Notes under the pieces: model-generated
What the model was told of the DNA's origin: nothing
Seen by the model: the letters and a program-made list of their open reading frames with translations, nothing else
Database searches by the model: none
NCBI RefSeq assembly: GCF_004354085.1
Contig: NZ_SMSE01000003.1
Coordinates: 629,231 to 693,230, forward strand
Direction of reading: 5' to 3'
DNA length: 64,000 nt
DNA from: Seongchinamella unica
Lineage (GTDB): Bacteria; Pseudomonadota; Gammaproteobacteria; Pseudomonadales; Halieaceae
Position numbers and translations under genes: made by a program
Shown here: in pieces, positions 1 through 64,000 of the stretch
Layout: each line of letters starts with the position of its first letter
Position numbering within the stretch: the first letter of the stretch is position 1

Positions 1-63
1 GCGAGGAATGAGCCGGAATCCTCGATCATAGAACCAATGTCCTAATCTATAAAAATGTATCAT
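1..63 (-). CDS. Acetyltransferase of the serine/sugar O-acetyltransferase (left-handed beta-helix) type, 5' end only
   Basis: Only the first 21 codons are in the window; the gene runs off the left edge. It starts at an ATG at 63-61, preceded by AAGGA, 11 bases after the flippase stop. The visible peptide starts MIHFYRLGHWFYDRG, which matches the usual N-terminus of CysE-like and capsule-locus acetyltransferases (YRlgHWlY pattern). By position it is the next gene of the same glycan operon and would O-acetylate a sugar of the repeat unit or lipid-linked intermediate. The family call rests on the N-terminal pattern alone; no hexapeptide repeats are visible. Confidence 0.6.
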   Translation of the reverse strand, partial: MIHFYRLGHWFYDRGFRLIPR

Positions 64-74
64 CACTCAAATCC

Positions 75-1277
75 TTATTCCCTCAATCCAACTAAACTAT
101 TCAGGAATTTTGCCCTGGCTAAACTGCTAATACTGACTGTTGCTGCTAAAGCCCAGACAAAATTCAATCCACTTAGCTGGCAAAGAATACAGAACAAATA
201 GACTGATACTATTACGGCTAGACATACGAAATTTGATTGATTTAGTGACTCAAGTCTTTCACGAGCCATAAAAAAATTGGAAGCCGGTAGCGAAAATTGG
301 GACATTAAAACTGGAAAAGCCGTTGCCATTAGCACCGCCAGAAGTACTGGCTCGCTGACACCAACTAATTCTTTAAAAGACATTATCAGACTAATACTTG
401 CCGCACTCAGAACTATAAGCGCTGCTAAGAAAATATTTAACAGAAACCTGAACTCAAAAAACAGTTTCTTCAAAGCAACTAAATCGAATACGGATTGGCT
501 CATGCGCCTCAAGTATACAGCTGACATAGACCTCGGAATAAGCAGCACCGCCGAGTAAATCGCAATTGAAAGTCCAGAAATTCCAGCAGCCTCGTCGCCA
601 AGTTCCGCACGGATAATTGGTGTAATGAGAAGTATTATCGGCGCAGTAAGTAGGTTAGACAAACTGACTCTCCATGCAAAAGCAACATCTACCCTCGGTA
701 GAAGGGAAGTACCTACAAACGAATTATGTTTTAGTAAAAATGCGATTACGGGAATTATTCCTCCCAGACTAACTAGAACCATTGGATCAACAAAATCAAA
801 AGCCAGCAAAAGGAGTACGCTTAATGCTAGTAAAATCAGCTCAAATCCCAATAGCCCCGAGAACAAGTTTTGAGAAATATAATAACTGCGAACAATTTGA
901 ACCAACCCAAAACTCGCAAGAAGAAAAAAACAGTCAACTAATCCCTTTAAAACCCCAAGTTTAACCAACAAAATTAACGGGAAAATCGAAAGCACGAGTA
1001 GCAGAAATAGGGTCCATATGCAGCTATAAAAAAACTTTAAGGACTGAATCTTATCCAGCTTTGGAAGCCTGGTTAGTACTAGGCCACTCAAACCAACAGC
1101 GGTCGGAATCATCAACACTTGAACAATGAAGTAGTTTGATGCAAATACACCTAGCTGCCCTACACCATGGATATTTTGGATAAGCCCAAAGGCGATGATG
1201 CGATACACCCCGGGCATACCCAACGCCACCAGAGTGACGACTTTACTAAATCTTAAACTCATGAAGTCTAGAGCCAA
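75..1277 (-). CDS. Polysaccharide flippase (Wzx-like), multi-spanning membrane protein
   Basis: A 400-residue protein made almost entirely of hydrophobic helices (about 11-12 spans), the size and layout of Wzx/MATE-type oligosaccharide-lipid flippases that move undecaprenyl-linked repeat units across the inner membrane. It follows the polymerase gene directly: the polymerase stop is at 1278-1280 and a TTG start at 1277 has a GGAG upstream; an ATG at 1262 is the alternative start. The sequence is clearly AT-rich compared with the rest of the window, as is common for glycan-specific genes acquired by transfer. No specific substrate can be inferred. Membrane-protein divergence keeps this at family level. 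Confidence 0.65.
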   Translation of the reverse strand: MALDFMSLRFSKVVTLVALGMPGVYRIIAFGLIQNIHGVGQLGVFASNYFIVQVLMIPTAVGLSGLVLTRLPKLDKIQSLKFFYSCIWTLFLLLVLSIFPLILLVKLGVLKGLVDCFFLLASFGLVQIVRSYYISQNLFSGLLGFELILLALSVLLLLAFDFVDPMVLVSLGGIIPVIAFLLKHNSFVGTSLLPRVDVAFAWRVSLSNLLTAPIILLITPIIRAELGDEAAGISGLSIAIYSAVLLIPRSMSAVYLRRMSQSVFDLVALKKLFFEFRFLLNIFLAALIVLSAASISLIMSFKELVGVSEPVLLAVLMATAFPVLMSQFSLPASNFFMARERLESLNQSNFVCLAVIVSVYLFCILCQLSGLNFVWALAATVSISSLARAKFLNSLVGLRE

Positions 1278-2438
1278 TTATGCTCCAGCATAGCTACTAT
1301 TGGAGGAAATACTGCTAAAACGTGAATTGACTTCGCGAGTTCCTGCAAGTGCAAAAGCGATGGAAAAATAAAGTAGCTGAATAGGTCGCCCTAAAAGCCC
1401 TGTGTTTGTAAGTGATGTGAAGATCAAAAATATCAGAAGGGATTTTTGAATAGGATTTGCGTTACGAAATAAAGCGACAATAAGAGCAATATATAGCAGC
1501 AAAGAAACAAGCCCTCCATTAAAAACTAATGAAATGAAGTCGTTATGTGACGCCTTTTCCTCCCACCACCACGTTGGTGTAACTCGAATGTCATCGCCAA
1601 TTCCCTGACCGAAAAGCAGAGGGATTATGTCTCGCTCAGCTAAAATCCCAAGTCGCTCAGTCCATGCGGATATTCTTCCATTAGCTTCCTGATTTAACTC
1701 TTCAATAGACAAGTTTCCAACATAAAAAGCCAACACTGCAAGAAGGAACAGGAGCATATACAGATATAAAAATGTGACGGATAAACTGCTCTTATTCTGA
1801 AAATAAAAGATTGAACCGATGGCGACAGTTAAACCCAAAACTGCGTTTCTGGCGCCATAACCGATCAGAATATACACCACGATAGCTAATACCGATGCCC
1901 TCAATACCGGCTTCCACGTATGAAACGATGTCGTCGTTACTATTAAGAAGAGTAATATACAGACAGTATATGAAGATGTATGGGGGCCTTCCACTAAGGG
2001 TGCCAGCACTTGATTTCCGGCAACTTCAACCCTGTCTGATAGTAGAACAAACACCAAGCTAACGAAAAGAAGTGCAAGCAGATAGTACGTAACTATAGCT
2101 GTCCTGAAATTCGCATCTATTTTTGCACTAGAGAGTAGGACTAGGGCTTGCAAGAAGAGTACTGCATATAGAGCATCCTCAGCATCTCTGTACAACACAG
2201 TGACCACGACTAAAAGACAACCCAGAAATATAGTAAGGACCGATAAACCCGTTTTCAGTTTTTTCGCTGACAGTACCACAAGCACCACGCTACCGATAAA
2301 CGCAAGACCCTTAGCGGAATTGAGAGCCGAACCTTTCTCCAATCCAAATAGATCATTCATCATCCCTATAGGAAACGCGCAAAGCAGTAGAAATAACACG
2401 ACTCTAGAAGTGCGTCTAGAAACTGAATTCTCTGTCAT
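1278..2438 (-). CDS. O-antigen ligase/polymerase-type membrane protein (Wzy/WaaL superfamily)
   Basis: A 386-residue membrane protein with about 10-11 predicted spans. A large periplasmic loop near residues 245-300 contains the GQGIGDD...SHNDF segment, whose His-Asn-Asp is typical of the O-antigen ligase/Wzy superfamily. These enzymes join undecaprenyl-linked repeats (Wzy) or transfer them to lipid A core (WaaL) at the periplasmic face. Next to a flippase, polymerase is the likelier role. AT-rich like its neighbour. It begins at an ATG (2438). A second polymerase-like gene lies at 16085-17515, so the locus carries two members of this superfamily. Confidence 0.7.
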   Translation of the reverse strand: MTENSVSRRTSRVVLFLLLCAFPIGMMNDLFGLEKGSALNSAKGLAFIGSVVLVVLSAKKLKTGLSVLTIFLGCLLVVVTVLYRDAEDALYAVLFLQALVLLSSAKIDANFRTAIVTYYLLALLFVSLVFVLLSDRVEVAGNQVLAPLVEGPHTSSYTVCILLFLIVTTTSFHTWKPVLRASVLAIVVYILIGYGARNAVLGLTVAIGSIFYFQNKSSLSVTFLYLYMLLFLLAVLAFYVGNLSIEELNQEANGRISAWTERLGILAERDIIPLLFGQGIGDDIRVTPTWWWEEKASHNDFISLVFNGGLVSLLLYIALIVALFRNANPIQKSLLIFLIFTSLTNTGLLGRPIQLLYFSIAFALAGTREVNSRFSSISSNSSYAGA

Positions 2439-2822
2439 ACCATTAGATCTAATTAAGGTAACCAGTCAAATTGCATTAAAATAATTGGCATTCATCGTTC
2501 TTTTTATTGCGAAGCCTGAAGTTGACTATGCATTTTTAAAAATGTTCATCATCGCATTTTGATCTTTTAACCACCTTTTATAGCACCGACGCTCCCCTCT
2601 GGTCTCTCGTTATTTTCTTCAAATGTATCAGCCTGTTAGTGCTTCGCGCCAGCAGCAAGACCCTCAGGCAAATAACCCTCATCTACCGCGCAAGCAAAGA
2701 CCGATAAGTTATCCGAGTCCACAGACTTGCAAAAGTCGCATCATTTTCGACCACTAGCGCCCCCATCAACCATCTCTACCAACCATCCTTTGTTGACCAG
2801 TCAACAACATACGTTCCTGTTG
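2439..2822. other. Intergenic region between the polymerase gene and parE
   Basis: About 380 bases without a convincing gene. The AT-rich composition of the glycan genes continues to about 2600 and then changes to the composition of the toxin-antitoxin island. A perfect 14-bp palindrome catttttaaaaatg lies at 2531-2544. It could be a protein site or part of a terminator, but no U-run follows. No confident promoter could be assigned for the polymerase gene. Confidence 0.4.
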
Positions 2823-3125
2823 TTACGTGCTTTCCAGCTGTCGGGTGAGGTCCATACGTTTATGAATAATCCTGACAATTTCTACTTCGGCATGCGAGAG
2901 TCGGCGATAGAATATGACATGGCTGCCGTTTGGCAATTTTCGGTAGCCGACCTTGATGAAATCACACGCGGCTCCAGCTTCGGGGCTTTCGGCCAGCATA
3001 TGAAATGCATCGTCAAACTGCCTGGCATAGATCCGACGTTGCGCTTTACCCCATCGGCGTTGGGTGTAAGCTGCTATCGATTTGAGGTCTGCTTTGGCCG
3101 CTTCGGTGAGGGAAAATGCCCCCAT
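2823..3125 (-). CDS. parE: ParE/RelE-family toxin
   Basis: A 100-residue small basic protein with the ParE pattern: an N-terminal helix pair (LTEAAKADLKSIAAYTQRRWG), then ARQFDDAFHMLAESPEAG, then the strand-rich end containing YRKLPNGSHVIFYR and VEIVRIIHKRMD. ParE proteins poison DNA gyrase; RelE relatives cut mRNA. The order and fold favour ParE. It overlaps the upstream antitoxin gene by one base (TAATG), the usual translationally coupled layout. It sits in the toxin-antitoxin island inserted into the glycan locus. Length is normal for the family. Confidence 0.88.
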   Translation of the reverse strand: MGAFSLTEAAKADLKSIAAYTQRRWGKAQRRIYARQFDDAFHMLAESPEAGAACDFIKVGYRKLPNGSHVIFYRRLSHAEVEIVRIIHKRMDLTRQLEST

Positions 3126-3364
3126 TAGCCGAGTTCTTCGTCGAGCTCATTCATAAACTCTTCGTAACTGTATTCAGCTCTACCGCTTCTTTCCCCTTCT
3201 TCGAGCAAGCTTCTAAGCGTGGCAAGTTTCCTTTCCGAGTCTTCGAACTGCCGCAGGGCAGCTCTAACCACTTCGCTTGCCGAGGCGTATCTTCCCTCAG
3301 CGATTTGCCTGGCAATAAATCCTTCGAAGTGCTCGCCCAAAGTGATGCTGGTGTTTTTTGCCAT
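3125..3364 (-). CDS. parD: ParD-type ribbon-helix-helix antitoxin
   Basis: From the ATG at 3364 this is a 79-residue protein starting MAKNTSITLGEHFEGFI. The N-terminal strand KNTSITLG and two helices (YASASEVVRAALR) form a ribbon-helix-helix DNA-binding domain, followed by an acidic C-terminal tail (YEEFMNELDEELG) that would wrap the ParE toxin. An in-frame start at 3397 would add 11 residues and run through the presumed operator, so the internal ATG is preferred. It precedes parE with a one-base overlap. Autoregulation is expected through the ATTGGT/ACCAAT half-sites at 3376-3404. Confidence 0.88.
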   Translation of the reverse strand: MAKNTSITLGEHFEGFIARQIAEGRYASASEVVRAALRQFEDSERKLATLRSLLEEGERSGRAEYSYEEFMNELDEELG

Positions 3365-3375
3365 GCTGGGACCCC

Positions 3376-3404
3376 ATTGGTACCAATAAATACCCATTAT
3401 TGGT
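3376..3404. promoter_or_regulatory. Probable ParD operator: three inverted ATTGGT half-sites
   Basis: A perfect 12-bp palindrome attggtaccaat (3376-3387) is followed by a third attggt at 3399-3404, so accaata/tattggt makes a second inverted pair. It begins 12 bases upstream of the parD ATG. Ribbon-helix-helix antitoxins bind short inverted half-sites overlapping their own promoter, so this is the natural autoregulatory site. Position and symmetry are seen directly; the function is inferred. Confidence 0.6.
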
Positions 3405-3494
3405 GCTTGGCGTGTGGCAAGTCAAGGCAGCAAGGGCCACGACTGGGGTTTGCGCCGCGGTTTCCGTTCGCCATCCGCCACGCAGCTTGATCCT

Positions 3495-3555
3495 TTCAAT
3501 CGCATTTCATCATTTGCGCCCTGGAACCGATCTCATTCGGTTTGATAAGCGCTCT
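3495..3555. repeat. Left copy of a ~61-bp diverged direct repeat flanking integrase-hicAB
   Basis: Aligns without gaps to 5048-5108. By eye about 47 of 61 positions match. The best part is ccgatctcattcg (3527-3539), then five unmatched bases, then ataagcgctct (3545-3555). The two copies bracket the recombinase remnant and hicAB. Confidence 0.65.
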
Positions 3556-3595
3556 AAACGGACCCAGTTGAGCGCAATGTTGATACAGACAGCCA

Positions 3596-4335
3596 TCAAT
3601 CAGGTTGCCAGGCCCGCAGGTAGCGTATAACGCTGGACTCTGACTGCCACCCACCCCGCAACATGATGCGCTCTATTGACTCTCCCGCTTCGAGCAAGTC
3701 CAAAGCTGCGACCACCCTGAAGGAGTGACCACTCAATCTCCCACCTAAGTCCAAATTAGCCAGCTTCTGCAATTCCACCAGGCGTCGGTTTACGCTGGCA
3801 GGGCTGAAGCTCTCTCCGATCGGACCAAGGAAAGGAACGCTCCTCAATAGAAAGCCCTGCCCCCGGTTCTGTCTCGCCATTCCTCTATTAGCTCAACCAA
3901 CTCAGGAGAAATAGGAATGAGTTTACCCACACCAGTCTGGTCGGTCTTCGAGAAGCGTAAAACCAACGCGGCCCGGCCATTCGGCAGGGTGCTCATGTCT
4001 TCAAACCGGAAGCTACACAATTCCGACCTTCGCCGCATGGTCTCGTAACCCAGTCGCAACAAGAGCTTATCTCGTACACCGCGGTCATCATTTTCGCAAA
4101 CCGCCAGCAGTTCGAGCATTACGTCGCGTGTGAGTGGCAGCGCCTGCTTTTTCACCCTTCCCTTGGTGCGGTACATCCGCTTCATAGCCAGCACGACTTC
4201 TGAAGACTGGGCGATGTTAGGCCGGTCACTAAGGCGATAAATCGTGCTGAGGCTAGCGATGCATCGCTCGATAGTGCCGCTAGCCGATACCGGCATCATG
4301 AATTCGACAAACCTTGCCAGTAATTCCTCGAGCAC
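3596..4335 (-). pseudogene. Tyrosine recombinase (phage-type integrase), frameshifted
   Basis: Two overlapping minus-strand frames together encode one integrase. The upstream frame (3844-4335, GTG start) gives the end of the core-binding domain and the first catalytic region with Arg in RRRSEL. It then stops after GGRAFY. The other frame (3596-3880) resumes with RSVPFLGPIGESFSP and carries the rest of the active site: GHSFR (His and Arg), then GGWQSESSVIRYLR (Trp and the nucleophile Tyr). A single indel near 3850-3880 explains the break. The N-terminus also looks short for the roughly 300-residue family; the frame is open only to about 4377. It is probably inactive and marks how the surrounding island arrived. 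Confidence 0.8.
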
Positions 4336-4436
4336 AGCTATCTCCCATCCTTGGGTGAGTATCGATAAGCTTTGCTACTTCAGTATGAGTTTGCAATCGT
4401 TTGACCGAATCGGGCCGTATTAAAACGTATGTGACT

Positions 4437-4772
4437 TCAGCTTAGCTTGCTGGATACCAGCCGGTTCAGGCTTACACCGGATTCAGCCGCCTGGATAGAC
4501 AGCATACGGTGTACATCGGGTGGCACCCGCACCAGAAATTTGCCGCTATAGGCTCGAACCGCATAGGGCTGTGGCGGATCTTCACCGTTACTGGCCATAT
4601 CACGAAGGGCATCCTGCACAAGTTTACGAATACCGGCCAGCGCCTCCTCCGGGCTGGCCGCCAACCAGCTCAGGCCTGGGAACTCCGCGCACAGACCGAT
4701 GTGCTCCTGGTCTTCCTCAGACCAGGTGAGCCGGTAGGTATACTGATCCCGTTGTTTATTAGCCTTATTCAA
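4437..4772 (-). CDS. hicB: HicB-family antitoxin
   Basis: A 111-residue protein. Residues 12-70 form the partial RNase H-like HicB fold (YTYRLTWSEEDQEHIGLCAE, then FPGLSWLAASPEEAL), and the C-terminus (VPPDVHRMLSIQAAESGVS, then LNRLVSSKL) is a ribbon-helix-helix DNA-binding tail. It neutralises HicA and represses the operon. It starts at a TTG (4772) inside the end of hicA, an 8-base overlap, with toxin first as is typical for hicAB. Length and domain order are normal. Confidence 0.88.
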   Translation of the reverse strand: MNKANKQRDQYTYRLTWSEEDQEHIGLCAEFPGLSWLAASPEEALAGIRKLVQDALRDMASNGEDPPQPYAVRAYSGKFLVRVPPDVHRMLSIQAAESGVSLNRLVSSKLS

Positions 4773-5004
4773 GACGCTCTATCGCCTCCAACACTTGCCG
4801 CACCTGGTAGGCTTTTGCCTTGCCCCGGTGATTCTGGATGTTGACCCGTGGATTGCCTCGCCAGGGAGTCTTATAAACTTTGTGGCTGCTGCCCTTTTGC
4901 CGGGGCGGGCCAAAGTAATGCTCACACACGAGTGACAGCTCATTGAAGCGAATGCCGCGAGGACTTCGCCGCATTTTCGTTACGATACTGTCGATTTTGC
5001 TCAT
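4765..5004 (-). CDS. hicA: HicA-family mRNA interferase toxin
   Basis: A 79-residue protein with the double-stranded-RNA-binding-like HicA fold. The catalytic histidine lies in the GSSHKVY segment, preceded by FGPPRQ, and the C-terminal helix is AYQVRQVLEAIERL. HicA cleaves mRNA independently of ribosomes until HicB binds it. It is the first gene of the hicAB pair; the ATG is at 5004. The inverted arms gatactg (4984-4990) and cagtatc (5012-5018) straddle the start and could be a HicB site, though they are short. Confidence 0.88.
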   Translation of the reverse strand: MSKIDSIVTKMRRSPRGIRFNELSLVCEHYFGPPRQKGSSHKVYKTPWRGNPRVNIQNHRGKAKAYQVRQVLEAIERLE

Positions 5005-5047
5005 TCATGAACAGTATCACTATTGGTATCATAGAAAGAACATCCTG

Positions 5048-5108
5048 TTCAAGCACATTCCATCAAATGCTTCCGCGATCCGATCTCATTCGACCCTATA
5101 AGCGCTCT
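5048..5108. repeat. Right copy of the ~61-bp diverged direct repeat
   Basis: Partner of 3495-3555, in the same orientation. The conserved blocks are ccgatctcattcg (5080-5092) and ataagcgctct (5098-5108) with the same 5-base spacing. It lies between hicA and the AbiEii-type toxin gene. Confidence 0.65.
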
Positions 5109-5170
5109 TATCAATCTGCAATGGCAGACCTTCGATAACAAGCATCATCGGCAATAGACAATGGAATTTG

Positions 5171-5878
5171 CTAGCACATTGAATCAATGCGCTTGAGATG
5201 CTTGAGTACCAATGCCGCCGGCACATCCATCGCCAGAGCTTCCAGGCAACTTGAGAGTCGATCTGGATTGTTTTGCAGAGTGGCCACAGCCTTGTGGACG
5301 TCTCGCCCTACAGCATCACCATATGCAGTCTCTGCCTTGGCAAGCGCCTGACTCCATTTTTTCTCCGGCAGATCCAGCATCGCCAGGTCAATAATGTCCC
5401 GGCCATATACACCCGCGTCCGACCATCTATCCACATTGGCGAGCAACTTACTGGCAGCAAGGTCGATCTCGGTCAATGTGCTAACACCTGCCACCTCATC
5501 ATCCGGCCCCGGGCTATCAAAAGAAATTCGCGCCTCAAACACGATCTCAAACTTGATACCGCCAGATACCAGCGGCAGGCGGGTACGAATGCCGTACTGG
5601 TCTGCGCGAAGCTCAGGCATTTCAGTAAGAGGACCTCGGCCCATGCCAAAAACCTGATCGAGTACTTTCGGCGCTTGCAGTTGCTTGCGCAGTTCCCGGT
5701 AGGCCTCAATATCAGATACCAGAAAGTCCATATCCACAGACTCCCGGTATTCGCCGCGGCGCAATACAATGGCGGTACCACCGCCAAAATAACACTGGTG
5801 CTGCGCCAGGAACGGGGCATCCAGCGACTGCAGCACCTGGTGGATCTTTTGATGGTGCTGGCGCCTAAACACTGCCAT
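5171..5878 (-). CDS. AbiEii/AbiGii-type nucleotidyltransferase toxin
   Basis: About 235 residues. The nucleotidyltransferase signature is clear near the N-terminus: FGGGTAIVLRRGEYRESVDM followed by DF, which is the GG-T-A...RxSxDxDF motif with the metal-binding DxD pair. The middle part (TEIDLAASKLLANVDRW, YGRDIIDLAML) matches the nucleotidyltransferase AbiEii family, in which the toxin transfers nucleotides to a cellular RNA and acts in phage-abortive infection or TA modules. The gene follows an XRE-type antitoxin and overlaps it by 14 bases from the ATG at 5878 (a TTG at 5887 is possible). Confidence 0.82.
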   Translation of the reverse strand: MAVFRRQHHQKIHQVLQSLDAPFLAQHQCYFGGGTAIVLRRGEYRESVDMDFLVSDIEAYRELRKQLQAPKVLDQVFGMGRGPLTEMPELRADQYGIRTRLPLVSGGIKFEIVFEARISFDSPGPDDEVAGVSTLTEIDLAASKLLANVDRWSDAGVYGRDIIDLAMLDLPEKKWSQALAKAETAYGDAVGRDVHKAVATLQNNPDRLSSCLEALAMDVPAALVLKHLKRIDSMC

Positions 5879-6344
5879 CGCCGCCAAACACTTTTCTCAG
5901 GCCATCGATCAGCGCGGCCTCTTCTGGTGTCAGCTTGTCCCGATCGAGATGGCGCTCATTGCGCTCATATATATCAAACGCCGCGCGGGCAGGCATTTCC
6001 GTGCCATCTCGAAGCTGCCATGCCAGGGCTGCCAGCTGTGGGTAATCCGCCGTGGAGATGGTGACCGGAATGGTGCCCGTCGCATGCGCGCTGCGCCGCT
6101 CATCGCTAACCCCCACACCGAATTCAAACCCCAACGCAGCGAGTGCATTGAACCAGGCCCCGATGGTCACGGTGACCTCGCCCTTTTCCATGCGATGCCA
6201 GGTATCCCGGGACATACCCGCCGCTTGTGACGCCGTGATCACGCTCACGCCCAATACCTTGCGGCGCTGGCGAATCTGTTGGCCAAGCTCGATCACGCGA
6301 GCTTGCAACTGCTCCGTTGTCAGTTTCTCTATAGCTGCGGGCAT
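5865..6344 (-). CDS. XRE-type helix-turn-helix antitoxin of the AbiEii-like pair
   Basis: A 159-residue protein. Residues about 15-70 form a helix-turn-helix (IRQRRKVLGVSVITASQAAG, then MSRDTWHRMEKGEVTVTIG). The C-terminal half is a separate domain expected to contact the toxin. It lies directly upstream of and overlaps the nucleotidyltransferase, the layout of a two-gene toxin-antitoxin/abortive-infection operon. A large inverted repeat 20 bases upstream of its ATG is the likely autoregulatory operator. Assignment as antitoxin rests on gene pairing and the HTH domain; no antitoxin activity can be read from the sequence. Confidence 0.75.
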   Translation of the reverse strand: MPAAIEKLTTEQLQARVIELGQQIRQRRKVLGVSVITASQAAGMSRDTWHRMEKGEVTVTIGAWFNALAALGFEFGVGVSDERRSAHATGTIPVTISTADYPQLAALAWQLRDGTEMPARAAFDIYERNERHLDRDKLTPEEAALIDGLRKVFGGDGSV

Positions 6345-6363
6345 GGATGTGCCTATTATATGC

Positions 6364-6405
6364 TGCTCATTTCAGTAAATTTTATCAAAATTACTGAAAT
6401 GAGCA
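6364..6405. promoter_or_regulatory. Perfect 15-bp inverted repeat, probable operator of the AbiEii-type module
   Basis: Arms tgctcatttcagtaa (6364-6378) and ttactgaaatgagca (6391-6405) are exact reverse complements separated by 12 AT-rich bases. The element lies 20 bases upstream of the XRE antitoxin ATG, where a repressor would block the promoter. No T-run follows on either strand, so an operator is favoured over a terminator. Confidence 0.6.
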
Positions 6406-6460
6406 ACACTTAGAGCAAAACAACTTGAATAAGGTAAATAGCCTTCTGATCTTGGCGCAG

Positions 6461-6721
6461 TCAGGCTGCTGATTCTTTGGCGGTATCCCACCCGGGAAAC
6501 ACAAGCACGGCCGGATGACACTTGAGAGCCCTTGCAAGCGCCTTTGCTCGTTCAACCCCAAGGTTAACTCTCCCGCTTTCAATCGCAGAAATGGTTGACT
6601 GGGGTATCCCTGCCCGCTCGGAGAGCTGGTTCTGACTGAGTTCCTGCAATTCACGCAGGATGCGAACAGACTCGCCAGGAGAAACTTTTATGCGCTGTTT
6701 TGCTTTGCGAAAATCCTTCAT
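6461..6721 (-). CDS. Orphan XRE-family (HigA-like) transcriptional regulator
   Basis: An 86-residue protein dominated by one helix-turn-helix: VRILRELQELSQNQLSERAG, then IPQSTISAIESGRVNLGVER, ending ALKCHPAVLVFPGW. Such short XRE proteins are usually antitoxins paired with a HigB/RelE-type toxin, but no toxin-like frame is visible on either side; the next genes are the AbiEii-type pair and ugd. It could be a leftover antitoxin from a decayed module or a solitary regulator. Start at the ATG at 6721. Confidence 0.75.
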   Translation of the reverse strand: MKDFRKAKQRIKVSPGESVRILRELQELSQNQLSERAGIPQSTISAIESGRVNLGVERAKALARALKCHPAVLVFPGWDTAKESAA

Positions 6722-6867
6722 CAGGTCCTCTTCCTATAATCGTGGGGCGTTATCCCCAGCACAGTGTGCCTGCTCACATATAACACTAAGGCTTACGACA
6801 GCGAAAGCTAGAATTTGGGCGCATTTGATTAATTAAGTGTTGATTTAGCCGGCGATAACAAGCGTTA

Positions 6868-8040
6868 TCAGGCGTCACCGCCAAACAAATCACGGGTATA
6901 GACTTTGTCAGCCACATCCTGAAGCTCCGGATGCTGGCGATTTGTGACTATCAACTCGCTTCGCTGCTTGAACTGACCCAGGTCGATCAATACTTCCGAG
7001 CCAAAGAAGCTGGCCTGCGCCAGGGTGGGTTCATACACCAGTACCTCCACCCCCTTGGCCTTGAGGCGCTTCATCACCCCCTGCATGGAGGAGGCGCGGA
7101 TATTGTCTGAGCCCTCTTTCATCACCAGTCGGTAAATGCCCACCAATTTGGGTTTTTTCGCCAGAATGGCATTGGCGATAAAGTCCTTGCGGGTGGAATT
7201 GGCATCCACAATGGCCTGGATAAGGTTGCTCGGCACGTCGGAGTAGTTGGCCAGCAGTTGCTTGGTGTCCTTGGGCAGGCAGTAACCGCCGTAACCGAAG
7301 GATGGGTTGTTGTAGTGGGTGCCGATGCGCGGGTCCAGCCCTACACCTTCAATAATGTTGCGGGTATCGAGGCCGTGGGTTTCGGCGTAGCTGTCCAGTT
7401 CGTTGAAGTAGGCCACGCGCATGGCCAGGTAGGTGTTGGCAAACAGCTTGATGGCTTCGGCCTCGGTACTGCCGGTATGCAGTACGGGTACGTCTTTCTC
7501 TTCAGCGCCCTGCAAAAGCAATTGAGCAAACTGCTGGCCCCGCTCGCTGTTATCGCCCACCACAATGCGCGAGGGGTGCAGGTTGTCGTAAAGGGCCTTG
7601 CCCTCGCGCAGGAATTCCGGGCTGAAGATGATGTTGCCCTGCCCGCTCTGCTCCCGCAACTGCCGGGTGAAACCCACCGGAATGGTGGATTTAATGACGA
7701 TGGTGGCAGCCGGGTTAATGCGGCTGGCGTCTGCCACCACCGCTTCCACGGTGGAGGTATCGAAATAGTTTTCAACCGGGTCGTAGTTGGTGGGGGTGGC
7801 TACCACCACGTAGTCGGCGTTGTTGTAGGCCAGCTCTTTGTCGGTAGTGGCAATGAGGTTGAGGGTTTTCTCGGCCAGGTAGTGGCTGAGCTCGGGGTCT
7901 TCCACGGTCGGTTCGCCGCGGTTGATTTGGGCCACGCGCTCGGCGTTGATATCCAGGGCCACCACTTCGTTGTGCTGGGCCAGGAGCACGGCGTTGGCCA
8001 TGCCTACGTAGCCGGTACCTACCACTGCGATTTTGGTCAT
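6868..8040 (-). CDS. ugd: UDP-glucose 6-dehydrogenase
   Basis: 390 residues; oxidises UDP-glucose to UDP-glucuronate with two NAD+, supplying an acidic sugar for the polysaccharide. The N-terminal Rossmann domain has GTGYVG at residues 8-13. The catalytic-cysteine segment [11 protein letters not shown] is at 248-258 (Cys254). The C-terminal UDP-binding domain contains [16 protein letters not shown]. Length and motif order match the short bacterial Ugd class. A related UDP-sugar dehydrogenase specificity cannot be excluded. It follows gmd with a 7-base gap, in one transcription unit with the fucose genes. The toxin-antitoxin island begins just downstream. Confidence 0.92.
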
Positions 8041-8047
8041 ACCCTTG

Positions 8048-9187
8048 TTACTCCTTGGGGGAGTTCACCTCATAGCCGCTGTTCAGCAACAGGCGGTTTT
8101 TGCGCGCTATCGCCAGATCCGAGGCGATCATCTCTACGATCATTTCATCCACGGTGGTGCTCGGCACCCAGCCCAGCGCGTTTTTTGCCTCGGTGGGGTC
8201 GCCCAGCAGGGTTTCCACTTCCGCCGGGCGGTAGTAGCGCTGGTCCACGGCGATGATTTTATCGCCTACCTTTACCGCGATGTCGTGGGCGGCTTTGTCG
8301 CTGTCGATCGCAGCCACCATGCCCACCTCGTCGGTACCGCTGCCCTCAAAACGCAGGGTGATACCCAGGGCCTCGGCGGAGCGCACGATGAAGTCGCGCA
8401 CGGAGATCTGCTGGCCGGTGGCAATCACAAAGTCACGGGCTTCTTCCTGCTGCAGCATCAGCCACTGCATCTCCACGTAGTCGCGGGCATGGCCCCAGTC
8501 GCGCTTGGCGTCCAGGTTGCCCATGTACAGGCACTGCTCCAGGCCCTGGCTGATATTGGCCAGGCCGCGGGTGATTTTGCGGCTGACGAAGGTTTCGCCA
8601 CGGCGCGGGCTTTCGTGGTTGAAGAGGATGCCGTTGCAGGCGTACATGCCGTAGCTTTCCCGGTAGTTCACGGTAATCCAGAAGCCGTAGAGCTTGGCCA
8701 CGCCGTAGGGGCTGCGGGGGTAGAAGGGGGTTTTCTCGGTTTGCGGGGTTTCCTGCACCAGGCCGTAGAGTTCGGAGGTGGAGGCCTGGTAGATGCGGGT
8801 TTTCTCGGTCAGGCCCAGCAGGCGCACGGCCTCCAGTATGCGCAGGGTGCCGATGCCGTCCACGTCGGCGGTGTATTCGGGCTCCTCAAAGCTTACCGCC
8901 ACGTGGCTCTGGGCGCCCAGGTTGTAGATCTCGTCCGGCTGCACCTGCTGGATAATGCGGGTGATGTTGCTGGTGTCGGTGAGGTCGCCGTAGTGGAGAA
9001 CAAAGTTGCGGTTTTCCGTGTGAGGGTCCTGGTAGATGTGGTCGATGCGCTCGGTGTTGAAGGAGGAGGCGCGGCGTTTTATGCCGTGGACCTGGTAGCC
9101 TTTTTCCAGCAGGAACTCGGCGAGGTAGGAGCCGTCCTGGCCGGTGATGCCGGTGATGAGGGCGGTGCGTTCGGTGTAGGGTTTCAT
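8048..9187 (-). CDS. gmd: GDP-mannose 4,6-dehydratase
   Basis: 379 residues of the extended short-chain dehydrogenase family. It converts GDP-D-mannose to GDP-4-keto-6-deoxymannose, the first step to GDP-L-fucose. The NADP-binding motif [12 protein letters not shown] is near residue 13. The catalytic Ser/Thr-Tyr-Lys set is in ASTSELYG and [10 protein letters not shown], and the substrate segment is [18 protein letters not shown]. It is paired with fcl upstream, which completes the pathway. The start at ATG 9187 gives the normal family length. Confidence 0.95.
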
Positions 9188-9208
9188 GATTCTATTTCTT
9201 TATTGGGG

Positions 9209-9413
9209 GCGCTGGATCCCCGCCTGCGCGGGGATGACGAATATTTGGGGCGCTGGATCCCCGCCTGCGCGGGGATGACGATGTAACGCGCGGGGATGAC
9301 GATGTAACGCGCGGGGATGACGATGTAATGCGCGGGGATGACGATGTAACGCGCGGGGATGACGATGTAACGCGCGGGGGCGACGATGTAACGCGCGGGG
9401 GTGACGGTATAGG
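9209..9413. repeat. Two REP-like palindromes followed by seven 21-bp tandem repeats
   Basis: Two copies of a stem-loop with arms atccccgc and gcggggat (for example 9216-9223/9228-9235, repeated about 40 bases on) lead into a tandem array. Units of 21 bp begin gcgcggggatgacgatgtaa and run 9267-9287, 9288-9308, 9309-9329, 9330-9350, 9351-9371, 9372-9392 and a degenerate 9393-9413. The array appears to have grown from the right half of the REP element. It lies between gmd and fcl. Confidence 0.9.
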
Positions 9414-9416
9414 AGC

Positions 9417-10379
9417 TTAGTGGCGGGCATCGGTGATGTTTTCCAGATACCAGGTGTAGGCGTGTTGGAGGCCTGACTTCAGGTCGTATTTCGGTTTCCA
9501 GCCAAGGCTGTTGAGTTTGCTGCTGTCCATCAGTTTTCGGGGGGCGCCATCGGGTTTGCTGGTGTCCCAGGCGATGTCGCCGTGGAAGCCGGTGACTTCG
9601 GCCACGGTTTCCACCAGTTCCCTGATCGAGCAGTCGCTGCCGGTGCCCACGTTGATATGGCTGAGGCGGGGTTCAGTCACGGTGGCGTACTGTTCCCGGG
9701 GCAGGTTCATCACGTGAACGCTGGCGGCGGCCATGTCATCCACATGCAGGAACTCGCGCAGGGCGCTACCGGTGCCCCAGTTGGTCACGCTGCTGGCGTT
9801 GTTTGCCACCGCCTCATGAAAGCGGCGCAGCAGCGCGGGAATCACGTGGCTGTTCTGTGGGTGGAAGTTGTCGCCGGGGCCGTACAGGTTGGTGGGCATC
9901 ACGCTGCGGTAGTCGGTGCCGTGCTGGCGGTTGTAGCTCTCGCACAGCTTGATGCCGGCGATCTTGGCAATGGCGTAGGGTTCGTTGGTGGGTTCCAGGG
10001 CGCCGGTAAGCAGGGCCTCTTCCTTCATCGGCTGTGCCGCCAGCCGCGGGTAGATGCAGGAGCTGCCCAGGAACAACAGCTTGTTCACCCCGTGGGCGTG
10101 AGCCTGGTGGATAACGTTGCACTCCAGCATCAGGTTGTCGTAGATGAAATCGGCGGGGTAGGTGTCGTTGGCGTGGATGCCGCCGACTTTGGCGGCACAG
10201 AGGTACACCTCGTCGATGGCGTGGCAGGCGAAGAAGTTGGCCACGGCGGCCTGATTGCCAAGGTCCAGCTCGGCGCGGGAGGCGGCCACCAGCTCGATGC
10301 CGGGCTGGTCGGCCAGTTGCCGCATAATCGCAGAGCCCACCATGCCTTTGTGGCCGGCGACAAAAATCCGTTTTGTCAT
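9417..10379 (-). CDS. fcl: GDP-L-fucose synthase
   Basis: From the ATG at 10379 this is a 320-residue epimerase/reductase that makes GDP-L-fucose from the product of Gmd. The NADP-binding motif is GHKGMVG near residue 9, the catalytic serine region is FLGSSCIYP, and the Tyr-x3-Lys pair is in [27 protein letters not shown] is the family substrate segment. A frame-open upstream extension of 25 residues lacks family similarity, so the internal ATG is chosen. It is co-directional with gmd and ugd; the polysaccharide therefore probably contains fucose and glucuronate. Confidence 0.94.
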
Positions 10380-10457
10380 GCGCTGGTTTCCATCAATCGC
10401 TGGTTCAGTTAACGCGTATCTTACCCGATCGCGGGCGTTAAAAACGCCCGCCAACCC

Positions 10458-10793
10458 TCACCGGCTTGCCTTGTCCCGCTTGGCCACTTCCGCCCGCAAT
10501 TCCTCTATCTCCGCCTTGATCGCCTCGTAGTCGGCGATTTTACGCTGCAGGTAGGCGGCGGTGATGCGGGCCTTGGCTTTCACCCCGCGCGGGGTCAGCA
10601 GGTAGAGGTAAGCGGCCTTGTTGCTGGAGTTCTTGAAGTTCTGCGCCTTCACGTGGCCTTTTTCCACCAGCGCTTTCAGGCAGTAGTTGACCTTGCCCAG
10701 GCTCACGCCCAACTCGCGGGCAATGTCGCGCTGGGAGATGCCGGGATTGGCCTCCAGCAGGCGCATGATTTTGAGGTGGGCTTCTTCGGTCAA
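10458..10793 (-). CDS. MarR-like EPS-associated transcriptional regulator
   Basis: About 111 residues with a winged helix-turn-helix: residues 5-60 contain [20 protein letters not shown] followed by [19 protein letters not shown] predicted coiled-coil C-terminus follows ([20 protein letters not shown]). This matches the small MarR-type proteins regularly found in exopolysaccharide operons. No ATG lies near the expected start; TTG at 10793 gives the family N-terminus ([12 protein letters not shown]). It is the first gene after the ops element, so it would be the first gene reached by the RfaH-modified polymerase. Confidence 0.82.
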
Positions 10794-10832
10794 GTTTGGG
10801 TTTGGGTCTATTGAGCCGTTGGATTCCGGAGT

Positions 10833-10860
10833 GCCGGACCACCGCTTTCGCGGGAATAAC
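10833..10860. repeat. Degenerate REP-like element
   Basis: The stretch with ggattccgg and ctttcgcgggaataacg resembles a decayed copy of the REP-like palindrome found elsewhere in the window. It lies upstream of the MarR-like gene. Confidence 0.45.
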
Positions 10861-10916
10861 GCAGTTTAGCGCGCGGATGACAGGGTTTAGCGCGGGGGTC
10901 ACGACACGGCTTCAGG

Positions 10917-10928
10917 CACGCTACCGCC
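10917..10928 (-). promoter_or_regulatory. ops element (RfaH recruitment site)
   Basis: The minus strand reads GGCGGTAGCGTG, identical to the 12-base ops sequence of Escherichia coli RfaH-dependent operons. It lies between the rfaH gene and the MarR-like gene, in the 5' leader of the marR-fcl-gmd-ugd unit and in the correct orientation. In the known mechanism, RNA polymerase pauses at ops and recruits RfaH, which then suppresses termination in long polysaccharide operons. The exact match, strand and neighbouring rfaH gene make chance unlikely. Confidence 0.88.
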
Positions 10929-10969
10929 CTACCCTGTCATTGGTCGGGCATCGGCGACGGCGCAAGCGC

Positions 10970-10992
10970 CTGCGTTCAACAGTTGAACGCAG
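10970..10992. promoter_or_regulatory. 11-bp perfect inverted repeat upstream of ops
   Basis: Arms ctgcgttcaac (10970-10980) and gttgaacgcag (10982-10992) are separated by one base. It is next to a smaller ggcgcaagcgcc palindrome. It lies about 40 bases upstream of ops in transcription order. No T-run follows on the minus strand, so it looks more like an operator or leader hairpin than a terminator. Confidence 0.4.
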
Positions 10993-11040
10993 GGCATTAA
11001 AACGTAAAAGCGGGGTGGGGTTCAAGCCGATGTGGCGTTT

Positions 11041-11547
11041 TTAGCCGGTGGACGCGCCCAGTGCATCCATGGGGAGGGAAATTTCGGTCACCCGGCCCAG
11101 CAGCTCGATGAGCAACAGGGCACGCTGCTCGCCGTCGGCCTGCTGGTACACCGCGGGCAGGCCGGCAAAGGGGCCGTCCAGCACCTGTAGCTTATCGCCG
11201 GGACGGTGCGGCCAGGCGGTGTCGTCACGCTCGCCGGTGGCGGCGTCCTCGGCCGCCCGCAGGTAATCGATCACCGCGTCGGGCACCGGGCGCAGCAGCT
11301 GGCCAAAGCGCACCAGGCCGGCAACGCCCACGGTCGAGCGCACCGGCGCCAGGCTCTGCACGCCGGTGTCCACCTGAATGAACAGGTAGCGGGGGAACAG
11401 GGGTTCGGTCACTTCTACCCAGCGGTTGCGGCGGCGCTTTTTCAGCCGGATGCGCGGCAGGTAGGCGCTGTAGTCCTGGCGCTGGAGCTGTTCCAGGGCC
11501 ACCGCTTCCTGGCGGGGCTTGCTTTGCACGGCGTACCACTGCTGCAT
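11041..11547 (-). CDS. rfaH: RfaH, NusG-family antitermination factor
   Basis: 168 residues. An N-terminal NGN domain (about 1-100) begins MQQWYAVQSKPRQEAVALEQ and contains EPLFPRYLFIQ. The C-terminal KOW domain has PGDKLQVLDGPFAGLPAVYQ. RfaH loads on RNA polymerase paused at ops and blocks Rho and intrinsic termination while recruiting ribosomes. It overlaps the wzc stop by one base (TGATG), so it is made with the export proteins. An exact ops site sits about 110 bases downstream, before the sugar-nucleotide genes. The length is close to the E. coli protein (162). Confidence 0.9.
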   Translation of the reverse strand: MQQWYAVQSKPRQEAVALEQLQRQDYSAYLPRIRLKKRRRNRWVEVTEPLFPRYLFIQVDTGVQSLAPVRSTVGVAGLVRFGQLLRPVPDAVIDYLRAAEDAATGERDDTAWPHRPGDKLQVLDGPFAGLPAVYQQADGEQRALLLIELLGRVTEISLPMDALGASTG

Positions 11548-13793
11548 CAGCCGGTTTCCCGGTTCTGGTAATAGTCACCGTACGGGTCGTGCCCGCTGCC
11601 GTAGTAACGGCTGGCTTTTCTGGCGTCGAACTGGGTCAGCACCACGCCGGCCAGGGGTTCATTGCTGCCAATCACGCTGGCCACCCCGCGCTGCGCCTGG
11701 GTGGCGGGGGTTGCATCGGCCTTCACCAGGTACACCACCGAATCCGCATAGGAGGCCAGTACCAGGCCGTCGCTGACCGCCATCACCGGCGCGGAATCGA
11801 GAATGATGCGGTCAAAGCGTTGTTTTAACTGCTCCAGGGCGTCCACAAAGCGGCGCGAGCTGATCAGCTCCAGCGGGTTGGGGGGAATCACCCCCGCGGG
11901 CATCACGCTCACCCCCAGTTCGTCCAGCCGCTCGATACACTCATCCAGCTCCGCCACTCCCGACACATAATGGGAAAGCCCCTTGTGGTTGGGGTCCAGG
12001 CCACACTTGCCAGCCAGGCTGGGGCGGCGCATATCGGCGCCAATCACCAGCACGTTTTCCATCTGGCCCATGGCCGAGGCCAGGTTGAGGGCGGTGGTGG
12101 ACTTGCCTTCGCCGGGCACGGTGGAGGTCACCACCAGCACTTTCAGCGGGCGGTCCGGGCTGCTGAGGAAAATACTGGTGCGCAGGGTGCGAATGCTCTC
12201 GGCGTACTGGCTCTGCGGCCGCTCCCAGACGTGCTCAAAAAAGCCTGCCTTGCCGTGCTGCTGCAGGGGCAAGGCTCCCAGCAGCGGCGCGTGCAGCTTT
12301 TCCTCCACCTCCTCCGGCCGCTTGATGGTGTTGTCCAGCATGTCCAGCAGAATGGCCACCCCACAGCCGAGCATCACACCCAGCACAAAGGCCAGGGTCA
12401 CGCTGAGGCGCTTGTTGGGCTTGATCGGCGCCGTGGGTACCAGGGCGCGGTCCACCAGCCGGGCGTGGGGCTTTTCAAAGCCGCCGGTTTCGCTCACGGT
12501 CTTCATGCGGGTAAAGAAGATGTCGTACAGCTCGCGGTTGGTGTTGACCTCGCGCTGCAGTTCCCGCAGGCGGAACTCGGTGCGGTTGAAGTCCTGGACC
12601 TCGCTCTTGCGCGTCTCCCAGGTGGCCTGCAACTGCTGCTCGTTGCGCAAGGCAACCTCGTATTCCCGGTTGATCCCCGACACCACCTTGCGCACTTCCC
12701 GGGCCAGGTCACTGTTGGCCGCCGCCAGGTCGGAGCGGGCGGCGATCATTTTCGGGTGTTTGGGGCCGTAACGCTTGCCCAGTTCGGCCACTTTGCGCTC
12801 GGCGGCCGACTGGTCTTTCTTGATGTCGCGAATCACCTGGTGCTGGAGCACGGCGGGTACGGTCATCAGTTCTTCGGTGCTGGCATTGCTCATGCCCTGC
12901 ACGTCTTCCTTGATGTTCTGCGCCTCGATACGGGCCTTGCGCGCTTCTTCCAGGCGCTGGGCCAGGCTGCGCAGCTCGTTGCTCCCCAGGCTGGTTTCGC
13001 CTTCCACCTCCACCAGGCCCTCGCTCTCGCGAAAGGCCTGCAAGGCCTGCTCAGACTCATGCAGCTTGCGCTTGAGGTCGTCCATGCGGCTGCTCAGCCA
13101 GTCGGTGGCCTGCAGGGTACCGGAGAGCCTCACTTCCAGGTCGGCGTCGATAAATTCCTGGGCCACCGCGTTGACGATGGTGGCGGCAAGTTTGGGGTCG
13201 GTGGACTCGAACGACAGGTAGGCGAGATAGCTATAATCCACCGGCTGCACGTCCAGGCCTCCGGCCACATAGCCGGTGACGCCCTGAATCGCCTGCTCTT
13301 CCTTTTCCGCCGCGGTGAGCTGCACCGGGGGGGCCTGTTCCCGCGCCGGCAACAGCGATGTCAGGCTGGAGCCAAAACCGCTCTCCTGCGCGTCTTCCTC
13401 ATCGGCGGCGAAGAAGGGGTGCTTGTGCAGCTGCAGTTTGCGCACCACGCGCTCGGCGAGGTGACGGCTCCTCAGGATTTCGAACTGGGTCTGGTAATAA
13501 TCGTAATCGCGGTAACCCATGGAGTAGACCTTCTCCACGTTAACCACGTTGGACTCCTGGGACTCCAGCACCACGGAGGCGGAGGCGCGGTAAACCGGCT
13601 CCAGGGTGTACACCCACAAGCCGGTGATGAGGGTCATGGCAAAGGCCAACCCGAGAATGCCCCACTTGTAGCGCAACACGGCGTGCAACAGGCGACCCAG
13701 GTCGATGAAGTCGTCATCCGTTGCCCCGCCCTGCCCGGGCCCGAAGCCCGGCTGGGGGGAAACCACTGTTTGCAGCCTGGTCTGGGTGTTCAT
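11547..13793 (-). CDS. wzc: Wzc-like polysaccharide co-polymerase and tyrosine autokinase
   Basis: 748 residues. The N-terminal Wzz-type chain-length domain has membrane spans near 45-63 and 463-484 with a long coiled-coil periplasmic part between. The C-terminal cytoplasmic BY-kinase has Walker A VPGEGKST (560-567), Walker A' VLVIGADMRRP (about 582-592) and Walker B RIILDSAP. The C-terminal tail carries a tyrosine cluster (RYYGSGHDPYGDYY, 729-742), the autophosphorylation site. It controls chain length and export together with the Wza-type protein encoded directly upstream. Stop and start codons interlock with both neighbours, pointing to one operon. Confidence 0.93.
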   Translation of the reverse strand: MNTQTRLQTVVSPQPGFGPGQGGATDDDFIDLGRLLHAVLRYKWGILGLAFAMTLITGLWVYTLEPVYRASASVVLESQESNVVNVEKVYSMGYRDYDYYQTQFEILRSRHLAERVVRKLQLHKHPFFAADEEDAQESGFGSSLTSLLPAREQAPPVQLTAAEKEEQAIQGVTGYVAGGLDVQPVDYSYLAYLSFESTDPKLAATIVNAVAQEFIDADLEVRLSGTLQATDWLSSRMDDLKRKLHESEQALQAFRESEGLVEVEGETSLGSNELRSLAQRLEEARKARIEAQNIKEDVQGMSNASTEELMTVPAVLQHQVIRDIKKDQSAAERKVAELGKRYGPKHPKMIAARSDLAAANSDLAREVRKVVSGINREYEVALRNEQQLQATWETRKSEVQDFNRTEFRLRELQREVNTNRELYDIFFTRMKTVSETGGFEKPHARLVDRALVPTAPIKPNKRLSVTLAFVLGVMLGCGVAILLDMLDNTIKRPEEVEEKLHAPLLGALPLQQHGKAGFFEHVWERPQSQYAESIRTLRTSIFLSSPDRPLKVLVVTSTVPGEGKSTTALNLASAMGQMENVLVIGADMRRPSLAGKCGLDPNHKGLSHYVSGVAELDECIERLDELGVSVMPAGVIPPNPLELISSRRFVDALEQLKQRFDRIILDSAPVMAVSDGLVLASYADSVVYLVKADATPATQAQRGVASVIGSNEPLAGVVLTQFDARKASRYYGSGHDPYGDYYQNRETG

Positions 13794-14332
13794 CAGAAGA
13801 AGGTATCCTGCACGGTGAAGATATCCCCCGGCTGCACCCGGTAATCCAGGTTGACCTCCTGCTCCCGGCGCGCCGGGTCATTGTCGGCAATCACCAGCAC
13901 CCGCTTCTTGTTGGCCCGCTCGGTAAAACCGCCCGCCAGGGAAATGGCCTTGCGCAGGGTCAGACCGGGCTGGAAGTCCACCCCGCCCGGGCGCTTCACT
14001 TCGCCGTTGACAAAGAAGGGGCGGTATTTCACCACGCTCACCGACACCCGGGGGTCAATCAGGTAATCCGGTTTCAGGCCGTCGCTGAGGGCCTGCTGTA
14101 CCTGGGCCGCGGTTTTGCCGGCCACGGTCAGCTCGCCGAGGAAGGGGTAGGATATCCGCCCGTTCTGGCCGACCAGCAGGTTTTCGAAGGTAAGGTCAGG
14201 CTCGCCGTAGACGTAAATGCGGATGGAATCCCCGGCGTTCAGGGTGTAGCCACCGGCCTCCTGGGCCTGCCCGACAGCCGCCAGCAACAGGGCGCTGAGC
14301 AAAAGCACACAGTGGGCGAATCCCTTGATCAC
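13793..14332 (-). CDS. Polysaccharide export protein, Wza/GumB type (short)
   Basis: 179 residues with an N-terminal signal peptide (FAHCVLLLSALLLAAVGQAQ), a Poly_export domain (YTLNAGDSIRIYVYGEPDL...) and an SLBB-type domain (FFVNGEVKRPGGVDFQPG, then LTLRKAISLAGGFTERA). It would form the periplasmic or outer-membrane end of the export channel working with Wzc. It is much shorter than E. coli Wza and has no lipobox Cys at the cleavage site, so it resembles the short GumB-like class, which may need a separate outer-membrane partner; the barrel encoded at 14820-16085 is the obvious candidate. GTG start at 14332, one-base overlap with wzc. Confidence 0.87.
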   Translation of the reverse strand: MIKGFAHCVLLLSALLLAAVGQAQEAGGYTLNAGDSIRIYVYGEPDLTFENLLVGQNGRISYPFLGELTVAGKTAAQVQQALSDGLKPDYLIDPRVSVSVVKYRPFFVNGEVKRPGGVDFQPGLTLRKAISLAGGFTERANKKRVLVIADNDPARREQEVNLDYRVQPGDIFTVQDTFF

Positions 14333-14344
14333 AGTTGTTGGGCC

Positions 14345-14809
14345 TCAATCACGCTCGGGTTGCAGGGCGGCAATGCGGGACTGAGCCAGTTCCAGCATAC
14401 CGGCGCCGCCGCTTGTTCGGGAGGCGTACTCTATCATTTCCAGCCAGCCCTGTCGGTAGGCGGGGCGCTGCTGCAGGGCCGCGTACTGGGTATCCACCGC
14501 CTGCTGGTTGAGGTCCAGTCGCTCGGCCATATCGGCGCTGAAAAATCCCCGCCACGACAGGTAATAGGCCTCCAGCGCCAGGTAATCCGGGTGTCGGGGC
14601 TGGTGCTGCCGCAACCGCGCCAGGTGGCTGCCCACCCGACCGATGGTGCTGTCTGTCGGCACATAGGTCTCGCGGCCCCAGAAGGAAAGCTCCACCTCGG
14701 TGGCGGCATAGGTCAGGTCAAGCAGGAAGGTGCGAGCACCGCCAGCGGCCATCCAGGCGGCTAGGATAATGGCCGGCAGGGCAAATAGGATTCGCGGGGC
14801 GCCGGCCAT
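14345..14809 (-). CDS. VpsP-like polysaccharide biosynthesis protein, tentative
   Basis: 154 residues: one N-terminal membrane span (about 8-25), then a soluble helical part with Trp/Tyr-rich segments (FWGRETYVPTDSTIGRVGSH, YLALEAYYLSWRGFFS, PAYRQGWLEMIEY) that resembles TPR-like helices. It sits between the outer-membrane barrel and the Wza-type gene in a tightly packed operon. Proteins of this size and position are called VpsP in Vibrio-type exopolysaccharide loci; the match is by context and general look, not by a known active site. It may help assemble the export machine in the periplasm. Confidence 0.5.
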   Translation of the reverse strand: MAGAPRILFALPAIILAAWMAAGGARTFLLDLTYAATEVELSFWGRETYVPTDSTIGRVGSHLARLRQHQPRHPDYLALEAYYLSWRGFFSADMAERLDLNQQAVDTQYAALQQRPAYRQGWLEMIEYASRTSGGAGMLELAQSRIAALQPERD

Positions 14810-14819
14810 GGGTCGTCAG

Positions 14820-16085
14820 CTACAGGCTGAACCGGGCTTCCAGATAGACCCGGTTGCGGTCGTAGTCGTACAGGTCCAGGTCCGAGTTGCGGTCTTCGTA
14901 GCGATACCCCGCCCCCAGGTCAAGCCAGCGGCGCAGGGCATAGGAGTAGCCCAGTTCCACCCCGTACACATCGTCCTGGCGGTCGGAGCCGGAATAGTCC
15001 TCGTTGCGGAACAGGGCGGACAACCGGGTACTGGCGCGGCCATTCCAGTCGTGATCCCAGTCCAGCCGTGTCTCCTGGGTATTCACCGAATCACCCAGGC
15101 CGTTGGTCTCCTGGCTGAACCGCCCTGAGGTCAGGTGAAACACCGAGTAGCTGCGCGGCGTGTAGAAGGCATCAATCTGCCAGGAGAAGCCGTCGTCGTC
15201 CTCGCGCCGGGCAGATTGGTAGCGCCGGTCGAAGCTGCCCAGCTTCACGCTGCCGGAAGTCCTGGCGGTGGGCTCCCAGCTTACCCCCAGGAAGTAGTTG
15301 TACTCGTCGCTGTCGAAGCTGCCGCCGCGGCGCAGTGGGTCTACCAGGTCGTAGCGCACTTCCTGGTAATTCACCTCCGCCAACACATCGGTACGACTGC
15401 CCACCTTCCAGAAAAAGGTGCCCCGGTAGCGGTCGGTATCGCGGTCCCGGTACTGGGTGTCGGCGCGGAAATTCTGGTACTCGATGTCCTGGTACTTGTA
15501 CTCCAGGGTGACCCGGCCACGGGAATTCCGGTTACCCAGGGTGTAATCGGTGCCCAGGCTTTCCCGCTCGTACTCGACCGGCTCGTCGATAAGATTTGCC
15601 ACCCCTTCGGAAAGGCCGGTACCCCGCTGTTCGTGGGTATCCCAGTACTCGCCGTAAATGTTCCAGACATTTCTGGCGTTGAACTCGTGATGCACATCGA
15701 TGTTGAAGCGGTGATCGGTGTAGTCGTCGTCGCTGCTGTCAAAGTAGCGCCAGTCGGTCAGCCTGTAGTCAAAGGAGTAGGTGTTGAGCCCGTTCTGCAG
15801 CCAGGCCTGGACCTTGGGTTCGATCACGCTGAGCCCGGTCTCTTTCTTGTTGTCCGGCGTCCGGAACAGGTTGTCCACGTACTCCAGCCGCGAGTCCAGG
15901 GTGGGCGTGATAAAGACGGAACCCCATTGCAGGTTGGCGGGCTCGAGCGCCGAGGCGGGAACCCCTATCGCCCCCATCCCCAGAACCGCTGCCCCCAGCA
16001 AGGGCCTGCGCATCTCAAATTGTCTCATTGCGTGTTCAATTCCCAGGCTCGCAGCCAGGTATCCAGAATTACCCAAGCCGCCCAT
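14820..16085 (-). CDS. Outer-membrane beta-barrel protein of the EPS locus
   Basis: Up to 421 residues. It is rich in alternating aromatic and polar strands (for example GRVTLEYKYQDIEYQNFRA, DVYGVELGYSYALRRWLDLG) and ends in a C-terminal hydrophobic residue after RVYLEARFSL, as outer-membrane barrels do. Such BBP2-like barrels (VpsM type) occur in exopolysaccharide loci and may provide the exit pore. The start is uncertain: ATG 16085 overlaps the upstream stop (TAATG), but ATG 16028 or 16013 gives a cleaner signal peptide (MRRPLLGAAVLGMGAIGVPA, cut near ASA). Confidence 0.72.
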   Translation of the reverse strand: MGGLGNSGYLAASLGIEHAMRQFEMRRPLLGAAVLGMGAIGVPASALEPANLQWGSVFITPTLDSRLEYVDNLFRTPDNKKETGLSVIEPKVQAWLQNGLNTYSFDYRLTDWRYFDSSDDDYTDHRFNIDVHHEFNARNVWNIYGEYWDTHEQRGTGLSEGVANLIDEPVEYERESLGTDYTLGNRNSRGRVTLEYKYQDIEYQNFRADTQYRDRDTDRYRGTFFWKVGSRTDVLAEVNYQEVRYDLVDPLRRGGSFDSDEYNYFLGVSWEPTARTSGSVKLGSFDRRYQSARREDDDGFSWQIDAFYTPRSYSVFHLTSGRFSQETNGLGDSVNTQETRLDWDHDWNGRASTRLSALFRNEDYSGSDRQDDVYGVELGYSYALRRWLDLGAGYRYEDRNSDLDLYDYDRNRVYLEARFSL

Positions 16086-17515
16086 TATAGATTGTTTGCT
16101 TTATTTTTCACCGCCCAAAACGGGGCGGCTGCGCCGCCCGGCAGGGCTCTCACCACCACCGCCATGGCCAGGATAATGACAAAGGTCAGTGCGTTGGCCG
16201 GTATCTGTAAATTGAAATCCGCGGTCGAGTGAATGGCCGCCCACGCTATCGTCATCAGCACGGCAAAGGCCGCGCCTCTGAGCAGGGGCGTGCGCCGCGT
16301 TCGCAGCGCTCGCAAGGCCTGCACGGCGCACAGGATAACCACCGCCAGCAACGCCGCGGCGGCCGGCAGGCCCAGTTCGACCGCAAATTCCAGGTAGTCA
16401 TTGTGGGCGTGGTCATAAAAGCCCGGCAGGTCCGCGGGCTGGAAGTTGGGAAACACGCCGTAGTAGCTGCCCCCGCCGGAACCCGTGAGGGGGAAGTGCT
16501 GCAGGTAATCCCAGGTATAGGCGTTGGACCACACCCGCCCCTCGGTCTCCGGGTTGGTTTGTTCCAGCCGCTGCACCAGTTGGTCGAAACCGAACCAGCG
16601 TCCGAGGATGAACATGTCCACCACCAGCAGACTGCCCAGGAAGGCCAGAACCCGGGACGAGAAGCGCCCGCTGGCAACCATGTATAACGTGCCGGCAAAC
16701 GCCAGCGAGGTGAAAAAAGCCACATTACCCATGCGCGACCGGGTCAGCACCAGGGCAATCACCATCACCGCCAGGTAAATCCGCAGCCGGATTTTGGCGC
16801 TCAGCAACAGGCGTAGCCAGCGCTCGAGGCGCTGCTTCCAGTTCTCCCCCCCGGTGACCGCCAGTTGCGAAAGCAGCAGGCCAATGCCCGCGGCCAGGCA
16901 CATCACCAGGTAGCCCGCCAGATGGTTGCGGTTGACAAAGGTGCCGGTGGCGACGCCCTGGCCCGCGTACTTTTCCACCAGGAAGCCATACTCGAGGCCG
17001 CTGAGCACCATGAAAGCCCCATAGGCGGCCTGGAAGGTGCCACTGAAAACCAGTACCTGCAGCAGCAGGCGCAAGCGCCGCTGGCTGTTGATGAGGGCAA
17101 TGGTGAGGAAAAAGGCCGCGGTCAACGCGCAGCCCTGCAGCAGGTAAAAGCGGGTGGCGGTCGGGTCCAGGGAGAGGCTCAGCCACCCTTCCCGCAGGTG
17201 CCAGGCAAATGCCTCGGGGGACAGCATTGCCACCACTGGGCGCGGCAGGGGAAGGCCCTGCAACAGCACCCAGCACTGCACCAGTACCAGCAGCGCCAGC
17301 GGCCAGCGCCCATAGTGCCAGGCGTTTGCGCCGATGCTGGTGCGACCGGCCAGGAACAGCAGCAGCCACCCCAGCAACAGGCAGGACACAAGCACTACCA
17401 GCAGGCCGGCCGCCCAGGGGCGATTGGAGGCAAAGGGCAGGGGCGCCCAGACCAGGATCGCCAGGTAAAAGGCGAACAGCCCGGACTCCAGGCGCCCGGG
17501 AATGAAGCTAGGCAT
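16085..17515 (-). CDS. O-antigen ligase/polymerase family protein (Wzy-like)
   Basis: 476 residues with about 11-12 membrane spans. The superfamily marks are the GTFVNRNHLAGYLVM segment in the middle and the large periplasmic loop with GSGGGSYYGVFPNFQPADL and YDHAHNDYLEFAVELG, whose His-Asn-Asp is typical of this family. It would polymerise lipid-linked repeat units on the periplasmic side. It lies upstream of the barrel gene, overlapping it by the TAATG junction. It has normal high GC, unlike the second polymerase-like gene at 1278-2438. Confidence 0.82.
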   Translation of the reverse strand: MPSFIPGRLESGLFAFYLAILVWAPLPFASNRPWAAGLLVVLVSCLLLGWLLLFLAGRTSIGANAWHYGRWPLALLVLVQCWVLLQGLPLPRPVVAMLSPEAFAWHLREGWLSLSLDPTATRFYLLQGCALTAAFFLTIALINSQRRLRLLLQVLVFSGTFQAAYGAFMVLSGLEYGFLVEKYAGQGVATGTFVNRNHLAGYLVMCLAAGIGLLLSQLAVTGGENWKQRLERWLRLLLSAKIRLRIYLAVMVIALVLTRSRMGNVAFFTSLAFAGTLYMVASGRFSSRVLAFLGSLLVVDMFILGRWFGFDQLVQRLEQTNPETEGRVWSNAYTWDYLQHFPLTGSGGGSYYGVFPNFQPADLPGFYDHAHNDYLEFAVELGLPAAAALLAVVILCAVQALRALRTRRTPLLRGAAFAVLMTIAWAAIHSTADFNLQIPANALTFVIILAMAVVVRALPGGAAAPFWAVKNKANNL

Positions 17516-17536
17516 ATTCCCGGCGACTGGGGCGGA

Positions 17537-18022
17537 TCAGGAAGCCGGGCTCACGGGTGGCCGGGTGCCGCCAAGCGGGGGACGGGTACCACCGCCGGGG
17601 CCCTGGGGATTATAGGCGCCACCACCGGTCGGTTCCGCGGGGTCGTGGTGGATGAAGGGCTGGTCCATAAACTCCAGATAGGCCTGCAACGCGGCATCGA
17701 CCGCCGCACTGTCGCCGGAGGCGAGCCGGGCAGCCGCGGCCACTGACTCCGCCTCTGGCAGGTTTGCAGCCGCGGCAATGCCAGCACGAGTGAAGGAATC
17801 GGCGTTGGCCTCGCCCCCGGCCTCAATGGCCATTGCCGTTGCATCCTCAAGGCCGAGCTCAAAGGGCGCCTGCTGCAACTGGCTGATGATGGCGGCGTGC
17901 TCGACACCTTCGGTCAGTGCTGCATTAACCGCTGTGACCACTGCTTCCGGGGCGGCTGACCGGGCCTGTGCCGCCATTACCATCAACACTATTGCACAGA
18001 GGGCGGAGAGCATACGATTCAT
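17537..18022 (-). CDS. Secreted protein of unknown function with Gly/Pro-rich tail
   Basis: 161 residues. It has a signal peptide (MNRMLSALCAIVLMVMAAQA, cut near ARSA), an Ala-rich helical middle and a low-complexity tail with two GGTRPP units (GGGTRPPLGGTRPPVSPAS). It starts at ATG 18022 and lies 21 bases upstream of the polymerase gene on the same strand, so it is probably the first gene of the exopolysaccharide operon. I do not recognise the family. The flexible tail suggests a periplasmic or surface role in polymer export, but this is a guess. Confidence 0.6.
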   Translation of the reverse strand: MNRMLSALCAIVLMVMAAQARSAAPEAVVTAVNAALTEGVEHAAIISQLQQAPFELGLEDATAMAIEAGGEANADSFTRAGIAAAANLPEAESVAAAARLASGDSAAVDAALQAYLEFMDQPFIHHDPAEPTGGGAYNPQGPGGGTRPPLGGTRPPVSPAS

Positions 18023-18122
18023 ACATTAATCCCGGGGCAGACGAAGCGCGAAAAGTTCAAAGCAGGTGCCAACACCGTAATTTTTTCTTCCCGGGGTGTC
18101 AATTTCCGCTGACAAACGCGGC

Positions 18123-18572
18123 TTACCATGCGAAACCGGCAATCACCACAAAGCGCTCACTACCGGCCTCACCACTCACTATACGGTCGCCGCATTGCAG
18201 CCAGGCGTGGGCCAGTGAGTCGCTTTCCCGGGGGAAACCTTCGCGGTTGACCCCGAGGTAAAATTGTCCCGGTATCCCGCGCCGCACCAGCAGGTGCCGG
18301 GTTGCCAATACCTGCGCCAGGCAGCGGCTGGACCAGGGGGTGGCCGCAGCCGCATGCGCCACCAGGCGGCCCAACTCCTCCGCCCTCGCCACAATCTCCG
18401 GCGCCAGTGCCGGGGGTGTCTGCCCGCCGTTATCTCGCGCCAGGTCCCGGGTGATTCGCTTCAATGGTACGCTTGCCAGCGCGAGCCGGTAGTACAGCAG
18501 CAGGCACCAGGCCTGGCCCATCAGCATTTTCTGGCGAAAGCTTAACGCCAGGAATTTTTTGGCGCGATGCAT
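18123..18572 (-). CDS. Lasso peptide B2 protein (transglutaminase-like leader peptidase)
   Basis: 149 residues matching the stand-alone B2 domain of lasso biosynthesis (C-terminal part of McjB). The catalytic Cys84 is in WSSRCLAQVLATRHLLVRRG and His122 in SLAHAWLQCG. The third member of the triad is less clear: Asp129 or Glu135 (VSGE) is nearby. B2 removes the leader from the precursor with help from the B1/RRE protein, which is not fused here and not found nearby. The gene is divergent from exporter D, with about 95 bases between its ATG (18572) and the D start. Confidence 0.85.
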   Translation of the reverse strand: MHRAKKFLALSFRQKMLMGQAWCLLLYYRLALASVPLKRITRDLARDNGGQTPPALAPEIVARAEELGRLVAHAAAATPWSSRCLAQVLATRHLLVRRGIPGQFYLGVNREGFPRESDSLAHAWLQCGDRIVSGEAGSERFVVIAGFAW

Positions 18573-18666
18573 TGGCAGTGGCGACCCGTGGACCTAATTG
18601 TGTACGCTGGCCACTTTAACAAATCAGCCCGTGCAATCCCATCCACGGCAGCGAAGCGGACAGGCA

Positions 18667-20367
18667 ATGAATCTCACCCCCCTGCTGGGCATTATCACCC
18701 CCCATCGCCGGGTGCTGTATGCGATCCTGGCACTGATGCTGGCCTCGGCGGGGCTCAATCTGCTACAGCCCTGGCTCGCCGGAAAGCTGACTGAGGCAGT
18801 GCTGGGCAACACCGGCGCCTGGAATGTACAACAGTTACTGCTGCTGTGGCTGCCGCTGCTGGCACTGCGCGCCATATTCGAGTTTGGCAGCCGCTACCGT
18901 ACGGGTTCTGCCGGCGAGGAGATGAGCGCGCAACTGAGATTGCGGGTATTCCAGCACCTGCAGGCACTGCCACTGAGCTACTACCAGCAGCGGCGCAAGG
19001 GTGAAGTGCTTACCCTCCTGGGCAAGGACGCAGATATCATCAGCCACTTTGTTACCAGCACCCTGGTCAGCCTGCTGCCACTGGCACTGACCTTTATCGG
19101 GGCCCTGGTGATGATGCTGTTCATCGACCCATTAATCGCACTGCTCGCTGCCCTGCTGCTGCCGCTTTACTACCTGGCGATGAAGCTGCTGGGGCGCCAT
19201 ATCCGCCCCGTTTCCAGGGCCTGGGTCAGCGCCTACAGCGACTTGATCAGTTTTTTTGAACAGCACCTGAGCATGAAGCCGGCGGTCAAAAGTTTTGCCC
19301 GCGAAGAACTGGAGGAATCCCGGTTCATGACCCACAACCAATATTTCCTCAGCCTGGCGCGCCGCCAACTGCTGCTGGAAGCCCTGCTGCCACCGGTCAT
19401 TGGCCTGTTGGCCGGCCTGGGACTGCTGCTACTGCTGTGGCTGGGCAGTGCGCGCATCGAGGCCGGACAATTGAGCCCGGCGAACATGGTCAGCCTGCTG
19501 CTGTACGCAATGTTGATGAGCCAGCCACTGCGCAGCCTGGCCAATGTCTATGGCCAGGTGCAACAAACCCTGGGGGCCGCAGAGCGCATTTTGCAGTTAC
19601 TGGCTGAGCAGCCAGAGCCGGATGATCGGGGCCTGGCTGTCCTGCCCCCGGTGCGCGGCGATATCCTCTTTGACCAGGTGTATTTCCGCTACCCGCAGGG
19701 CAAGCCGGTGTTGGTAAACCGCAACCTGCACATCCGCGCCGGGGAAACTGTGGCCCTTGTCGGCCCCAATGGCGCGGGCAAATCCACCATTGTCTTCCTG
19801 CTGCAACGCATGGCGGACCCAGACCAGGGGCGTATCCTGATTGATAACATCGACATTGCCAGCGTCAGCCTGTCCAGCCTGCGGCGCCAGATCGGCCTGG
19901 TCGCACAGCATACCCTGCTGGTGAACGGAAGCGTTGCCGACAATATTGCCTGGGGCTGCCCGGGGGTTGATAAGTCAGCCATTGAAGCGGCTGCGCGCAA
20001 GGCCATGGCAGACGGATTTATTGCCGCGCTGCCCGAGGCCTATGACACCCTGATCGGCGACCAGGGCATTAAATTATCGGGTGGACAAAGACAGCGCATC
20101 TCCCTGGCCCGGACCCTGTTGCTGGATCCGCCGATCCTGATTCTGGACGAGGCCACCGCGATGTTTGATCCCGAGGGAGAAGCTGATTTATTCGAGGCCT
20201 GTCGGCAGTTGATGGCCGATCGAACCGTGATCATCATTACGCACCGGCCGGCAGCACTGGCACTGGCAGACCGCGTGCTGACCATTGAACCGGTGACTGA
20301 TAACGGGCACGGGGGTACATTCAATGCACGAGCGGGCGCCGATCAAGACCTGTTGCAGCCCTTGTAG
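18667..20367 (+). CDS. ABC transporter, fused permease-ATPase (lasso peptide exporter D)
   Basis: 566 residues from the ATG at 18667 (MNLTPLLGIITPHRRV); an in-frame start at 18598 adds 23 residues without membrane character. Six membrane spans occupy about 1-310. The ATPase domain follows: Walker A GPNGAGKST (about 366), signature KLSGGQRQRISLAR (about 468), Walker B ILILDEATAMFDPEGE. No C39 peptidase domain is present, as expected where B2 cuts the leader. It would export and give self-immunity to the mature lasso peptide. Its last 25 bases overlap the 3' end of the precursor gene on the other strand. Confidence 0.88.
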   Translation: MNLTPLLGIITPHRRVLYAILALMLASAGLNLLQPWLAGKLTEAVLGNTGAWNVQQLLLLWLPLLALRAIFEFGSRYRTGSAGEEMSAQLRLRVFQHLQALPLSYYQQRRKGEVLTLLGKDADIISHFVTSTLVSLLPLALTFIGALVMMLFIDPLIALLAALLLPLYYLAMKLLGRHIRPVSRAWVSAYSDLISFFEQHLSMKPAVKSFAREELEESRFMTHNQYFLSLARRQLLLEALLPPVIGLLAGLGLLLLLWLGSARIEAGQLSPANMVSLLLYAMLMSQPLRSLANVYGQVQQTLGAAERILQLLAEQPEPDDRGLAVLPPVRGDILFDQVYFRYPQGKPVLVNRNLHIRAGETVALVGPNGAGKSTIVFLLQRMADPDQGRILIDNIDIASVSLSSLRRQIGLVAQHTLLVNGSVADNIAWGCPGVDKSAIEAAARKAMADGFIAALPEAYDTLIGDQGIKLSGGQRQRISLARTLLLDPPILILDEATAMFDPEGEADLFEACRQLMADRTVIIITHRPAALALADRVLTIEPVTDNGHGGTFNARAGADQDLLQPL

Positions 20368-20525
20368 TGACCGTTGTTGCCGCACTCGTCAACCTGGCTG
20401 TTGTTAAGCGAACCGGTTCTGTCACGCACCGCACCCAGATTCCAGAAGCGGGGGGTTTTGTAGGACAATCTCTGGCTCGCCGCAGCGCTGGTAAGAGATT
20501 GCTTGTCGGTTTCTTTTATTGCCAC
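20343..20525 (-). CDS. Lasso peptide precursor A
   Basis: A 60-residue precursor from a GTG at 20525, two bases after the cyclase stop, with AAGAG upstream. The leader carries the lasso recognition pattern: Tyr22, Pro25, Gly31 and Thr37 in YKTPRFWNLGAVRDRT (Phe27 in the usual Leu place). With Thr at -2 the core starts at Ser39 (SLNNSQVDEC...) and has 22 residues. Ring acceptors could be Asp46 (core 8) or Glu47 (core 9). Cys48 and Cys57 (core 10 and 19) lie after the ring. The core ends ...GCNRS with Ser60. If Thr is taken as -1, Gly38 starts the core and Asp46 becomes position 9. A longer in-frame ATG (20591) overlaps the cyclase and is less likely. Confidence 0.85.
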   Translation of the reverse strand: MAIKETDKQSLTSAAASQRLSYKTPRFWNLGAVRDRTGSLNNSQVDECGNNGHYKGCNRS

Positions 20526-20527
20526 GT

Positions 20528-22444
20528 TTATCCACTCTTGTTGTGCTGCAACCAGGACGCGAGTACGAAAGCCGCTTTGGCGCGTGTGCACACGACATCA
20601 AAAGCCCGCCGCTCTTCCGGCAGGCTGTTAAGCCCTGATAACAGGGCGTTCAGTTTATCATCATCCAAACGCCCGGCAAGTAAGGCCCGGGACCCGGCGA
20701 TGGTCTCTTGAATATGCTTGCGCTCACGCAGCAACCAGGCGCGCTCGAAGTCCCAGCCAACGTGGTCGTTGGCGCCACGGCGCCAGCAGATGGCCGGCGG
20801 CAGTTCCCGTTCAGCGGCCAGGCGCATCAGATATTTGTTCCAACCTTCCTGTACTTTCAGCTGCCAGGGCAGGCCCAGCATGAACTCAACCAGCCGCTTG
20901 TCCATTAGCGGATGACGCGGCTCCACGCCCACGCTGGCCGCCAGGCGGTGATAGCGCTCCAGGCCCACCACAGAATACGGGTGCCGCAGGTAATCGATAC
21001 TCAACTGGGCAATCGGCTGCGGGCCTGCAGCGGGCTGTTTGTAATCCCGCAATTGCCGTAGCCTCTGGCCGAGGCCGATATCGCGGGCAAACTCCCGATT
21101 CACCAGGCTGCTCGCCAGTGCCAGGCGCTCGGCCCGGCCCACACTGAATTTCCGTCTTAGCCGGCGCAGCGGGTCGGGCACAAGTGCAAACCGCGTGCTC
21201 TGCCAGCTCAGCGAGAGCGTCCCGACCTGGCCGCCATAGGTGTTTTCGGCCTGCAGCCCGCAGAGGCGTAACGCCTCCCGCCAGCGCCCGGCCCGCATCA
21301 GATATGCCGGATAGTTGGGGGGGACCGAAGCGGCGCCGTCGCCGTCTATCCCATCCAGCACCACCCGGTACTGCCCCTGTTCGGCCCGCAGGTACACTGC
21401 CGCCACCATCAGCATCGGGTCAAAAGGCTCGAACGGATTCGTCAGCAGGGCGTTCAGCTTCTGCTCCAGGTTACCGGGGTCTTCAGCCTGCACACCGTGC
21501 CAGTCCAGGCCGCCCTGGGCCACCACCTGGTCGATATGCTGGCGCTCACGGACTGCCCGCTCACTGCTGCCCAGGGCGGAGATCACCGGCAGGCGGTCAG
21601 GCCCTCGCAGCCGCCTTGCGTGCGCGACGATGGTGGATGAATCCAGGCCACCGCTGAGCATGGCCGCACAGCCTGACCCCGGCTCCAGTCGGTCGGCCAC
21701 CGCCTGGCGATAGAGGCTGTCGAAAGCCTCCACCGCGTCGTTGGTGCACCACTCCGTCTCGGGTTCCGTGGGCAGTTCCGGCTGCCAGTACTGGCGGATG
21801 TGCAGCCCCTGCTCGCCATAGGTCAGCACATGAGCGGGCGGAAGACGGTACACGCTGGCGTAGAAGGTCGACTGCTTATCCAGACCCTCCAGCTCAACCA
21901 CCAGGAAGTCGGCGATCCTGGCTTCATTGAGCCCTATCCTATCCTGGAATGCCTGCCGGATAGCCCGGGCATCCGTGCAGAACGCCAGGCCGCCCGGCCC
22001 CAGGTAGTAGTTGAGTGGACGCACACCCAGATGATCACGGGCACAGAAAAGCCGGCGGCGCTTTTCGTCCCAGATGGCAAAGGCAAAGTCGCCGATCAGC
22101 CGGCTGACACAGTCCTCACCCCAGGTTTTATAAGCTTCCAGGATCAGCCGGCTGTCGCTGTAGGCCGCGACCTGTTGGTCGAGGCGCAGGCTGGCTAGCA
22201 GTTCCCTGCGGTTATCGAGGCGGGCGTCGGCCACCACCGCCAGCCCGGCCGGCTCATCGTGCAGTACACCGTCCTGCGGCCGCGTGGGAGAGGTATTGAG
22301 CAGGTGCTGACCCAGACAGAGGCCGGGCAGTTGCCGGGCAGACGTCGCATCCGGGCCCCATTGTCTGCAGGCGCCGGACAACCGCTCGAAGCGGGCTGCG
22401 GAATCGGCGGACTGCGCCGTCATCAAGCCAAAAATCGCACTCAA
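20528..22444 (-). CDS. Asparagine synthetase-like lasso cyclase C
   Basis: 638 residues. An N-terminal glutaminase-like domain (about 1-220) begins MSAIFG and lacks the catalytic Cys at position 2, so it cannot use glutamine in the usual way. The C-terminal synthetase domain has the ATP pyrophosphatase loop LSGGLDSST (264-270 for SGGLDSS). In lasso systems this enzyme adenylates the Asp/Glu side chain and closes the ring on the core N-terminus. It starts at a TTG overlapping the stop of the kinase gene (TTGA) and is followed two bases later by the precursor, so K-C-A form one coupled operon. Confidence 0.9.
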   Translation of the reverse strand: MSAIFGLMTAQSADSAARFERLSGACRQWGPDATSARQLPGLCLGQHLLNTSPTRPQDGVLHDEPAGLAVVADARLDNRRELLASLRLDQQVAAYSDSRLILEAYKTWGEDCVSRLIGDFAFAIWDEKRRRLFCARDHLGVRPLNYYLGPGGLAFCTDARAIRQAFQDRIGLNEARIADFLVVELEGLDKQSTFYASVYRLPPAHVLTYGEQGLHIRQYWQPELPTEPETEWCTNDAVEAFDSLYRQAVADRLEPGSGCAAMLSGGLDSSTIVAHARRLRGPDRLPVISALGSSERAVRERQHIDQVVAQGGLDWHGVQAEDPGNLEQKLNALLTNPFEPFDPMLMVAAVYLRAEQGQYRVVLDGIDGDGAASVPPNYPAYLMRAGRWREALRLCGLQAENTYGGQVGTLSLSWQSTRFALVPDPLRRLRRKFSVGRAERLALASSLVNREFARDIGLGQRLRQLRDYKQPAAGPQPIAQLSIDYLRHPYSVVGLERYHRLAASVGVEPRHPLMDKRLVEFMLGLPWQLKVQEGWNKYLMRLAAERELPPAICWRRGANDHVGWDFERAWLLRERKHIQETIAGSRALLAGRLDDDKLNALLSGLNSLPEERRAFDVVCTRAKAAFVLASWLQHNKSG

Positions 22445-23367
22445 AATACGCGCTCTAAGGCCTGGCGCACCGCGGGAAGCAGATCGAATTGCCGGGGGTA
22501 TTGCAGACGATAAACAGCGGGCCTGGCCGCCAATAAACCGTCGAAGGTCTCGAAGTGTTGTCGCATCACGGTTTTGTTGCCCGGATCGACCAGGAACAAT
22601 TGCTCGATCAGTGCCATAAGCTGGTCCGCGCCGGCCACCGGTTCGAGATCAATGGCCTGATCGGTGGACTTCTCCAGCAGAAACATCCCGTCCAGTTGGC
22701 CAGGCGCCGGCAATTGCGCTGCTGCACCCGGGGACAAATAGCGTTGCTTGCTGGAATAGTGGGCCACGTCACCAATACAGGCACCGAGTTCAGGCACTCT
22801 GGCTGCCGAGTCTTCGAACAATCGCACACCCGCGTAGTTGCCCACCAGCGATACTCCCCGGGAGGTGATTCGAACAGCAAAGCAATCATCGCTCAGCAGG
22901 GTTCCGCCCGCGGCAGCAAAACTCGCCGCCAGTGTTGACTTGCCCGCCCCCGACTGCCCAAGCAGGGCAAAACTTCTCTGGTGATAATTCACCAGCGCCC
23001 CGTGCAAAATCAGCTCTCCCGACTGCCCCAGCATCCGCGGTAACACCTGGTCAACCAGCAGGTGCCGCAGGGTGTACGCATTCAATGTCCTGCTCGGCTC
23101 AAAATAAACCGCACGGCAGTCAAGGCTTACCAGAAAGTCCTGCAGACCCAGGAAGCGCAGCCAGTAGCCTTCAGGGGCCATTCCCACGTGCAGGAAATCG
23201 GTTCCGTCACAGCTGCACCAGCGCTGTATCCAGCGCACTTGTCCAATCCTGAGCCCGGGATGCAGGCGCACGCCAAGGTGGGGGCTTGGTGCTCCGGCCT
23301 CCGCAGCCGGCAGTTCAGGCAGGGCAATGTCGCTCTCCAGCGGCACATCGAAAATGGTGTATTGCAA
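22441..23367 (-). CDS. HPr kinase-like protein of the lasso cluster (K)
   Basis: 308 residues with the HprK-type P-loop LLGQSGAGKSTLAASF (GQSGAGKST at 137-145), followed by the LLSDDCFAV segment (SDD at 159-161) characteristic of HPr-kinase-like folds. No HPr/PTS genes are near. In paeninodin-type clusters such a kinase phosphorylates the C-terminal Ser of the lasso precursor; the precursor here ends in Ser, which fits. TTG start at 23367. It overlaps the cyclase start by four bases. Confidence 0.87.
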   Translation of the reverse strand: MQYTIFDVPLESDIALPELPAAEAGAPSPHLGVRLHPGLRIGQVRWIQRWCSCDGTDFLHVGMAPEGYWLRFLGLQDFLVSLDCRAVYFEPSRTLNAYTLRHLLVDQVLPRMLGQSGELILHGALVNYHQRSFALLGQSGAGKSTLAASFAAAGGTLLSDDCFAVRITSRGVSLVGNYAGVRLFEDSAARVPELGACIGDVAHYSSKQRYLSPGAAAQLPAPGQLDGMFLLEKSTDQAIDLEPVAGADQLMALIEQLFLVDPGNKTVMRQHFETFDGLLAARPAVYRLQYPRQFDLLPAVRQALERVF

Positions 23368-23563
23368 GGGTGTTCCAATCCACAGGTAGACGCTGACATA
23401 CGCCGGAGCGTGTTATCAATCCGGTATATTATCACTGTCGCTGCCACTGAAAGCATTTTGGAGCGCGCTGTGGGCGCTGCCACTTACCGCCACTCATCAC
23501 TGGCCCGAAAGGCGTAACTGATCTAAAGTCAAAGAATAAAAGATCACAGCAGGGGTCAGTGCG

Positions 23564-23650
23564 ATGTTCAGCGCCGCAAAAGTGGCACCGGTGGCCGCCG
23601 GCATTCTGGCGTCCATGGTCAGTTATTCTCTCGCCAGTCCGGCGTGCTAA
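23564..23650 (+). CDS. Small signal-peptide-like ORF upstream of the repeat protein
   Basis: 28 codons from ATG 23564 with a purine-rich AGGGG upstream. The peptide MFSAAKVAPVAAGILASMVS continues YSLASPAC and looks like a signal sequence, then stops at TAA. The frame is the same as that of the large repeat protein starting 34 bases later. It may be a short leader ORF, a decayed first signal peptide or chance; no family is known. Confidence 0.3.
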   Translation: MFSAAKVAPVAAGILASMVSYSLASPAC

Positions 23651-23683
23651 CGTGGTGAAAGGCCAGACAAGGGTGGCATCCCG

Positions 23684-26600
23684 GTGCTGCAACAAGAACG
23701 CCCCCTAGCGACCAAAACCATCCGCCTTCCGCTCATCAGCGCCATCGCCACCCTGGCGCTGACCACAGCGGCCAGTGTCCTCACGTGGCCGGACGCCCAC
23801 GCCGGCGCCTGCCCCAGCGCCCCGGAGCAGGGCAATCTCTGCACCGCCAGGGACTTCATCGTCTCCAGCGCCATTGTCGACGGCCCCAGCGAATGCACGG
23901 CGGGAGAAACCATTGCGGTAACGGTTCGGGTCGGGCTGACGTCCACGGCCAACCAGCGCTACGACATCGGCATTTTCAGCGGCGATCACGGTGAGCCGGT
24001 GTTTGGCGGCGCCAGTTGCAGCCTCGACGCACTGGTGCCACTGGAGCCCCCCTTCGACGGGGACTCGGGCTTCGGCGGCTATCGCGACCTGGACGGCGAC
24101 GCCTGCGGTGACGTCAGTGAAACGGACGGGGAAATTTTCCGGGACGTCGCCCTCGACAAGGTGCTGTGCCAGGACAACGACGGCGACGGCCAGGTGGATA
24201 TCAGCGGCCTGGTGACCTGGAGCAGTAACGCCAGTCAGGACGTGTGCAGCGACCCGACGGACCCGGTGCAGTTTTTCCCCACCTCCAGTTCCAAGTGCAT
24301 CCTGAACCCGGATTTCAACCTGCCGATCATTGTGGAACCGCCCCCCTCCCTGCGGGTGTTCAAGCTGGCCTTCCCCGGCAACCTTCCCGCCCCCGGGGGC
24401 AATGTGCTGTTTGTCCTGGACCTGGATAACAACTCCACAGGCACCGACCCCATTACCGTCTCCAGCCTGGTGGACGATGTGCACGGCGACGTGACCCGGG
24501 TACAGGGCACGGTCAGCCAGACCAACTGCTCGGTTCCCCAGCTGCTGGTACCGGGAGCTAGCTATACCTGTGAGTTTGTCGCCGAGGTCACCGGCCCCCC
24601 TGATTACGTCGAGGTCGACACGATTACGGTGACGGGCACAGACGATGAAGGGGAAATCGTCACCGCCACGGGCCAGGCCCGGGTGATTATTGGCGATGAA
24701 CCGGCCTCGATACTGGTGGGCAAGTCGGTCACGCCCACGGTGGTCAGGGAGCCGGGTGAGGTGGTCACCTACTCGGTACTGGTCGCCAATGAGTCCGACA
24801 CCGAGTCGGTTGAGATCACCACCCTGGACGACGATCTCTACGGCTCCCTGTCAGGGGTCGGCAACTGTCCGCTCCTGCCATTCAGCCTGGCGCCCGGCGA
24901 GATCATGCGCTGCAAGTTCCTGGAATTGGTCAGCGGCAACGCCGGTGACCCCCCGGTTGTCGACGTGATTACCGCCGATGGTCCGGGAATCGATTTCAAG
25001 ACCGATGACGCCGCGGTGAGCATCGCGGATGTGGCGGCGTCCATCGAGGTCAGCAAAACCGCCATACCGAGATCGTTACCGGAACCCGGCGGTACCTTCA
25101 CCTATGAGTTGCAGGTCCAGAATACCTCGCCGGTTGATACGGTCACCATCGATGCCATCGCCGACACCCCCTATGGCGACCTCGATGGCCAGGGTAGCTG
25201 CGCCGTTGGCCAGACGCTGGCACCCGCCGAGATCTACAGCTGCAGCTTCACCCGGGAATTTCTCGGGCCACCCGGCGCATTTCAGTCCAACGTGATCAGC
25301 GTCACCGGCACCGATGCGGATGGCGGCCGCGAGTTCGATTATGACTTCGCCACCGTGTTTATCGAGGATGTGCCCTCGTCACTGGCGGTCACCAAGACCC
25401 CGAACCGGGCCGAGCAAATTGCCGGGGGACCCGTGGTCTACACCGTATCGGTGGAGAACACCTCGGCCGCGGACACGATCACCCTGAACGGGATGCAGGA
25501 CACCCCCTACGGCGACATCACGACAGTCGGCGGCGCTATCACCGCCACCACCTGCGCTCTCACTCCCGCTATCGTCCTGCCCCCTGCCGGCAACTATACC
25601 TGCCAGTTCACCGCCACCGTCACCGGCGCGCTGGGAGAGGGGGTAACCGATACCGTGTCGGTCAGCGGGATTGATAATGCGACGAATATCGTGATCGGTG
25701 CCGATTCGGCGACCGTGACCATCGTGGATAATAGCCAGCCGCCGCCTCCCCTGGCGGTGATCGTCACCAAGGTGGCCCTGCCGAGCGCCGTGCCCGTCGA
25801 CGCTGTGCCGGCAGACGTCACCTACCTATTCAGGGTCGCCAACCCCAACGGTTTCGATATCCAGATCACAGACCTGGCCGATGATATTTACGATATCCGT
25901 GGCAACGCGCCGGCCAAACTACCCGTAACGACACTGCGGGATTGCCCGCTGCCGTTTCTGCTGGCGGCGGGCCAGTCACGGGTCTGTATCTTCTCCGGCG
26001 CCGTTGACGGTAGCGAGGGGGACGTGGTGACGGACGTGATCACCGTCTTTGCCTGTGCCCCGCCCGCCTGCGCCGAGACCGTCACCGACAGCGATGACGC
26101 CAGCGTCACCATCACGCCAGGCGCCAGCAGCCTGGCGCTGCTGAAGACCGCCGATCCGGTCACTGTGCAGAGTCCGGGGGGGCCGGTGACTTTCACCGTG
26201 GAGGCCATCAACACCTCCCCCTCGGCACAGATCACGATCACCAGCCTGGTCGATGACATCTACGGCGACATCACCGCCGTCGCGGGCGATATCACCAGCA
26301 CCAATTGCGCCAACGGGCAGGTGCTTGCGCCCTCGGGGGGTCGCTACAGTTGCAGCTTTAGCGCCAACGTCACCGGCGTGGCCGGCACTGAAGTGGTCGA
26401 CACCGTGACCGCCAGTGGCGAAGCGACCGGCGGTTATCCCGTACAGGGCGCCGACAGCGCCACGGTTGAAATTCTGGGCCTGCTGCCACGGGTGGAGATG
26501 ACCAAGACAGCCGACCCGGTCGCGGTAAGGGCACCGGGTGGCACGGTCACCTTCACTGCGGAAGTGTTGAATACCTCGGCCACCGAGACGTTGACGATGA

Positions 26601-26950
26601 CCAGCCTGGTGGACGATGTTTATGGCGACCTCAATGGCCAGGGTAACTGCGCAACCCCGCAGGTGATCGCGGCGGCCGCGACCTACCGCTGCGAGTTTCC
26701 CGGTGTGGTGAGCGGCGACAACGCGAGCCTGCACCGCGACACCATCGCCATGGCGGGTAGCGATGAGAGTGGCGACCCCGTCGCCGACAGTGACTGGGCC
26801 GTGGTCCTGGTATTGCCCTTCGGGATTGGCGGCGAACCGATTCCGGTGCCGGTGAATCCGCTGTGGCTGGCGATAGCGGCCAGCGCCGGCGGTATCGGAC
26901 TGGGCCTGCTGGCCCTGTGGCGGCGGCAGCGGCGCAAGCAATCCAGCTAG
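23684..26950 (+). CDS. Large surface protein with seven DUF11-like repeats
   Basis: 1088 residues. A GTG start (23684, AAGGG upstream) precedes a signal peptide (IRLPLISAIATLALTTAASV, cut after DAHA). A Cys-containing N-terminal domain with Asp-rich loops (GDGQVDISG) follows. Seven Ig-like repeats of about 111-125 residues begin near 222, 341, 452, 566, 691, 816 and 936, each opening with a xLxVxKt-type strand (SILVGKS, SIEVSKT, SLAVTKT, RVEMTKT). They resemble DUF11/TIGR01451 repeats of cell-surface proteins. The C-terminus is tripartite: PVPVNP, one membrane span, then a WRRQRRK tail, a sorting or anchoring signal. Probably an adhesin or matrix protein; no enzymatic motif seen. Confidence 0.8.
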   Translation: MLQQERPLATKTIRLPLISAIATLALTTAASVLTWPDAHAGACPSAPEQGNLCTARDFIVSSAIVDGPSECTAGETIAVTVRVGLTSTANQRYDIGIFSGDHGEPVFGGASCSLDALVPLEPPFDGDSGFGGYRDLDGDACGDVSETDGEIFRDVALDKVLCQDNDGDGQVDISGLVTWSSNASQDVCSDPTDPVQFFPTSSSKCILNPDFNLPIIVEPPPSLRVFKLAFPGNLPAPGGNVLFVLDLDNNSTGTDPITVSSLVDDVHGDVTRVQGTVSQTNCSVPQLLVPGASYTCEFVAEVTGPPDYVEVDTITVTGTDDEGEIVTATGQARVIIGDEPASILVGKSVTPTVVREPGEVVTYSVLVANESDTESVEITTLDDDLYGSLSGVGNCPLLPFSLAPGEIMRCKFLELVSGNAGDPPVVDVITADGPGIDFKTDDAAVSIADVAASIEVSKTAIPRSLPEPGGTFTYELQVQNTSPVDTVTIDAIADTPYGDLDGQGSCAVGQTLAPAEIYSCSFTREFLGPPGAFQSNVISVTGTDADGGREFDYDFATVFIEDVPSSLAVTKTPNRAEQIAGGPVVYTVSVENTSAADTITLNGMQDTPYGDITTVGGAITATTCALTPAIVLPPAGNYTCQFTATVTGALGEGVTDTVSVSGIDNATNIVIGADSATVTIVDNSQPPPPLAVIVTKVALPSAVPVDAVPADVTYLFRVANPNGFDIQITDLADDIYDIRGNAPAKLPVTTLRDCPLPFLLAAGQSRVCIFSGAVDGSEGDVVTDVITVFACAPPACAETVTDSDDASVTITPGASSLALLKTADPVTVQSPGGPVTFTVEAINTSPSAQITITSLVDDIYGDITAVAGDITSTNCANGQVLAPSGGRYSCSFSANVTGVAGTEVVDTVTASGEATGGYPVQGADSATVEILGLLPRVEMTKTADPVAVRAPGGTVTFTAEVLNTSATETLTMTSLVDDVYGDLNGQGNCATPQVIAAAATYRCEFPGVVSGDNASLHRDTIAMAGSDESGDPVADSDWAVVLVLPFGIGGEPIPVPVNPLWLAIAASAGGIGLGLLALWRRQRRKQSS

Positions 26951-27006
26951 AATCCGAATAATTTTCGTGCGGCGCCTGCCACGGTGCGCAGAACCGGGCC
27001 CAACCC

Positions 27007-27432
27007 TCAGGCGACCGCCAGATCCGACGCCCTGCGGCCGCGCCTCATGCGTCGATTGGGCTTGCCTGAATGGTCAAAGAATTCCCGCTCGATCTGGGAC
27101 AGGCCACGCCGGTCCTTTCTGCCGGAACGGCGGTCTTCGTGATGCACGTACACGCAGTCACAGCGGGCGGCGGTGCAGCCCGGCAACGGCAGGGACGGCG
27201 CCTCGCGCTCCAGGAAGCGTTTGCCGTCCAGGTTCCTGACCGCCGGGCAGGGACCACTGCATGACACCGCCCGGTACTGGCTGCGGGCGGCTGGCTTTAC
27301 CTGTTTGTAGTGACTGGAGGCCTGGTAAACGGGCGCAGACCGGACCCTGGGCTGACGCTTGTGGGCGAACAGCCGAAGAAACAACACGATGCCGGCGGCG
27401 AGCGCAGCGGCGAGTACGAACGTCTCAATCAT
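27007..27432 (-). CDS. Membrane-anchored Cys-rich protein of unknown function
   Basis: From ATG 27432 about 141 residues. A single N-terminal membrane helix (FVLAAALAAGIVLFLRLFA) is followed by a basic linker and a compact Cys-rich part: SCSGPCPAV, LPGCTAARCDCVYVHHEDRR. It ends in a run of Arg-rich segments (SGRKDRRG, RRMRRGRRAS). The CxxxxCxC with HHEDRR recurs in uncharacterised gammaproteobacterial proteins as I remember it; metal binding is possible. It is isolated between the repeat protein and purA. Confidence 0.6.
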   Translation of the reverse strand: MIETFVLAAALAAGIVLFLRLFAHKRQPRVRSAPVYQASSHYKQVKPAARSQYRAVSCSGPCPAVRNLDGKRFLEREAPSLPLPGCTAARCDCVYVHHEDRRSGRKDRRGLSQIEREFFDHSGKPNRRMRRGRRASDLAVA

Positions 27433-27550
27433 GGGAATCCTTCCCCCGAATAATTGATTTACCGTCTGATTATCGAGTGTAGACCCCGGCAATCATTTCT
27501 GGCCAGCAATTTTAGATGAGTGGTCGCTAACGATTTATGGGCGGTTTGCG

Positions 27551-27580
27551 GCGCAGGACCCCGCTTGCGCGGGGGTGACG
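27551..27580. repeat. REP-like palindrome
   Basis: Contains ggaccccgcttgcgcggggg followed by tgacg, a copy of the dispersed REP-like family, just downstream of purA. Confidence 0.75.
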
Positions 27581-27598
27581 ATAATCTGAGAGGTGGCT

Positions 27599-28906
<1,308 letters not shown>

Positions 28907-28926
28907 TTACTGTTTCCATGTGGCCC

Positions 28927-28954
28927 CGTCATTCCCGCGCAAGCGGGGATCCAG
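28927..28954. repeat. REP-like palindrome
   Basis: cgtcattcccgcgcaagcgg followed by ggatccag; the element in the orientation opposite to the copy at 29004-29031, so the two face each other. Confidence 0.8.
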
Positions 28955-29003
28955 GGGCATTCAAACCTGCTTCCCGTGTCCCGGGGCATTAACCCGGGTG
29001 ACA

Positions 29004-29031
29004 CTAGATCCCCGCTTGCGCGGGGATGACG
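29004..29031. repeat. REP-like palindrome
   Basis: ctagatccccgcttgcgcgg followed by ggatgacg. Its right half is the start of the first 79-bp tandem unit. Confidence 0.8.
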
Positions 29032-29258
29032 ACATACTTCGCTGCTATCACGCCTGGACTTGCCAGTTACCACCGTTCTCTACCAACTCCCAGTCACAGC
29101 GGGGATGACGACATACTTTGCCGCTATCACGCCTGGGCTTGCCAGTTACCACCGTTCTCTGCCATTTCCCGATCACCGCGGGGATGACGACATACTCTCG
29201 CTTGCTATAGATCCTGGACTTCCCAGTTTCCACCGCTCTCTACCAACTCCCGATCACA
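29022..29258. repeat. Three 79-bp tandem repeats made from REP fragment plus hisZ 3' end
   Basis: Units start with ggggatgacgacatac at 29022, 29101 and 29180 and then carry a block running from cctggacttgccagtt to the end. The third unit overlaps the true hisZ terminus (29205 onward). The other two encode, on the minus strand, diverged copies of the same ending (CDWELVENGGNWQVQA against CDRELVESGGNWEVQDL in HisZ). Confidence 0.85.
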
Positions 29259-30371
29259 GCGACTATCGTGCTCACCACCGAGGTTGTTGATCACTATCTC
29301 ACCTGCCTGGCGCAGCTCTTCAACCCTGGCCAGCAGTTCCGTGTCATCAACATCCGGCATACTGATCGCCCCCTGCCCGGCGTCACCCGCAGGCAACAGG
29401 CCCATCAATGCCTTCAGGTCAGTGGCAAAACCGGTGGCCGGCCGCGAGCGGCCAAACACCTCGCCGACGCCGTTGTAGCGTCCGCCATTGGCCAGGGCCT
29501 GGCCGTGGCCGGGCACATAGGCGGCGAACACGATCCCGGTGTGGTAGTGATAACCACGCAGTTCCGCGAGATCGAAATAAACAGGGAGGTCCGGGCGCTG
29601 GCGACGGATATCGGTAGCCACATCCTGCAGCTCATCCACGGCGGCCAAGGCCTCGGGAGCACGGTCGGCGAACAGTTCGCGGGCAGCCGCCAGCACTTCG
29701 TCGTCACCGTGCAAGTCCACCAGGCCGATAATCAGGGTGGCAATGTCTTCCGGCACCTCGTCCAGGGCCTGCATCAGGTCGGGCACCGACTTGCGCTGCA
29801 GGCAGTCGAAAATCACGGCCTCCTGTTCAGCATTCAAATCGGCGCTGGCGAGCACGGCTTCGTAGATACCGACATGGCCCAGGTCCAGGGTACAGGAGGG
29901 CTGCAGCCCGGCCTCGTCAAGGGTCGCCAGCATCAGGCGGATCACCTCCACGTCGGCTGCCAGGCTGTCGTCGCCATAGAGTTCGGCACCCAGCTGGATT
30001 GGTGAGCGGGACGCCATCAGGGATTTGGGTCGGGTATGCAGGGTGGACCCGGCGTAGCAGAGCCGGGACACCCCTTGCGGGGCCAGGCTGTGGGCATCAA
30101 TGCGGGCGACCTGCGGGGTGATATCGGCACGCACGCCCATGCTGCGGCCGGAAAGCTGGTCAGTGAGCTTGAAGGTAAGCAGGTCCAGGTCCTGGCCCAG
30201 GCCACTGAGCAGGGAATCGGTGAATTCCACCAGCGGCGGAATCACCAGCTCATAGCCCCAGCTACGGAACATATCCAGCAGTCGGCGGCGAAGCTGCTCC
30301 ACGGTGGCGGCCTGTGCGGGAAGGACTTCTTCTATCCCGTCGGGCAGTTGCCAGCGATCAACCGATGTCAT
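29205..30371 (-). CDS. hisZ: ATP phosphoribosyltransferase regulatory subunit
   Basis: 388 residues, a catalytically silent histidyl-tRNA-synthetase-like protein that forms the active hetero-octamer with short HisG. The class II synthetase motif 1-like part is VIPPLVEFTDSLLSGLGQDL, followed by FKLTDQLSGRSMGVRADITP. Motif 3-like GGRYNGVGEVFGRSRPATGF is near residue 300. It ends CDRELVESGGNWEVQDL, a usual family ending; its last 54 bases are part of a 79-bp tandem repeat that continues downstream. It starts at ATG 30371, 9 bases after the DUF2065 gene. Confidence 0.94.
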   Translation of the reverse strand: MTSVDRWQLPDGIEEVLPAQAATVEQLRRRLLDMFRSWGYELVIPPLVEFTDSLLSGLGQDLDLLTFKLTDQLSGRSMGVRADITPQVARIDAHSLAPQGVSRLCYAGSTLHTRPKSLMASRSPIQLGAELYGDDSLAADVEVIRLMLATLDEAGLQPSCTLDLGHVGIYEAVLASADLNAEQEAVIFDCLQRKSVPDLMQALDEVPEDIATLIIGLVDLHGDDEVLAAARELFADRAPEALAAVDELQDVATDIRRQRPDLPVYFDLAELRGYHYHTGIVFAAYVPGHGQALANGGRYNGVGEVFGRSRPATGFATDLKALMGLLPAGDAGQGAISMPDVDDTELLARVEELRQAGEIVINNLGGEHDSRCDRELVESGGNWEVQDL

Positions 30372-30380
30372 TTATAGCCT

Positions 30381-30572
30381 TCAATTCACCAAATAAAGCA
30401 GGCCAAGCCCGAACAGCATGCTGACGAGGCCAATCCTGCGAATCACGCGGTCATCCATCTGCGCCACCAGGGCGAGCATGTTGCGCCAGTGGTTGGGGCT
30501 GATGAAAGGCATCGCGCCTTCAATGATAAAAACCAGTGCCAGAGCCACCGGGAGCACTTGCCAGAAGTCCAA
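30381..30572 (-). CDS. DUF2065 (YjeT-like) small membrane protein
   Basis: About 63 residues with two hydrophobic helices: LPVALALVFIIEGAMPF and IRRIGLVSMLFGLGLLYLV, joined by SPNHWRNML. This is the DUF2065 family always found near hflC/hisZ/purA. A TTG at 30572 with GGGGAGAAAG just upstream gives the usual length; a GTG at 30599 would add nine residues. Function unknown; inner-membrane location inferred from the helices. Confidence 0.85.
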   Translation of the reverse strand: MDFWQVLPVALALVFIIEGAMPFISPNHWRNMLALVAQMDDRVIRRIGLVSMLFGLGLLYLVN

Positions 30573-30777
30573 ACTTTCTCCCCAGAATGCGCCAGACACA
30601 AAAAACCGTGGGTCCGGCGCTTGTGGCTCAAACGTCGAATCCCACGGTTGCGGGATGCTACCACATTCGGTGGGCGGAGTATTGGTGTTTTTTGGCTTAT
30701 CGCCGCTCCCGGCCTGACCTCAGGGAGGCCCATTCACAGGCCCTGGACCTGGCACAGGACTGGCCGGGTCAGGGGGC

Positions 30778-31653
30778 TTAGCTGCCCCCTTTCGAATCCT
30801 TCAGGTAACGGAAGAACTCACTGTCCGGCTTGAGCAGCAGCACGTCACCCTGGCCCTGGAATGATTCCTGGTAGGCCCTGAGGCTGCGGGTGAACGAATA
30901 AAACTCCGGGTCCTGGTTGAACGCGTCGGCATAAATGCTCGTTGCCAGGGCGTCGCCCTGACCGCGAATCTGCTCCGATTCCTTGTAGGCGTTGGCGATA
31001 ATCACGGTGACTTCCCGGTCCGCCGCGGCGCGGATACCCTCTGCCAGCTCCTGGCCCTGGGAGCGCAGCTCGCGCGCTTCCTTCTCGCGCTCGGCGTTCA
31101 TCCGCCGGTAGACCGACTCGGACACGTCTGGCGGCAGGTCGATCTTTTTCACCCGCACATCCACCACGCGCACGCCCAGTTCAGCCAGCGCCACGTCGTT
31201 GAGTACGCGGGTGATGTCCTCCATCAGCTGGTCGCGCTCACCGGAGACCACTTCCTGCACCGAACGCACGGCGACCTGGTTACGCAGGCCGTCGTTGATA
31301 CGCTGGGCCAACAGTCCGGCGGCGCGGGCCTCTTCACCGTTGGTGGCGGTGTAGAACTTGGCCGTGTCGGAAACCTGGAACTTGGCGTATGAATCCACAA
31401 TCAGCGCTTTCTGCTCCTGGGTAAAGAAGCGCTCAGGCTGTGAGTCCACCGTCAGCACACGCCCTTCAAACTTGCGCACGTTGTTGACGAAGGGAATCTT
31501 CCAGTGCAGTCCCGGGCTGATGTCCGGGTTGACCACTTCACCAAAGCGCAGCAGCACACCGCGCTCGGTTTCCTTGATCACATACAGGGCGTTGCTGACG
31601 ATAAAGATACCTACAGCGAGCAAAACCAGAATTGTCATATTACGGCTGGACAT
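30778..31653 (-). CDS. hflC: HflC, FtsH protease modulator (band 7/SPFH)
   Basis: 291 residues. One N-terminal membrane helix (MTILVLLAVGIFIVSNALYV) is followed by the SPFH domain (TERGVLLRFGEVVNPDISPG) and a long Glu/Arg-rich coiled coil containing ERVYRRMNAEREKEARELRS-type sequence. HflK and HflC form the large periplasmic cage that controls the membrane protease FtsH. Starts two bases after the hflK stop, so the pair is co-translated. Length is slightly shorter than in E. coli (334) but normal for related genera. Confidence 0.94.
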   Translation of the reverse strand: MSSRNMTILVLLAVGIFIVSNALYVIKETERGVLLRFGEVVNPDISPGLHWKIPFVNNVRKFEGRVLTVDSQPERFFTQEQKALIVDSYAKFQVSDTAKFYTATNGEEARAAGLLAQRINDGLRNQVAVRSVQEVVSGERDQLMEDITRVLNDVALAELGVRVVDVRVKKIDLPPDVSESVYRRMNAEREKEARELRSQGQELAEGIRAAADREVTVIIANAYKESEQIRGQGDALATSIYADAFNQDPEFYSFTRSLRAYQESFQGQGDVLLLKPDSEFFRYLKDSKGGS

Positions 31654-31655
31654 GA

Positions 31656-32825
31656 TTAGCGACCTCCCCGACGACTGGTGGAACCCGAGGCGGCGGCGTC
31701 ACGACGCAGCTGCTCGGTGACCATGTTGGTGATCTCGCGCAGCGTGTTGCTGTCGAGGCTGGGTGCGCGGACGGCGCGCTGCTGGCTCTGTTCCGCCAGC
31801 TTGTCCAGGGGCAGGTACATCATGTTGTTACCCCCTTCCACGTCGACCATCACCTTGCTGGTGTTGCCGTAAACGTTCTGGATCGCGTCCAGGTACAGGC
31901 GCTCGCGGGTCACTTCCGGTGCCTTGCGGTACTCCGCCAGCAGCTTGCTGAAGCGATCTGCCTCACCCTGTGCGTTGGCGATCACCTGTTCCTTGTAGGC
32001 GTTGGCCTCCTCGATCTGCCGCTGGGCGCCACCGCGGGCCTCGGGCACGATACCGTTGGCGTAGGCCTGGGCTTCGTTCTTCACCCGCTCCTCGTCCTCG
32101 CGGGCCTTGATCACGTCGTCAAACGCCGCCTGCACCTGACTGGGAGGCTTGGAGTCGTCGACGTTGACCTTGCTCACCAGGATGCCGGTTTCGTAAAGGT
32201 TGAGATATTCCTGCAAGCGGGTTTGCACATCGCTGGCGATTTTCGCACGACCTTCGGTCAGCACCAGGTCCATCCCGGTGTCACCCACCACGTGGCGCAA
32301 TGCGCTCTGCGCGGCATGCTGCAGCGAAATCTCCGGATCCCGCACCTTGAGCACGAACTTGTCGGGATCGTTGATCACATACTGCACCGACATGTTCACC
32401 TCCACGATATTCTCGTCCTGGGTGAGCATGATCTCCCGGAAACTGGCCGCACGCACCTTGGTGGTGTTGACCTTGATCACCTCGTCGACCAGCGGCGGGT
32501 TCCACTGCAGACCCGGCTGCACGGTTTCCAGGTACTTACCGAAGCGGAGCACAACCGCCCGCTCCTGCTCGTCGATCTGGTAGAAACCCATCAGACCCCA
32601 GACCACCGCCGCACCCAGCGCCAGCACCCCCAGCAACGGAGCCGAGAAGGCCGGGCCGCCACCGCCGCCGGAACCCCCTGAGCCCGATTTGCCACCAAAA
32701 ATTCCGCCGAGTTTCTCCTGCAGTTTCTGCAGGGCCTCGTCGAGATCAGGTGGCCCCTGGTCTCCGCCGCCCCAGGGATCCTTGGGGCCTTTATTGTTAC
32801 CGCCACCCGGTTCATTCCAGGCCAT
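31656..32825 (-). CDS. hflK: HflK, FtsH protease modulator (band 7/SPFH)
   Basis: 389 residues. A Gly/Pro-rich cytoplasmic N-terminus (MAWNEPGGGNNKGPKDPWGG) precedes one membrane helix near 60-82 and an SPFH domain (YQIDEQERAVVLRFGKYLET). A coiled coil follows (FDDVIKAREDEERVKNEAQA). It assembles with HflC around FtsH. The Gly-rich start, helix position and length match the family. It is upstream of hflC and separated from hflX by a spacer with 39-bp tandem repeats. Confidence 0.95.
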   Translation of the reverse strand: MAWNEPGGGNNKGPKDPWGGGDQGPPDLDEALQKLQEKLGGIFGGKSGSGGSGGGGGPAFSAPLLGVLALGAAVVWGLMGFYQIDEQERAVVLRFGKYLETVQPGLQWNPPLVDEVIKVNTTKVRAASFREIMLTQDENIVEVNMSVQYVINDPDKFVLKVRDPEISLQHAAQSALRHVVGDTGMDLVLTEGRAKIASDVQTRLQEYLNLYETGILVSKVNVDDSKPPSQVQAAFDDVIKAREDEERVKNEAQAYANGIVPEARGGAQRQIEEANAYKEQVIANAQGEADRFSKLLAEYRKAPEVTRERLYLDAIQNVYGNTSKVMVDVEGGNNMMYLPLDKLAEQSQQRAVRAPSLDSNTLREITNMVTEQLRRDAAASGSTSRRGGR

Positions 32826-32961
32826 AATCTACTCCTGTGTTCAAAGTCGGAAGAGTCTAACAAATTTTTGTCGGGGCGGGTCATTCGCAACCCACTCATT
32901 CCAGCGCAGTCGCACCCCGGACAGGGCGAACCCTGACCGCACCTGCCTTGCCGCCCACCAC

Positions 32962-33078
32962 AGGGCACCTTCTCTTGCTTCGCAATTCACCTTGCACCCC
33001 AGGGCACCTTCTCTTGCTTCGCAATTCACCTTGCACCCCAGGGCACCCTCTCTTGCTTCGCAATTCACCTGGTACGCG
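32962..33078. repeat. Three 39-bp tandem repeats
   Basis: Units start at 32962, 33001 and 33040 with agggcacct (or agggcaccc), then tctcttgcttcgcaattcac. They sit between hflX and hflK. A REP half-element (cgcggggatgacgaac) follows the last unit. A single copy of the same sequence lies at 38045-38078. Confidence 0.88.
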
Positions 33079-33117
33079 GGGATGACGAACGGTGATTGAT
33101 AAGGCGACCGGGGATGA

Positions 33118-34389
33118 CTAAAACAGGGGCTCCGGCCCCTTTTTCATCAATCTGTTCCAGTCCGCCCGGGGCAGCCGCACCTGCAGGTGGGCTTTGCCGT
33201 CGTCGGAATACTGTTCAGATTCCACGGCGCCCAGCCGATAGAGCGCGGCCCGCAGCCCGCCCTGGTCCGGCGCCAGTTCCAGTTCCTCGTTGACCATGTC
33301 CTGGCCCACCAGTTCGCTCACCGCCTGCAATAACAGCTCAACCCCCGCGCCGGTGGCCGCGCTTAGCCAGACCCGCGCGGGCTGACCGTCGGCGTTACGG
33401 TCTATACGCGGCACCTGCTCCAGCAGATCCAGCTTATTGTAAATTTCCAGTCGGGGAATCTGGTCAGCACCGATTTCCTGCAGGACTTCCTGCACCTGGT
33501 AGATGTTGTCCTCGCGCTCATCGCTGGCGGCATCGATCACGTGCAGCAGCAGGTCGGCGTTGAGGGTCTCTTCGAGGGTGGCCTTGAAGGCCTCAACCAG
33601 CTTGTGTGGCAGGTGGGCGATAAATCCCACGGTATCGGCCAACACCACCGGTCCCACATTTTCCAGTTCCAGCCGGCGCAGGGTCGGGTCCAGGGTGGCG
33701 AAGAGCTGGTCGGCGGCGTAGACGCCGGACTCGGTCAGGCAGTTGAACAGGGTGGACTTGCCGGCGTTGGTATATCCCACCAGGGAAACCGTGGGGATTT
33801 CCTGGCGCTTGCGGGACCGACGGCCCTGGTCACGCTGCTTGCGGACCTTTTCCAGCCGGGCAGTAATGGATTTGATACGCGCCCGCAGCAGGCGGCGGTC
33901 GGTTTCCAGCTGGGTTTCACCCGGGCCGCGCAAACCGATGCCGCCTTTCTGCCGCTCCAGGTGGGTCCAGCCTCGCACCAGTCGTGTGCTGACGTGCTGC
34001 AACTGGGCCAGTTCAACCTGCAGCTTGCCCTCGTGGGTGCGTGCCCGCTGGGCGAAAATATCGAGGATCAGCCCGGTGCGGTCCACTACCCGGCACTCGA
34101 GCTCCTTCTCCAGGTTTCGCTCCTGGCTGGGGCTGAGCACGTGGTTGAACATCACCACTTCCGCCTCGTGCAGATTCACCTCGTCGCGAATTTCCTCGAG
34201 CTTGCCCGAGCCGACAAAGGTGCGTGGGTGGGGAGCCGTGCGCTGGCCCATCACGTAGGCAGCCGGATCCCCTCCTGCGGAAAGCACGAGTTCTTCAAAT
34301 TCACGGGGGTCTTCCCGCTCTGATTCGCTGTCGAGATTCAGGTGAACGAGCACTGCCCGCTCCCCGGAATCGGGTCGGTCAAAAAACAA
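33118..34389 (-). CDS. hflX: HflX, ribosome-associated GTPase
   Basis: 423 residues. The N-terminal HflX domain contains ELVLSAGGDPAAYVMGQRTA and a coiled-coil arm. RGPGETQLETDRRLLRARI leads to the GTPase domain with G1 GYTNAGKSTLFN, G3 DTVGFI and G4 NKLD. HflX splits stalled ribosomes under heat stress. A TTG at 34389 gives the family start (MFFDRPDSGERAVLVHL), with AGAGG upstream. Downstream of hfq in the conserved order. Length is normal. Confidence 0.95.
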   Translation of the reverse strand: MFFDRPDSGERAVLVHLNLDSESEREDPREFEELVLSAGGDPAAYVMGQRTAPHPRTFVGSGKLEEIRDEVNLHEAEVVMFNHVLSPSQERNLEKELECRVVDRTGLILDIFAQRARTHEGKLQVELAQLQHVSTRLVRGWTHLERQKGGIGLRGPGETQLETDRRLLRARIKSITARLEKVRKQRDQGRRSRKRQEIPTVSLVGYTNAGKSTLFNCLTESGVYAADQLFATLDPTLRRLELENVGPVVLADTVGFIAHLPHKLVEAFKATLEETLNADLLLHVIDAASDEREDNIYQVQEVLQEIGADQIPRLEIYNKLDLLEQVPRIDRNADGQPARVWLSAATGAGVELLLQAVSELVGQDMVNEELELAPDQGGLRAALYRLGAVESEQYSDDGKAHLQVRLPRADWNRLMKKGPEPLF

Positions 34390-34445
34390 GACTACCTCTG
34401 ATGGGGGCCCCTGGGCGGCCGCCGCGGCGGCCGCAGGTCACGCTC

Positions 34446-34718
34446 TTAGCTGTCACCGCCCTCTTCCGGGGGATGCTGCATCGGCAGACGCACAACCCGG
34501 CTGGGTACGACGGTAGAAATGGCGTGCTTGTACACCATCTGGCTGACGGTGTTTTTCAGCAGCACCACGAACTGGTCGAAGGATTCAATCTGCCCTTGCA
34601 GCTTGATTCCGTTCACCAGGTAAATGGATACAGGAACGCGTTCCTTACGCAAAATATTGAGGTAAGGGTCTTGTAGCGTGTGCCCCTTTGACATGGCTAT
34701 ATCTCCTGGCAGGCTCAA
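34446..34718 (-). CDS. hfq: RNA chaperone Hfq
   Basis: 90 residues. Sm1 is in [20 protein letters not shown] and Sm2 in [14 protein letters not shown]; the N-terminus has [19 protein letters not shown] with the conserved Gln and proximal-face Lys/Arg pattern. Hfq forms a hexameric ring pairing small RNAs with mRNAs. The ATG at 34706 ([10 protein letters not shown]) is the usual start; the ORF extends 12 bases further to 34718. AGGAGAT precedes the start. It sits between miaA and hflX as in most gammaproteobacteria. Confidence 0.95.
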
Positions 34719-34848
34719 CTCGAGCCGAAAAAAATGAAAAACTGGCCTTCTTCCCTACATCGACGTTGACTCGCTCCCCTGGGGGCGACGTGATGTGAGC
34801 TGCGGGCCCTCGTTACCACTGAACGCATTATAGTGCATCCGCAAGATT

Positions 34849-35895
34849 CTACATGGGGGCATACCCCAAATAGTTCAAGGCGGCCTGGAGCGGCTTTTGG
34901 CCGATCAGCCGACTACTCGGGTCGCTGGATTCCCGCCTGCGCGGGAATGACGGTGATGAAGCCCCCTCACCGCCCTTGTTGGACAGCACAAATTCCTCAA
35001 TGTTCCCCGCTTGATCGGTGTATATCCACGCAAGATCGCGCCATTTTCGCAGCCATGTCAGTTGCCGCTTGGCCAGCTGGCGGGTGGCGGCCACCCCCTG
35101 CTCCACCGCCTGTTCCAGCGAACACTCCCCTTCCAGGTACTGCCACAGCTGGCGATAGCCCACTGCCCGCAGCGCCGGCAGGTCTGGGCTGAGGTCGCCG
35201 CGCCGGTGCAGTGCTCGCACCTCCTCCAGGAAGCCTGCCTGCATCATCTGCTCGAAGCGCAGGGCGATACGCTGGTGCAGCACGCTGCGTTCGCGGGGGC
35301 AAATGGCCAGTTGGGCAATGGCAAAGCGCCCGTGGGGATCGTCCAGGCCACCCGCACCCGAGTCGGCATGCCATTCGGTCAGGGTGCGGCCCGTGCTGCG
35401 GTAAATCTCCAGGGCCCGGGCCAGTCGCTGGGAATGATTGGGGTGGATCCTGGCCGCCGACTCGGGGTCAACCTCGGCCAGCCGGGCGTGAATAGCCGGC
35501 CAGCCCAGTTGCTCCGCCTCTGCCTCTATGGCGGCACGTAGGCCGGGGTCGGCGGCGGGCATGGTGGCCAGTGGCTCCAGGAAGGCCTTGAAGTAGAGCA
35601 TGGTGCCGCCCACCAGCAACGGAATTCTGCCACGGGCGGTGATCTCGTCCGCCAGGCGGTTGGCATCGGCGGCAAAATCCGCCGCCGAATAGGGCTCGGC
35701 GGGGTCGCGGATATCCACCAGGTGATGGGGATAGTCGGGTTTGGCGCTGCCGATATCCATGCCGCGGTAGACCAGGGCCGAGTCGACGCTGATCAGCTCG
35801 CAGTCGAGCCGGCCCGCCAGCGCGATGGCAAGGTCAGTCTTGCCCGAGGCCGTGGGGCCCATCAGGCAGATCAGCGGAGGCTTGGAGGAGGCCAT
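34849..35895 (-). CDS. miaA: tRNA dimethylallyltransferase with REP-derived C-terminal extension
   Basis: 348 residues from the ATG at 35895 ([20 protein letters not shown]). MiaA adds a dimethylallyl group to A37 of tRNAs reading U-first codons. P-loop [24 protein letters not shown] and [17 protein letters not shown] are intact, and the family body ends near DLAWIYTDQ. After [11 protein letters not shown] the frame passes through a REP-like element at 34923-34952, giving [14 protein letters not shown], and then another roughly 23 codons. The extra tail of about 40 residues is unusual and probably non-essential. An upstream in-frame start overlaps mutL and is rejected. Confidence 0.93.
34923..34952. 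repeat. REP-like palindrome inside the 3' end of miaA
   Basis: cgctggattcccgcctgcgc followed by gggaatgacg. The copy lies within the miaA reading frame and is translated as SFPRRRES. Confidence 0.85.
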
Positions 35896-35908
35896 GGAAT
35901 GGTTGCTG

Positions 35909-37786
35909 TCAGCGCCCCCGCAGGAACAGCCTGTCCAGCTCGTCCAGCCCCAGCTGGGTCCAGGTCGGGCGGCCGTGATTACACTGGCCGGAGCGCTCGG
36001 TTTCCTCCATGTCACGCAGCAGGGCGTTCATTTCCGGCACGGTCAGGCGCCGGTTGGCGCGCACCGAGCCGTGGCAGGCCATGGTAGAGAGAATTTCATC
36101 CATATGGGCCGCTATACGCTCTGAGCTGCCGAACTCGATCAGATCCGCCAGCACGTCACGCAACAGTTGCTCCACGTCAGAATCGCGCAGCGCCACCGGG
36201 ATCTCGCGGATCACCAGGGCCTCTTCGCCGGCCACATCCACCGACATGCCAATGGCGCGAAACAGCTCGGCGTTCTCGCCCGCCACGTTCACCTCGCGCT
36301 GGCTCACGGCGACCGATTGCGGCACCAGCAGGGGCTGGCTGCGAATGCCCTCGGCATCGCGGGAGGCTTTCAGGCGCTCATAGGTAATGCGTTCGTGGGC
36401 GGCGTGCATGTCCACCAGCACCAGTCCGGCGGCGTTCTCCGCCAGGATGTAAATGCCCTTGAGCTGGGCCAGGGCATAACCCAGCGGGGGAACATCCTCC
36501 TCACGTCCCTGCTCGGGCAGTGACGGGTGTAACTGGCCATAGGCCGCCATCTGGTCCTTACCCTGGCTGCCGAGGCCCGGATTGGCGCTGAAGCGGGGGC
36601 CGAACCCCTGCCCCAGCTGGCCCTGCCGCGGCGGCGCGTCGGCCACCGCGGCGCCCTGTTCCGCGCCCCACGCCAGCCCGCCCTGGGTGCTGATCTCCCC
36701 GGTTTCGGTATTGATGGCCATCCCATCGCCGGTGCGCACCGTGTTGGGCGGCAACTGGTCATTGGGTCGCACGTCGGCCAGCGCCCGGTGCAGGCTGGAA
36801 AAAATGAAGTTGTGCACGCTGCGGCCATCCCGGAACCGCACCTCGTGCTTGGTGGGGTGCACATTGACATCCACCTGGGCAGGATCCACCTCCAGGTAGA
36901 GCACGAACGCCGGGTGACGACCGTGATAAAGCACGTCACGGTAGGCCTGCTTGATCGCATGGGCAACCAGCTTGTCGCGAATCACCCGCCCGTTAACGAA
37001 GAAATACTGCAGGTCGGCCTGGCTGCGGGAGAACGTGGGTAATCCCACCCAGCCCCAGAGCTTCAGACTACCGGAGGGCAGGCCGCCGCCTTCATTCTCG
37101 ATATAAATGGCCTGTTCCATAAAGGCCGGGCCACAGACGCTGGCCACCCGCCGCTGCTGTTCCACCTGGCCGGTGCCGGCCTTGAGCTGGTGAATGCCGC
37201 GGCCGTTGTGGCGCAGGCTGAAGGCGACATCAAAGCGGGACAGGGCCAGCCGCTTGACCACCTCTTCCAGGTGGTTGAACTCGGTTTTTTCCGTGCGCAG
37301 GAATTTGCGCCGGGCGGGAGTATTGAAGAACAGGTCGCGCACTTCAACCGTGGTGCCCCGGGGATGGGGCGCGGGTCTGGTCACCACCTCCATCTCCCGC
37401 CCTTCACAGGCGGCGGAGCTGCCCTCGCTGCCCTGCTCGGCGGCGTTGCTGGTGAGCGTCAGGCGGGAAACCGAGCCGATACTCGCCAGGGCCTCGCCGC
37501 GAAAGCCCAGGCTAGCGACCGCCTCCAGGTCCTCCAGCGAGCTGATTTTGCTGGTGGCATGGCGGGCCATGGCCAGGGGCAGGTCATCCGCCTCGATACC
37601 GAGGCCATTGTCGCGAATCCGGATCAGCTTGACGCCCCCTGCTTCCACCTCGATATCCACCCGGGTGGCGCCGGCGTCCAGGCTGTTCTCCAGCACTTCC
37701 TTGACCACCGATGCCGGGCGCTCGACGACCTCGCCGGCGGCGATCTGGTTTGCCAGGCGGGTGGAGAGGCGATGGATTTTGGACAT
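35909..37786 (-). CDS. mutL: DNA mismatch repair protein MutL
   Basis: 625 residues from ATG 37786 ([20 protein letters not shown]); a 17-residue upstream extension is rejected. GHKL ATPase motifs: [27 protein letters not shown] and [15 protein letters not shown]. The linker is Gln/Gly/Pro-rich. The C-terminal domain has [12 protein letters not shown], which fits the DxHA(x2)E(x4)E endonuclease pattern with Met in the Gln position, so this MutL may nick DNA itself in a MutH-less pathway. Thirteen bases separate it from miaA. Length is normal. Confidence 0.95.
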
Positions 37787-37831
37787 AGGTAACATTTTCC
37801 GGCGTGAAGCTGCCCCGCGTGACCTGACTCT

Positions 37832-37859
37832 TGTCATTCCCGCGCAGGCGGGGACCCAG
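37832..37859. repeat. REP-like palindrome
   Basis: tgtcattcccgcgcaggcgg followed by ggacccag; family copy upstream of mutL. Confidence 0.8.
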
Positions 37860-37972
37860 TATCTGCGGGTGTGTGGGGGATACTACTGGATGTTTGGGGT
37901 GGTGGGCTACTTCAGGGAGCAGTTTGTGTGCGCACAATCCCTGGATCGAGGAATGAACGCAATAGCGAGCCC

Positions 37973-38000
37973 CGTCATTCCCGCGCACGCGGGAATCCAG
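37973..38000. repeat. REP-like palindrome
   Basis: cgtcattcccgcgcacgcgg followed by gaatccag; second copy in this spacer. Confidence 0.8.
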
Positions 38001-38044
38001 GGACGTTGAAGCCAAAAACAGGGAGATCACGGGATTCCCGCTTG

Positions 38045-38078
38045 CCCCAGGGCACCTTCTCTTGCTGCGCAATTCACC
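38045..38078. repeat. Isolated copy of the 39-bp repeat
   Basis: ccccagggcaccttctcttg followed by ctgcgcaattcacctc matches the tandem units at 32962-33078, about 5 kb away, with few changes. Confidence 0.8.
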
Positions 38079-38099
38079 TCATTCGCTAAGATGACGAAA

Positions 38100-39404
38100 T
38101 CAGGTCGCAGGAATGGTCAGCTTCTGTCCCACCATGATCTTCGAACCACGGATGCCATTGGTGCTCTTGAGCGTCGACAGTGACACGTTGAAACGCTGGG
38201 CGATTCCGGACAGGGTATCACCACTGGCAATGGTGTACTCGGTCCCGCGCTGGGCCTTGTTCCAGGCGATGAGGGTGCCCGAGGGAGGATGGGCCAGCAT
38301 ATAGCTCCTGATCCCGGCGTGAATGGCGCTGGCCATCTTCTTCTGGTAGCTGCTGGTGGAGAGCCGTTTGGCTTCCGTGGGATTGGAAATAAACCCGGTT
38401 TCCACCAGGATCGAGGGTATATCGGGCGACTTCAGCACGGCGAAACCCGCCTGCTCCACATTTTTCTTGTGCAGCCTGGCCACGTTGTCGACATTGCGCA
38501 GCACCTGGGTGCCGACTTGCAGGCTGGCATCCAGGGTGGAGGTCATGGACAGGTCTGCCAGCACCCCGGCGAGCACGTCGTCCTTGTCCGAGAGACGAAC
38601 ACCACCCACCAGGTCGGCGGCGTTCTCGCGCTGGGCCAGATAGCGGGCCGCGGTACTGGTGGCGCCGCTGGTGGACAGGGCGTAGACGGAAGCGCCGTTG
38701 GCTTCGGTGCGCTTGAAGGCGTCGGCGTGGATGGACACGAACAGGTCCGCCTGGCGCTGGCGGGCCAGGTCACGTCGTCCCTTCAGGCTGATGTAGTAAT
38801 CGCCGGTGCGGATCAGGGTGGGCGCAAATCCGGTATCGGCCTGGAACAGGCGGTGCAGTTCCCGGGCGATCGCCAGTACCACATCCTTCTCCCGGCGCTT
38901 GCCCGGGCCCAGTGCGCCCGGGTCCTCGCCACCGTGACCGGCATCGATGGCGATAATGATGTCGCGCTTGCTGCCCTGCTGGGCGGTTTTCTTCACCGCC
39001 GGTTTGGCAGCCGTCGCGTTCTGGTCGAAAAGGTCCACCACCAGGCGATCGCCGGCTTTCTCGTTCGCCTTCAGTGAGAAGCTGCGCGGGTCCACACTGG
39101 CACTCATGTCCATGACGATGCGCAGGTCATCCCCCTCGCGCACCGCCGAACGCACCTGGCGAATCGGGGTGTTATCCAGCTGGAGATCAGAGAGATTGGT
39201 TTTCAGCCGGGTGTCGGTGACATCCAGCACGATGCGAGTGGGGTTCTGCAGGACAAAGAGATTGTGCTCCGAGGGACCGGTGAGATCAAACACCACGCGC
39301 GTGTGGTCCGGCGCCCGCCACAGGCGCACGTCGTGCACGTCCGCCGCCATCGCGGCGCCGGCCACCAGCCAACCCAGGATCGCCCCGATCCACGCCCTGC
39401 CCAT
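38100..39404 (-). CDS. amiC: N-acetylmuramoyl-L-alanine amidase (AmiC-like) with AMIN and LysM domains
   Basis: 434 residues. Signal peptide (WIGAILGWLVAGAAMAAD), AMIN domain (VHDVRLWRAPDHTRVVFDLT...), then the zinc amidase_3 domain with IIIAIDAGHGGEDPGALGPG, VSIHADAF and PSILVETGFISNPTEAKRL, and a C-terminal LysM (EYTIASGDTLSGIAQRFNVS). It cleaves septal peptidoglycan during cell separation. The LysM replaces the need for a separate wall-binding factor. It is the third gene of the nnr-tsaE-amiC unit and precedes mutL, the normal order; E. coli has amiB here. Confidence 0.93.
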   Translation of the reverse strand: MGRAWIGAILGWLVAGAAMAADVHDVRLWRAPDHTRVVFDLTGPSEHNLFVLQNPTRIVLDVTDTRLKTNLSDLQLDNTPIRQVRSAVREGDDLRIVMDMSASVDPRSFSLKANEKAGDRLVVDLFDQNATAAKPAVKKTAQQGSKRDIIIAIDAGHGGEDPGALGPGKRREKDVVLAIARELHRLFQADTGFAPTLIRTGDYYISLKGRRDLARQRQADLFVSIHADAFKRTEANGASVYALSTSGATSTAARYLAQRENAADLVGGVRLSDKDDVLAGVLADLSMTSTLDASLQVGTQVLRNVDNVARLHKKNVEQAGFAVLKSPDIPSILVETGFISNPTEAKRLSTSSYQKKMASAIHAGIRSYMLAHPPSGTLIAWNKAQRGTEYTIASGDTLSGIAQRFNVSLSTLKSTNGIRGSKIMVGQKLTIPAT

Positions 39405-39438
39405 GTCACTCCCGCGCGCTGTGCGATTGTTATTGACG

Positions 39439-39918
39439 TTATGGTCGGGCGCCCGCCTGTAAACGCTGCAATACCGCTCGTCCCCTGGCGGTACTGGCGT
39501 CCAACTGCAGCCGACGTCCCAAGCCCTTGCGTTCTATGTTAATCACTAAATCCGCCGGGGGCAAAACGCCCAGCCCCCTGGCAGGCCACTCCACCAGGCA
39601 AATCGAGTCGCTTGTGAAATAATCACGGATTCCCATGAATTCCAGCTCCTCGGGATCGCCCAGCCGGTATAGATCGAAATGGTACAGGGTGAGTTCCCCG
39701 AGCTCGTAGGGTTCCACCAGCGTATAGGTGGGACTCTTGACCGCCCCCCGGTGGCCAAGCGCCTGGACGATGCCGCGACTGAGGGTGGTCTTGCCCATGC
39801 CAAGTTCACCCTGGAGGTGGACCACCGTACCCGGTTGCAGGGCCGCCGCCAACCGCTTACCGCATTCCACCATGGCCGCTTCGTCATCGGCCTGCCACAC
39901 GATTTGCTCCCCGCTCAA
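39439..39918 (-). CDS. tsaE: TsaE, ATPase of the tRNA t6A machinery
   Basis: 159 residues. Walker A is GELGMGKTTLSRGI; the family segment KSPTYTLVEPYE is followed by LYHFDLYRLGDPEELEFMGI and the Walker B-like LVEWPARG. TsaE works with TsaB and TsaD to make N6-threonylcarbamoyl-adenosine in ANN-decoding tRNAs. A TTG at 39918 overlaps the nnr stop (TTGA). Normal length. Confidence 0.94.
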   Translation of the reverse strand: MSGEQIVWQADDEAAMVECGKRLAAALQPGTVVHLQGELGMGKTTLSRGIVQALGHRGAVKSPTYTLVEPYELGELTLYHFDLYRLGDPEELEFMGIRDYFTSDSICLVEWPARGLGVLPPADLVINIERKGLGRRLQLDASTARGRAVLQRLQAGARP

Positions 39919-41408
39919 CCCAGCAACTCCCGCAACCAGGGCATCAGGTCCGAGGCCAGCAGGCCACGCATGCCCTCCCCGGCGGCGAGGTCGGCAGCAG
40001 CGCCGTGCAGGCAGACGCCAAGGGCCGCTGCCTCCAGCGGTCCGGCGCCCTGGGCCAGCAGCGAGCCGATCACCCCGCTGAGCACATCACCCATGCCCCC
40101 GCTGGCCATGCCGGGGTTCCCGTAATCGCCAAGCAACAGCTGTTGCGCATCCGCTACCAGGGTGCCATTGCCCTTGAGCACTGCCACCGCGCCGGTTTTG
40201 TGCTGCAGGGCGCGGCAGGCAGCAAAGCGGTCGCACTGAATATCTGCATTGCTGCAGGACAGCAGGCGTGCCGCTTCGCCGGGATGCGGGGTAATTATCA
40301 TCCCGGGCCGCGGCGCCGCCTTGCCGGCGGCCAGCAGGTTGAGCCCGTCGGCATCCAGCACCAGGGGCTTGCCGCTCTTCATCGCCACCTGGAACAGGTA
40401 CTCCGACCAGGGCGACTGGCCCAGGCCGGGACCCACCACCAGCACATCGGCGGACTCCAGCAGAGGCTGTAAATCCTCGCCGGACTCCACCCCTCGGGCC
40501 ATCACTTCCGGCGCGCGCGCCACCAGCGCGGCAACATGCTCGGGCCGGGTCGCCACCTTTACCAGGCCTGCACCACAGCGCAGGGCGGCCTCCGCTGCCA
40601 GCGCCGCCGCCCCCGCCATACCGTAGTCACCACCGACCACCAGCACCGTGCCGTACAGGCCCTTGTGCGCGCTGGCGGGACGCGGCGGCTGCAGCTCCAA
40701 CAGCGGCTCCAGCTCCAGGCGGTAACTGTCACAAGGGACCTGTCGGTACACCTGGGCCGGCACGCCCAGGTCGGCAAACTGCAGTTCGCCGGTGTGATCC
40801 CCGGCCTCCAGGGTGAACAGGCCGCGCTTGAGACCGATAAAGGTCACGGTCAGCTCAGCCCGCACCGCCCGGCCCAGCACCCGGCCCGTGTCAGAGCAAA
40901 GCCCGGAAGGGATATCCACCGCCAGCACTGCCACGTCGGCGGCGTTGATTTCATCGATCGCCTCAGCGTACGCGCCCCGGACATCGCCCCCCAGGCCAGT
41001 CCCCAGCAGGGCGTCGACGAGCACACCGGCAGACATGACCGCGCCCGGCTCAAAGTCCAGGATTTCTACCCCGTTGGCCAGCGCCTGGTTGCGGGCAAGC
41101 AGCGCATCACCGCCAATTTTATCCGCATCACCCACCTGCAAGACCCGGGTGCGAATGCCGCGCTTGTGCGCCAGGTCGGCGATGAGAAAACCGTCGCCGC
41201 CGTTGTTGCCAGTACCGCAGAGCACCTGTACGCACTCGGGGTCGGCCCAGGTATTGAGCAGGCTGTCGAAAGCGGCGTTGGCCGCCCGCGACATCAGGGT
41301 AATGCCCGGCAGCCCGTGCTCATCGATAGCGCAACGGTCGAGGGCGCGGGTCTGCTGCGCGGTGTACAATGCTTCGAAACTGGCCGTATCCACTAAAATC
41401 TCCGTCAC
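39915..41408 (-). CDS. nnr: Bifunctional NAD(P)H-hydrate epimerase/dehydratase
   Basis: 497 residues joining two repair enzymes for damaged NAD(P)HX. The N-terminal epimerase domain (YjeF_N, about 1-215) has VLCGTGNNGGDGFLIADLAH. The C-terminal ADP-dependent dehydratase domain (about 225-497) has GTVLVVGGDYGMAGAAALAA, VVGPGLGQS, PLVLDADGLNLLA, TPHPGEAARLL, LKGNGTLVAD and GNPGMASGGMGDVLSGVIGS. GTG start at 41408. It diverges from queG with 62 bases between. Confidence 0.94.
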   Translation of the reverse strand: MTEILVDTASFEALYTAQQTRALDRCAIDEHGLPGITLMSRAANAAFDSLLNTWADPECVQVLCGTGNNGGDGFLIADLAHKRGIRTRVLQVGDADKIGGDALLARNQALANGVEILDFEPGAVMSAGVLVDALLGTGLGGDVRGAYAEAIDEINAADVAVLAVDIPSGLCSDTGRVLGRAVRAELTVTFIGLKRGLFTLEAGDHTGELQFADLGVPAQVYRQVPCDSYRLELEPLLELQPPRPASAHKGLYGTVLVVGGDYGMAGAAALAAEAALRCGAGLVKVATRPEHVAALVARAPEVMARGVESGEDLQPLLESADVLVVGPGLGQSPWSEYLFQVAMKSGKPLVLDADGLNLLAAGKAAPRPGMIITPHPGEAARLLSCSNADIQCDRFAACRALQHKTGAVAVLKGNGTLVADAQQLLLGDYGNPGMASGGMGDVLSGVIGSLLAQGAGPLEAAALGVCLHGAAADLAAGEGMRGLLASDLMPWLRELLG

Positions 41409-41470
41409 TGTCGCGGGGAACCGTCAAGGCGGACTATCGCCCCGCCGGGAACCGATTGAATTATACGCAG

Positions 41471-42565
41471 ATGTCCGACTCCGGTGACCTGAAATTTAGC
41501 ACGCAACAGGCAGCGACCCTGCTGGCTGACCTCGAGCGCTGGGCGACGGAGCTGGGCTTCCAGCAGGTGGGCGTCAGCAACGTTGAGCTCGGCGAGCACG
41601 AAGCCTACCTGCAGAAATGGCTGGATGCCGGTTATCACGGCAGCATGGATTACATGGCCCGCCACGGCAGCAAGCGCTCGCGTCCGGCGGAGCTGGTGCC
41701 CGACACCTGCCGGGTGATCTCCCTGCGCATGAATTACCTGGCGGACGGCAGCGCCAGTGACGTGCTGGCCTCGTCCGAAAAAGCCTACATTTCCCGCTAC
41801 ACTCTCGGGCGCGACTATCACAAGCTGATCCGCAAGCGCCTGGCGCAGCTCGCGGCGCGTATCGAACAGGAAGCCGGCGGCGGCCGCTTCCGCGCCTTTG
41901 TCGACAGCGCCCCGGTGCTGGAGCGGGCCATTGCCGAGCAGGCGGGCCTGGGCTGGATCGCCAAGAACACCATGCTGATCAACCCGGACGCCGGTTCCTG
42001 GTTCTTCCTCGGCGAGATCTACACCGATCTACCCCTGCCGGAAACCCGCGCGCAGGAAAGCAAACACTGCGGTACCTGTACCGCCTGCCTGGAGGAATGC
42101 CCCACTGACGCGTTTGTCGGCCCCTTCCAGCTGGATGCCCGCCGCTGCATTTCCTACCTGACCATCGAGCACCACGGCCCGATCGATCCGGCGCTGCGAC
42201 CGTTGATGGGCAACCGGGTCTTCGGCTGCGACGACTGCCAGCTGGTGTGCCCCTGGACCAAGTTCGCCGGCGACACCAACGAGGCCGACTTCCAGCCCCG
42301 TCACGGCCTGGCGGACGCGGAGCTGGTGGACCTGTTCCTGTGGGATGAGGAGGCGTTCCTGGCCCGCACCGAGGGGTCGGCGATCCGGCGGATCGGTTAC
42401 GAGCGCTGGCTGCGCAACCTGGCGATCGGCCTGGGGAACGGGCCGCCAACGGACCAGGCGATCGCGGCTTTGGGCAAGCGGGCGGACCATCCGTCGGGCC
42501 TGGTGCGGGAACATGTCGAGTGGGCGCTGGCCAGGCTGGGGAAGGCGTCGTCAACGCCGGAATGA
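41471..42565 (+). CDS. queG: Epoxyqueuosine reductase
   Basis: 364 residues from ATG 41471 (MSDSGDLKFS); an in-frame upstream start overlaps nnr. QueG carries out the last step of queuosine formation on tRNA using cobalamin and two 4Fe-4S clusters. The cluster motifs are visible: CGTCTACLEECPTDA and CDDCQLVCPW. The N-terminal catalytic part has WLDAGYHGSMDYMARH and the substrate region DSAPVLERAIAEQAGLGW. A HEAT-like C-terminus follows. Length is typical (about 350-380). Confidence 0.94.
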   Translation: MSDSGDLKFSTQQAATLLADLERWATELGFQQVGVSNVELGEHEAYLQKWLDAGYHGSMDYMARHGSKRSRPAELVPDTCRVISLRMNYLADGSASDVLASSEKAYISRYTLGRDYHKLIRKRLAQLAARIEQEAGGGRFRAFVDSAPVLERAIAEQAGLGWIAKNTMLINPDAGSWFFLGEIYTDLPLPETRAQESKHCGTCTACLEECPTDAFVGPFQLDARRCISYLTIEHHGPIDPALRPLMGNRVFGCDDCQLVCPWTKFAGDTNEADFQPRHGLADAELVDLFLWDEEAFLARTEGSAIRRIGYERWLRNLAIGLGNGPPTDQAIAALGKRADHPSGLVREHVEWALARLGKASSTPE

Positions 42566-42601
42566 CATCAACAGGGGGGCGGTAGATTGCCTGCCCTGCG
42601 C

Positions 42602-43150
42602 TCAGGCCTCCATCCGCAAAAAATGCTGCCGGTAATAACGCATCTCCTCGATCGACTCGCGGATGTCGTCCAGCGCCAGGTGCGTCCCGCTCTTGGTGAA
42701 ACCCGCCTCAAGCTCCGGGCGCCAGCGCTGCATCAGGATCTTGAGGGTACTCACATCCAGGTTGCGGTAGTGAAAGAAGGATTCCAACTCCGGCAGATGG
42801 CGGGCCATGAAGCGGCGATCCTGGCAGATGGTATTGCCACACATGGGTGAGGCGTTGGCTGGCAGGTACTGTTCCAGGAAGGCCAGGGTCTCGACCGTGG
42901 CACGGCGCTCGTCGTAATCACTGGCTCGCACCCGATCCACCAGACCCGAGCGATTGTGGTGGGTGGTATTCCACTCATCCATGGCGTCCAGGCGCTCGTC
43001 CGAGGTATGGATGGCAATCACCGGCCCCTCGGCCAGGGTATTGAGGTCACTGTCGGTCACAATGGTGGCGATCTCGATGACCACGTCCTTGTCGGGGTCC
43101 AGTCCGGTCATCTCCAAATCAACCCAGATCAGGTTGCTGGCGCTTTGCAT
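42602..43150 (-). CDS. orn: Oligoribonuclease
   Basis: 182 residues from ATG 43150 ([19 protein letters not shown]). DEDD exonuclease motifs: [11 protein letters not shown] (Asp, Glu), [15 protein letters not shown] (Asp) and [20 protein letters not shown] (the Asp of the His-x4-Asp motif). Orn degrades dinucleotides, including pGpG from c-di-GMP turnover, and is essential in many gammaproteobacteria. It diverges from rsgA with 83 bases between, a conserved pairing. Confidence 0.96.
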
Positions 43151-43233
43151 AGGGTGTCGCTCTTGATGAGGCTGTGACCGCAAGTGTAACAAATTGCCTC
43201 GACAGGCCCAGACGCTGGCCCAATAATGGGCTC

Positions 43234-44241
43234 ATGTCGAAACGTAAACTCAGTCGCCAACAGGCCTGGCGGGTGGAAAAGATCCAGGAAGAGCGAGCCA
43301 AACGCGCCGCCCGCCGGGATGCCGCTGCGGAACAGGCAGTGACCGGCGGCGAGTTGGGACCCGAACAGGAAGGCCTGGTCATCGCCCACTACGGAACCCA
43401 GGTGGCGGTCGAGTCCGCTCCCGGTGTCAGCCAGCGCTGCCACGTGCGCGCCAATATCGAGGGCCTGGTTACCGGTGACCGGGTGGTCTGGTGCGAGGGT
43501 GATCCCACCGGCGTTGTGGTCGCGCAGCTAGGCCGCCAGAGCGTACTCTGCCGGCCGGATTCGCACGGCAAGCTGAAGGCGGTGGCGGCAAACATCGACC
43601 AGATTCTGGTGGTCATCGCCCCCTATCCCGAGCCCCATGCCAACCTCGTGGACCGCTACCTGGTCGCCGCGGAAGTGGTGGGGATCGAACCGGTTATCGT
43701 GGTCAACAAATCCGACCTGCTGGACAGGGATCCCGCGCTGCGCGAGCAACTGGAGCAGTTGATGGCGATCTACCCCGAGCTGGGTTACCAGGTGCTGTAT
43801 ACCTCGACCAAACAGGGCGGGCTGGAGACGCTACACGCCACCCTGCGCGAGCGCATCAGCGTATTTGTGGGTCAGTCGGGCGTCGGTAAATCCTCCCTGG
43901 TCAACGTCCTGCTGCCGGCGGCGGAGCTGCGGGTGGGCGCCTTGTCCGCGAACACCCGCAAGGGGACCCACACAACCACCACCGCCCAGCTGTTTCACCT
44001 CGACTGCGGTGGCAGCCTGATCGACTCACCGGGCATCCGCGAGTTTGGCCTCTGGCACATGGACAGGCTGGAGGTGGAGCAGGGCTTCAGGGAATTCCGT
44101 CCTCACCTGGGCCACTGCAAGTTTCGCGACTGTCACCACGAGCAGGAACCGGGCTGCGCGATTATGGCGGCGCTGGAGAGCGGCGAGATCAGCCAGACCC
44201 GACTGGACAGCTACCGCCACATCGTGGCGTCGCTGGACTAG
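43234..44241 (+). CDS. rsgA: RsgA, small-ribosomal-subunit biogenesis GTPase
   Basis: 335 residues from ATG 43234 ([20 protein letters not shown]). An N-terminal OB fold is followed by a circularly permuted GTPase: VNKSDLL (G4) precedes [18 protein letters not shown] (G1) and [10 protein letters not shown] (G3). The C-terminal zinc knuckle has [14 protein letters not shown]. RsgA helps mature the 30S subunit. Length and motif order are normal. Confidence 0.96.
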
Positions 44242-44281
44242 TACTCCATCAACTTGAGATTGACGGGGTACCAGGGCCTGC

Positions 44282-45142
44282 TCACACGAACTGAGCTGAG
44301 CCTGCTGCCAGCGGCTCACCCAGACGGGTCGGCGTGCCGGCGGCGTATTGCGCCTCCCAGTTGATCGCCCCCCGGGGGAATAGCAGGATCACCGTCGAGC
44401 CGAGCTTGAAGCGCCCCATTTCCTCGCCCCTGGCGAGACTGACCGGGTCCGGCGCGCTGCGATAATCAACGCTGCTGGGGAGTTTCGGCGGCGGCGCCAC
44501 CTGGCCGCTCCACACCGTCTCGATACCGGCAACCACCATGGCACCGACCAGTATCATCGCCATGGGCCCGAACGCGGTCTCGAAGTAGCAGACCAGGCGC
44601 TCGTTGCGGGCAAACAGCCGCTCGACGTGCTCAGCGGTCACGCCGTTGACGGAAAACAGGTCGCCGGGAACATAGGTGGTTGCCAGCAGCCTGCCCGCAA
44701 GCGGCATGTGTACCCGGTGATAATCACGCGGCGAGAGGTAGATGGTCGCGAAGCTGCCGCCGGCAAATTTTTCCGCCCACTCGGGGTCTCCCCCCAGCAG
44801 TTCCACACAGCTGTAGTCCTGGCCCTTGGCCTGGAAAATACGGCCATCGATGATATCGTCCAACTGGCTGATCGCCCCATCGGCCGGGCACACCACGTCG
44901 GCCTCGGCAACCGGTCGCGCCCCTTCCTTTAAAGGGCGGGTAAAGAAGGCGTTGAAGTTGGGGTAACGTTGGTAATCCGGTTCCTCCGCTTCACTCATGT
45001 CGACGTCGAAATGGCGAACGAACAGGCCGATGGCCTGGTTTTTCAGCCAGACGGGGTGTTCCAGTTCAGCCAGCCAGCCGGTACAACGGGAGAGCAGGTG
45101 CTGAGGCAGAATGTGCTGCAAATAGATGAAAAGTTTGTCCAT
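44282..45142 (-). CDS. psd: Phosphatidylserine decarboxylase proenzyme
   Basis: 286 residues from ATG 45142 (MDKLFIYLQHILPQHLLSR); an open frame upstream adds 49 unlike residues and is rejected. It forms phosphatidylethanolamine at the inner membrane. The self-cleavage site LGST is in GRFKLGSTVILLF, where Ser becomes the pyruvoyl group; the conserved YLSPRDYHRVHMPLAG segment (with His) lies earlier. Convergent with rsgA and divergent from the next gene, with 47 bases between. Confidence 0.95.
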   Translation of the reverse strand: MDKLFIYLQHILPQHLLSRCTGWLAELEHPVWLKNQAIGLFVRHFDVDMSEAEEPDYQRYPNFNAFFTRPLKEGARPVAEADVVCPADGAISQLDDIIDGRIFQAKGQDYSCVELLGGDPEWAEKFAGGSFATIYLSPRDYHRVHMPLAGRLLATTYVPGDLFSVNGVTAEHVERLFARNERLVCYFETAFGPMAMILVGAMVVAGIETVWSGQVAPPPKLPSSVDYRSAPDPVSLARGEEMGRFKLGSTVILLFPRGAINWEAQYAAGTPTRLGEPLAAGSAQFV

Positions 45143-45189
45143 GAGGCGTAGTGTATCGACTATGCGGGGAAACGAAATCAAAAACTGAC

Positions 45190-46221
45190 GTGAAGATTTG
45201 GCTTGTACCCCTCCTGTTGGTATCTGCAGTCGCCCTGGCCCAGGAGGAACAACTCGACGAGGTCCCGGTAGCCCCGGAGGCCGACTCACAACAGGTCGAA
45301 TCCGAAGAACCTCCCATCAACTGGGTAGACACCAGCCACACCGCGGTCGCGGACCAGGCCCAGGCCATGGTGGAGTGGATGGACGGTTTCTTCGGCGACC
45401 CGAACTACGACCTGGACAAGGCCGCCTCCTACCTGCGACTGGAATTTGAAAACGACTGGGAGCAAAACAAGGGCAACGACCTGGGCGTGCGCCTGCGCGG
45501 CAAAGTGCAGCTCCCCAAGATCAGCCAGCGGGTCGACCTGCTGTTCAGTGATGAGGAAGGTGACACCACCGACCAGGAAGAGCGTGAGGACAGCGACAAT
45601 GTTTCCCTGCAATACAATGTCCGCAAGAGCACCCGCTCACGCTTCGACGCCACCATGGGCTTTTCATCCGGCAACCTGAAACCGGGCGTTCGTTACCGCA
45701 TCGAGGGCGACCTGGATTTTGGCCGTCGCTACCGCTATATCCAGCGTATTCAGTACGAGGACGGAGAAAAGTTTTTCACCATTGGCCAGGCCGACCTTTA
45801 CCAGAGCTTCAACACCCGCGACGTACTGCGCTGGAGTAACCGCCTCAAGTGGGGCGAGACCACCGAGGGAGTGGAGTGGCGTACCCGGCTGTCCCTGTTC
45901 CAGCGCTTCGCTGCGGATACTGATCGGCCGCTGGCGCTGAACCACTTTGTTTCGGTTCGGGGGGAATCCCGGCCCACCTCATTTATCAAGAATTACCGCC
46001 TGGGTACCATCTGGCGCCGCCAGGTGTATCGCGATTTCCTGTTCCTGGAAATGGAGCCGGCGATGAATTACCGACGCCGTGATTACGAGGACAGCCGCGA
46101 CCTCAGCTGGAGCTTTGTCATTCGCCTGGAAATTGCCTTGTCGCGGGATTTCTCGCGGGGACGCAGTCAGGATCGTGAGGATGAGCGGGCGGCGGCGGAT
46201 ATGCCGGTCCCGGAAACCTGA
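45190..46221 (+). CDS. Exported protein of unknown function, probable outer-membrane strand-rich
   Basis: About 343 residues if started at GTG 45190 (then KIWLVPLLLVSAVALAQEEQ, a signal peptide cut near ALAQ); an in-frame GTG at 45151 is further from it. An acidic linker (EVPVAPEADSQQVESEE) precedes a domain with WVDTSHTAVADQAQAMVEWM and FFGDPNYDLDKAASYLRLEF. The rest is amphipathic strands (GVRYRIEGDLDFGRRYRYIQ; YDFLFLEMEP-like), suggesting a small barrel. Conserved neighbours of psd often include such proteins. I do not recognise a named family. Confidence 0.6.
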   Translation: MKIWLVPLLLVSAVALAQEEQLDEVPVAPEADSQQVESEEPPINWVDTSHTAVADQAQAMVEWMDGFFGDPNYDLDKAASYLRLEFENDWEQNKGNDLGVRLRGKVQLPKISQRVDLLFSDEEGDTTDQEEREDSDNVSLQYNVRKSTRSRFDATMGFSSGNLKPGVRYRIEGDLDFGRRYRYIQRIQYEDGEKFFTIGQADLYQSFNTRDVLRWSNRLKWGETTEGVEWRTRLSLFQRFAADTDRPLALNHFVSVRGESRPTSFIKNYRLGTIWRRQVYRDFLFLEMEPAMNYRRRDYEDSRDLSWSFVIRLEIALSRDFSRGRSQDREDERAAADMPVPET

Positions 46222-46285
46222 GGGACAACGGTCATGGCTAGGACAGCGGCCAATCCACGGCCTGGGCAGATAGTGCCTCTCAGGG

Positions 46286-46317
46286 GCGCTGGATTCCCGC
46301 CTGCGCGGGAATGACGG
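46286..46317. repeat. REP-like palindrome
   Basis: gcgctggattcccgcctgcg followed by cgggaatgacgg; intact family copy downstream of the exported-protein gene. Confidence 0.85.
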
Positions 46318-46340
46318 AGTGGGTGCGACAAGGATGGGAA

Positions 46341-46434
46341 CCGGCACGGGCAGAGGGACCGGCACACCGACCGGCACACCGACCGGCACGGGGACAGGGA
46401 CCGGGGCAGGGACAGGGACAGGGACAGGGACAGG
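46341..46434. repeat. Hexanucleotide microsatellite
   Basis: A first part of imperfect ccggcac/ccgacc units changes into repeated gggaca units (four or five in a row near 46405-46434). Such tracts vary in length by slipped pairing. It gives a Pro-Val or Pro-Cys repeat in shadow frames that is not a real protein. Confidence 0.8.
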
Positions 46435-46545
46435 AATTGGCGCCCGACAGATAGAGCCGGTTGCCAGCAACCGGCGCCGGGGTCAGCGGCAACATGTGAC
46501 CGGGCCTGGCCCGGTCACGATGAGCGCCACCTCGCTGCTATCGAC

Positions 46546-47988
46546 CTACAAATTCTCCTCGGCAAACGCCGCCAGCCTGGAACGCACGATGCCGTTCACA
46601 TGCATGATCCCGGCGTGGGGATAGCGCTTGCTCTTCTCCACCAGGTAGGTCAGTCCCGATGTCAGCGGACTGATGTACTTGTTGTCGATCTGGGCCAGGT
46701 TGCCCAGCACCACGATCTTGGAGTCGGCGCCCACCCGGCTGATCACTGACTTGAGCTGGAACTGGGTCAAGCCCTGACTCTCGTCGATAATGATATAGGC
46801 GTTATTGAAGGAGCGGCCGCGCATGAAGTTGAGCGACTTGAACTGGATGTTGGCCCGCTCTTTCACGTAATCGATACTGCCGTGGCAGGATTCGTCGGTA
46901 CCGTGGAGGATCTCCAGGTTGTCGTCAAAGGCCGCCAGCCAGGGCGCCATCTTCTCTTCCTCGGTGCCCGGCAGGAAGCCGATCTCCTCGGCGATGGGCG
47001 GCGTTGACCGTGCCACTATCAGCTTGGAGTATTTCTTCTGCTCGAGTATCGCATGCAGGCCGTAGGACAGGGCCAGCAGGGTCTTGCCGGAACCGGCGGG
47101 GCCGGTAAGCACGGTCATGTCCACGCTGTCATCGTCGAGCAGGGACATCGCCATGGCCTGCTCCATATTGCGCGGCGCCAGTCCCCAGAAACGCTTGTGC
47201 ATGAGGTTGTCGCGACTGTCGCAACGCAGGTAGACGAAGTCCTTGTCGACCCGTTTGACGAAGGCCATGAAGTCCTGATCGTCGTACAGGAACTGGTTGG
47301 GGTAGGCATGGGGAACCGACTTTCTCGGCACCCGGTGCAGGGTGCAATCCCCCTCGCGCAAGGTGTCCACCTCGCTGATTGTGGACCAGAAATCCCCTTC
47401 GATATGCTCGTAGCCCTTGGCCAGCAGGTCGATATCGTCGAGCACCCGGTCGCGCCGGTAATCTTCCACGTGCACCAGGCCGGAACCCTTGGCCTTGATG
47501 CGCATGTTGATGTCCTTGGTGACCAGGCAGACAAACTCGTTGGGATTCTCGGCCTGCAGCCGCAGGGCGACATTGATGATGCGATTGTCGTTGGCCTGGG
47601 CCGGGGTGCCGTCCAGGTAGGGCACGTCGGTATTTTCTGCCAGCAACTGGTCCGGGAAAATGGCCAGGGTGCCGGGCTGCATACCCTCCAGTTCCGACCC
47701 TGGTACCTCCACGCCCTCCTGGATTTCCTGGGGTGAGGCGGAGTCCACCACCTTGTCGATCATCTGGATGGCGATGCGCGCCTCGCGGCTCACGGTTTTG
47801 TCACGACGGTCCTTGATGTGGTCCAGCTCTTCGAGAACGGTCATGGGAATCACCACCCGGTGTTGCTTGAAGGCGGTGACGGCGGTGGGGTCGTGCAGGA
47901 GGACATTGGTGTCCAGTACATAGGTCTTTTTTACAACGGGTTTCAGGGTGGCAGATTTTTCTACGCGCAGGGCGGAGCCTGAATCCAT
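46546..47988 (-). CDS. PhoH-family protein with N-terminal PIN domain
   Basis: 480 residues. A PIN nuclease domain (about 20-170) has KTYVLDTNVLLHDPTAV with the first catalytic Asp and FVCLVTKDINMRIKA later. The PhoH ATPase domain (about 255-480) has Walker A LTGPAGSGKTLLALSYG and Walker B NAYIIIDESQGLTQFQLKS. Such PIN-PhoH proteins are RNA helicase/RNases (PhoH2/YlaK type). Start at ATG 47988, divergent from rnb with a 506-base gap. Normal length. Confidence 0.9.
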   Translation of the reverse strand: MDSGSALRVEKSATLKPVVKKTYVLDTNVLLHDPTAVTAFKQHRVVIPMTVLEELDHIKDRRDKTVSREARIAIQMIDKVVDSASPQEIQEGVEVPGSELEGMQPGTLAIFPDQLLAENTDVPYLDGTPAQANDNRIINVALRLQAENPNEFVCLVTKDINMRIKAKGSGLVHVEDYRRDRVLDDIDLLAKGYEHIEGDFWSTISEVDTLREGDCTLHRVPRKSVPHAYPNQFLYDDQDFMAFVKRVDKDFVYLRCDSRDNLMHKRFWGLAPRNMEQAMAMSLLDDDSVDMTVLTGPAGSGKTLLALSYGLHAILEQKKYSKLIVARSTPPIAEEIGFLPGTEEEKMAPWLAAFDDNLEILHGTDESCHGSIDYVKERANIQFKSLNFMRGRSFNNAYIIIDESQGLTQFQLKSVISRVGADSKIVVLGNLAQIDNKYISPLTSGLTYLVEKSKRYPHAGIMHVNGIVRSRLAAFAEENL

Positions 47989-48494
47989 AAAGCATTCCTC
48001 GCAGCTATTTCACTAATAGTTGGGTTTTGGTCTTGGGGAATGGGGTGACAGGCGCAGCAAAACTGCCAGGCCTGACCCGGTACTGCTGGTTGTGGGGTTT
48101 CCATGCTTGCCGCCGACTTCTGCGTTCGACGATGGTTTTTCCGGGGGGGGTGTTGGGGGTGGACTGTAGTGGAGAGCGAACAGGGCCGGAGCATGTCGAG
48201 CTCGGGGGCAGCGCAATCGCGCTTGATGTCTGACGCGTCTAAGCCAACCATCACTGGCTGGCCTGCGTCCGGAAATATTTCAAATTTCGCTTCCCGACGG
48301 GTTCATTACAGCAGCGTTGAATTTCATTACAAACGCTTCGACGGTACCTGTCAATGGAAAATAGCCACATCTGCGGGAATGACGGCAGAGGGAAGCGGGA
48401 ATGCGGCGAGAAGACACGATAACTCACTGACAGCGGTGGCGATTTCCGCTAGGATAGCCCGCTTGTCTGTTCGCAATCGTAAGAATTCCCCTCC
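47989..48494. other. Divergent intergenic region phoH/rnb
   Basis: 506 bases without a convincing gene. It contains a G-run (around 48140), a half REP element (ctgcgggaatgacggcag near 48370) and a probable promoter for rnb at 48427-48455. Confidence 0.5.
48427..48455 (+). promoter_or_regulatory. Candidate sigma-70 promoter of rnb
   Basis: CTGACA (48427-48432), a 17-base spacer, then TAGGAT (48450-48455). It lies about 40 bases upstream of the rnb ATG, in the expected place and strand. Each hexamer differs from consensus at one or two positions. Confidence 0.5.
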
Positions 48495-50486
48495 ATGCTC
48501 AATCAGGACTCTCTCGCCCAGCTCAAAGGCCTCAAAACACAAATGGAGGCCGAAAAAGAGCGTGCCGAGGCGGTGGTCAAAGGTACCCAGGCCCGTTACG
48601 GATTTGCAGTCCTTGACGACGGCAGGGAAATCTTCATTCCCCCGGACGAAATGCTCAAGGCCTTTCCCGACGACCGGGTCCGGATCTGCATACGTCCGAC
48701 CAAAGACAACAAGACGATTGCCGATATCGAGAAGCTCGTCGACAGCCCACTGGGTGATTTCACCGGCCGCTGCGTGCGCAAGGGCAAGGCGTTTTTCGTG
48801 GAGCCAGACCTGCCCCAGTTGAGCCGCTGGCTGTTTATCCCCCCCCACGCGCGCAACGGGGTCAAGGAAGGGGACTACGTGCGCTGCGCCATCCTCCGTC
48901 ACCCGATTCGTGACGGCAAGCCACAGGCCAAGATACTCAGCGTCATTGGCAACGAGGAGACCCCCGGAATAGAAAATCTCTATTCGATGGCCAAGTACCG
49001 CCTGCCCGCCGACTGGGGAGCCACCAGCCGCAAGGAACTGGAACAGCAGCTGGCTGAATGCCGGCCGCTGGAAACCGAACGCCGCCGCGACCTCACCGAT
49101 CTGGAATTCATCTCCATTGACGCGGCCAAGACCCAGGATATCGACGATGCGCTCTACGCCCAGATCGCCGATGATGGCTGGACCCTGTTTGTCGGCATCG
49201 CCGACCCCACCTCCTACATCCCCGCGGACTCCGACCTGCACCGCGACGTGGCCGCCCGCGGCACTTCCGTCTACTTCCACGGTGACGTGCTGCCGATGTT
49301 GCCGGAGGAACTTTCCCAGGATACCTGCGCCCTGTCAGAGGGGGTGGACCGACCTGCCCTGGTGTGCAAGATATCCGTACGGGACAACGGCGAGGTTGGC
49401 GAATTTGAATTTATGGAGGCGACGGTACGCTCCCGGGCCAAACTGTCCTACTACGCGGTGGACAAGTACCTCACCGGCCAGGACGATGAACTGATGAGCC
49501 ATGCCTCCCCGCTGGAGGCCTTGTACCAGGTTTACCGGGCCCTGCGCGCCCACCGCGAGGAACATCACCTGGTGATGGAAGAGCGCCAGGAATACCGCTG
49601 GATCATGGACGACAACAAGCAGATCGACCATATCGAGCCCTTTGAGAAAATGCTCTCACAGAAGCTGGTGGAAGAGTGCATGATTGCCGCCAACCGCTGC
49701 GCCGCGCGCTTCCTCAATGAGCATGGCGCCAGTGGTCCCTATGTGACCCATCCCGGATTTCGCGGTGACCGGCTGGACGAGATCCGCAAGTTTCTGGAAA
49801 TGCACGTGCCGGAAGCTGCCGAGCAGGACCCCACTACGGTGGCTGGCTACCGGGCCATCATTCGTGCCCTGTCGGCCCCCGAACACCCACTGCCGCTGCG
49901 GCCCATGATTAATCGCCTGCTGACCAGGGCCGAACTGGCCGCATCACCGGGGCCACATATGGGCATGGCGCTGGAGCATTACACCAACTGCACCTCGCCA
50001 CTGCGCAAGTACGTGGACTTCCTGGTGCACCTGCAGATAAAGGCGGCACTCCACGGCGACGAAGCCCGGATGGTCGACGACCCACTGCTGGAGCAGCTGA
50101 CGGAACGCATCAGCACCGTCCGCGCGGCGACCCTGGAGGCAGAACGCTGGCTGGCGGGCAAGCACCTGGCCCGGATGAACGAGCAGCGCGAGGGCATGAC
50201 CTTCAAGGGCAAGGTCGTTCACGTCAACAGCAGCGGCTTCAACGTGCGCCTCGATGACAACGGGCTGGAAGGCTTTGTCGACCTGCGCAAGGACCCGGAA
50301 AAATTCAGTTACGACAAGTGGACCGCCAGCCTCACCAGCACTACCCGGCGCTTCCAGCTGGAGCAACCGGTCGAATTGAGGTTTACCGCGGTCGATCGTG
50401 ACAACCAGCACCAGGCCAGCTTCGAATTGGTGGAGGGATGCGGCCTCAAGCCGCCGAAGGAAGAGAAAAAGGCCGCCGCAGAATAG
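48495..50486 (+). CDS. rnb: RNase II-family 3'-5' exoribonuclease
   Basis: 663 residues. N-terminal cold-shock domains (RYGFAVLDDGREIFIPPDE...) precede the RNB catalytic domain, whose metal-binding aspartates lie in SIDAAKTQDIDDALYAQI (about 208-220). A C-terminal S1 domain (GMTFKGKVVHVNSSGFNVRL) follows. Degrades single-stranded mRNA to nucleotides. Size is that of RNase II (about 644) rather than RNase R. The ATG at 48495 fits the family start. A candidate promoter precedes it. Confidence 0.92.
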   Translation: MLNQDSLAQLKGLKTQMEAEKERAEAVVKGTQARYGFAVLDDGREIFIPPDEMLKAFPDDRVRICIRPTKDNKTIADIEKLVDSPLGDFTGRCVRKGKAFFVEPDLPQLSRWLFIPPHARNGVKEGDYVRCAILRHPIRDGKPQAKILSVIGNEETPGIENLYSMAKYRLPADWGATSRKELEQQLAECRPLETERRRDLTDLEFISIDAAKTQDIDDALYAQIADDGWTLFVGIADPTSYIPADSDLHRDVAARGTSVYFHGDVLPMLPEELSQDTCALSEGVDRPALVCKISVRDNGEVGEFEFMEATVRSRAKLSYYAVDKYLTGQDDELMSHASPLEALYQVYRALRAHREEHHLVMEERQEYRWIMDDNKQIDHIEPFEKMLSQKLVEECMIAANRCAARFLNEHGASGPYVTHPGFRGDRLDEIRKFLEMHVPEAAEQDPTTVAGYRAIIRALSAPEHPLPLRPMINRLLTRAELAASPGPHMGMALEHYTNCTSPLRKYVDFLVHLQIKAALHGDEARMVDDPLLEQLTERISTVRAATLEAERWLAGKHLARMNEQREGMTFKGKVVHVNSSGFNVRLDDNGLEGFVDLRKDPEKFSYDKWTASLTSTTRRFQLEQPVELRFTAVDRDNQHQASFELVEGCGLKPPKEEKKAAAE

Positions 50487-50504
50487 CTGCAGCCAGGTCG
50501 CCAG

Positions 50505-50831
50505 TCAGTGTACCCGGCGATTCAGGGCAGTGGGCCGACTTACCGGAATCACTGCCGGGTCGGTCACTACCGGCGCTTCGTGCGCCAGTTGCCCCTGTAC
50601 CTTGCTCACCAGCTTGATCATCTCGCCAACACCCAGGGCCCGCAAATAGGCGCCCATGTCCCGGTGTGAATCAAAAACCACATTGTGATCGGCATTGCGA
50701 AAGGCCCGGATAATCAACAGCTCGGAATTACTGTACTGGTTCTCTTCACCGAAAATCAGCTTGGTGAAGGTATCCACGATAGCCATTTCGCTGACCTGGC
50801 CCGCCGCCGGGCCGGTAATTGCGCGTTTCAT
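50505..50831 (-). CDS. Conserved hypothetical protein
   Basis: 108 residues from ATG 50831, no signal peptide or membrane span. The central part (FRNADHNVVFDSHRDMGAYL, RALGVGEMIKLVSKVQGQ) looks folded; the tail (PVVTDPAVIPVSRPTALN) is extended. I do not recognise the family. It is convergent with rnb (18 bases apart) and preceded by a region of large palindromes. Probably real because of codon-like composition and compact folding pattern. Confidence 0.5.
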   Translation of the reverse strand: MKRAITGPAAGQVSEMAIVDTFTKLIFGEENQYSNSELLIIRAFRNADHNVVFDSHRDMGAYLRALGVGEMIKLVSKVQGQLAHEAPVVTDPAVIPVSRPTALNRRVH

Positions 50832-51022
50832 TTCCCTTCCTCGGTGCTCCGGGTCTCACAGCTCACCCCCGGATGCGTTTGTTATGGGGTTCTGTTTTAG
50901 TATGGGCCACTGAATGTGACAGCCTGATTAAATATTAGGCAATATTTCACATTTTTGCTCAGGTTTTGAGCAAATTTACCCGGATGGGGTAGCTGTTTGG
51001 CTCTTTATTGGACTAACCCCCG

Positions 51023-51143
51023 GGCGCGGCTGGGCCGATATGCCTCGTCGGGACCGCCAAAAAACGTACGTCCTTGTACAGGCTCGGCTGCGGCCGTCCA
51101 TGGCCGCAGACGCCCCGCCGAGGCATATCGGCCCAGCCGCGCC
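51023..51143. repeat. 121-bp nested palindrome with perfect 25-bp arms
   Basis: Arms at 51023-51047 (ggcgcggctgggccgatatg...) and 51119-51143 are exact reverse complements. The 71-base loop holds a second hairpin with arms ctgcggcc and ggccgcag around gtccat. It could fold into a cruciform or a very stable RNA stem. Confidence 0.85.
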
Positions 51144-51208
51144 TGCTTAACCGAAACTGACCACCCAGAACTCCGGGTGTGCTCGGTGCCCTTGGGCGAA
51201 GGGTTCGC

Positions 51209-51308
51209 AGGTTCCCCTGCGGGGACGTCCGAGGGCAGGGACGCCCGAGGCCGAGCCTGGCATGGATGCCGCTTGTTGGCGGTCCCCGCAGGGATACCCG
51301 CGGAACCT
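51209..51308. repeat. Second compound inverted repeat
   Basis: ccctgcggggac (51215-51226) pairs with gtccccgcaggg (51282-51293), with flanking aggttc (51209-51214) and gaacct (51303-51308) as an outer stem. It lies directly upstream of the asnS stop region. Confidence 0.7.
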
Positions 51309-51363
51309 GAAGCAGGGCCGAAACTTTGGGCCCTAAAGGGAGGGTTCGTCCAACGCAGGCTAA

Positions 51364-52761
<1,398 letters not shown>

Positions 52762-52880
52762 GGTGATCTCTCCGCTGTAGAAGGCGCGGAGGATACCGGA
52801 TTGGCCGGGTTCCGTCATGTACAGCAAGCCCCACGGGGTTGCGGGAGACGGGCGTCAGCTGCGGGCCGGGCACTGCGCAA

Positions 52881-53417
52881 TCAGCGCGCCAGCCGGGTCA
52901 GCTTTGCGCCCTCGAGGCTGAGATCCGCCATCAGGCCCGCGTCGGTTAACACGAAACCGAGCACCTCCTCCCGGATATCGCCCGAAGACAGCTCGGCCAG
53001 TGATTCCGGGGTGATTAACGCCACCTCCCCGTCCATCCCGACCCTGAACACCCGGTGACCGAGAAAGTCATGCAGCGACTGTTTGGTCACGAAGACAATG
53101 ACTTCGGACTTGAACCCGACACCGAGCGGCAGGCCAAAGGGCGCACCAGCGGTGGAGTAGTAACCCTCGGGCTTGCCATCGACGAGCAGCACGCCCTCGC
53201 CGTACTGGTCACCGACCCCAAATCCGACCTTGACGATGTCCGGGAAGACCAGCACGCCGGCGGCGTCACGCAACAGTTGCCCGCTTGCGCCGACCTGCTG
53301 TCGCAGGTGGGAGAGCAATTCAGCGCTTTTGGCCTGGATCTGCTCCAGCGTATCGGCACTCGCGCCCTGCGACCACAATGCCAGGGCAAGACAAAACAGG
53401 TGGGTAATCCTGCGCAT
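52881..53417 (-). CDS. SYLF/Ysc84-type lipid-binding exported protein
   Basis: 178 residues from ATG 53417 (MRRITHLFCLALALWSQGAS). Signal peptide cut near GASA, then a SYLF domain: AAGVLVFPDIVKVGFGVGDQ, YGEGVLLVDGKPEGYYSTAG and APFGLPLGVGFKSEVIVFV. Proteins of this family bind lipids or outer-membrane components; function in bacteria is not settled. A frame upstream of the ATG overlaps the SDR gene and is rejected. Co-directional with the SDR gene (16 bases apart) and asnS. Confidence 0.85.
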   Translation of the reverse strand: MRRITHLFCLALALWSQGASADTLEQIQAKSAELLSHLRQQVGASGQLLRDAAGVLVFPDIVKVGFGVGDQYGEGVLLVDGKPEGYYSTAGAPFGLPLGVGFKSEVIVFVTKQSLHDFLGHRVFRVGMDGEVALITPESLAELSSGDIREEVLGFVLTDAGLMADLSLEGAKLTRLAR

Positions 53418-53433
53418 GGGACACTCCCTTGGC

Positions 53434-54378
53434 CTAAAGGCTGAGTTTTTCGCCCACCATGGACTCAGACATCTGCCACAGCTGGTCGGCCAGATCGGGA
53501 TCCAGGGCGTAGTCTTCCACACCGGCATCGCTCCCCGGGGTGGCGGCCCCGGCAATGTGGCAGTCCTCCAGGTACAGCCCGCCCTTGCCCTCCAACTCCG
53601 CCGAGGTGGCGGCCCAGACACTGGTTGCGGAGCCCTGCTCCACGGTCTTGAAGACGATATCGGCGATGTCCCTGCCCCTCAGTATCGCTTCCATATCGGC
53701 GGGCTCCATGTGCCGGCTGAGTTCAGTCATGATCATGCCCGGGTGCACTGCCAGGGAGCGCACACCCTGGTCCCGCAGGCGCTTATCAAGGGCAACCGTA
53801 AACAGGGCGTTAGCAGTTTTGGACTGCCCGTAAGCGGACCATTTCTCGTATTCACGGCGCTGGTAATTGGGATCATCGAGGTCCAGGGCGCCGAACTTGT
53901 GCCCGGCAGAACTTAGGTTGATGACCCGCGCTGGCGCCCCGGCCACCAGTGCCGGCGCCAACAGGCAGGTCAGCAGGAAATGGCCAAGGTGGTTGGTGCC
54001 GAACTGCATTTCAAAACCCTGGACTGTGCGCATGAGCGGGCAGGCCATGACCCCGGCATTATTGATCAACAGGTTGATCTGCGGGCATTTTTCCCGGATC
54101 TCGCGGGCGCCAGCGCGCACGCTGTCGAGGTCTGCCAGGTCAAGCAGAACCGTGTCAATCCGGGCGCTGGGCAGGGCTTCGCGCAGGGTGGCGACCGCCG
54201 CATCCAGCTTGGTCGCGTCCCGGGCCACCATCATCACCGCAGCACCGGCGCCGGCAAGCGCCCGCGTGGTCTCGACCCCGAGACCTGATGAAGCGCCGGT
54301 GACAACAGCCTGTTTGCCGCTGAGGTCTATACCGCTGATCACTTCGTCGGTGGTGGAATCGAAACCAAATGCAGTCAT
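53434..54378 (-). CDS. Short-chain dehydrogenase/reductase
   Basis: 314 residues from ATG 54378 (MTAFGFDSTTDEVISGIDLS). Rossmann NAD(P) motif TGASSGLG, NNAGVMACP, and the catalytic Ser...Tyr-x3-Lys in NLSSAGHKF and SAYGQSKTANALF. Closest in layout to retinol-dehydrogenase/WW-oxidoreductase-like SDRs, substrate unknown. C-terminal half longer than the classical 250. Divergent from the PPOX gene with 110 bases between; upstream of the SYLF gene. Confidence 0.85.
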   Translation of the reverse strand: MTAFGFDSTTDEVISGIDLSGKQAVVTGASSGLGVETTRALAGAGAAVMMVARDATKLDAAVATLREALPSARIDTVLLDLADLDSVRAGAREIREKCPQINLLINNAGVMACPLMRTVQGFEMQFGTNHLGHFLLTCLLAPALVAGAPARVINLSSAGHKFGALDLDDPNYQRREYEKWSAYGQSKTANALFTVALDKRLRDQGVRSLAVHPGMIMTELSRHMEPADMEAILRGRDIADIVFKTVEQGSATSVWAATSAELEGKGGLYLEDCHIAGAATPGSDAGVEDYALDPDLADQLWQMSESMVGEKLSL

Positions 54379-54488
54379 TGTGGATCTCCTTTTCGTTGGG
54401 GCCCTATTGTGACCCCGGGGCTTAGCCGCTTTAATGGCCGCAGGGGCCAGGACCACTGGCACACTCGATACGGAGCACAGCATCAACC

Positions 54489-54872
54489 ATGAAAGCACAG
54501 CAAATCAAGGACTTTGAGGCCGGCGACTATATGAGCCTTGCCACGCGCAAGAAGTCGGGGGAGTGGGTGGCCACCCCGGTCTGGTTCGCGCCACTGGCGG
54601 GCAGTTACTATGTGTTTTCCGCCGGCCACGCGGGCAAGGTGAAACGCCTGCGAAACTTCAGCGATGCCAGGATTGCCCGCTGCACTGTCACCGGCAGGAT
54701 CACCGGCGAGACGTTCGAGGCGGACGCCTTTGTCCTCGAGGGCAAGGATGAGGCCACCGCACTCAAGGCCCTGCATCTCAAGTACGGCCTCAAAATGAAA
54801 ATCACGGATATTTTCTCTGCCCTGAGCGGCAAAAAACAGCAACGCGCCTATATCCGGGTCGACCCCCGCTAG
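54489..54872 (+). CDS. PPOX-class flavin/F420-type oxidoreductase-like protein
   Basis: 127 residues with a split-barrel flavin-binding fold of the pyridoxamine-phosphate-oxidase superfamily: GDYMSLATRKKSGEWVATPV, GSYYVFSAGHAGKVKRLRNF and ARIARCTVTGRITGETFEAD. Related proteins are annotated as PPOX-class F420-dependent; the cofactor cannot be read from the sequence. Starts at ATG 54489 shortly after the divergent SDR gene. Normal length for the short class. Confidence 0.75.
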   Translation: MKAQQIKDFEAGDYMSLATRKKSGEWVATPVWFAPLAGSYYVFSAGHAGKVKRLRNFSDARIARCTVTGRITGETFEADAFVLEGKDEATALKALHLKYGLKMKITDIFSALSGKKQQRAYIRVDPR

Positions 54873-54881
54873 CTACCGGGG

Positions 54882-56087
54882 TCATGGCGCCGACGCCATG
54901 GCGCGACTGATGGCCTCGTACTGGGCCCGGTAGGTTTCCTGCTCGTTGTACAGGTTGGCCTGGTTGATGGCCTTGTCGATGTAGCGCAGCGCCGCCCGCG
55001 GCTGACCCAGCTCCCGATAGATAAGCCCCATGGAGTACAGCAGCCTGGCGTCGTTCGGCTCCAGGTCCAGGGCGTCGCTGTAGTGAACCCTGGCGCCTCG
55101 CCAGTCCCCCTCCTCCGCCGCCTGGTCGCCCAGCCAGGCATGGTAGAAGGGGTTGGTGTCGCGGTAGCTATCGACCCTGGCCAGCCAGTAGGCATGCTCC
55201 TCCTCGCGTCCCAGCAGTTCATACAGGACCATCAGGTTATTCATCGCCGAGCGTTCCCAGGGATCGATTTCCAGGGCTTGCAGATAGGCCATTTCGGCCG
55301 CTTCATGTTGCTCCGTGCGCCGGTATACCACGCCCAGATTGACCCACAGGTGGGCCATGCGCGGGCTTAACTGCAGGGCGCGCACCTCGTGAAGCCAGGC
55401 CTCGCCCAGTTGATCACGGGCCAGTGCATTCATGGCGATATTGTTGTGGTACAGCGCCTGGGCATCGCGATCAGCGATCTCCCGGGAGCCGGCGATATCG
55501 CGCGCGGGCAACGGGTCGAGGTCGACCATGAACTGCTCCGTGGAGCTCAGGTGTACGACCGCGTTAACGTGCAGGCGAACCGCCACCCGCTCTCCCATGC
55601 GGGTCCAACTGGGCCTTACATCCAGCCACTGGTAGCGGGCATCCAGGCCCGCCTCCCTGGCCAGGGCAACAAACAGGTTGGCATAGGACAGGCAATTGGC
55701 CGACCGGCGGTGAAACGCCTCCCGGGCGGTGCCCTCGGCGAAGGGGTCGTAGTCCACACCGAGGGTGGCCGGACCGCTGACCGCTCGATGCAGCATGCGC
55801 AGGCGCTGGCGGCGGGAGCCGATTCCAGCGGTGTAGGTGTCTACGAAATGGCGCATCTCCTCATCCAGGGCCAACAGATCAGGGGTTTGTACCCGCTGGG
55901 AGACGTCGGCGATGGACAGTGTCTGGCCATGGAGGGACAGCGGCGCAATATTGGCAACCGCCATGGAGGCCGGGCCATGGCTGGCGCAGGCGCTGCACAG
56001 CAGGGAAACCAGCAGGCAAAGCGCTCTCCAGCCCCCCGGGAAGGGCGCAACGCCGTGAGTAAACCAGCCTGCGGGTTGTTGTGCCAT
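54882..56087 (-). CDS. Lipoprotein with transglutaminase-like and TPR domains
   Basis: 401 residues. Signal with lipobox-like LLCSACAS (Cys near 34), then a transglutaminase-like part with FHRRSANCLSYANLFVALAR (Cys) and RLHVNAVVHL (His). Then five or so TPR units from about residue 215: AWLHEVRALQLSPRMAHLWV, AEMAYLQALEIDPWERSAMN, ARVHYSDALDLEPNDARLLY. The combination suggests a periplasmic-facing adaptor for assembly. Convergent with the PPOX gene (9 bases apart). Confidence 0.75.
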   Translation of the reverse strand: MAQQPAGWFTHGVAPFPGGWRALCLLVSLLCSACASHGPASMAVANIAPLSLHGQTLSIADVSQRVQTPDLLALDEEMRHFVDTYTAGIGSRRQRLRMLHRAVSGPATLGVDYDPFAEGTAREAFHRRSANCLSYANLFVALAREAGLDARYQWLDVRPSWTRMGERVAVRLHVNAVVHLSSTEQFMVDLDPLPARDIAGSREIADRDAQALYHNNIAMNALARDQLGEAWLHEVRALQLSPRMAHLWVNLGVVYRRTEQHEAAEMAYLQALEIDPWERSAMNNLMVLYELLGREEEHAYWLARVDSYRDTNPFYHAWLGDQAAEEGDWRGARVHYSDALDLEPNDARLLYSMGLIYRELGQPRAALRYIDKAINQANLYNEQETYRAQYEAISRAMASAP

Positions 56088-56209
56088 AACCTGCCTCTAC
56101 CCCCAGTATAACCGAGTTTGACCCAGGTCAATGCGCGATCAGCACGCCGGCGGCACTGTTACCCCCAATGTCAATGTTTCTGTCTAACATTAATAAAAGG
56201 AGCAAGCAC

Positions 56210-56341
56210 ATGACCCAGCACTTACTCGAGGAAGACACCGTCGCCGATAGGCAGGCCATGCGGCGCCTGGCCACCGTCATCGGGTGTTTTGTGGTCGCTA
56301 CGGCGATTCTCGCGCTGGTCGTGGGACTGACAATGGGCTGA
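56210..56341 (+). CDS. 43-residue single-span membrane protein
   Basis: A short ORF with a strong AAAGGAG at 56196-56202 eight bases before ATG 56210. The N-terminus is acidic/polar (MTQHLLEEDTVADRQAMRRL) and the second half is one membrane helix (GCFVVATAILALVVGLTMG) ending in TGA. It lies in the space between the divergent TPR gene and cysH and ends 15 bases from the cysH stop. Small proteins of this type often modulate larger membrane complexes. No family recognised. Confidence 0.6.
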   Translation: MTQHLLEEDTVADRQAMRRLATVIGCFVVATAILALVVGLTMG

Positions 56342-56356
56342 CGCCCGGGGACTTGC

Positions 56357-57010
56357 TCAGGCCGCAGTGTGCAGCCCGCATTCGCGGCCGTCGTGGACCT
56401 TTGTGGGGTCGAAGTAGTGACGGCAGGTGGGCAGTGCATGCTGCTCCATATAGGCTTCCACGTCGTCTTCTGACCAGTTGAAAATGGGGGCCACCTTGAT
56501 GATCCCCCGGCTGTCCATGGAGACAATATCCAGGGACTGGCGGTGCTCGGTTTCTTCCTTGCGAATACCGGTCAGCCAGATCTCGGGTTTGAAATCTTCC
56601 AGCGCCCGGGCGAAGGGTTCGAGCTTCACCTGGTGGGTAAACGCCTGGTGGCGTTCTTCCTCGTCCACGGTGGGTACGCCGCCCATGATCGCGTTGCGCC
56701 GTTCGGAGGTCATCAGCGGGGAATAGACGTGGATATTCAGTTCCAGGTCACGGATCAGGCGTTCGGCCACGATGTAGGTATCGCGCAGGTTGTAACCGGT
56801 ATCGACCCAGATGGTGGGCACATGCTTGTCCACCTCACTCACCAGGTGCAGCATCACCGCCGCGTTCCTGCCCATGCTGGTGGTGGCGATGGTTTTCGCC
56901 TGCAACGCCAGTGCCCAGCGCACGATCTCCTGTGCGCTGGCATCGCGCAGGGCTTCGTTCACACTGTCCAGGTCCAAATCCAGCACTGGCACTGCTCTCA
57001 TCATGGTCAT
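56357..57010 (-). CDS. cysH: Phosphoadenylyl-sulfate reductase
   Basis: 217 residues. Reduces PAPS to sulfite using thioredoxin. Motifs: nucleotide-binding TTSMGRNAAVMLHL, IWVDTGYNLRDTYIVAERL, TGIRKEETEHRQSLDIV and the catalytic C-terminal ECGLH (Cys211) in DGRECGLHTAA. The CC...CxxC cluster motif of APS reductases is absent, so it should be the iron-sulfur-free PAPS type. Starts at ATG 57010 or the next Mets. Slightly shorter than E. coli CysH (244). Confidence 0.9.
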   Translation of the reverse strand: MTMMRAVPVLDLDLDSVNEALRDASAQEIVRWALALQAKTIATTSMGRNAAVMLHLVSEVDKHVPTIWVDTGYNLRDTYIVAERLIRDLELNIHVYSPLMTSERRNAIMGGVPTVDEEERHQAFTHQVKLEPFARALEDFKPEIWLTGIRKEETEHRQSLDIVSMDSRGIIKVAPIFNWSEDDVEAYMEQHALPTCRHYFDPTKVHDGRECGLHTAA

Positions 57011-57097
57011 CGGAACCGAACTTTAATGAATCAAAACCCGGTTTACAAATAACTGAAACTTATATGGATATTCCGATGCGCCATCACCCCGACCCGA

Positions 57098-57895
57098 TCA
57101 GGCTGCCTTCGACAGGGTTTTTTCCAACTCCGCGTGCAGGTCCAGGAACTGGCCGGTGAGCTTGTGGCTGGGGGCCAGGTCGATCAGGGGACGGTGCTCG
57201 CGGTGCGATTCTTTCATCTTCACCGAGGTGTTGAGGTAGGTGTCGAACACCGGGTAGCCCTCTTCCTCCAGTTCAGCGACCAGTTCCCCGGGCAGTCGCG
57301 CCTGGGAGTTGAACTGGTTGATCACGATGCCCTCAACCTCAAGCTCCGGGTTGTGGTCTTCCTGCAGTTCCGCCAGGTTGTCCATCAGCGAGTACAGGCT
57401 CTGGCGGGCGAAACTGTCGCAGTCGAAGGGCACCAGCACGGAATCGGCGGCAATCAGGGCCGATTTGGAATAGAAATTGAAGTTTGGCGGCGTGTCGATG
57501 TAAATGCGGTCGTACTCACCATCGAGTTTTTCCAGTGCGTCGCGCAGCTTGTAGATCTTGTAGCGGGACTCCAGCTCTTTCTCCATGTCCGACAACACCG
57601 GGCTGGAGGGCATCAGGTAGAGGTTTTCGTAGGGGGTTTCCCAGACAAAGGAATCGGGGTTCTTCTGCATGCGCCGCGACCCCACCGTCTGCTTGAACAG
57701 ACCAGCCACACCCTGGGCCTCGGCGGGAAATGCCTCGGCGTCGATTTCACCGACCAGATAATGGGTGGTATTCCCCTGCACATCCAGGTCAATGATCAGC
57801 GTTCGATAGCCCATACTGGCGCCAATGGCTGCGAGGTTACAGGTGATGCTGGTCTTGCCGACCCCGCCTTTCTGGTTGAATACAACACGTTTCAT
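57098..57895 (-). CDS. ParA-family ATPase, orphan
   Basis: 265 residues. Deviant Walker A FNQKGGVGKTSITCNLA at the N-terminus, Walker A' LIIDLDVQGN and Walker B DRIYIDTPPNFNF. No parB follows; the neighbours are cysH and an FKBP. Solitary ParA proteins position chemotaxis arrays, flagella or other cargo; the target is not visible. ATG 57895. The sequence ends in a helical tail (FLDLHAELEKTLSKA). Confidence 0.85.
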   Translation of the reverse strand: MKRVVFNQKGGVGKTSITCNLAAIGASMGYRTLIIDLDVQGNTTHYLVGEIDAEAFPAEAQGVAGLFKQTVGSRRMQKNPDSFVWETPYENLYLMPSSPVLSDMEKELESRYKIYKLRDALEKLDGEYDRIYIDTPPNFNFYSKSALIAADSVLVPFDCDSFARQSLYSLMDNLAELQEDHNPELEVEGIVINQFNSQARLPGELVAELEEEGYPVFDTYLNTSVKMKESHREHRPLIDLAPSHKLTGQFLDLHAELEKTLSKAA

Positions 57896-58118
57896 AGCTT
57901 CAGGAACCGCTCAGATAGTGGCTGGAAGGGAAGCTACCAGTGTAATCAATCACTTATTTCATTGTAAGCATCCGGGCCAAATTTCTGTCATGAAACTGCC
58001 TCGAGTCCGTTCCTGGCGTGCCCCGGGCATCGCCCAGGTGGCAGGGTTTTATCGGCCGCCGCGTGGGGCGGGCCCGGAACCTGCGGCAGATTGCTGCTGG
58101 CCTGGCCCTTGGCCACAA

Positions 58119-58751
58119 CTAGTCCTTGATCCCTATCAGGTGAATCTCGAACACCAGGGCGGTGTTGGGCGGTATGGCGTCGCCGGCGCCCTGGTCACCA
58201 TAGGCCAGCCGGGGCGGGCAGGCGATCCGCCATTTGTCACCCACCGACATCATCTGCAGGGCCTCGGTCCACCCGGGTATCACCTGGTTGACGCCGAATT
58301 CAGCGGGCTCGCCCCGCTCCACCGAGCTGTCAAACACCCGGCCATCGACAAAGGTGCCGTGGTAGTGGGTCACCACGGTCGAGGTCAGCCCCGGGGTGTC
58401 GCCGCTGCCGCTTTCCAGCACCTCGTACTGCAGCCCGCTGTCAGTCACGGTGACTTCGTCCCGCTCTGCATTGGCCTTCATGAACTGTTCGGCAAGGGCC
58501 TGGCGCTTGCTGGCGAGTTCCGCGGCGATGGCCTGCTGCCTGTCCTGGACCACCTGGTAACTCGGATTGAGCTCAGCGTCGCTGAGCTGGGCCTGCTGGT
58601 GCTCGTACCAGTGGCGCATACCGGCAATCACGGCCTCCAGGTCCAGGCCGTCAAAGGTGTTGCGGCGCAGCTGGTCGCCAAATTGCAGGCCAAACCCGTA
58701 GCTGACTCTCTGCTCGTCGGTGGTCAAATCCACCTCGGGGAGTAGTGACAT
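58119..58751 (-). CDS. FKBP-type peptidyl-prolyl isomerase (FklB/Mip-like)
   Basis: 210 residues. An N-terminal dimerisation domain (RVSYGFGLQFGDQLRRNTFD, long helix LASKRQALAEQFMKANAE) precedes the FKBP domain (about 110-210) with THYHGTFVDGRVFDSSVERG, VIPGWTEALQMMSVGDKWRI and LAYGDQGAGDAIPPNTALVF. No signal peptide, so probably cytoplasmic FklB-like. Catalyses proline isomerisation in folding. Confidence 0.9.
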   Translation of the reverse strand: MSLLPEVDLTTDEQRVSYGFGLQFGDQLRRNTFDGLDLEAVIAGMRHWYEHQQAQLSDAELNPSYQVVQDRQQAIAAELASKRQALAEQFMKANAERDEVTVTDSGLQYEVLESGSGDTPGLTSTVVTHYHGTFVDGRVFDSSVERGEPAEFGVNQVIPGWTEALQMMSVGDKWRIACPPRLAYGDQGAGDAIPPNTALVFEIHLIGIKD

Positions 58752-58824
58752 AAGAAATTTCCACTATGCTGGTGATAAAGGCCGCAAACCTTAGCACATT
58801 AAACCCCAGCGGGAGGAACCGGCC

Positions 58825-59415
58825 ATGCAGCCCGACATCGCGCAGATTCATGACTTCTGGTTCGGCCCTCTGACCGACGAAGGCATGTGCGCCGCCGACA
58901 GGCACGACCTGTGGTTCAGGGCCAGCGACAGCACCGACAGGCTGTGCCGGGATCGGTTCGGCCTGCTGGTGACCTCGGCGCTGGAGGGCCAGCTCGCGGA
59001 CTGGCCCGACAGTGACCCCGGGCTCATCGCCCTGGTGCTGCTGCTGGACCAGTTCACCCGCAACATCTACCGGGGCACGCCGCAGGCATTTGCCGGCGAC
59101 GAGCGAGCCCTGGCGCTGGCCCAGCACTGCATTGCCCACGGCCATCACCAGCGCTTGCCTGCCATTCACCAGGTTTTCCTGTTCATGCCACTGGAGCACT
59201 GTGAGAACCTGGAGGTACAGGATGAGTGCGTGGAACTGTTCACCCAGTTACAAGCCATTACCGGCCTGGAACAGGTCGCCAGCTTCTGTCGCTACGCCAT
59301 CGCCCACCGCGACGTGATCGCACAATTCGGTCGTTTCCCTCATCGCAACGCCATCCTCGGTCGGGATTCCACCCCCGGGGAGCTGAATTACCTGGAACAA
59401 CACGGAGGCTTTTAA
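58825..59415 (+). CDS. DUF924 family protein
   Basis: 196 residues with the DUF924 pattern: IHDFWFGPLTDEGMCAADRH, LLDQFTRNIYRGTPQAFAGD, FLFMPLEHCENLEVQDECVE and FGRFPHRNAILGRDSTPGE. An all-helical, TPR-like fold of unknown function. ATG 58825 with GGAGG upstream. Its stop overlaps the start of the next gene (TAATG). Confidence 0.88.
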   Translation: MQPDIAQIHDFWFGPLTDEGMCAADRHDLWFRASDSTDRLCRDRFGLLVTSALEGQLADWPDSDPGLIALVLLLDQFTRNIYRGTPQAFAGDERALALAQHCIAHGHHQRLPAIHQVFLFMPLEHCENLEVQDECVELFTQLQAITGLEQVASFCRYAIAHRDVIAQFGRFPHRNAILGRDSTPGELNYLEQHGGF

Positions 59416-59924
59416 TGCGCTTACTACTGTTGCTGCTGTGTCTGCTGCCGCTGGCCGCTTTCGGCCAGCAAAAACCCTTTGACTGCAATAGTTCACCCCC
59501 CCACCGGCAGTTCGATTTCTGGCTGGGGGATTGGGAGGTACGGGATGGCGAGGGCAAGCTCGGCGGCCACAACCTCATTACCGCCGAGCAGCAGGGCTGT
59601 GTGCTGGAAGAGCAGTGGCGCAGCGTACAGGGCGGCACCGGCCAGAGTCTCAACTATTACGATCCGGACAGCGGCCAGTGGCGCCAGCTATGGCTGGACG
59701 CGGGGGCCAGCATTATCGATATCAGCGGCGGCCTGGTGGATGGCAGTATGGTGCTGGAAGGCAGTATCTATTACCTGGCGTCGAAGACTGAAAAACCCTT
59801 CCGCGGCACCTGGACCCTGCTGGCCGATGGCCGGGTGCGGCAGTTTTTCCAGGAGCAGGATGCCGAGGGCAACTGGCAGACCTGGTTCGAAGGCTTCTAC
59901 CGCCGGGTCGAACAGCCGGAGTAG
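59415..59924 (+). CDS. Exported protein, DUF1579-like
   Basis: 169 residues from ATG 59415 overlapping the DUF924 stop. Signal peptide (MRLLLLLLCLLPLAAFGQQ, cut near FGQ) and then a lipocalin-like barrel with FDFWLGDWEVRDGEGKLGGH, RSVQGGTGQSLNYYDPDSGQ and WRQLWLDAGASIIDISGGLV. Similar proteins are assigned to DUF1579. Probably periplasmic. A longer upstream frame inside DUF924 is rejected because the signal peptide starts here. Confidence 0.8.
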   Translation: MRLLLLLLCLLPLAAFGQQKPFDCNSSPPHRQFDFWLGDWEVRDGEGKLGGHNLITAEQQGCVLEEQWRSVQGGTGQSLNYYDPDSGQWRQLWLDAGASIIDISGGLVDGSMVLEGSIYYLASKTEKPFRGTWTLLADGRVRQFFQEQDAEGNWQTWFEGFYRRVEQPE

Positions 59925-59925
59925 C

Positions 59926-60513
59926 TCAGTCGCTGCCCTGGGAAACCGACCAGAAGTCGTAACGGCCCTCGGTCATTTCTGCCTGCCAGACATCGAAACG
60001 GCCACTCTCCAGGTCGGCATAGGCCTGCTCGATGGAGTCGTTGACCTGGGGGTAGGCAAGCTGGTCCCAGGGGCAGTCGGCCCGGGAGAAGAACCCGCAG
60101 TCGAGAGACTCCGGGCCGGGAATACAGAAGTCGGTGTCCACCCGGGCGCGAAACGCCACGTAGACCTGGTTGATGAAGGTAATCGTGCCGGTCATATACA
60201 ACTGCAATTGCTCGTCGGGCAGTAATATGCCGGATTCCTCGTGCAGTTCCCGGGCGGCGGCCTGGGCCAGGGTTTCACCGCGCTCCATAAAGCCTCCGGG
60301 AATTGCCCAGGCACCGCGCCGGGGCTCGATGCCCCGCTGCACCCACAGCAGCCTGTCGTCGTTGGCAACGAAGGCTGTCACCACGATCATGGGATAGTCG
60401 TAGTCGAGCTGGCCGCAGCGTGTGCAGCGCCAGTGATTGCGCGACTCCCCGGCCACCACGTGCCGTTCCAGCGCGCCACCACACTCCGGACAAAATTTGT
60501 GTTTTTCCAACAC
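59926..60513 (-). CDS. Nudix hydrolase with N-terminal zinc ribbon
   Basis: 195 residues if started at GTG 60513, chosen because AGGGGAGGAG lies 7 bases upstream; ATG at 60543 is possible. Zinc ribbon: FCPECGG...WRCTRCG. Nudix box: [20 protein letters not shown] followed by ES, within GAWAIPGGF. The C-terminal extension has [20 protein letters not shown]. Similar to NudC-like or YfcD-type Nudix proteins; substrate cannot be named. Convergent with the DUF1579-like gene, one base apart. Confidence 0.85.
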
Positions 60514-60611
60514 CAGGGCTCCTCCCCTTGCTGAAAAAACCATAGCACTTTGCCCTGGCAAAAGCATTGGCGCTATGCTGTCGCCTCGATAACAGCGCCA
60601 GAGACACCAGA

Positions 60612-61937
60612 ATGACAAACCAGACCCCGCAGGTGCAACTCCTGCTGACCGGCAATGAGATCATGAGCGGCGACACGGTGGACTCCAACTCGGCAATGAT
60701 CGCCAGGCGGCTGGATGAGCTGGGCATAGGCATTTACCGAAAAATCACCGTGGGCGACGACCCCTCACTGCTCAAGCGCGAACTGGCGGCGATCACAGCA
60801 GAGGCGGACCTGGTCATCGTCAACGGCGGCCTGGGACCAACCGTGGACGATCTCACCGCCGAGATCCTGGCGTCGGTGGCCGGGGTCGACCTCGAGCAGC
60901 ATCCGGAGGCGGTGGCTCACCTGGAGCAGTGGTGTGCCGGACGCAACCTGGCGCTGAATGACGCCAACCTCAAGCAGGCCATGCTCCCCGCGGGCTGCAC
61001 TATCGTCGACAACCCCATCGGCAGCGCGGTGGGTTTTGAGATGACCGTGAACCGCTGCCGCGTGATCTGCACCCCCGGAGTGCCCTCCGAACTGGCGAAA
61101 ATGCTGGATATTATTCTTGCCGGTCTCGCCGCCGGGCGCGACAGTCCGGTAGAGAGAGACATCCTGCGCCTGCAAACCTTTGGCCTGGGGGAGTCCTCCG
61201 CCCAGCAGATCATTGCCGACAATATTCCCGACTGGCCCGCAGAGGTGGAGCTGGGATTTCGCGCCGGGGCGCCCCAAATGGAGATCAAGCTGAGTGTGAA
61301 CAGCGCCGCCGCCCTGCCGGCAAGGAACCGCTGCCGGCAACAGCTGGAACAGCTGTTCGGTGACCACATTCTCGGTGAAGGCGACACTGTGCTGGCCGAA
61401 CGGGTACTGGAACTGCTGCGGGAGCGCGGCGAAACCCTGACCACAGCCGAGTCCTGCACCGGCGGACTGATCGCCTCAATGCTGACCCGGATAGCGGGTT
61501 CGTCCGCAGGTTTTCACGCCGGTTTTGTCACCTATGCCAATCATATCAAGCACACCGTGCTGGGTGTTCCGCTGGCAGACCTGGAGACCCACGGTGCGGT
61601 GAGTGAAGCAGTGGTGCGGGCGATGGCCCTCGGGGCACTGGAAAAATCCGGGGCGGACCACGCTATTGCCGTGTCCGGTGTTGCCGGCCCCGGGGGCGGC
61701 AGCGAGGAAAAACCGGTGGGCACGGTCTGGCTGGCCTGGGGCAGCCCGGACACCCTGCGTACCCGCTGCCTGTACTGGCCGGTCGAGCGGGGTTTGTTCC
61801 AGACCATGATCGCCGCCGCCGGGCTGGACATGATCCGCCGCAGCCTGCTGGGGATCGACCAGGAACCACGCTACTTCCAGCAGCGCCGGGTCCGCCAGTC
61901 GCAGGATGAGTCGAATCAGACCTCCAGGGCGGGCTGA
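60612..61937 (+). CDS. CinA-family protein (NMN deamidase/competence-damage type)
   Basis: 441 residues from ATG 60612 ([20 protein letters not shown]). The N-terminal MoCF-like domain (COG1058) has [15 protein letters not shown] and a C-terminal CinA_C deamidase domain (from about 270) has [28 protein letters not shown] and [18 protein letters not shown]. Full-length CinA may cleave ADP-ribose derivatives and deamidate NMN. Convergent with the lipocalin-like gene, overlapping 22 bases. Confidence 0.88.
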
Positions 61938-62380
61938 TCCTCCGTGGGCACAGTCCGGTGCCATACCAGGGAGTGAAAACGCGTGACCTCTCCCGCCCGG
62001 TCCTTGCCGCTGAGCACCAGGGTCTGTCCATCCAGTTCGGCATGGCGCAGCTGCTCGCTGCCCGGGAAATTGGGATTGAGGCTCTGGGTGACATAATGGA
62101 TTACATCGCCATCGGCAACGCGGTAGCGTCCTGCGTATTGAAAGTAGGAGCTGAAAGCTGCCGCCTTGCGGTCGTCCGGCAGCTTGCGATAATTCACATC
62201 CTCGGGAAACAGCGCGCGCTCACGGCGGGCGATACAGGCGCTCATCCAGCCATCCTCGGAATACATCAACAGGCCCTGGGGCTCTTCGCCAAAGGGGTAG
62301 CTGAAATCATCCCGGTCCGAGTAACCAATCGTCCAGGACTCCAGCTGCCAGGTGCCCACGAGGTCGTTTTTAGTGATCAT
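61916..62380 (-). CDS. Lipocalin-like domain protein
   Basis: 154 residues: LVGTWQLESWTIGYSDRDDF, PQGLLMYSEDGWMSACIAR, FSSYFQYAGRYRVADGDVIH and GQTLVLSGKDRAGEVTRFHS form a lipocalin-like barrel as in PF13924. No signal peptide, so cytoplasmic. Its 3' end overlaps the cinA-type gene by 22 bases on the other strand. Function unknown. Confidence 0.75.
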   Translation of the reverse strand: MITKNDLVGTWQLESWTIGYSDRDDFSYPFGEEPQGLLMYSEDGWMSACIARRERALFPEDVNYRKLPDDRKAAAFSSYFQYAGRYRVADGDVIHYVTQSLNPNFPGSEQLRHAELDGQTLVLSGKDRAGEVTRFHSLVWHRTVPTEDQPALEV

Positions 62381-62394
62381 CGGTTTCCTCTCGC

Positions 62395-63033
62395 TCAGGG
62401 TTGTAGTTGTGAGATTTGCCAGTCCCCGGACGCTGTCCGGGTGTAGAGAAAGCGGTCGTGAATTCGGTGCTCCCCTCCCTGCCAGAATTCGATTCTGTCC
62501 GGGATCACGCGATACCCCCCCCAGAAATCGGGCACGGGAATGTCCCCCTTGCCGAACTTTTCCTTGAGAACCATGACCTGCTTTTCCAGCATGGCCCTGG
62601 CGGATACCGGCCTGCTCTGGCGCGAGGCCCAGGCGGCTATCTGGCTCTCCCGGGGCCGGGTTACAAAATAGCTGGCGGATTCCGCCACGCTCATTTTTTC
62701 CACCCGGCCACCGGCAATGACCTGCCGGTCCAGCTCATTCCAGGGAAACAGCAGCGATACCGAGGGATTGCCGGCCATCGCCTGCGCCTTGTTACTGCCG
62801 TAATTGGTATAAAACACAAAGCCCCCCCTGGACAGCCCCTTCAGCAGGACGATGCGCTGCCAGGGAAGGCCCGCCTCATCGACCGTTGCCAGCACCATGG
62901 CCGTGGGATCCTCCAGGCCCGCCCGCACCGCCTGCTCCAGCCAGTGCTCGAACTGTTTCAGTGGATCGGCGTCGAGCATGTCGCGATCCAGCCCGCCGGC
63001 GGTATATTCGCGCCTGAAATCCTCGTATTGCAC
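62395..63033 (-). CDS. pdxH: Pyridoxamine 5'-phosphate oxidase
   Basis: 212 residues. Makes pyridoxal 5'-phosphate using FMN. FMN-binding parts: [49 protein letters not shown]; substrate/C-terminal [20 protein letters not shown] and [14 protein letters not shown] start at 63033. Follows family length (about 215). 14 bases upstream of the lipocalin-like gene on the same strand. Confidence 0.94.
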
Positions 63034-63287
63034 TAGCGCCCGCCCCCACTGGCCGGGTCAAGCCCGCCGCTAACGGCTGCGTGCCCTGTGCTGAGGCCCC
63101 GTTGATCTGCAATTACCAAACTTCTGTCCTCGCGTTGCTGCACCGAACCACCCGACTGGCGCTTTTCTGTCTCAGCAGGGCCGACCTGGAGAGTGTGAAC
63201 CGGCCCCTGACCCTGCTACTCTTTGCCGCCAGATGACCGGTTGCTAATAGTAGCGGCCCCGTCCGGCACAGGCAAAGAAGGCGATAC

Positions 63288-63884
63288 ATGCAGGCACCCG
63301 AAATCATTGCAGCGACAGACCGGCAGGAACAAACCCTGGTAGACGTGCTCGCCGAGGCGTTCAGCGAAGACCCGGTGATGAACTGGGTGATCCCGGAACC
63401 CGCGCTGTACGCTGATTTTTTTACCCTGCTGGTTCGCGACCTGTTCCTGCCCAGGGGAATCGCGCATCTTGACAGTGGCAGGCAGGCGGCGGCACTGTGG
63501 CTGCCCCCGGGAATCAAGTTCGACATCGCGCCCAGCTTCTCGCTGCTGGGCCTGGTGTTGAGGCTGCTGCTGCGCAAGGGACCGCGCCCGCTGCTGCGTA
63601 TCCCCCAGCAGGAGCGACTGTTCGGGCGCCATATTCCGGTCGATCCCCACTACCACCTGGTGTTCATCGGCTGTCGCAAGTCGGCCCAGGGCCAGGGGCT
63701 GGGTTCAGCCATGCTCAAGCAGGGCACCCGCATCTGCGACCAACAGCAAATGCCCGCCTATCTCGAGAGCTCCAACGAACTCAACGTGCCCCTGTATCAA
63801 CGCCACGGGTTCGAGGTCATCGCCGAAGAATCGCTACCCGGCGGCGGCCCCAGGGTCTGGTTTATGTGGCGGGAGGCCCGCTAG
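63288..63884 (+). CDS. GNAT-family N-acetyltransferase
   Basis: 198 residues. The acetyl-CoA loop lies in FIGCRKSAQGQGLGSAMLKQ (QGQGLG), followed by MPAYLESSNELNVPLYQRHG, which has the Asn and Tyr typical of the family, and FEVIAEESLPGGGPRVWFMW at the end. Preceded by AAAGAAGG before ATG 63288. The substrate is unknown; relatives include proteins near small-molecule modification genes. Confidence 0.88.
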   Translation: MQAPEIIAATDRQEQTLVDVLAEAFSEDPVMNWVIPEPALYADFFTLLVRDLFLPRGIAHLDSGRQAAALWLPPGIKFDIAPSFSLLGLVLRLLLRKGPRPLLRIPQQERLFGRHIPVDPHYHLVFIGCRKSAQGQGLGSAMLKQGTRICDQQQMPAYLESSNELNVPLYQRHGFEVIAEESLPGGGPRVWFMWREAR

Positions 63885-64000
63885 CGGGGAGGAAACTCCG
63901 CCAGCGCCGCGGCTGCAGCTTGCCTGCGAAGTTCCTCGCCGCCTTGCTCAGCAGGCTTGGAGCTGAGCCGCGATTCAATAATCGAACGCCAGACGGAGCG
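63881..64000 (-). CDS. 3' end of a gene running off the right edge
   Basis: The minus strand is open from the right edge to a TAG at 63881-63883, encoding 39 residues that include VWRSIIESRLSSKPAEQ and end RQAAAAALAEFPPR. The composition is gene-like (helical, Ala/Arg/Glu). It overlaps the GNAT stop by three bases in convergent orientation. No family can be named from this fragment. Confidence 0.4.
   Translation of the reverse strand, partial: RSVWRSIIESRLSSKPAEQGGEELRRQAAAAALAEFPPR

Follow-up and report, generated by a model that had tools for sequence, protein, structure and literature searches.

A probable lasso-peptide gene cluster with an HprK-like kinase in Seongchinamella unica

Positions 18123 to 23367 of the window, a 64,000-nucleotide stretch of the genome of the gammaproteobacterium Seongchinamella unica (Halieaceae), probably hold a lasso-peptide biosynthetic cluster that would follow the course proposed below. 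To judge from the sequence, the likeliest product is a lasso peptide resembling class IV, with a Ser1-Asp8 ring and a phosphate added ahead of folding.

Gene layout and the cyclase

All five ORFs of the cluster were confirmed as uninterrupted, and the ORF calls bear out the original prediction of a B2, a D, an A, a C and a K gene in this region. B2, a transglutaminase-like leader peptidase of 149 aa, lies at 18123-18572 on the reverse strand; D, an ABC exporter of 566 aa (PF00664, 157.4 bits; PF00005, 113.4 bits), is at 18667-20367 on the forward strand; and the 60-aa precursor A (GTG start, 20343-20525), the 638-aa lasso macrolactam cyclase C (TTG start, 20528-22444) and the 308-aa HprK-like kinase K (TTG start, 22441-23367) are on the reverse strand. 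K, C and A run in the same direction, D is convergent with A and overlaps it tail to tail by 25 nt, and B2 is divergent from D. K and C share 4 nt and the stop of C is 2 nt from the start of A, as expected from the claim that the three genes overlap or nearly touch; we infer that they form an operon. A promoter scan gave no matches, with 1.4 expected by chance. Recent acquisition of the cluster was rejected, as its GC content (0.60-0.64) is similar to that of its neighbours (0.61-0.65). A genome-wide search found no second lasso cluster, only a single B2 and a single PqqD-like protein.

The profile scores of B2 and C, the leader motif of A and the cyclase tree support the predicted lasso system with an HprK-like enzyme. 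B2 exceeds the cut-off of NCBIfam NF033537 (75.7 versus 33 bits), and its Cys84 and His122 correspond to a Cys and a His that are invariant across an alignment of 10 B2 proteins, which includes one from a paeninodin-family cluster. C scores highest with the lasso cyclase model NF033535 (388.6 bits), ahead of asparagine synthase (194.8) and XrtA amidotransferase (168.1). The profile check thus upheld B2 and the assignment of C, but C (cut-off 525) and K stay under the curated cut-offs. The true XrtA amidotransferases from three relatives show the reverse of C, with more than 1000 bits for their own model and 225-257 bits for the lasso model. C carries SGGLDSS and lacks Cys2. In a quick, midpoint-rooted cyclase tree with one AsnB row and no XrtA rows, C clusters with cyclases of lasso loci in a 5-row clade (SH-aLRT 100), apart from the genome's own AsnB, a separate protein and the sole AsnB row. 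Within the reach of this tree, the outcome that the original prediction named as refuting it, a grouping of C with housekeeping asparagine synthetases, did not arise. On the model scores, the tree and the missing Cys2, C was rejected as a housekeeping asparagine synthetase or an XrtA amidotransferase.

Precursor, distant B1 and proposed course

The leader of A is 38 aa long and shows the lasso motif Y-17, P-14, G-8 and T-2. The strict motif occurs only once, at A, among ORFs of 35-140 aa in 123.5 kb of the genome, and at a mean of 0.017 per sequence in 60 first-order simulated 64-kb sequences. The core, SLNNSQVDECGNNGHYKGCNRS, encoded at 20346..20411 on the reverse strand, has 22 residues and ends in Ser. 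Its boundary and ring acceptor are predicted from the penultimate-Thr rule for lasso leaders and from the Asp8 or Glu8 present in the cores of several relatives. Position 1 is Ser, where Gly is common among relatives, and Asp8 (or Glu9) is the candidate acceptor; Cys10 and Cys19 fall outside a ring of either 8 or 9 residues. Comparable loci of same-genus genomes likewise have C followed by a precursor. A matched no NCBIfam or Pfam model.

A profile search found no B1 (RRE) gene in the cluster, an absence that the original prediction had overlooked. The genome's only PqqD-like protein is encoded 60 kb away. Its nearest match is the lasso protein TbiB1 (E 1.3e-12), and it prefers lasso models to TIGR04353, although its 59.5 bits for the lasso PqqD model are under the cut-off of 80. 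Within Halieaceae, this B1 is present in 11 of the 13 genomes with B2 and in 13 of the 127 others, that is, it is kept in 13 family genomes in which neither sequence nor profile search detected a B2. In one genome (G055), B1 and B2 share a locus some 460 kb away from C and K. We infer that the remote B1 serves the cluster in trans. The family thus has B1, and once B1 together with B2, encoded far from the cluster, and cluster-based mining could therefore label such clusters incomplete.

On the proposed course, the ribosome would produce the 60-aa precursor, the leader of which would be held by the B1 from 60 kb away via Y-17 and P-14. K would then move phosphate from ATP onto the linear precursor, most likely onto the C-terminal Ser22, B2 would cleave after Gly-1, and C would form the Ser1-Asp8 isopeptide ring around the tail. 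A Cys10-Cys19 disulfide is possible, since both residues would be outside the ring as in class IV, and D would export the product. The calculated [M+2H]2+ is 1188.4956 for the peptide with ring and disulfide, and 1228.4788 with one phosphate added. Ser22 is the probable phosphate site at only about even odds, because the lineage of K appears separate from that of the paeninodin kinases. Counting against this course are the lack of a family model for A, the scores of K and C under curated cut-offs, the Ser in place of Gly at core position 1, and two features of relatives described below: no Ser end among the other precursors in the clade of K, and six genomes with K but no B2 found. Among the points for it is the Ser-ending core, as in the substrates of the characterised lasso kinases named in reviews.

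The kinase and its lineage

K matches HprK-type profiles only weakly, with both scores under the cut-offs (HprK_rel_A, TIGR04352, 33.7 bits with a threshold of 200; Hpr_kinase_C, 21.9 bits). Its residues H122, K143, D160 and D161 match the His-Lys-Asp-Asp reported for lasso kinases in PMC9266682; across 18 kinases the first three are invariant and D161 is conserved in at least 90%. A PDB sequence search with K gave only weak P-loop matches, with HprK at E 0.11, and an AlphaFold model (pLDDT 91.5) was used instead. Its structural matches are PEPCK and HprK/P entries, at modest TM-scores, and K is predicted to have a PEPCK/HprK-like fold.

Relatives of K (E 4e-22 or better) are found in 29 of 397 other sampled genomes of the same phylum, four of them in the same class. 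Acidobacteria, Myxococcales, Nitrospirae and Thermoleophilaceae have relatives as well. Of 59 kinase loci, 47 have C, B1 or B2, or more than one of these, near the kinase. Lasso kinases are widespread, other Gammaproteobacteria included, and the earlier description, which names Firmicutes and a few Proteobacteria, understates their range.

In a 60-kinase tree, K belongs to a 27-row clade (100/97), and the kinase encoded next to an annotated paeninodin-family peptide lies across this branch. K is probably off the paeninodin branch, and its designation as paeninodin type in the original prediction is not supported by the tree, although the AU test does not formally reject a placement of K on the paeninodin side (p = 0.066; 0.124 with an earlier tree). 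Among precursors detected by regular expression, with non-matching loci left out of the counts, 13 of 16 on the paeninodin side end in Ser, compared with none of the 11 others in the clade of K; a methyltransferase is present in 9 of these 11 loci. The 13 Ser-ending precursors are not independent, as they include five near-identical clade neighbours (L169, L170, L171, L173 and L176), and the Ser state must have changed at least 4 times on the kinase tree. L184, the precursor of which ends in G and the kinase of which the quick tree placed with the paeninodin-side kinases, makes the count 13 of 17 if included.

The quick kinase tree had 62 rows and was built without L123, the sequence of which is cut. 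The careful trees were built without L123, L036_801, L183 (two), L184 (long branches) and L163 (identical to L162), and with proteins longer than 345 aa trimmed to their last 330 residues. L157, L158 and L161 have loose-pattern precursor matches only; a loose peptide of L093 (ending in N) and the first precursor of L088 (ending in N, beside another C) were excluded from the counts. Searches found 4 and 15 plasmid records, three of which were examined. K may represent a second, uncharacterised HprK-like lineage off the C-terminal-Ser rule, often with a methyltransferase, in which case the window would be a hybrid that combines the kinase of this lineage with a Ser-ending, two-Cys peptide and a distant shared B1; we offer this tentatively, with the balance tilted somewhat against it.

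The same clade bears on whether K, within a genuine lasso cluster, modifies a residue other than the C-terminal Ser (e.g. Ser5 in the ring, or Ser1), as kinases of the second lineage presumably do where the precursor has no Ser at its end. The clade has no other Ser-ending precursor, and all 11 of its other cores have Ser or Thr among their first nine residues. However, cores of the paeninodin side often have Ser/Thr in the ring as well, so that this feature does not discriminate; it was discarded as a marker of the kinase target. Moreover, A does end in Ser and a paeninodin-side placement of K has an AU p of 0.066, so that a target elsewhere than the C-terminal Ser is somewhat unlikely. It is a good deal less likely that K works for the neighbouring exopolysaccharide locus and overlaps C incidentally. 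In six family genomes (g23), the gene next to K looks by eye like Wza, searches detected no B2, and the stretch read around K contains no C; their kinases fall in the same 12-row clade (93/97) as K of the window. But K overlaps C by 4 nt in the window and also overlaps C in another genome (G050), and the loci of its relatives in Acidobacteria, a deltaproteobacterium, Nitrospirae and Thermoleophilaceae contain C or a lasso precursor. Even in the six g23 loci, K is accompanied by a small conserved ORF that carries YIAPTLTVLG or a close variant of it, and K may therefore act on a peptide there too.

A similarly small chance is left for a cluster that is inactive or independent of B1, the remote PqqD-like protein serving another role. 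Such a role would fit the 13 family genomes that retain B1 with no detectable B2, and pseudomycoidin can reportedly form without a leader peptidase. The remote protein is, however, the genome's only PqqD match and nearest to a lasso B1, the five ORFs of the cluster are uninterrupted, and G055 also has its B1 and B2 at a distance from C and K. Finally, the score of C under the lasso cyclase cut-off could be taken to mean that C is an amidotransferase with a housekeeping or polysaccharide role and that A is an ORF by chance. This is extremely improbable given the ranking of the models for C, the cyclase tree, the separate AsnB-like protein, the odds of the leader motif at A and the same-genus loci in which C is followed by a precursor. 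A lasso cluster in which K phosphorylates the linear precursor thus remains the preferred reading.

Comparison with known systems

Among the titles and abstract beginnings that literature searches listed, none names lasso kinases of Halieaceae, a second kinase lineage or a lasso B1 in trans. Among exosortase systems, HprK_rel_A/B kinases accompany PqqD proteins. These families (TIGR04352 and TIGR04355) are weakly similar to K (33.7 and 29.1 bits, cut-off 200) and have an exopolysaccharide neighbourhood in common with it, but the remote B1 favours lasso models over TIGR04353. The predicted product of A may resemble class IV lasso peptides, for example LP2006, in that its two Cys outside the ring could form one disulfide; LP2006 is actinobacterial and is not known to come with a kinase.

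The paeninodin/SyanK-type clusters of Paenibacillus, Priestia, Sphingobium and other Proteobacteria share with the window C, B2, D, a His-Lys-Asp-Asp kinase and a Ser-ending precursor, and the characterised lasso kinases named in PMC9266682 and PMC8498205 modify a C-terminal Ser. The window differs from them in that K is in a separate clade, no B1 is in the cluster and the tail has two Cys. Its gene order (K-C-A, D, B2) also differs from theirs, C-A-K-B1-B2-D or A-B1-B2-C-K-D, as given in PMC5067487. Lasso clusters with a methyltransferase and a kinase, found in Halieaceae, Acidobacteria, a deltaproteobacterium, Nitrospirae, Thermoleophilaceae and some other Pseudomonadota, have kinases of the same clade as K, and some of those in Halieaceae also have the nearest cyclases to C and the trans B1. 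Near their K they have a gene resembling class I methyltransferases, and their cores, several of which are rich in Met, terminate in L, P, M or A, whereas the window cluster has no methyltransferase and a Ser-ending core. In this comparison lasso-cluster kinases divide in two, and Ser-ending precursors accompany only one of the groups. The sole exception seen in the other group is the window, which therefore provides a natural test of whether the target is set by kinase lineage or by precursor end.

Lasso genes and their surroundings

The five genes assigned to a lasso cluster in the original prediction were all found intact in the window: the leader peptidase B2 (18123-18572, minus strand), the ABC exporter D (18667-20367, plus strand), and, on the minus strand, the precursor A (20343-20525), the cyclase C (20528-22444) and the HprK-like kinase K (22441-23367). 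D points towards A, and B2 points away from D. As predicted, the last three nearly touch or overlap; because K and C share 4 nt and only 2 nt separate the C stop from the A start, K-C-A reads as one operon.

Their lasso identity is upheld by profile matches of B2 and C and by the leader motif of A. B2 scores above the curated lasso cut-off, and its Cys84 and His122 are conserved in all 10 B2 proteins aligned. The top model for C is the lasso cyclase, with a score under that model's cut-off. XrtA amidotransferase, the chief look-alike, was rejected for C, since the model scores (lasso 389 bits, XrtA 168 bits) are reversed relative to three XrtA proteins of relatives (225-257 and 1042-1068 bits, respectively). 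In C, the Cys2 of glutamine amidotransferases is missing. In keeping with the claim that it is not a housekeeping asparagine synthetase, C forms a 5-row clade (SH-aLRT 100) with cyclases from lasso loci in two other family genomes, to which the AsnB-like protein of its own genome, the sole AsnB row in the tree, does not belong. The leader motif of A (Y-17, P-14, G-8, T-2) was found once in the 123.5 kb of the genome searched; simulated 64-kb sequences gave a mean of 0.017. In four same-genus genomes (G026, G027, G028 and G030), C is followed by a precursor that has the same motif and whose core carries Asp8 or Glu8; this supports a Ser1-Asp8 ring in the 22-residue core of the window. A second precursor type, with a Trp-type leader and Glu7, occurs in G026 and G031. 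Near-twin precursors of two same-genus genomes (L090 3591-3782 and L088 9355-9540) lie near a paeninodin-side kinase and have a Trp-type leader; their cores, S/NFTNINEN...C...CPS, parallel that of the window, with two tail Cys and a C-terminal Ser.

The window lies on contig C4 of a 4.19-Mb genome. The exopolysaccharide locus predicted beside the cluster is present at lower coordinates, with Wza-like, beta-barrel and O-antigen-ligase genes (profile matches), and on the other side are a DUF11-type protein (profile match) and purA (by eye). The DUF11-type protein flanking the cluster (23684-26950) has 1088 aa and DUF7507/DUF11 repeats, and a similar-looking gene (L041 4589-7558) flanks the cluster of G028. 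Varied lasso clusters in the host family adjoin purA and/or the O-antigen ligase, judging neighbours by eye (window 16085-28894; loci L036, L037, L041, L088, L089, L091 and L094), and the site looks like an exchange hot spot for such clusters.

Two groups of kinases

Profile scores of K are weak. Its H122, K143, D160 and D161 agree with the His-Lys-Asp-Asp reported for lasso kinases in excerpts of PMC9266682. In a structure search with its AlphaFold model (pLDDT 91.5), PEP carboxykinases head the list, at TM-scores to query of about 0.36-0.53, and HprK/P comes in 48th place. A PEPCK/HprK-type fold class is expected of HprK-like kinases.

Kinases were drawn from the host family, other phyla, 398 genomes of the window's phylum and plasmids. 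A Priestia aryabhattai plasmid kinase (WP_243495797.1, L220 5656-6591) marks the known type because it adjoins an annotated paeninodin-family peptide; its label, 'aldolase', is apparently a misannotation. In the careful 60-row tree, K falls among 27 rows split at 100/97 from 33 rows including the Priestia kinase. The four residues agree with the paeninodin type originally predicted for K, but K is probably not on the paeninodin branch. Branch values give good support for placing it outside the Priestia-side group but fall short of proof, since forcing it to that side costs 15.8 log units at an AU p of 0.066 (0.124 in a 57-row tree).

With the window itself set aside, 13 of 16 detected precursors on the Priestia side have a C-terminal Ser, versus 0 of 11 on the window side. 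Of the 26 other window-side loci, 16 have a methyltransferase relative near the kinase, among them 9 of the 11 whose precursor was detected (counted by script, L221 judged from annotation); on the Priestia side it is near 3 of 16 loci with a precursor (L088, L089 and L090), and none was found in the window. Where lasso clusters combine a methyltransferase with a kinase, several precursors have a Met-rich tail (one ending GMSMGMGMGMGMN), which might be a sign of metal binding. Such tails or Cys-Leu ends were noted in L110 (3834-4019), L121 (6649-6810), L088 (4242-4451), L089 (13065-13424) and L154 (5559-5714); the Cys-Leu end is found in five precursors from other phyla (L110, L115, L117, L121 and L122).

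Kinases beside polysaccharide genes

The 12-row clade of K also holds six kinases of one genus (g23), each beside a Wza-like gene (by eye), and no B2 was found by profile in their six genomes. C-like matches in these genomes are at XrtA level (G117 has none among the matches listed), and the one checked, in G118, is an XrtA amidotransferase. Judging by these loci, K would act in an exopolysaccharide context and not on a lasso peptide, which we regard as improbable. However, all six loci carry close to the kinase a small conserved ORF (L034 9263, L038 8106, L039 9752, L040 9981, L042 8308 and L043 9612), so that even there the kinase is perhaps peptide-directed. The ORF has RRxxVK...YIAPTLTVLG or a near variant, then A-x-A-Q and a Pro-rich tail, and an NCBIfam search with one of the six gave no match. 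The motif is either a Tat signal peptide or a B1-type recognition motif like that of lasso leaders; in the latter case the kinase would have a peptide substrate in these loci as well, with no cyclase involved. In G027 (L036 607-3047), a short peptide ending in GS is followed by a distant HprK-like gene, a PqqD-like gene and a radical-SAM-looking gene, possibly another peptide-modification system.

B1 in trans and the proposed course

No PqqD-like gene (B1) was found within the cluster. The sole PqqD-like protein of the genome (93 aa) is encoded 60 kb away, adjoining a lemA-like gene (by eye). Among solved structures it is closest to the lasso protein TbiB1 (E 1.3e-12), and of the NCBIfam models the lasso PqqD family fits it best, with a score under cut-off. 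Strong B1 matches (E 1e-18 or better) occur in 24 of 140 family genomes. B2 was found by sequence in 12, one weakly, and in G055 by a profile check of 18 genomes. With both ways of detection pooled and relatedness ignored, B1 is present in 11 of the 13 B2 genomes versus 13 of the 127 others (Fisher p 2e-8); the two B2 genomes without it are G033 (71% complete) and G049 (87% complete). Four same-genus genomes, counting that of the window, have B1 and B2 on a single contig, 31-65 kb apart. Of the 24 best-match loci, some of which are short, 11 have a lemA-like gene next to B1. In G055, B1 and B2 are side by side, and C and K lie about 460 kb away.

Most likely, B1 would bind the leader, K would phosphorylate the linear precursor, B2 would cleave after Gly-1, C would close Ser1 to Asp8, and D would export the product. 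Placing phosphorylation first follows the case of paeninodin (excerpts of PMC9266682). Ser22, as the C-terminal residue, is the likeliest site by analogy with characterised cases, but since relatives of K serve precursors without a C-terminal Ser, it has roughly an even chance. Cys10 and Cys19 could form a class IV-like disulfide.

Lasso clusters with kinases are known, Proteobacteria included (excerpts of PMC9266682, PMC5067487 and PMC8498205). A literature search of titles and abstract beginnings found no earlier report of the features in which the present cluster is a variant, namely its kinase group, its B1 encoded in trans and its core with two cysteines and a terminal Ser.
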